DNA of 25,277 nucleotides, taken from Acrasis kona (lineage: Eukaryota; Heterolobosea; Eutetramitea; Acrasida; Acrasidae). The notes beneath the pieces were generated by a model. That model was not told the origin of the DNA. It searched no databases and saw only the letters and a list, made by a program, of their open reading frames with translations. How positions within the stretch are numbered: the stretch's first letter is position 1; every line of letters starts with the position of its first letter. The translations under genes and the position numbers were made by a program. Shown in pieces: positions 1 to 25,277 of this stretch. The stretch lies in the NCBI GenBank assembly GCA_026419775.2, contig JAOPGA020000363.1, positions 1 to 25,277 of the forward strand, written 5' to 3'.

Positions 1-1
1 A

Positions 2-394
2 TGTTCTTTTAAATGTCGCAAAAATTTGCCATACACATATGACGCAATGCGATCAATTAATGAACTGATTCGCAGCAATTTGCTGCCAGGTTCACTTATA
101 AAGGGCTCATTTAAATTCTGGGGTCTTCCTTTTACACTGTACCAGAGTGGTTTTGATTTTGACGAACATCCTATGACTGACAAGCGTAAAGCTACTATTT
201 ATGCTAGTCTACTTGGTTACACTAGTATGGATGTAGTTAAGCGTTTTTCTAGTAAGATACCAGTCAAAAAGCCACTCCAAGTGTTGAGGAAGATATCAAC
301 CATTTTGATGGAGACCTCTTACTCCATCTGGCACGCGCGTTGCGCAACGCACGCCATCAAATCCGCCAAGCTAGGCGGGCCTTCGGCTGTATAG
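2..394 (+). CDS. 3' end of an unrecognised protein-coding gene (partial)
   Basis: The frame is open from the left edge of the window to a TAG at 392-394, so the 5' part lies outside. An AATAAA signal at 424-429 follows about 30 nt after the stop, as expected for a real gene end. The visible ~130 residues are mixed helical and basic with several aromatics. I recognise no catalytic motif. The last ~25 codons (about 330-394) are clearly GC-richer than the rest and contain a perfect 14-bp palindrome at 337-350; the protein ends in LGGPSAV. That tail may be a later insertion or a local duplication. The end (..IWHARC..) vaguely recalls C-termini of retroelement or transposon proteins, but I cannot assign it. 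Confidence 0.4.
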   Translation, partial: CSFKCRKNLPYTYDAMRSINELIRSNLLPGSLIKGSFKFWGLPFTLYQSGFDFDEHPMTDKRKATIYASLLGYTSMDVVKRFSSKIPVKKPLQVLRKISTILMETSYSIWHARCATHAIKSAKLGGPSAV

Positions 395-423
395 AGTCAT
401 TTATAAATATGTAAATTTATTCT

Positions 424-429
424 AATAAA
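424..429 (+). promoter_or_regulatory. polyadenylation signal AATAAA
   Basis: Exact AATAAA about 30 nt after the stop of the partial gene at the left edge and just upstream of the split protease gene. Confidence 0.5.
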
Positions 430-458
430 GCTTTTCGCAGAATGCGATTTATACAAAA

Positions 459-937
459 GTGCAGCCAGGTACAAGAATCAATAAATATTGTGCGATATTC
501 GAGTACTCGATGAGCACAAACCATGCTATCAAAGAGTCAGAGGAGAGATTTGGTAGTATTATTACCTGTGAACGGCCATTAAATAACACAGTATCCGATA
601 GTGTTGAGAGACATCCAATGGAACAATGTATGTTTGACTTCTCTATAAAACCAGAGGAAGTAAGAGTAGAACCAAAGTCCAAAATTCCAAAGAAACAAAC
701 AGACAAGAAAGCCCAAGAAAAGAAAAAATCCAAAAATGTCTCTGTCATAGCACTCTTTAATGCCTTCTCCACCCCTACTCAACCTGGCTTACAAGTTTCA
801 AAAAAAGTTATTGATGCAATCATAAAACAGCATGATGAGATAGAAGAGTTTAATAACAGTGTTCAAGAGTTGTTTGAGAAAGAAAATACTTTAGAAAACA
901 TTGATAAGCTACCCGATAGATATTCAACAGTAACCTA
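459..937 (+). CDS. N-terminal part of the Ulp1-like protease gene (before the insertion)
   Basis: The frame opens after an in-frame TAA at 426-428. The first ATG is at 510; an upstream exon is possible because gcag/cag acceptor-like sequence lies near 465. The ~140 residues are Lys/Glu-rich and low in complexity, with a basic stretch near KKAQEKKKSKN and a helical acidic segment near IIKQHDEIEEF. The frame reads through ..STVTY and then, inside the inserted element, reaches a TAA at 945-947. Joining base 937 to base 2710 continues in the frame of the downstream protease domain without a stop, giving a 1,542-bp frame from ATG 510 to TAA 3823 (513 aa). I therefore read this as the regulatory N-terminus of the protease and not a separate gene. 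Ulp/SENP proteases usually carry divergent N-terminal regions before the catalytic domain. Confidence 0.6.
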
Positions 938-2709
938 CCCTAATTAAATAATTTATCAAAATGAAGTTGATCCATTTTCGTACTTCTCGATTTTGGCTCA
1001 AAGTGGTACAAAAATGAATCACTATAAATTAGAATGGAGATAAAAAACCCGATAATGAAATTTAATTTAATTCTAGAAAGAATGTATCTGATAAAGTCGG
1101 ACACCATTCTTCTTCCACCATCCAACGTGTCATCCATCATCTATTTGGTCCTCTAGTCGCTGAATGCATGACGCTATGGCAAACGCATCCAAGTATAATG
1201 AAGTTTTATGTTCATCTTGAACCGCTACTGCATTCATTCTCTTGCTGTAATAAATATTGTCACTATCTTTGCTGCTTGCATTTTGCAAAGTGTCTTTCAC
1301 AAATCAGTAGTGATGTAACCTTCAGAAGAGCTTGTGCTGTAGTTTTTGTACCTTTACTGACGTAAATTTAAAAAACCCTTCTTGAATATAAGAAAATTAT
1401 TATGTAACAGACCACAGTAATTTCTGTTGAATCTTATACTCCTGTTGTTTTAAAACAGTATTGACATAAATTTAATGTAGCCCCATCGATAATAATTACC
1501 TTTTGCTAGCATCGCTGACATCACATTTGTAATGCAAGTTGACTAATATCTGTAGATGACAATAAAACTACAACACACTATGAGAACGTTAGCTGCCGGT
1601 TATTCTATCAAAGCATGTTTCTAGCTGTTATGTTATTAACATACGACGTTAAGAGAGGAGCGTGACCCTAACCGTCCATAACTAAAAAGTTTAATCATAT
1701 CAACGAAGATTTTTCTGGTGAGAAAGAGATACCAAGGCTCCAAGAGCTGCAATCAAAAGGCCAGAAAAACGTTGATGAGGATTCTGATAGCACAGATGAC
1801 AAGACTACTACAACGAAGCCTGCCACAAAAACAGTATAAGGAGCATTAAGGCTAAATACGATGAAGAGTCCAACTTATCAATAGAAACGTCTACATCCTT
1901 TGAAATAGTGTCGTACCAAAACACTTGCGCTGAGTACGTTTTGTATAAGGTAAATTTACACAATATGTGTTACATTGTAAACGTTTCTAGGTGCAATGTA
2001 CTGGCTGCAAATCTTGAGCTTGTGCACAAATTGGGAGACAAGACAACAAGAAAGAGGTTCAAGTGGAAAGAGTTAGAAGGAACTACACAGCATACCTCCT
2101 CTATGATCATCAACACAATTAATGCGTCAATGTTGCCGTTCATAATCAAGGTACCATCTTATGATTGTTACAATAGGAATGTGCTGGAGAGCATTAAAAA
2201 AATGACCGCTATGCTTGAGGAGATAATTATCTGGAGCCACTGCACTATTCTAATCAACAAAGAGCCTCTGTGGCAACCTGCAGAAACCAACATCATGATG
2301 GCAGCTATAAATCAGTAAGTGGGCAAGTAGGAAGGAAAACTAAGGGTCAAGAAGCACGTACCCTGATTCAGGGGAATATAAGTGGAAGGAAGAGCTTGAT
2401 CATTATCAGAACACCGAAAGTTAGATTGAGATCATCAAGGTGCGCCAAACTAAGACGACAGTAGGAGTACACTAGAGCGTACGATTATGTACCAATAGGG
2501 CAGATGAGAATTTGTAGATGATCAATAATTGTACTTTTTGATGGTTTTCTCGGTGGCCATTATTGTACCAAGAGTACATTTTGACAGTAACGGTTTTTGT
2601 ACTTTTTGAACAATAAACAGTTTATTTTCTAATTACCCAAAACTGAACTTTTAGTACGGTTCCGGGGTCTCAAAACCGGACGAAAATGGATCTTTAATTA
2701 ATTAGGGTA
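938..2709. mobile_element. TA-flanked DNA transposon inserted in the Ulp1 gene
   Basis: The left end (936-947) and the right end (2698-2709) are perfect 12-bp inverted copies, TACCCTAATTAA. A second shared inverted block, GATCCATTTTCGT, lies just inside both ends. The flanking dinucleotide is TA on both sides, consistent with a TA target-site duplication as in Tc1/mariner-type elements. I count one TA as duplicated, giving 1,772 bp. The interior has only decayed coding sequence and scattered GTACTTTTT/GTACAAAAA motifs near both ends, so the copy looks non-autonomous. CCC-starting ends are not the classic Tc1 ends, so the superfamily is open. piggyBac is unlikely because the flanks are not TTAA. 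Confidence 0.75.
1690..2321 (+). pseudogene. decayed coding sequence inside the inserted element
   Basis: Coding-like stretches in different frames occur here: an acidic and basic run ending at a TAA (1837-1839), then a Ser/Glu/Thr-rich run from about 1842, then a ~100-residue open stretch to 2318. A possible 41-bp GT-AG intron starts after TATAAG near 1949 and ends at TTTCTAG, but splicing there leads to a TGA soon afterwards. No domain is recognisable. It is probably a remnant of the element's own gene or of captured sequence. Function is unknown and the boundaries are approximate. Confidence 0.3.
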
Positions 2710-3823
2710 TGTACCACACACATTAAATGGACAGACCACACATTCAGCTGTTACCATAACTGTACCTAAAGAAGATGAACATATACCTATATGCTCAACA
2801 ACTTCAAATGGTGACCATATTGAGGTATCAGTGTCTGTCATGCAGTTTGACCAATCCTCAACATCTGAACAAGAGTCAGGCAATGTTTTAGGTTCAAACA
2901 CAATTGGTACTCGTAAAGAAGAAAGGGATGCTGCTAAACAATTTCTAAAAAAAAGACCATACAATGCGGTCAATAACGAGAACAACTTTGTGAGTGAATT
3001 TTTAAAGTCACCAGAGAAGCGAAGCAAGAAGGAAAGTCCAGTTGACAAAAGTGAAAGCAAGAAAGAAGCGAAGTCAAAAGAAACTGTTGGTGTTTGGCTT
3101 AAACAAGCATACGTAGAGGACAAAAGTGGACCAAAATTTGGGAAAGAGAAGAAACATGCCAATTGTTGCTGTAATAATAGCATTCAAGAAATCTGCAAAG
3201 AACATGATGGATCCGCAGCTTTTCGACAAGGAAGACCAATCGTTCAATACAGTGACATTAAATGCCTCTCGGAAAAAACATGGGTAAATGATGCAATAAT
3301 TAACTTATATTTTCACATCAAGTTTGGAAGAAAGAACAACAAATTTAACGTATACTCTCCAAACAATGCAACCTTCTTTTACCCTACCTTTTGCAACAAA
3401 GAAAAACAAGAAAAGCTTGCAAACCGTTTACCTGATGCACTCGCAACACAGAAAGCTTTTGTGCTTCCAATTCATAACGTTGCTCATTGGACTTTAGCAA
3501 TTATCAATTTTGAGAAGAAGCGTTTCAAATACTACGATTCACGCCCTACAACACAAGGCAAAGAGTTTGCGTCTCAGGTTTTCAAAAACCTCAAAATGCT
3601 CATGAAAATGCATGCTTCTCACATCAAATCAAAATTGAATTGTGAAGAATGGCCAGAGAAGTTTTTTGACGAAATCCTTATTCAAAAAAACAGCAACGAT
3701 TGTGGAATATGTGTTATACATTTCGTAGAAATACTATACCCTGGTGTAGTTATGGAGAATTACCTTACATCGTATGCAAATATGAGAACAATTGTGAAAT
3801 GCTTTATACTCCAAAGACAATAA
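2710..3823 (+). CDS. Ulp1/SENP-like cysteine protease (C48), catalytic part
   Basis: Ulp1-family proteases mature ubiquitin-like proteins by cutting after a C-terminal Gly-Gly, or remove them from targets. The catalytic core is clear: His in AHWTLAII (codon 3485-3487), Asp in YYDSRP (3536-3538), the oxyanion Gln in IQKNSNDCG (3683-3685) and the nucleophile Cys (3701-3703). Spacing and order H-D-Q-C match the family. A typical entry helix motif (WVNDAIINLYF) precedes them. Before the domain is a Lys/Ser/Glu-rich linker with a possible nuclear signal (KRSKKE). The frame is open back to the right end of the inserted element, and its first in-frame ATG after the insertion is at 2840, so as it stands only a truncated protein could be made from this part. 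An AATAAA lies at 3868-3873. The oxygenase-like gene follows on the same strand. The protease domain itself shows no internal stop, so decay is limited to the insertion. Confidence 0.85.
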
Positions 3824-3867
3824 CCAAGTGTATCCTCCACTGTTTTGATAATTATCGGAATATGATC

Positions 3868-3873
3868 AATAAA
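3868..3873 (+). promoter_or_regulatory. polyadenylation signal AATAAA
   Basis: Exact AATAAA 45 nt after the protease stop codon. Confidence 0.5.
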
Positions 3874-4229
3874 TATTGACTGTCTTTACCTACTTAATGC
3901 CGTCTGATAAAAATATGCCTCCTCTGTTACTACTAGTGTTTCATCTCAGCAGAGGGGGGACTTACAGCATTACCTGGACGGCCCTTTCGAACTCTTCTAT
4001 TAACTTCCAACGCAACAGCTGCATCAGAGGTCAAGTCCTTCTCAATAGTCCTATCAATATTGGCCCCATTGAGACAATAAAGATAGGAATCACAACTACA
4101 GAGTATGCATACTTGGCTAGTGTATTTAAATTTTGTACTTCAGAAATCTGTTAATTGAAAAATACACATTATGGTTTTTGGTAAACCTAAATATTCAACA
4201 AACCACCAGACCAACACATCCTTCCAGAG
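3874..4229. other. intergenic, nothing firm
   Basis: This stretch separates the Ulp1 gene from the oxygenase-like gene. It has a ~90-residue open frame without an ATG at its start and without recognisable features, which I do not count as a gene. No repeats are evident. Confidence 0.5.
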
Positions 4230-4232
4230 TTG

Positions 4233-4505
4233 ATGGTAAATCATTTTAGAAAGAGAGCTCCCAGTAAAAAAGCATACAAAAAACAAAAAAGAATTTCGAA
4301 AGTTCAATGCGAGAATGAAGACATTAAATACATTACATGTCCACAAATCACACCCAAGAACATTAAAATTTTTTACCAACTGAGACGTGAATGTCCATTC
4401 CATGGTAAATTACCAAATGATGTATTTCCTCATGATACCAAATCTGGAGTAACATGTAAGTGTGGTTGTGATAAGTCGACATCAAATTTCAACGGATGGC
4501 CTTAA
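4233..4505 (+). CDS. possible 5' exon of the first oxygenase-like gene
   Basis: The frame starts at ATG 4233 and is strongly basic at its N-terminus (KRAPSKKAYKKQKR). It then has a Cys/His pattern (CPFHG .. CKCGC) that could bind a metal. It overlaps the start of the downstream oxygenase-like frame in another frame, so a short intron or a frameshift must join them if they are one protein. Several GT donors are present (for example GTAAAT at 4404 and GTAAGT at 4456), but I could not fix a junction that is clean in frame. The second oxygenase copy has no similar Cys-rich part, so this could also be a separate small protein. Confidence 0.35.
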   Translation: MVNHFRKRAPSKKAYKKQKRISKVQCENEDIKYITCPQITPKNIKIFYQLRRECPFHGKLPNDVFPHDTKSGVTCKCGCDKSTSNFNGWP

Positions 4506-5373
4506 TAAGAATACCGTTATAATTGTTGACAAAACTACTAGAGAGCCTTGCTACATTGTCCGATTTACAACATTTAAAGAGTTGGAGGAAAACCAAACAA
4601 AGTATAATGATATAGAGAGGCTGATGATGTACTTTGTTAAATCCAAACAGAATTTGAACGTCAACCAAAGCAATGGTGCCTACAAAAGAGCAGGCAGTAG
4701 GGGCACTTGCTACGCATACGGATATCGAGCAGCATATGAAAAAGGATTCTATTNAGGTAGATACGCACCAAAAGGAATTATTTATAAAAATACCAAACGT
4801 AGAGAAGTATGGGAAAAGGAACAAAGAAACCTTGTATGGGTGGAAGGAATTTATCGCAAGTATTTTGAGTCACTTGCCCCATCTATGTTCCAGTCAGTTG
4901 TTACGGATGCGAAAATCGCCAACGTTCCTTCTATATCGCAACTACAGTTTGGCAAGTGTAAAAGACCATTTGCATCAAATTTATTTGTCTCTTTTAATTA
5001 CGTTTCAGCACCTCACGTAGACAACGATAAACAAAAATGGGTGTTTGGAATTTATGCCCCAATATTTTGGAAAACTGGCAAATTAGCCTCCAGAGCACAG
5101 GGATTTGATGGAAAACATGGAGAGTTTTGTGTCTCATCATACAAAGTTGCATCATGTTTAAATGAATGTGATGGGATTATAGAAATGGCTTGGAGAGGGA
5201 AAGAGGATGTACATTTCACTATGCCTACAACATTAGGAATACGAAGCAAATATGCTCGAGTGGGATCAGATGTACAAATTAGTGAGAAATTGGTACAAAA
5301 AATCGCACGAATGTATCAATCCAAAAAGAAGACGAAGCTTGTAAAAGATCATAGTGGCATCTTTTTTTCCTGA
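4462..5373 (+). CDS. 2-oxoglutarate/Fe(II) oxygenase-like protein, copy 1
   Basis: This is clearly a paralogue of the minus-strand gene at 13614-14723. Shared landmarks include AGSRGTCYAYGYR / AGSIGECMAHGYR, the GRY segment, FASNLFVS, and GEFC near the centre. I propose the double-stranded beta-helix 2OG/Fe(II) fold: HVD (codons 5014-5022) as the first metal pair, a distal His at 5212-5214 and an Arg at 5257-5259 placed to bind 2-oxoglutarate, with a hydrophobic FGIYAP strand between. This order matches TET/JBP and related oxygenases. The family call rests on motifs only. The 5' end is uncertain: the frame has no early ATG and opens after a TAA near 4447, so an upstream exon is expected. N at 4754 lies in a codon TNA that aligns with Leu in copy 2. 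Polyadenylation signal at 5502-5507. Confidence 0.6.
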   Translation: MVVISRHQISTDGLNKNTVIIVDKTTREPCYIVRFTTFKELEENQTKYNDIERLMMYFVKSKQNLNVNQSNGAYKRAGSRGTCYAYGYRAAYEKGFYXGRYAPKGIIYKNTKRREVWEKEQRNLVWVEGIYRKYFESLAPSMFQSVVTDAKIANVPSISQLQFGKCKRPFASNLFVSFNYVSAPHVDNDKQKWVFGIYAPIFWKTGKLASRAQGFDGKHGEFCVSSYKVASCLNECDGIIEMAWRGKEDVHFTMPTTLGIRSKYARVGSDVQISEKLVQKIARMYQSKKKTKLVKDHSGIFFS

Positions 5374-5501
5374 TCATTCTCACTGCACTACCAAGTATTG
5401 AAGCTGTACCTACCTGCTGGTTTCCATTCCTTTAAATAAGATGTTACGATTCAAATTAATTATCACGTTTAATTACAATAATCCTTTTTACAATACGAAG
5501 C

Positions 5502-5507
5502 AATAAA
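5502..5507 (+). promoter_or_regulatory. polyadenylation signal AATAAA
   Basis: Exact AATAAA about 130 nt downstream of the copy-1 oxygenase stop. Confidence 0.35.
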
Positions 5508-5935
5508 ACAGATCCAATCAATTGCAGGGTTGGCCATTTTGTACTCACTTCAAATTCACCTTTTATATCCATTGTTTCCGGGAAAACTCGCTATGGAGTA
5601 ATTATGTGAAAGACGACTTCTTAATATGGAGGATAAATAATAAAAATAATTTTGTAATGACGAGAAATAATGCATGAATGTAGAATATGACAACACAGGG
5701 TCTTTGTGGAGAACCGCACCAAGCATCAGCTGTTCCTTTCCTCAGCAATCAGCGCAACCTTCACCCATGACAAAAAAAAGCAATTTCATCACAACCGGTG
5801 CATTTCATTCAATAACCGACATGTTATTCAACGATGAATCAGTTGATTATACGATTATTGCAAACATATACAAGCATAACACGACAGTATTTTATTGTAC
5901 ATTAAAAACCACTTTTGTCTTGATGAACCATGATT
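5508..5935. other. intergenic, nothing firm
   Basis: AT-rich sequence. A weak plus-strand frame here overlaps the better minus-strand frame next to it and has no supporting features. Confidence 0.4.
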
Positions 5936-6250
5936 TCATTTGTCTTCCGGCTCCAAACTGTATTCGAGCTGATGTCCTTCCTCCTGTCCAAAACCAAGCT
6001 TGTTTTCCACATTTGAATTCAACAACTTGTTAAGTCTCTCAAGGTAAAGATTGTATACGCAAGGGTCAAATGCTTTCAGGACGGNGGCGATTTTCATGGT
6101 TACTCCATTCAATTTGTCAAGATACATTTTATAGTCAGAGTATGTCCTGCAGTTTAAAATCTCTTGAGAGTAATGTGGCTTGGAACCCAAAACTGTCTTG
6201 TAACTCACTCTCCACCCATTGGAGTTAACACCAAGAAAGCCAAAAAATGA
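5936..6250 (-). CDS. hypothetical coding exon, unrecognised
   Basis: On the minus strand this stretch reads as a balanced protein segment (GFLGVNSNGWRV, then a helical YLDKLNGV and LYLERLNKLLN) ending at a stop at 5936. Its 5' part above about 6250 loses coding character, so the beginning is probably at a splice junction or is missing. One N at 6085 falls inside. I recognise no family. It stands between convergent pieces and may be part of a decayed element gene. Confidence 0.3.
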   Translation of the reverse strand, partial: SFFGFLGVNSNGWRVSYKTVLGSKPHYSQEILNCRTYSDYKMYLDKLNGVTMKIAXVLKAFDPCVYNLYLERLNKLLNSNVENKLGFGQEEGHQLEYSLEPEDK

Positions 6251-6506
6251 TAGTGACGGCACGGAACTGTCACAACAACCCAAGACAATGAATTGTGGAA
6301 AAAGCATACTAGAAGCAAAGAGAGAAGCATTTCTGGGAGGAATTCATAACTTCCTCCCAATGTCCAACAACACAAGCAACAATTATCGGGAATTGGATCA
6401 TGCACCTGTTTAAAATTAGCACAAAACTCAAGGACAGTTTCAAAACAAAGAGCGAGTTGAAATTAAAACAGAGGAAGATATTTACCATTTCAATCATCAC
6501 ACCACT

Positions 6507-6803
6507 ATGTACATTAAAGAGTTACCAACATTAATTGTACTACTTTATGCTGGTTGTTTAACTAGATGCTTTGAGGACGAAAATGATTTCTTTCGGTACA
6601 AACTAAAGCAAGCATTATCGTATAAAGGAACAAAACGCATTGTATACATTTTACTTGAAATAACTATAGCAGAGTTATTTGAAGCAGTTCCTGAAGAGGA
6701 TGTAGTATTAAATGAACTGAAAGCACATATGAATAGTGTGTTGGTTGACACTGTGAGTTATAATGGAAGTTTAGAGATGTGTATTAAAAGATTGATGAAT
6801 TAA
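6507..6803 (+). CDS. small hypothetical protein
   Basis: An ATG-started 98-codon frame with a mixed helical composition; EITIAELFEAVPEEDVV is a representative stretch. No domain is recognised. No AATAAA lies close to the stop; the nearest is about 150 nt away at 6950-6955. It could be a terminal exon or a fragment of a larger gene. Confidence 0.3.
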   Translation: MYIKELPTLIVLLYAGCLTRCFEDENDFFRYKLKQALSYKGTKRIVYILLEITIAELFEAVPEEDVVLNELKAHMNSVLVDTVSYNGSLEMCIKRLMN

Positions 6804-6941
6804 AATATTTTTTATATGAGTTCTACGATGTTCTATGTGTTTGTCAAAATCATTGTGTGGGTTGTAATTGTCGGGATATCTCTCAAAATATTAAATTAAA
6901 TTAGACTGAGAGTACTTTTTTATTAAACAAACCCATATTGG

Positions 6942-7232
6942 TTGTTACAAAATAAAGTTTTCCCGGGTCTCTCCTATGGTTTTGTAGGGGTTAACCTTAC
7001 AAATGGAGTTAAAGTATATATCAACAATACCATTACGCCTTTGTTAAGAGAGTCATGTTTTAATATTGAAGGTTTTGAATTTACATTGGATGTTGGAACG
7101 TATCTCGGCAAAGTATTGGTAACAAAAGGGTGTGTTAACAAATACATATATCTACAATTAATAAAAAATAATACTTTATTATATACTCCCTCGGTATTTG
7201 GCTTGGCTCCTCTGTTTGGTGAGATAGGTTGA
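6942..7232 (+). CDS. small hypothetical protein or 3' exon
   Basis: A 96-codon frame rich in beta-prone residues (FEFTLDVGTYLGKVLV), ending with TGA at 7230-7232. It has no early ATG, so it is more likely a 3' exon or the remains of a longer frame. A perfect hairpin follows 10 nt after the stop, and a minus-strand frame ends on the other side, so the two are convergent. Function unknown. Confidence 0.3.
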   Translation: MLQNKVFPGLSYGFVGVNLTNGVKVYINNTITPLLRESCFNIEGFEFTLDVGTYLGKVLVTKGCVNKYIYLQLIKNNTLLYTPSVFGLAPLFGEIG

Positions 7233-7242
7233 CTACAGGAAA

Positions 7243-7272
7243 TTAGACTGGTCCTGTCAAAAACCAGTCTAA
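7243..7272. terminator. perfect 10-bp hairpin between convergent frames
   Basis: TTAGACTGGT at 7243-7252 and its exact reverse complement at 7263-7272 are separated by 10 nt. It lies 10 nt after a plus-strand stop and 22 nt before the end of a minus-strand frame. It could mark transcript ends, or be a subterminal motif of a mobile element, since the same ACTGGT/ACCAGT words recur at 11.9-12.1 kb. Confidence 0.4.
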
Positions 7273-7294
7273 CTTATCAAAAATCCTGTCTAGT

Positions 7295-7633
7295 TTAAGA
7301 TTGTAAGAGGTCATCATCAACCTGTAGAACACTAGTAGAACTGATATCAAACATATTGTTCAATATTTGATCACGTTTGCGTTGGGCGAAACAAAGAGCT
7401 TTTCTAGCTTTCCTCACATTCTTACTGTCGAATGTGTCAGGTTTTGGTGGTTTGATACCAAAAATCTCTGTGGCACATTTCATTAAGTGGTCGATGAGAT
7501 GGCTACTTCTGGCTTCCACTGATAATAATTCAGGGGCTTTGTAGGCTGCACAAACCCAACCCTGCGCAAACAACACCAGCCTAAGACACTCACTTTTTGG
7601 ACAAAGATGATGACATGTTCTATGAGGAACCAC
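7295..7633 (-). CDS. hypothetical protein fragment, unrecognised
   Basis: A 112-codon minus-strand frame with GTG, not ATG, at its start and a TAG just upstream. It looks coding: Cys/His-rich near the start (TCHHLCPKSEC) and then helical. It is probably one exon of a spliced gene or a decayed fragment. I recognise no family. It overlaps by a few codons the opposite-strand decayed gene starting near 7592. Confidence 0.35.
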   Translation of the reverse strand: MVPHRTCHHLCPKSECLRLVLFAQGWVCAAYKAPELLSVEARSSHLIDHLMKCATEIFGIKPPKPDTFDSKNVRKARKALCFAQRKRDQILNNMFDISSTSVLQVDDDLLQS

Positions 7634-8141
7634 TACAACCGATCCCCACTACCGATCCTGTCAACTACTACTTTCCGGAATTACAACAAAGTAATGATAC
7701 CATCGGCCTAACAAACAATAAAAAGAGCAACAAGAAGAACAACAAAAAGTAGAGCAACAACAATTCTATAAAAAGGATACAATATCAGACAATGAGGGTA
7801 AAGAAGATAATGTTGTTAATGAAAAAGAGGAGATAAATAAGGAGAGAATGAAGTAGATACAAGGTTAACGAGCAAGACTGTTCCAATAGTCTTATTTTTG
7901 AAAGTATCACCATATCTTTAAATAATGCTAATGAGAAAGTTGTTTATAAGGATAAAGTATCAAAAAAAGGAAGGAAAGCATGGATGATAATGAGAAAAAT
8001 GTACCTCCCAAAAAGAATATATTACTTTTTAAAGCTAAAGAAGAAGTTGTAATAGACAATAAATCCTTAACTCAACACAAAGGGACTTCAAGTCAAAGTG
8101 GATGCTTTGAGTCAAGAGGTTCTAACTTTGAGTCAATATAA
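7592..8141 (+). pseudogene. decayed Lys/Asn/Glu-rich gene
   Basis: Successive coding-like segments in changing frames run on the plus strand: ATG 7615 to TAG 7752 (acidic start, then a Lys/Asn run); a segment to TAG near 7856 (..DNEGKEDNVVNEKEE..); a segment around 7860-7975; and ATG 7980 to TAA 8141. Each is low-complexity and charged, and one-base shifts connect them, which suggests one gene broken by several frameshifts. The last segment runs into the ~200-bp repeat array, so its tail is repeat-derived. No domain is recognisable. Confidence 0.4.
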
Positions 8142-10300
8142 GTCGATTTTAAAATTCTAGATACATATATTTGAGCTTCTTAAGCATGCTATATCATAAA
8201 AAAATCAAATTTACACAAGTTTTGACAGAAATTTATTTTTGATTTTTTTCTAGGGCAATATGGGTCAAAATTCTAAATATACATTTCGGGAGTTTTCGTC
8301 CCTTGCTTTACAACTTTACCTTTTATTAAGTGAAAGTCGATTCTTAAATTCCCGATACGAATATTTATGCTTCCTAAGCATGATAGCTCAAGAAACAATC
8401 AAAAATTGTTAAGCTTGGGTTTGAGTCGTAATTAATTTTTAATTTTTTCTGAAGTAATATAGGTAATGATGCTCAAATATACGTATCGGGGGTTCGTCCT
8501 TTGCTTTTCAACTTCATCTTTAGGTCAGTGGGAGTTGATTATTAAATTCACGATACGAATATTTGAGCTTCCTAAGTATAATGGCTCAGGAAAAAATCAA
8601 AAATCGTTAAGCTTGGGTTTGGGTCGAGATTGATTTTTGATTTTTTCCTGGAGTAATATAGTTTGAAATGCTCGAATATACGTAATTGGAGTTTTTGTCC
8701 CCAGGTTTTCAACTTCACCTTTGAGTCAGTAAGAGTTAATTCTTAAATTCCCGATACGTATATTTGAGCTTACAAAGCATAATGGCTCAAGAAGAAATCA
8801 AAAGTCAAAAAATTTGGGTTTGTGTCAAAACCAAATTTTAATTTCTTTCCTGGGTTATATAATGTAAAACACCCAAATATACGTATTCGGAGTTTTCGAG
8901 CTTGGCTTTGCAACTTCACCCTTTGAGTCGGCGAAAGTCGTTTCATAAATTCCCGATACGTATATTTGAGCTTCCTAAGTATAATGGCTCAGGAAAAAAT
9001 CAAAAATCGTTAAGCTTGGGTTTGGGTCGAGATTTGATTTTTGATTTTTTTCTGGAGTAATATAGGTTAGAACGCTCAAATATACGTATCTGGAATTTTT
9101 TTTCTCCGGCTTTTCAACTTTACCTTTGAGCCAGCGAAAGTCGATGCTTAAATTCCCGATACGTATATTTGAGCTTCTCAAGCATAATGGCTCAGAAAAA
9201 AAAATCAAAAATCTACAAGCTTGGGTTTGAGTCGAATTTTGATTTTGATATTATCTTGATTTATAACATATAAAAGATCAAATTGTCATATCTACAAACC
9301 CAATCCCAAGTTTTTTGATTTTTAATTTTTTCATATGCTAGTACGTCTAGAAATCTCAAAAATTCGTATCGGGAATTTTAAAAGTGACCTTTGTTAACTT
9401 ATGCTGATTATAGGTATCGGGAGTATTTGTACTAGGTATCGGGAGTTTATTCAACTTTCCCTTTAAGTCAGTAAGAGTCACTTTTAAAACTCCCGATACG
9501 AATATTTGAGCTCCCTAAGCATAATGGCTCATGAAAAAATCAAAAATCAAAAAAACTTGTGTTTGGATTTTTAATTTATTATCTCGGTGAAATATAATTC
9601 GATATGCTCGAAAATAAGTATTCGTAGTTTTCGACCCTCGCAATTTTAACTTCACTTTAGAGTCAGTGAAAATCGATTCTAAAATTCCCGATACGAATAT
9701 TTAAGCTTCCTAAGCACAATGGCTCGAGAAAAAAAAATCAAAATACAAAAAACTTAAATTTATGTCGAATTTTTCTTTATTTTTTCTGGATTTAATATAG
9801 GTTAAAACGCTTAAATATAGGTATCTGGAATTTCCGTCCCCAGCTTTTCAACTTCACCTTTTAGTCAGTAAGAGTAACTTTTAAAATTTCCGATACGAAT
9901 ATTTAAGCTTCCTAGGCATAACAGCTCAAGAAAAATTAAAAAATCAAAAAGTTTAGGTTTGCCTTTAAACCGTTTATTTATATTTTTGTGAAATAATATA
10001 GGTCAAAAATCAAAAATCAAAAAGTTTGGGTTTGTGTCAAAATCAAATTTTTTCTTGAGAGAATATAAGTTAAGATGCTCAAATTTTCGTATCAAGAGTT
10101 TCCGTTACTGAGTTTTCAACTTCGTCTTTGAGTCAACAGTCGATTCTTAAACTCCCAATACGAACATCTGAGCATTCTAAGGGATCTAGCTTTAGAAAAA
10201 AATCAAACATTGTCAAGCTTGGATTTGGGTTTGGGTTTGGAATATCTAGGTACAAAAACTCCCGATACCTATATTCGAGCATTCTGATCTAAATTACTCC
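8120..10300. repeat. degenerate ~200-bp tandem array of hairpin-forming units
   Basis: The core word CGATACG recurs at 8353, 8551, 8752, 8954, 9157, 9494, 9689 and 9891, giving a period of 195-203 bp with one 337-bp irregularity; a weaker copy lies near 10156. Each unit has two nested inverted pairs. In the unit at 8956 the outer arms are 8956-8971 and 9074-9089 (16 bp perfect) and the inner arms 8991-9008 and 9036-9053 (nearly perfect), leaving a loop of ~27 nt around AAGCTTGGGTTTGGG. There are no genes; open frames here are repeat artefacts. It could be a foldback-element end, satellite DNA or a source of hairpin RNA. Confidence 0.85.
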
Positions 10301-10338
10301 AAAAAATTCAAAAATTAATATCGTCCTAAGCTTAAACT

Positions 10339-10803
10339 TTGCTAATGATAATTCAATATTCGTTTTTGAAGTTTTTCTGCTCAGCTCCGGAAATGTTGGA
10401 GTTGAAACAACAAATCAAAGGAATAGTCGCCACCCAGAGTGAGATTAAAAGCACGGTGAACAGTTTCAAGGGAGAGATGAATGATATCAAGAAACGCCAG
10501 ACCACCCTGGAAGATCAACACAGCTCGGTACTTGCGAAAGTCAAGCCTTTGAAAAGCGACATCGCAGAACTCAAGGCCCTTCTCCTGCAGCTGCCGCTGC
10601 ATCTACCCCCACCAAAAAGAGACTCTGCCGCCCAAGAGAATTATGAGAACTACTTATCATTCAAAAATGATAACAGAAACTTATACCCCCTCCTTCCAAA
10701 TCTCAATCAAGAATGTATCTCGAAGCAAACAAATCAAATTCCTCAATTGAACTGCCTATATTGCAAGCTTCTTGAAACAGCACAGAATCTATTGACAAAC
10801 TGA
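10339..10803 (+). CDS. coiled-coil protein segment, possible retroelement-type ORF1
   Basis: Residues from about 15 to 90 form a regular heptad coiled coil (EIKSTVNSFKGEMNDIKKRQ and following), then a Pro-rich patch (LPLHLPPPKRD). The coiled-coil part (about 10380-10620) is noticeably GC-richer than the flanking DNA. Such coiled coils are typical of ORF1/Gag-like proteins of LINEs but also occur elsewhere. After about 10690 another frame looks more coding-like and leads, through one TGA at 10773-10775, directly into the next transposase-like frame, so a frameshift near 10690 is likely. The frame as read stops at TGA 10801-10803, which overlaps the next ATG by one base. Confidence 0.45.
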   Translation: MLMIIQYSFLKFFCSAPEMLELKQQIKGIVATQSEIKSTVNSFKGEMNDIKKRQTTLEDQHSSVLAKVKPLKSDIAELKALLLQLPLHLPPPKRDSAAQENYENYLSFKNDNRNLYPLLPNLNQECISKQTNQIPQLNCLYCKLLETAQNLLTN

Positions 10804-11936
10804 TGAAAGTTAATTTACCTGGCCTACAATTCTGTTATAAAGCTAATTTACCAAAATTAACTATTATTATCGGTGGGGATGGTTTTCAAAAAACTAAATA
10901 TAGCAAAGAGAACAATGTTATAGGGATTTATATGAAGATATGCAACTTTAAAAAGGAATATTTTTCAAAAGCAACAAACAACTTTGTACTGCAGTTAGAG
11001 GAGTTTGAAAAAAATGGACTTATTCTTAATGGCCAACTCTATGCTGTGGATGCTCATTTTGTTGGAGATATGAAATTCCTTCAAGCGACACTAGGTGTCT
11101 CTTCTAATAAAGATAAGCACTGGTGTATTCGTTGTGATCATAAAGGCAAAGAATTATTTGATAACAAGGAACGACATCCTCAAACAATTGCTTTTATGTT
11201 GGAGAAGTTTTTATTAGAGAACAAGCACAAACCAGCAGCTTACCAAAACCATCTACCTATATCCAAATTCTTCTCTACGTTAAAATATCATTTTGATCCC
11301 CTTTACTTCAGTTTGTCAATGTTAAAGTCCTTGTTGAAGTTTATTGTTAGCAGAGGTTCTAAAATTAATGAAACTAAAGATTTTCTACAACAAAAGCAGT
11401 ATCTGGATGAAGTTATTAACGAGACAACATCAGATGTTAGAAGAAAGGAACTCTATTTGATTCTCAAGATCACAAAATCTAAAAAAGACAGTGCTAAATT
11501 AAACGCTGCCATCAGTATGTTACAGTCAATTGAAGTAAAACTCCAGGCTGATCCTTTTCTCTCTGATGTTGCATTAAAAACTAAAGAGATGGATAACATC
11601 TTGGTAACTATTGAAGCACTTTTTAAAAGCTGTCATATCAATATTAGATTAATACGAGATACGCAAAATCTCAAATTCTCAGTTATTGGTTCTCAAATAC
11701 GCCCAGTTTTTCATTTAATTTTAAATAATAAAGATTTACAAATGTGGCTTGGACTAACAGATCAGGATTTGAGTGTTATAAATAATATGTACCGATTGAT
11801 CCGACTTTTCTCATACATGGTTGTCGAAAATAAAGATCTGGAGTGGTGTAGACTAAGTGCATCAAGCGTTATATCTGCCTATGTTCTAAACGGAGAAATT
11901 TTTGGTTGCAATTACTGGTTTTACAAGGTTTATTGA
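10803..11936 (+). CDS. transposase-like protein, truncated (RNase H-like core suspected)
   Basis: A 377-residue frame with two acidic motifs spaced like a DDE core: LTIIIGGDGF (Asp codon 10878-10880) and HFVGDMKFLQATLG (Asp codon 11067-11069), the latter followed by a Cys pair (WCIRC). The arrangement D .. GDxKxL..LG .. CxxC is found in transposase-like proteins common in invertebrate and fungal genomes, in the CACTA/KDZ-like group. The C-terminal half is helical. I see no clear catalytic Glu, and the frame ends exactly where the ACTGGT-rich hairpin region begins, so the 3' part appears lost or replaced. It is not a close relative of the larger transposase at 14.9-18.3 kb. Confidence 0.5.
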   Translation: MKVNLPGLQFCYKANLPKLTIIIGGDGFQKTKYSKENNVIGIYMKICNFKKEYFSKATNNFVLQLEEFEKNGLILNGQLYAVDAHFVGDMKFLQATLGVSSNKDKHWCIRCDHKGKELFDNKERHPQTIAFMLEKFLLENKHKPAAYQNHLPISKFFSTLKYHFDPLYFSLSMLKSLLKFIVSRGSKINETKDFLQQKQYLDEVINETTSDVRRKELYLILKITKSKKDSAKLNAAISMLQSIEVKLQADPFLSDVALKTKEMDNILVTIEALFKSCHINIRLIRDTQNLKFSVIGSQIRPVFHLILNNKDLQMWLGLTDQDLSVINNMYRLIRLFSYMVVENKDLEWCRLSASSVISAYVLNGEIFGCNYWFYKVY

Positions 11937-12103
11937 AATTCTGGTTGCCAATACCAGAATATTTTAAATCCAAAAAGTGAAAATTACCGGTAGCAAAACC
12001 AGTAGATACAACCGCATCCATCAGCGACCAATATTGGTCCCTTATACCAGTTATTCAAACTAGTTGATGCAACCAGTTCCATCACCAGGGCATTTAAACT
12101 AGT
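11914..12103. repeat. nested hairpins with ACTGGT/ACCAGT motifs
   Basis: ACTGGTTTT (11914-11922) pairs with AAAACCAGT (11995-12003). Inside lies a second hairpin, ATTCTGGT (11938-11945) with ACCAGAAT (11953-11960). A perfect 14-bp palindrome, GACCAATATTGGTC, follows at 12026-12039, and more ACCAGT and AAACTAGTT copies run to about 12103. This looks like a subterminal repeat region of a CACTA-like element, or a small inserted hairpin element that truncated the upstream frame. Confidence 0.5.
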
Positions 12104-12170
12104 TTGCTTGTTAGAAAAATTATACATGAAGGATGCATTCAATTCACTCAAATGTTGACATAAATGTATT

Positions 12171-12176
12171 TTTATT
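12171..12176 (-). promoter_or_regulatory. AATAAA overlapping the BRCT gene stop
   Basis: On the minus strand the last codon and stop read GAATAAAA, so the polyadenylation signal contains the TAA stop. Confidence 0.5.
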
Positions 12177-13387
12177 CGTTGTCAGAACCAGAGTCATCTG
12201 AACCAGAGCTGCTATCCGAACCGGATGCGTTGTCAGCTTCACTTTCCAAACAAACGTTGGCTTGCTTCTTCTTCAGCCGTTGTGCCTTCATGAACTCTTC
12301 AAATTCGCTTGGATCAATATCTTCTCTCTCGGCTATTGATTGCAGGGTATCGGACTTCTTTGTCCTTTTGCTCTTTGTAGTTTTGAGTGTATCTATAGAG
12401 TTTAGGAACAATAAAAGCAAGTACAAACCTGTTATAAGCCTCTGCATGCTCTTATCAAATGGCTTTTCAGATGAGTTACCATTCATCACCAAATGTGCAA
12501 GGTCTCTACGTAATTGAGCAGTAACTTGTTTTCTGAGTGTGTCACACCCCACTACAACACTTGTTGATACTCCTGAAGTCTCTATGGCATCCATGTTGGC
12601 TTGGACAGTTGATGAAACTGCACAATTCACCTTCTTGACCATTGATTCACACAACCCAAATACACCACCCCACTCATTTAAGAAATGGAGAACACCAATA
12701 GCAATCTTTGGTATACTTCGAGTTGTGTGGTCCTCTAGCATCTTGCTGAACTCCTCTCTTGTTAATATAAGGCCTACAGGTAAGTTACGTAACTACGATT
12801 TGTATTGTTACCTTTTGGACCTGCTACATCAACCGCTGACCTGTTGTGCTCATTGATCAAGTCCTGAGCATGTTTGTTCTTCTTTGACTGCTCAACAGCA
12901 AATTCTAAACGGGACTCTGCCTCAGTCTTCCTTTTCTTCTTCTTTGGTTGCTCTTCATCCTTGTTTGATTCATCTGCAATATAAAACATAATTTGGTACT
13001 TGGCTTACCTAGTTTAGGTTCATAATCTTTTGAACCAGGCAATATCTTCTTGTTGTGGATTGAATTGATAACCCAGTTATAATTTCTAAATGATATCCCA
13101 AACTCTAAGGCTTTGAACCATCTACTAGACTTGCCTGATTCAAATACAAAAAAATCTATATTGTTAGATAGTTTACCTACAATAGTTCCACCAGATGTAA
13201 GAATAGAGTCTTTGGCATTATCTAACTGATCTACATCTCCAATATCTAAATAAAAGTTATATTTGGAAAAGAGTGCTCCTGGTGTTGTTGACTTATCTCT
13301 AGATGCAGGCTCTAGACTCTCGCTGCTGCTCTGCTTGCTGCTTGCTTTTTTAGAGGTTGTTTTCTTCGTACTCTTTCTTGGTGGCAT
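12172..13387 (-). CDS. BRCT-domain protein, four exons with 35-38 bp introns
   Basis: Exons on the minus strand: 13387-13009, 12973-12812, 12773-12429, 12392-12172. All junctions are GT-AG and in phase 1; together they give 1,107 bp (368 aa). Start ATG (MPPRKSTKK). The N-terminus is Lys/Ser-rich. Residues ~40-120 read as a BRCT domain: YNFYLDIGD, SGGTIVGKL with the Gly-Gly turn, and the conserved Trp in NYNWVINSI. After it come a nuclear-signal-like KKKKRKTE, a helical middle, and an acidic Ser/Asp tail. BRCT domains bind phosphopeptides or DNA ends in repair and chromatin complexes. The third intron is 36 bp and also reads through in frame as a hydrophobic stretch (LYLLLLFL), which I take as intron. 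AATAAA overlaps the stop. Same strand as the adjacent oxygenase gene. A role in repair of transposition breaks is inference. Confidence 0.75.
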
Positions 13388-13612
13388 GTGTTTTATAATT
13401 TTAAAATTTACAGTGGGCCTTATTTATAACTTTAGGGTGAGCAGCCTATTACAATAATATTTTAAAAGCAAAAACAACACTCAAGTGAAGACCAATCAAT
13501 GTATGTAACTGAAAGAAACTGTAGGTACATGATTTATTGAAGACAACTACGAAAGATATGGTTGAGTGGAATAAATATACATTTAAAAAGAAGCATATAG
13601 TACATTAAATAT
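13388..13612. promoter_or_regulatory. intergenic spacer, probable BRCT gene promoter
   Basis: A 225-bp AT-rich gap between the end of the oxygenase gene and the start of the BRCT gene, both minus strand. It must hold the oxygenase 3' end and the BRCT promoter. On the minus strand AAATATTATT and TTATAAATAAGG (around 13416-13460) are TATA-like. No other signal is evident. Confidence 0.35.
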
Positions 13613-13618
13613 TTTATT
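13613..13618 (-). promoter_or_regulatory. AATAAA overlapping the copy-2 oxygenase stop
   Basis: The gene ends GAATAAAAT on the minus strand, so the signal overlaps the TAA stop, as in its two neighbours. Confidence 0.5.
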
Positions 13619-14723
13619 CAAAGTATGTTTTGCATTTATGAGATTTGTTGATCTTTGTTACAGTAACCTTTTTGTTTCTTTTATAAATCACATCTGCAAT
13701 CTTTGGTAAATCCTTTACTTTCTCTTCTGGATAAGGTTCCATCTCAAGTTTTATCAAAGCATCAACCAAGTTTTGACTAATTTGTGTTGATGTACCAATA
13801 CGTGTGAAATATGGAGAACATATCCCAGGTAATGTCAAGTGATAGTCTGTATTACTCCTCCAGGCCATTTCCACAATTCCATCACAATCATTTAAACATG
13901 CTGCTATACGGTACTCTGATATGCAAAATTCACCTCCTGATCCATTGAATTTATGGTGGGTTCTTGTTGCTAACTCTCCTGTTTGTTTAATTACAGGCAT
14001 AAAGATTCCAAACGACCAAGGCTGAAAGTCACTCTCAACATGCTCAGCAGAAACATATCCTTTTGATACAAATAAATTAGATGCAAAGTACTCTGACCTT
14101 TCGTTGAAGCAAAGTTGAGAAAATGATGGAACTTCCGCATCTTTTGCTGCTTCAACCATTGTGGCAAATAAATGTGGGGCAAGCAATGCAAAGCGCTTTT
14201 TATAAAAACTCTCAATGTCAGATAATTTTTCTTGGGCTCTGTTCCATTCTTCAAGCTTTGCATCATTTTTCTGTACTGAATGTGTCAGCATATATCGCCC
14301 AAGTGTCCAGCCTTTATCGTATCCGCGGCGGTAACCATGTGCCATGCACTCTCCAATGCTACCAGCAGCCTTGTGTGGACCGTTTACAGTGATGCGGTTG
14401 GATTTTGAGAACTCTTGAATTAAAAACTTGCTGACCATTTCAAACTCCTCGTAAAGGCCTAATGTATTTTTAATATCAGAGAACTCAGTGAATTTTGCAA
14501 CAAAAACTGGTTTTTTACTAACTTTATCAGTAATCAGGTTGAGGTTTTCCTTTAAAAAGTCCCAATTCTTAAATTGAGGGTTGGATTGAATGTTCGATGG
14601 AAGAGGGCCAGAGTCACCAAATACCCTAGAACCGCGTGTTCGAATGTACTCCTTCCTATTCATCCCATCTTCATTTGGAATAACTGAATCTTTTCGCTCG
14701 TGCAAGTTTATTCCGCTTCTCAT
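13614..14723 (-). CDS. 2-oxoglutarate/Fe(II) oxygenase-like protein, copy 2
   Basis: Intact single-exon gene of 369 aa from the first in-frame ATG at 14723; the frame is open further upstream but without an ATG. It aligns along most of its length with copy 1 at 4462-5373. Proposed active-site residues: HVE (His codon 14042-14040, Glu 14036-14034), distal His (13841-13839) in DYHLTLP, and Arg (13802-13800) in FTRIGTSTQ. The first metal pair is HxE instead of the HxD in copy 1; both occur in 2OG/Fe(II) oxygenases. Strand motifs FGIFMP and GGEFCISEYRIA lie between. The N-terminal ~75 residues are basic and unlike copy 1. TET/JBP-type enzymes oxidise methylated bases, and relatives hydroxylate proteins; the substrate here is unknown. 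Transcribed divergently from the transposase, with the BRCT gene downstream on the same strand. Confidence 0.62.
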   Translation of the reverse strand: MRSGINLHERKDSVIPNEDGMNRKEYIRTRGSRVFGDSGPLPSNIQSNPQFKNWDFLKENLNLITDKVSKKPVFVAKFTEFSDIKNTLGLYEEFEMVSKFLIQEFSKSNRITVNGPHKAAGSIGECMAHGYRRGYDKGWTLGRYMLTHSVQKNDAKLEEWNRAQEKLSDIESFYKKRFALLAPHLFATMVEAAKDAEVPSFSQLCFNERSEYFASNLFVSKGYVSAEHVESDFQPWSFGIFMPVIKQTGELATRTHHKFNGSGGEFCISEYRIAACLNDCDGIVEMAWRSNTDYHLTLPGICSPYFTRIGTSTQISQNLVDALIKLEMEPYPEEKVKDLPKIADVIYKRNKKVTVTKINKSHKCKTYFE

Positions 14724-14869
14724 TGATATGTGCCTTTGTTCGAGTTTTTCGAGATTCGACACTCTTTTTATTACGATACTTCATTAAACTGGCAGCCAAT
14801 TGCACAACAATCAAAGCACGATGTACACGTACACCACAGTTTAGAAGTCAAATAAAAAATATTTTTGTA
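14724..14869. promoter_or_regulatory. short bidirectional promoter region
   Basis: 146 bp separate the ATG of the minus-strand oxygenase gene from the first in-frame ATG of the plus-strand transposase gene. AT-rich TATA-like stretches face both ways (AAATAAAAAATATT just before the transposase ATG; GTAATAAAAAG on the other strand). The two genes are probably co-regulated. Confidence 0.5.
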
Positions 14870-17800
14870 ATGGAACTCATCTTAGCATTTTTGGCGGTTC
14901 TTATATTCACCCTCGTAGCATTGAATTTCAAATACCAATGTAGCCGAGGTCCATACTTTTATTGTTATAGAGTACAAAGAAGGAGAAGAGCAGTATTGAG
15001 GAGATTATTAATAGCATTTAAAATTTATCTCACAAGGGCTTCCCCTACCAGCAAGTTTCACAACACTACTGTGCATAATTGTAAACAGTGTGTAAGTAAT
15101 AACCAGCATCAAGATAACCAACTACCGGATGAGAAAATCCAGATAATAATATCAGCACCAGATTATACATTTGCCGTATCCATTTTCCCAACAACCGTAG
15201 CATCCGTTCTTTATGCAAATATTTCAGAAATAATTGGCATCAACATTGAGGATTATTACTTAACGTTCCACGGGAGAGCAATACAACCAGGAAAGCACCT
15301 CAATGAATACAACATTAATAATAATTCTACATTGGATGTAAACATACGTATACTTGGAGGAGCCAAAAAGAGAAGGTTAGAAGAAAGTAATCATAATGCG
15401 GAAGTAGTACAGACAATAGTAGAAGATATGCAAAAGTGGTCCGAAGAAGTAACCGAAATCATTGACAAGAAAAATTGGATTCAGAATGAAAGATTTGAAT
15501 ATGCGAAGGAGGTAATTAAAGAGGCTGGCTTCCGATTTTTAACTCCCTTCAATGTTCTTGAATGTAAAAGAGATGATTTGAAATCAAACAAAAAATGCGG
15601 TGGTCTGATTGTAAAAATTGATGGAGATACTCAATATATATGTATCAAATGCAAATTACCAACAAATATCTGCAACATGTGCAAAGCATTTCATCATTAC
15701 AACGAATCTAATTTAAAACGACACATGGATAATACCTTTCACAGTGGGAAATACAACAATATTAATATCACATTACCATTAGACATCATTAAATTAGATG
15801 ATGAAGGTCTTATTACAAGCTTTATAGTTATTTCTCTTATCAATGGAAGTAATACTTATTTTTTCCAAAAAGAAACTAGAGTAGAGCAACCACCAATAAA
15901 TGTAAATACTGTTATTTCTGCATCTAAAAAATGCAAATCAGATTACGGCAAGTTATATACCATGTTATCACATCCCTCAATAGATAAGTTTGATGACTTG
16001 TCTCATGATATTTACAAAAATGCAATCTCTGCTGCTAAATCTAGTATTTATACAAGAGTAAACCCCCCAAGGCAAATAGGATTTGAACCATATAAAAGTA
16101 TCTTAGAGGGTAAAAGCCATAGATACTTTCGTGAGGGTAATTTATCACATGATGGTGCTGTGGACTTGAAAATATTTCTTGCTGCATCTGGTGTAACAAA
16201 TGGCCAGGATGAAAAAAAGATTCAGAAGAAGCAATTAACGAAACAATTGAAGAAAATGAATCAGCAAATCAAAGAGAAAAAGAAGGTTATTAAACAGAAA
16301 CAATTTAGTAGTTTTAGTTCCAGCACAGATACACTACAGCTAGAAATAGAAACATTGAAGCTAGAGTTAATTGAGCAAAAGATTCAAGTAAATGAGCTGA
16401 AGTTATCTAGTTTATCTGCAACTGACTTGATTAAAGACCCTCGTCATTATACTGGACTTGAGTCTCATCCTTCTTTTCCAAGTATTTCTATTCAAGAGTA
16501 TGTAACTGAGAATAACAATAAAGTAATGCACCTGCCACTAGGCCCAAAGATTGCTCGTATCTTCAACAATGAAGATGAAGTAAAATATCTTCGATTCATT
16601 CCATCAAATACCAAAAATATTGGTCATGTTGTAGAGACTCAATATTATAAGGACTTGTTAAATCAACACTGCTCTAATGATGGAGCACTTCTCCTCCTAG
16701 TAAACTGGTTCTCTGATCATTTTAATAAGTCTCGAAATGCAGGAAAATCTAGAAAAGCATATGGAGGATATTATGACCTATGCAATAGTAGTTACAAATA
16801 TAGAAGCAAGTTAAAAAGTAAAATCTTGTACAGTGTTGGTGATAAAGACCTTACTTTACATGAATTTGTTTTAGGAGCAGTTCGTGATTTGCGAGATTTA
16901 TATAAGGGAATTATTGTATGGCACTCGTTATTGAAGAAATATGTTTTAGTTCGACCAATATTACATCTTGTTATAGCTGATCAGCCAGAACAAGATGAGG
17001 CTTGTGGTACTCAGGGTTATACTGCAACAACTGGATGCTGTCATTGCTATCGTGACCGTAGCAAATATTATGATATAGATCAAGTAGATGAGATGCGCAC
17101 AGTTGAGAAAACTGCCTCACAGATAAAGATTTTAAATAGTATAACTGATAGGATGATTTATAAGAGCATTTTAAAAACAGTTTCAATTCGGTGTCGATTT
17201 AATAGTTTCTGGCTATTGTCAACAGCTCCTTTCAACTTTGATATTCACCTTTGTAGTCCAGGTGATATATTCCACATTGAAGTTCTTGGGAATTTCTCAA
17301 AGCATCACATTGAGCTATTGGTTAATAACAAGGTTATAGATGAGGATACAGTTGATAAACAAATGAAGAAGTTGAAATTCAAGTCAACAATGAAATTAAA
17401 TTTATTTTCTGAGAGAGGCAATTGAGATGGAGATGACTGGTCAGATTTTATTTGCTTGTCTCCGTTAATTTTTGAATCAATACTTTCTGAGAGTCACTTT
17501 AAGTGTCTAATGGATCATCTTCTTTATTATCGGATATTATATAATTCTATTCTGAGTAAGGAAGATATTGAATTTGCTCGAACTGTACACAGACGTTATG
17601 CAACACAGTACATAAAGTTATTTGGGAAGGATGCTGCCAACCACATCAAGTTTCATACTATCCAACATATGTTTAATGAAGCTATCAAGTTTGGCCCACC
17701 ATGTACTTACCATACAAAGCCATTTGAGCATTATCATGTCCCTATGAAGAAATTGGCAGGTCAGTCAACTTCTACAGGGGTAGAGTATGCCACAAAAGTC

Positions 17801-18310
17801 ACTGAGATATTGGACACTCTCCGATATAATTATCCTGAAACAGTATATCGAACAAAAGACAATCAATTGACAAGAATGACCAATAACTACAAGATTGACC
17901 AATGCAACCCATTGCAACTACCAAATGATAATAACAAAAAATACGAGGAATTTGCAAAGAATAAAAAATGGATCAAACATGATGATCAACTCCAGCAAGT
18001 TTACTCACCTTCTTTTATGAAGCGTGACAGAACACATTTTAAATTAAAAGATAACGTGTTATTTGAAAGTAGTGAAAACTCTTTTGGTGTTGTCAAATGT
18101 ATTGAATTCTGGAAATTTAAATCAGGTACTGTAGTTCCTGTGGTCTTTATTAATCAATTTGAATGTCTTGGTGTTAAATCAGCAAATATGTGTCCAGTTG
18201 TAAATACAGCTAATATTATAAAGCACAACTGTTGCGTTCATGCAGATGATATTGCACAAATTCTAATAGCTGAAAACGGAGGCAAGGAGTATGTTTGTAT
18301 GTTTTACTAA
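14870..18310 (+). CDS. CACTA/Plavaka-like transposase with N-terminal TM and ubiquitin-like domain, one in-frame TGA
   Basis: Start: first in-frame ATG, 14870. Residues 2-20 are hydrophobic (signal-anchor-like), followed by an Arg-rich patch. Residues 90-164 form a 75-residue ubiquitin-like domain: QII start, FHGRAIQPGKHLNEYNI and STL near the end, finishing ILGG; then AKKRR, a likely nuclear signal. Residues ~243-291 carry a Cys/His zinc cluster, including a C2H2-like CNMC..H..H. A coiled coil covers ~447-517. The transposase core follows: Asp616 (WFSDHFN, codon 16715), Asp704 (IADQPEQDEACG, codon 16979) with a CHC pair after it, and Glu804 (FHIEVLG, codon 17279), then a HIKFHTIQH/FEHYHVP C-terminal part, as in CACTA-group transposases. 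A TGA at 17423-17425 interrupts an otherwise continuous frame between GN and DGDDW, where the family usually has Trp. AATAAA (18309-18314) overlaps the final TAA. Confidence 0.75.
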
Positions 18311-18314
18311 TAAA
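18309..18314 (+). promoter_or_regulatory. AATAAA overlapping the transposase stop
   Basis: The gene ends TACTAATAAATT, so the polyadenylation signal begins inside the TAA stop. Confidence 0.5.
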
Positions 18315-18426
18315 TTAATTAATTGAATTTACTACTTTATTTTAATCATGTTTCCTGCTCATGGTAATAAATAGGATTATGGATGTGGTTATTACTAGTT
18401 GAAACCACTGATTTTAATATTCGGTA

Positions 18427-18454
18427 GATTTCACCAATTATTTTTGGTGAAATC
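18427..18454. terminator. 9-bp hairpin downstream of the transposase
   Basis: GATTTCACC (18427-18435) and GGTGAAATC (18446-18454) are perfect inverted arms around a 10-nt AT loop, ~115 bp after the stop. It may be an element subterminal motif or a 3'-end structure. Confidence 0.35.
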
Positions 18455-18805
18455 AACCAACCAATTTTTTCTCCGTTTAGAATACCAAAAATTACAAATA
18501 ACAATTCATAATTTTCTGCTAGGGACTATACAACCTCAGAACTCACTTTTTTTTATGTTTACTGACCCTTCTAAGTGTCTCTAACAAGAATATCCTCTTT
18601 TTTCTTGGTTCCGGCAACGTATAATGCACTTTTTCGCGAGAGTAAAGTGTGTTTTTTTTGTTTGTTGTGTACTTAGCCCGCGTCAATTATTTCCGCACCT
18701 TCCGACGCTTTTAATGACAATATTTTGTTGACAATTGCGAAGAACACAGAAGAATACCGAAGAACACTGTGTTTTTATTTAAACAGGAGAAATTTGTTTA
18801 ATCGG

Positions 18806-18887
18806 GAGTTGACTATTTAATTGATTTAATCTGCTCAAACACATTAAATCGTTTAAATTCTACAAGTCTAATTTAAATAGTCAACTC
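18806..18887. repeat. 15-bp perfect inverted repeat with 52-bp spacer
   Basis: GAGTTGACTATTTAA at 18806-18820 and its exact reverse complement at 18873-18887. A direct repeat, TTTAAATTCTACAAGTC, starts at 18852 and again near 18899. It lies between the transposase and the serine protease gene. The rest of 18455-18805 holds no gene; it includes a CACTTT..AAAGTG pair near 18629-18650 and a GAAGAACAC direct repeat near 18740-18766. Confidence 0.5.
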
Positions 18888-19050
18888 GTGTTCCTTCATT
18901 TAAATTCTACAAGTCAATTGAAATTTCAAAATCACGTTATTTTCTAAATTTCGGTTGAAACCTGAAAAACTGTGCCACAGCCTATTACAATAAACTTTTC
19001 TTACGAGACGGGCAAAAGAGCTTCAAGTTGATTTCACAAAAAAATACACT

Positions 19051-20139
19051 TTAATTAAACAAGATTTTGTACAAATTGTTGGCATAATTCTTAGTCTCTT
19101 CGGAAAAAGTAGAAAAGTAATCTACGAGGTTGTTTTTGTTCTGAGCGACGAAATAGGTATCATTCTGGATTGCAAGAGCATACTCAACAGCGAACTCAGG
19201 ACGGTTGACTGAAATGAAAACATTCTTGTTAATTCCCATGCTCCCCCCGATGTGAATTCCACTAAAGTACTGATAAGTCATTGGCTTTGAAAGAATTACC
19301 ACTAATCCGCCAGAGAATCCTTTTAATGTGGGACAGCGATGTAACATGAATCCTTCTAGTGTCTGTTCACAAGACCCGCTGCTAATTGTCTTCCTTTGGA
19401 ATGAGTCCATCCTCTCCTTCAAGTCCTCAAATAGCTCATCTGAGTTCTCACTTGGATGATCGTTTACGAAAGTGGTTTTATCAACAGAACCTGGAGTGCC
19501 AATGACCACGCAGTTTGTCTCTTCCGGAATGTGTTTTGGAAGAAGGAACGTAGGAGACACCTCCCCATTTTTGAAGCGAAGAAACCTGAAGTCGTTCCTC
19601 CTGAATGTGCTGTTGAGTTCGTATGGAGTACTCTTAAATTCATCTAGGGAGTCAACTACTTTAGGTAGCAGTTCTAACTCAAGCATGTTTTCTATCCCAA
19701 CCTCCTCCTGAAACCTAGTATAAGGATCAAAAGTAATAAAAATTCTATGCAAAGTAAATGTAACTTCATCTTTCTCACGAATTGCGTCAACATTATGGTC
19801 CGCTGTGACAATAATGTTGTTTGTGACTGCAAAGGCGGATCCTACAAAGTATTGAATACCTCCTTTTGACGTATTGTACTCCACAAAGATTCTTCCAACA
19901 CCTTCTGAACTTGACTCTATCATAGAACGGACGTTGGCATTGTGAATGGCGTGTTTTTTTTGTAGCTTGTTACGGCAGTTTAGAAGTAGGATATCTCCAA
20001 CAACCTGTCCAAAGTCAGTAACGAAGACAATCTCCTGAATACTTCCACTAGAAAGCTTGTCTGCTTGGGGCACCATGTACTTGACACAATCTAGATCAAA
20101 TCCGCTCATTTTTGAATTGAAGTTCTTATTTGAGTTCAT
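19051..20139 (-). CDS. trypsin-like serine protease
   Basis: Intact single-exon gene of 362 aa with ATG start. The chymotrypsin-fold triad is visible: His115 in VTADHNV (codon 19797-19795), Asp183 in RRNDFRFLRF (19593-19591) and Ser276 in GFSGGLVV (19314-19312). The usual context before His is TAAH; TADH is a variant. Asp sits in a run that reads like the D-x-A-x-L motif of S1 proteases. FVGSAF before the His matches the GSGF motif of trypsin-like peptidases of the S1/HtrA type. There is no signal peptide and no PDZ domain, so it is likely intracellular. The ~90 residues before the His are not recognised. No AATAAA lies close to the stop. It could be a host gene or an element/virus-derived protease; neighbours do not decide. 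Confidence 0.75.
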   Translation of the reverse strand: MNSNKNFNSKMSGFDLDCVKYMVPQADKLSSGSIQEIVFVTDFGQVVGDILLLNCRNKLQKKHAIHNANVRSMIESSSEGVGRIFVEYNTSKGGIQYFVGSAFAVTNNIIVTADHNVDAIREKDEVTFTLHRIFITFDPYTRFQEEVGIENMLELELLPKVVDSLDEFKSTPYELNSTFRRNDFRFLRFKNGEVSPTFLLPKHIPEETNCVVIGTPGSVDKTTFVNDHPSENSDELFEDLKERMDSFQRKTISSGSCEQTLEGFMLHRCPTLKGFSGGLVVILSKPMTYQYFSGIHIGGSMGINKNVFISVNRPEFAVEYALAIQNDTYFVAQNKNNLVDYFSTFSEETKNYANNLYKILFN

Positions 20140-20520
20140 AATTTTTCACAAGACCATCTTGAACGCAATCGTGGTTGGTAGAAATTTCGTTATAACGATA
20201 GTTGGCTTCGTCAAGCTCCATGCCAACAATCAATATGATACTACCTCAACAACATCGATAACGGACGAACAGAAGCATGCTTTGGGCAACATTTAAACAC
20301 TAATCAATGAACACTTCATCTTATTATAAAATGATGTTACAAGCAACGACCGATTATTGACACGCCAGCCATGTACTTAATAAACGACGTGTCAAAACAT
20401 ACTTTTATATCAGAATAATCTGGGAACTTTGTTAAACATTGTACGTTAATAAAACTAGAACAAAAATGTTTTTCGTATTCTAATTACAGACATGAAAGAA
20501 GAGACATGAACTAATTGTGC
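20140..20520. other. intergenic, probable promoter of the serine protease gene
   Basis: AT-rich, without a gene or a clear repeat. It lies upstream of the minus-strand protease start and before the reverse-transcriptase relic. Confidence 0.35.
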
Positions 20521-20524
20521 GGGT

Positions 20525-21166
20525 ATGTCTCCAAAGTTGTTTATTGGAATTCACGCCAATGTTACGGTAATTGCGTAGACCAAATCGATTAAGGGTCACA
20601 TCAACGACGTTAAAGCAACACAACTCCACCATCAACCGCCGCGATACATACTACAGCATGCTTCCATTTTAGTAATGGTAGATGACTTCCTTGTTAGCGG
20701 AAAGAGCATTGAAGAGGTTATCAAAATACGCAATTTACTAATTCATAACATTGAGACCCTATTCAGGCTTCCAGTAAATTATAAAAAGTCTAAAATGGAG
20801 CCAATGCAGCACGTAGACTATTTAATGTATCATTTAGACTTTGAACAGCATCAAGTACTAACAAAAGAGAGCAACCTAACAAAGGTTAACGCACTTCTTG
20901 AAGGCCTTCAAGCTGGAGAATATGATAACGGTAAAGTAATGTCAATTGTTGGATCAATCACATCAAATGTTCCAACGTTTGAGTTGAACCAATTGTTGAG
21001 GCCTGTTCGTCAAAAGTTATATTATGTAAAGGATGGATATGATATCCCAGTAAAGTTATGCGAAGATGATATTAGTTTAATGAAGGAAGTACATTCAAGA
21101 TGTCATCAACCTCATCAATTGAAAGTTGGACGTATTAAAACCTTTAAGAAGAAATACATTGTATGA
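20525..21166 (+). pseudogene. reverse transcriptase relic, DIRS-like
   Basis: The catalytic box reads ILVMVDDFLVSG (VDD at 20678-20686), with Met in place of the usual Tyr of YxDD. Then come a helical segment, VNYKKSKMEP, and a YL..LDF element like the YLG..LD block after the active site. Later VGSITSNVP and RPVRQKL match the thumb/connection order seen in DIRS-type retroelements. The frame continues upstream of the active site to about 20575, where a TAG interrupts it; reading before that is uncertain. RNase H and recombinase regions are missing. It is a truncated, inactive copy. LTR-type Ty3/Gypsy is a less likely alternative. Confidence 0.65.
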
Positions 21167-21279
21167 TAAAAAAATAAAAAAATGTTTATATGTAATCAAT
21201 GTGATGGTAATGTAACGTATCCAAAGTTGTAACCCCTGAATGATAAAGTCAAATCAATTAATAATGTATTATTCACAAT

Positions 21280-21465
21280 AGTCGGTTGGATATAGTGTTG
21301 CCACACGATAATGTACGAATTGAAGGTAACGTAAAACGAGACCTTATACGAACAATAGTGACAGTATCAATGTCCAAACACATTAAAAGTCGGTTGGATG
21401 TACTTCTTGAAAACTCTAATACCCCGATGAAGCATGAAGTGAAGGTAACGTAAAATGAGACCTCA
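21280..21465. repeat. imperfect duplication, ~110-120 bp spacing
   Basis: AGTCGGTTGGAT occurs at 21280 and 21388, and GAAGGTAACGTAAAAYGAGACCT at 21322 and 21441. The two copies are an imperfect tandem duplication with a ~10-bp length difference. No gene. Confidence 0.6.
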
Positions 21466-22179
21466 CACACATGAGTACCGACAAGATAAAAAATATCAAC
21501 ATACAAACACCACACACAAACGTATTGCACACACTAACCACACCAAGGTCCACACGTCACCAACTCAACCAAGTGCAGCTATATAGGTCGGATAATTAAA
21601 ATTTGATGAGATACATTCGATGTTGATCTGCAGAGTGCTACTATAAAATTTTGTGTGGTGACAACACTAGAGTACAGTAATGTTTGTGGTGAAACTAGGA
21701 TTAGATATCCATATATTTATGAAACGAATATATACAGAACAACACGACGGTAACTTTCTCCCGGTAAACCTTTCCCGCAAAGGTTTTCTAGTATATTTTT
21801 TCATTTTGAACAACCATTGGAACCCACTCAGACAATCGGACTAACCAGTCATGCTAAAATTTTACCACTAATGTCACTTATTTTCACCTTTTCATACATA
21901 AATATATAAAGAAACTGTGTGTTGCACAATTGCTTCATAGGTTTTGAATGGTTTAAAATTTCATTATCTCTTTTTAGTTGTAGAAATTAAAGCAAGGAAG
22001 TGAACAGATAGAATCTGGTTTATTGTTTCCAATGATTATTGAGCTGTTTATTCTTCTGCATCCATGTAGCCGATACTTCCCATGCTCAAGACTTGTGCAT
22101 CATCGGGGGTTGTAATGTTACCATTCGAACATTGTTTACTTTTTTAAGATTATTTTCCGTCCGGATATTTAGCCTAGTT
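21466..22179. other. intergenic, nothing firm
   Basis: AT-rich, with a CA/AC-rich patch near 21510-21560. A short plus-strand frame (from ~22039) overlaps the minus-strand frame at 22180 and has no supporting features. Confidence 0.4.
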
Positions 22180-22599
22180 TCACCTCAAACATCCACAGTT
22201 ACACGTCCCTGCAGATTTGATAAATATTTCGACGCGTTCAAAAAATCTGAACGGGTTTATGAATTGCTCCAAGACCTTGAGTAGAGCATTCCTAGCTCTA
22301 GCTTTCGGCGGTACTTGATGCCAAGTTCCGAACTCAAATCCCCTTATTATTTCATCTCTTTCAAGTTGGACACCATAATCTAATAATTCTTCAATTTCAG
22401 AAAATCGTGATTGTGTTAAAAACAACCCAAGCACACGAGACTTTTTATTTGGTCGTATTGTTGTGCGTTCGTATGCTCTCCTCATTAGTTCATCTTTTAT
22501 TATTGCTTCGCTTGTTGAATATGTATCAATAAACTTGATGTGAAGAGAAAGCTTATCGAGAAGATCCAAACTAACGTTTGCCTTTATTCTCTTCATCAA
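22180..22599 (-). CDS. unrecognised protein, second of two overlapping frames
   Basis: A 139-codon minus-strand frame, mostly helical and charged (RFSEIEELLDYGVQLERDE), ending in a Cys cluster (GTCNCGC). Its start overlaps the end of the frame upstream by 29 bp in another frame. The composition before and after the overlap is alike, so the two are probably one protein broken by a single frameshift, or exons. No domain recognised. Confidence 0.35.
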   Translation of the reverse strand: MMKRIKANVSLDLLDKLSLHIKFIDTYSTSEAIIKDELMRRAYERTTIRPNKKSRVLGLFLTQSRFSEIEELLDYGVQLERDEIIRGFEFGTWHQVPPKARARNALLKVLEQFINPFRFFERVEIFIKSAGTCNCGCLR

Positions 22600-22921
22600 G
22601 CAAAGATTTTATTCTAGCATCATGATGCATTAGTTCCTCTACAGCATGTCCACCCATGGACTCGGCTTCTTTTTGATTGACTTTTTCTTGTATGTAGAGA
22701 ACGGCCTCCCCGAACATGTGGTTTTTGATTAACATGGAAGCATAATTGATTCGAGCCGACATGGATGATTCAAGATTAGTACGACTAAGAAAATTTATGC
22801 CCAGACGAGAGGATATTACTTTATATGTGGATTCTGAAACAGTAAAAGCAGCAGCAGTTAAAGCATCTCGAAAAGCACTTGTCCTATTACCAACAGTCAT
22901 TGATGAAAAAGGAGCCCACAT
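22571..22921 (-). CDS. unrecognised protein, first of two overlapping frames
   Basis: A 116-codon minus-strand frame, mainly alpha-helical (MLIKNHMFGEAVLYIQEKVN), ending NKGKR. There is no ATG at its first residue, so the true start or an upstream exon is unknown. It is followed in another frame by the 22180-22599 frame and preceded on the same strand by the glycosyltransferase pseudogene. Confidence 0.35.
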   Translation of the reverse strand: MWAPFSSMTVGNRTSAFRDALTAAAFTVSESTYKVISSRLGINFLSRTNLESSMSARINYASMLIKNHMFGEAVLYIQEKVNQKEAESMGGHAVEELMHHDARIKSLLDEENKGKR

Positions 22922-23038
22922 TCCTGATTAGCATTTTCTGAAGCATTTTTGTTTCTCTGTCTCTTCTTCCTTGGGCCATTGTGCTTGTCATTGTTTTGGA
23001 ATGTATTCTATAATACATGAGCGGTTTGTTAATGTACG

Positions 23039-23848
23039 TCAGGACTGGATAATTTTCAGATATGCGCAGTAATCACAATCCTCACAACCGTTAAGTTCCT
23101 TATCATACTCCCTCACTCTATTATATACTCTTCTAGTATACATGAAAGCGGCTACACCTCCGTTATATTGAGATGTTTTTGTAAATGTATATCTGGCCCC
23201 ACCTCCAGAATATAATCCATTCTTGTCCATAGCCGCGTTCCTCTTGTCTATAATTTTATCTCCATTGTCGTCCATGACGTAATAATCTGCATATATGAAT
23301 CCCGACTCTGGATAATTACGATAGGATGATATTAGGGTAAACAAAAAGTCGCTAGTGCAGTTGTTGTCGGAGCTTATCCAAGTTAAAAGAGAACCTGTGC
23401 TCTTCTCGAACCCTGTATTCAAAGCGGTTGGGAGTCATTGATTCTTTGAATGTGAGAATATTTGAATGCGCGCATCATCTAGTGTTCTGAGGTAAGATAT
23501 TGTATCATCAGTCGAAGAATCGTCGATTATGATCAACTCATAGTTTTTGTAAGTTTGTGCGAGCACACTGTTTATTGTTTGTTCAATGTATTTCATCCCA
23601 TTGTACGTCGGAAGAATGATGCTAACTAGTGGCTCTCCACCAAGTATTGAATCGTCTATAGCCATTGATTCATACTCGCCCTCGATAAGTTGAAAGTTTA
23701 ATGGTTGAAGTGATTCATCGTCATCGGTGAATGCGACAGACTCCTTTGTTTCTGCTTCACATAGACTTGGAATAGGGGCTTTTTGGTACAGCACGAACTG
23801 TGTAAAAAAATAAATCAATGATATGATCAAAAGCCACCCAAGCTTCAT
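23039..23848 (-). pseudogene. family 2 glycosyltransferase, interrupted by one TGA
   Basis: The ATG start (MKLGWLLIISLIYFF) gives a hydrophobic signal-anchor, then a ~65-residue acidic stem, then a GT-A glycosyltransferase domain: VSIILPTYNG, SVLAQTYKNYELIIIDD with SSTDDT, then after the stop LNTGFEKSTG, a WISSDNN acidic motif, and GCEDCDYCAYL near the end. GT2 enzymes move sugars from nucleotide donors; with this topology it would face the secretory lumen. One in-frame TGA at 23437-23435 splits it; the frame continues unchanged on both sides, and the family often has Gly at that place (NQG.P.ALNTG), so a GGA-to-TGA change is plausible. The frame ends early after the EDxDY motif, so the C-terminus may also be lost. 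The GT2 class resembles bacterial or viral members; transfer is possible but unproven. Confidence 0.7.
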
Positions 23849-24875
23849 TCAAATGTCAGAGACAGTTACAACCTACATTCCGTTCGTTTTGACGTGTGAC
23901 CGAGAAATAAAAAGTCCGGTCTTTGATGGGTGCCACACTACAAAGAATCTGTTCTCTTGAACAACATTATCGTCGTACATAACTCACACTCCATTAAACT
24001 TCATCAAGTATTTTTTTAAAATTGAGAACTTTTGAATAATAAAGGACCTCCCCCAAGCCGAACATTTGAAGAATTGTGTTCATGACCAGTAATGAAAAGT
24101 TGTTGAACAATATTGAAAGAGCAGTGTTCGTCGTATATTCCATCAAAATGTTCTAAATGTTGATCCGAACTTAATCACATTCCAATTTTATGAACACTTC
24201 TGCTCTAATCATATTTGATCTGTTGCGTCTGCACATTTGTGTCCAAAACATCCTGACGTTACGGGTATGGAGAGGGAGAAAGACATTATGTCAATCACAT
24301 CTGAAGGAGAAGAGCCAGATTAGCTTTTGTTACCTAACTTGATAAGCAACACTAATTTTAATGTTATACAGATGCACTTCACTCTTCAAATATGATACAA
24401 CAATAAATTTGATTCGAAAACCAAAATGTTTATTCTTTCCAAACAAATGTTTCACTTCCATCTAAATTGTTTCTTGTTTGTTTATTTAAAAGTTGTTTAT
24501 TCTCCAATACTTTCGTGTAATTTTTGTATAGAGAATTTGCTGATCTGTGTGCCCAACCAAATGCATGAATTGTATAGTCCAATTTCGTCTGTGTGTCTTC
24601 TTTTTTTTGTTTGGTTGACTATACGTTATTTCGAAAAAACAAGCAAACTAAGATATGGTCATCACGACACCCACAACTTTTGTGTCGTACGTTTCATGAA
24701 TACAATCTCACGTTGTATTATGCCTACATGATGTCGATAGAAGGTAAGTAACTCTTCCTTTTCCAAACTAATCTTACATTATAAACATTATAAAGTCAAG
24801 TTCACTTACGGTTGGTGAATTACTTCAAGAACATCCAATAGATCTCCCCCTGAATCGACCTCCCAGATAGAAAAA
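23849..24875. other. about 1 kb without a supported gene
   Basis: AT-rich sequence upstream of the glycosyltransferase start. A Phe/Cys/Leu-rich plus-strand frame near 24426-24731 starts with ATG but has no recognisable features and a composition typical of chance frames. Confidence 0.4.
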
Positions 24876-24879
24876 TCAC

Positions 24880-25277
24880 AGTTCTTTATGGGTACGGCTC
24901 TGCCTTATATGCATTTTTGAATGTATAGGAGATGCCTGCCTCCTATTTAACAGTGATGCATTATGGTTTGCCCCGACTCTTCCAAGATCCATTCCATGTT
25001 TTCTTCTCAGGAAACAGACAGGCTGCCACAAGTTATACTCAACAAGACGATCAGGCCGCAGGAAACAGACAAAGTATTGCAAGTAAGGCTCCGTAAGACG
25101 ATCAGGCCGCGCTGACCGAAAGGTTAGCACACAACATGCTTCCGGACATGTGGCCGCAACGATTGCAGAGCGTACGCGCGTGTACACTTTCTTGTATTGT
25201 TTGGGAACTGTGCTGCCAGGTCAGTTATAAGTCGAAGTACATCACCCCGCCCGATGTTTTCTTCGCAGGAAACAGAC
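24880..25277. repeat. GC-richer region with 51-bp tandem repeats
   Basis: AGGAAACAGAC occurs at 25009, 25060 and 25267, and AGACGATCAGGCCGC at 25045 and 25096. The first pair and the second pair both give a 51-bp period. Base composition is clearly GC-richer than the neighbouring kilobases. The copy at 25267 touches the window edge, so the array probably continues. The minus-strand open frame across it reflects the repeat (RPDRL.. VCFL twice) and I do not call it a gene. Confidence 0.6.

Follow-up and report, generated by a model that had tools for sequence, protein, structure and literature searches.

The element and its gene content

The window analysed here is the whole 25,277-nt stretch of Acrasis kona contig JAOPGA020000363.1 (assembly GCA_026419775.2), designated contig C178 below. 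It contains a DNA transposon in which a transposase gene with a ubiquitin-like domain (UBL) is accompanied by a TET/JBP-like dioxygenase gene and an accessory gene with a BRCT domain (Table 1). The limits of the element are established, the left end firmly. Its 25-nt terminal inverted repeats are 88% complementary and stand first in a list of 85 inverted repeats between 11 and 19.1 kb; among the 25 of these 85 that were listed, one pair is longer (28 nt, 71%). Contigs C834 and C837 follow the left flank at 99% identity precisely as far as position 11883 and then diverge, in the manner of an empty site. Related end motifs are found in paralogous copies, TTCTAAT at the 5′-end of L009, L010 and L016 (ATCTAAT in L013) and ATTAGAA at the 3′-end of L014, L015, L016 and L017. 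A target duplication of 2–5 bp is a feature of the CMCT group. The copy on contig C350 (L016) has TG on both sides and the flanks of the C845 copy (L014) do not match each other, while the right flank of the window copy is unlike the empty-site sequence, so that a duplication is not demonstrable there. A stretch of contig C247 (L051) is 98% identical to window positions 18078–18452, in the 3′ part of the element, evidence that the window copy recently had a close relative.

Table 1. Features of the transposon in the window, with positions in the 25,277-nt stretch.
Feature	Position	Strand	Basis
Whole transposon, 6599 bp	11884..18482		Terminal inverted repeats, left-junction comparison, related end motifs
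Left terminal inverted repeat, begins TTCTAAACGGAG	11884..11908	+	Inverted-repeat search, empty-site comparison
Accessory gene, second part, motif IPKIAIGVLHFLNEWGG	12172..12741	-	Similar ORF in 8 of 8 paralogous loci, by eye
Accessory gene, BRCT part	12905..13387	-	PF16589, 30.5 bits (cut-off 27.3)
TET/JBP-like 2OG-Fe(II) dioxygenase gene	13614..14762	-	PF20515, 133.4 bits (cut-off 27); head to head with transposase
UBL-transposase ORF, 851 aa	14870..17425	+	Similar proteins in paralogues
Hydrophobic helix, residues 2-20, then RRRR	14873..14929	+	Mean Kyte-Doolittle 2.44 over 19 residues
Ubiquitin-like domain	15137..15361	+	Residues 90-164, PF00240 over cut-off, fold by model
Gly-Gly	15356..15361	+	Equivalent to ubiquitin G75-G76; invariant in six lineages
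KKRR, NLS-like	15365..15376	+	Basic run (minimum KR) no more than 8 residues from GG, all six lineages
Cys/His region, putatively zinc-binding: C232, C243, C258, C261, C268, C271, H285, H291	15563..15742	+	Invariant columns of alignment A2
D616, proposed first catalytic Asp	16715..16717	+	Invariant in A2; assigned visually by comparison with distant copies
D704, proposed second catalytic Asp, then C723-x2-C726	16979..16981	+	Invariant in A2
HxxxH and proposed catalytic Glu (PFE), 3′ of the TGA	17654..17728	+	Similar motifs in L009, L022, L023, L025
Right terminal inverted repeat, ends CTCCGTTTAGAA	18458..18482	-	Inverted-repeat search

The BRCT part and the second part are probably one accessory gene. 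Among the eight paralogous loci checked for it by eye (L009, L010, L011, L012, L013, L014, L016 and L019), the BRCT-part ORF lies beside the transposase in six, is a fragment in L013 and is absent from L014. The BRCT domain scores over the cut-off in the window and L011 and below it in L009. The second part, which carries the conserved pattern IP.IA.GVLHF.N.WGG, gave no Pfam match at E ≤ 1. A TET/JBP-like gene between the accessory gene and the transposase was seen in the window copy only. By eye, no TET gene stands at that place in the eight paralogous loci, which leaves TET as a constant part of the UBL-transposon family unsupported. PF20515 and transposase matches occur on the same contig just at C178 (the window), C845 (about 15 kb apart) and C665 (about 4–5 kb apart, on the C-terminal side of the transposase). 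In L013, the UBL-transposase is separated from the accessory gene by an ORF (3645–4283, +) that resembles a tyrosine recombinase, judged by eye from its motif.

Outside the element, units of about 201 bp are repeated in tandem in two arrays of the window (8126–9950; 5.6 and 2.5 copies). To the right of the element, positions 18525–19268 belong to another repeat family, 92–100% identical to pieces on contigs C211, C325, C990 and C763. An ORF at 20675–21166 (+) looks by eye like a reverse transcriptase fragment (no Pfam match at E ≤ 1), and two adjoining ORFs at 23039–23848 (-) resemble, also by eye, one broken family-2 glycosyltransferase gene.

A ubiquitin-like domain ahead of a Plavaka-like transposase

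The 75-residue UBL of the window protein has the C-terminal end RILGG, which is directly followed by AKKRR and then by the transposase body. A preliminary description of this DNA had proposed a domain of this length, ending in LGG and fused ahead of a transposase. That observation is confirmed and is stronger than first described: the ubiquitin profile PF00240 scores 27.4 and 32.3 bits (cut-off 25.4), and a structure model, compared by VIA-align and forming the basis of the ubiquitin-fold call, supports the beta-grasp fold that had been expected of it.

Downstream, the transposase frame of the window copy is interrupted by a premature TGA at 17423, ahead of the proposed catalytic Glu, and is open again to 18310 (ORF 17456–18310). 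The putative catalytic residues were placed by eye with the help of A2, a four-sequence alignment. PF18759 scores 23.6 bits for the window protein, 25.6 or 26.3 bits when neighbours are included and 28.7 bits for the C268 copy (cut-off 26.3). Between the second D and the E, C(2)C and H(3–4)H motifs can be seen by eye in L009 and, past the TGA, in the window (C723-x2-C726 and HxxxH); HxxxH is also present in L022, L023 and L025. The loci L022–L026 are more distant transposases, with 24–29% identity and no UBL match, and L022, L023 and L025 open with stretches that look zinc-finger-like by eye.

The PF18759 match, borderline for the window protein, the C(2)C and H(3)H motifs and the TET/JBP-like gene inside the element are all shared with Plavaka DNA transposons, some members of which are TET-positive according to the accessible text of Kojima 2025 (PMC12730594). 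The published Plavaka ends are TGT..ACA (type A) or CATCA..TGATG (type B), and the ends of the window element, TTCTAA...TTAGAA, are unlike both (PMC12730594). The UBL and the BRCT accessory gene are further differences from Plavaka as described there, and the word "ubiquitin" occurs 0 times in the main text of that paper.

Conservation of the Gly-Gly tail

The host genome surveyed comprises 37.35 Mb in 1021 contigs, and all the conservation evidence comes from this one genome. The window protein matches at least 58 stretches of it, and at 14 of the loci found the sequence extends as far as the UBL tail. Because many of these are near-identical copies, the fairer count is that of six lineages distinguished by sequence: the window (C178); C268/C77/C543; C829/C815/C835; C845/C834/C48/C147; C610/C350; and C327. 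RxxGG is in frame in 13 of the 14 loci, and a basic stretch follows it in 12. A frameshift lies just ahead of GG in C147 and right after GGGNK in C835, and in both the lost tail is readable in another frame.

The UBLs of the six lineages are only 24–43% identical to each other and 21–28% identical to host ubiquitin, and the consensus R-[LIV]-x-G-G plus basic stretch is common to them all. In ubiquitin numbering, none of R72, G75 and G76 varies, position 73 is occupied by L, I or V throughout and position 36 by I or V; the position of residue 71 is mostly hydrophobic and R74 is not kept. Position 44 is T or S (I44 in none) and position 42 is Y (R42 in none) in all six, K63 is kept in none, and K48 and V70 are kept in one each. 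No lineage has a proline immediately after GG, and the spacing from GG to the basic run differs by up to three residues between lineages. Both the Gly-Gly and the NLS-like basic stretch of the preliminary description are thus retained by homologous transposases in six of six lineages of the same genome, and this conservation of Gly-Gly makes the case much stronger than that of a one-off fusion.

Codons in the tail differ synonymously among the five lineages compared (Gly GGA/GGC/GGG/GGT; Arg AGA/CGA/CGT). In alignment A1, five of the seven invariant columns fall inside the nine-column tail, with a hypergeometric P of about 6e-5 that is to be read in the light of a stretch picked post hoc and of related rows (ten, with C327 left out). 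Among close pairs, the UBL of L013/L016 has a dN of 0.046 and a dS of 0.24, which fits purifying selection at small counts; the corresponding values are 0.011 and 0.017 for L009/L019 and 0.005 and 0.019 for L011/L012. The pair L014/L018 shows the opposite trend (dN 0.016, dS 0), with three amino-acid changes and no silent one. Between lineages, three pairs gave UBL dN values of 0.5–0.6 and dS values of 1.0–1.4, near saturation.

The hydrophobic N-terminus noted in the preliminary description is present in the window protein, but it is less general than the tail. A strong 19-residue hydrophobic start (mean 2.4–2.6) followed by RRRR or RRKR is found in just three of the six lineages, including the window. 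It is borderline in the C845 lineage (mean 1.4–1.6), and C350 has no hydrophobic helix in frame; in C610 and C327 the start codon is not fixed, and the value of 0.11 for the C543 copy is taken from an inner Met, its first Met not being in place. Basic residues flanking a membrane helix stay cytosolic (the positive-inside rule), and those after the helix would therefore leave the UBL facing the cytosol.

Likeness to host ubiquitin-eS31 and to known fusions

The host ubiquitin-eS31 precursor reads RLRGGAKKRK where the window protein reads RILGGAKKRR. For a genomic control, 31 polyubiquitin or ubiquitin-fusion rows and six transposon rows were subtracted from 69 ubiquitin-family matches, and 20 of the remaining 32 UBL matches were read as genomic open frames, introns disregarded. 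Eleven of the 20 continue in frame for at least 23 residues, none of them with GG; five have GG, every one stopping at most nine residues later, like free modifiers; and four stop without GG. Judged from these open frames, GG marks protein ends among the other UBLs, and the transposase combines GG with a long extension, as host ubiquitin-eS31 does.

A profile of the transposon UBLs and tail scores up to 46.5 bits on ubiquitin-eS31 fusions, where the match extends through the basic tail, and 33–37 bits on single mature or redesigned ubiquitin. It scores 49.4 bits on a UBL that lacks a basic tail, the C-terminal one of ISG15; the profile alone therefore does not single out eS31, and the likeness is one of layout more than of score. 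The eS31 zinc ribbon, PF01599, has no match in the window protein (E ≤ 1) or at the same place in the genome search, and hhalign of the downstream region against host eS31 alone gave a probability of 1.5%. Derivation of the downstream cysteine region from that zinc ribbon is thus unsupported by either comparison.

The ubiquitin-eS31 (RPS27A) and ubiquitin-eL40 precursors share with the transposase an N-terminal ubiquitin fold and R-L-x-G-G, and eS31 also an A-K-K-R basic tail, through which sequence matches as well as the profile match extend, but their passenger is a ribosomal protein instead of a transposase, and the transposon UBL has diverged from ubiquitin and has no detected zinc ribbon after it. 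FUBI-eS30 (FAU), cut by USP36 and USP16, is a parallel in its divergent UBL, altered contact patches and removable N-terminal fusion, although FAU is a host ribosomal gene and not mobile (available text of PMC8354635 and PMC10611586). Crinkler-type proteins also have an N-terminal UBL header and some transposon-derived parts; their headers differ in being SSK1/Mcs4-related, with an LXLFLAK motif, a proposed role in effector delivery and no GG-basic tail described in the accessible part of the source (PMC5289972).

Searches of a protein collection found no relatives, either with a one-sequence query (7627 candidates, E ≤ 0.001) or with an alignment of four rows, for which 8000 candidates were scored at E ≤ 0.01, and none of 62 pattern matches in viral contigs was confirmed as a relative. 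This absence is weak evidence because both collections seem poor in eukaryotes. The literature covered, consisting of titles and abstract openings with few subscription papers, contained no mention of a transposase whose UBL ends in Gly-Gly.

A probable processed precursor and its candidate protease

On balance, we think it probable, though by no means assured, that the UBL-transposase is a processed precursor, cut after Gly-Gly by a host deubiquitinase that frees the transposase. The precursor would be laid out as a membrane-like helix (where present), the UBL and Gly-Gly, then a basic nuclear signal, a zinc-binding-like region and a Plavaka-like DDE transposase. The protease would most likely be of the USP type, as matures ubiquitin-eS31 and FUBI-eS30. 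Its cut would yield a transposase beginning at its own basic stretch and leave the N-terminal piece behind. The analysis establishes the domain, its modelled fold, the persistence of R72-x-x-G75-G76 with its basic tail in six lineages of one genome, the element limits and the gene content; the cut, the enzyme, the role of the basic stretch as an NLS and the benefit of the fusion are inferred. That benefit may lie in folding and yield, a role studied for ubiquitin-eL40 (available text of PMC6721733), or in hold-and-release at a membrane. A latent, membrane-tethered transposase, in which the helix would hold the protein in the cytosol and the UBL would serve as a release catch, with host deubiquitinases switching the release and freeing the nuclear signal, is a speculative and rather unlikely extension.

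According to the accessible part of PMC10611586, pockets of USP36 take Leu71 and Leu73 of ubiquitin, while its glutamates hold Arg72 and Arg74. R72, the hydrophobic residue 73 and I/V36 of the transposon UBL are features that USP36 contacts in ubiquitin (PMC10611586). With R74 not kept and the I44 patch, a USP contact, lost, an ordinary USP might bind poorly; FUBI is likewise a divergent UBL, and it is matured by USP enzymes (PMC8354635; PMC10611586, as available).

The preliminary description had pointed to a Ulp1 protein of the same element as a candidate for the cleavage. The window does contain a Ulp1 gene (2831–3823, +; PF02902, 57.3 bits), and Ulp1-family sequence was found in 29 stretches across the genome. 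This gene stands 8 kb beyond the limits set by the inverted repeats, however, and among the Ulp1-bearing contigs just the window's has a transposase match. Its position and this pattern of co-occurrence rule out Ulp1 as a part of the UBL-transposon and leave the earlier link unsupported. On contigs C186, C273 and C542, Ulp1 matches lie about 2 kb from TET matches, again without a UBL-transposase. The tail itself is of the ubiquitin type, R-[LIV]-x-G-G, and not TGG, with which the host genes L067 and L069, presumably SUMO-like, end. Cleavage of the precursor by a transposon-encoded Ulp1 is accordingly highly improbable, and both the location of the Ulp1 gene and the type of tail favour a host deubiquitinase instead. 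A second TET-like gene (4462–5373, +), which shares 42% identity with its counterpart inside the element, adjoins the Ulp1 gene, and this Ulp1 and TET pair is probably a separate type of mobile element.

Alternative readings of the domain

The UBL could instead stay uncut as a fixed interaction domain that binds partners such as the proteasome, a segregase or chromatin, with RxxGG-KKR kept for structure or as a nuclear signal. Many embedded UBLs are known to stay uncut, and the T/S at position 44 and Y at 42 common to the six lineages suggest a special binding face. This reading has to contend with the genomic control, in which the 11 embedded UBLs read all lack GG while the transposon UBLs have GG and R72 among their best-kept residues, and with the variable spacing before the basic run, which argues against a single rigid tail motif; we regard it as fairly improbable, though deserving of attention. 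The freed UBL might, as the preliminary description suggested, itself be conjugated, in which case the transposon would make its own modifier. R72 and GG, which are needed for ubiquitin activation, are invariant, but the other ubiquitin surfaces are not kept, and in three lineages the freed piece would bear a membrane-like helix and basic stretch, making such a modifier very unlikely.

A captured remnant of host ubiquitin-eS31, drifting without function, would account for the AKKR tail and for the exclusively amino-acid-changing differences of L014/L018. It would also be compatible with the lack of a PF00240 match (E ≤ 0.01) on six contigs with 24–29% identical transposases, some of them near-duplicates. 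Against drift stand the same few residues kept in six divergent lineages, under synonymous codon change in the five compared, the excess of dS over dN in L013/L016 and the undetected eS31 zinc ribbon, and we find this reading scarcely credible.

Implications

Ubiquitin-type precursor fusions are already known for ribosomal proteins. If the UBL-transposase is a precursor cut by a host deubiquitinase, as we favour, a DNA transposase with this design would mean that transposition can be regulated in a new way and that host deubiquitinases are put to a new use, and the model predicts the cut site to a single residue. Should the latent membrane-tethered form also prove true, the transposon would in effect be sensing the state of its host's ubiquitin system.
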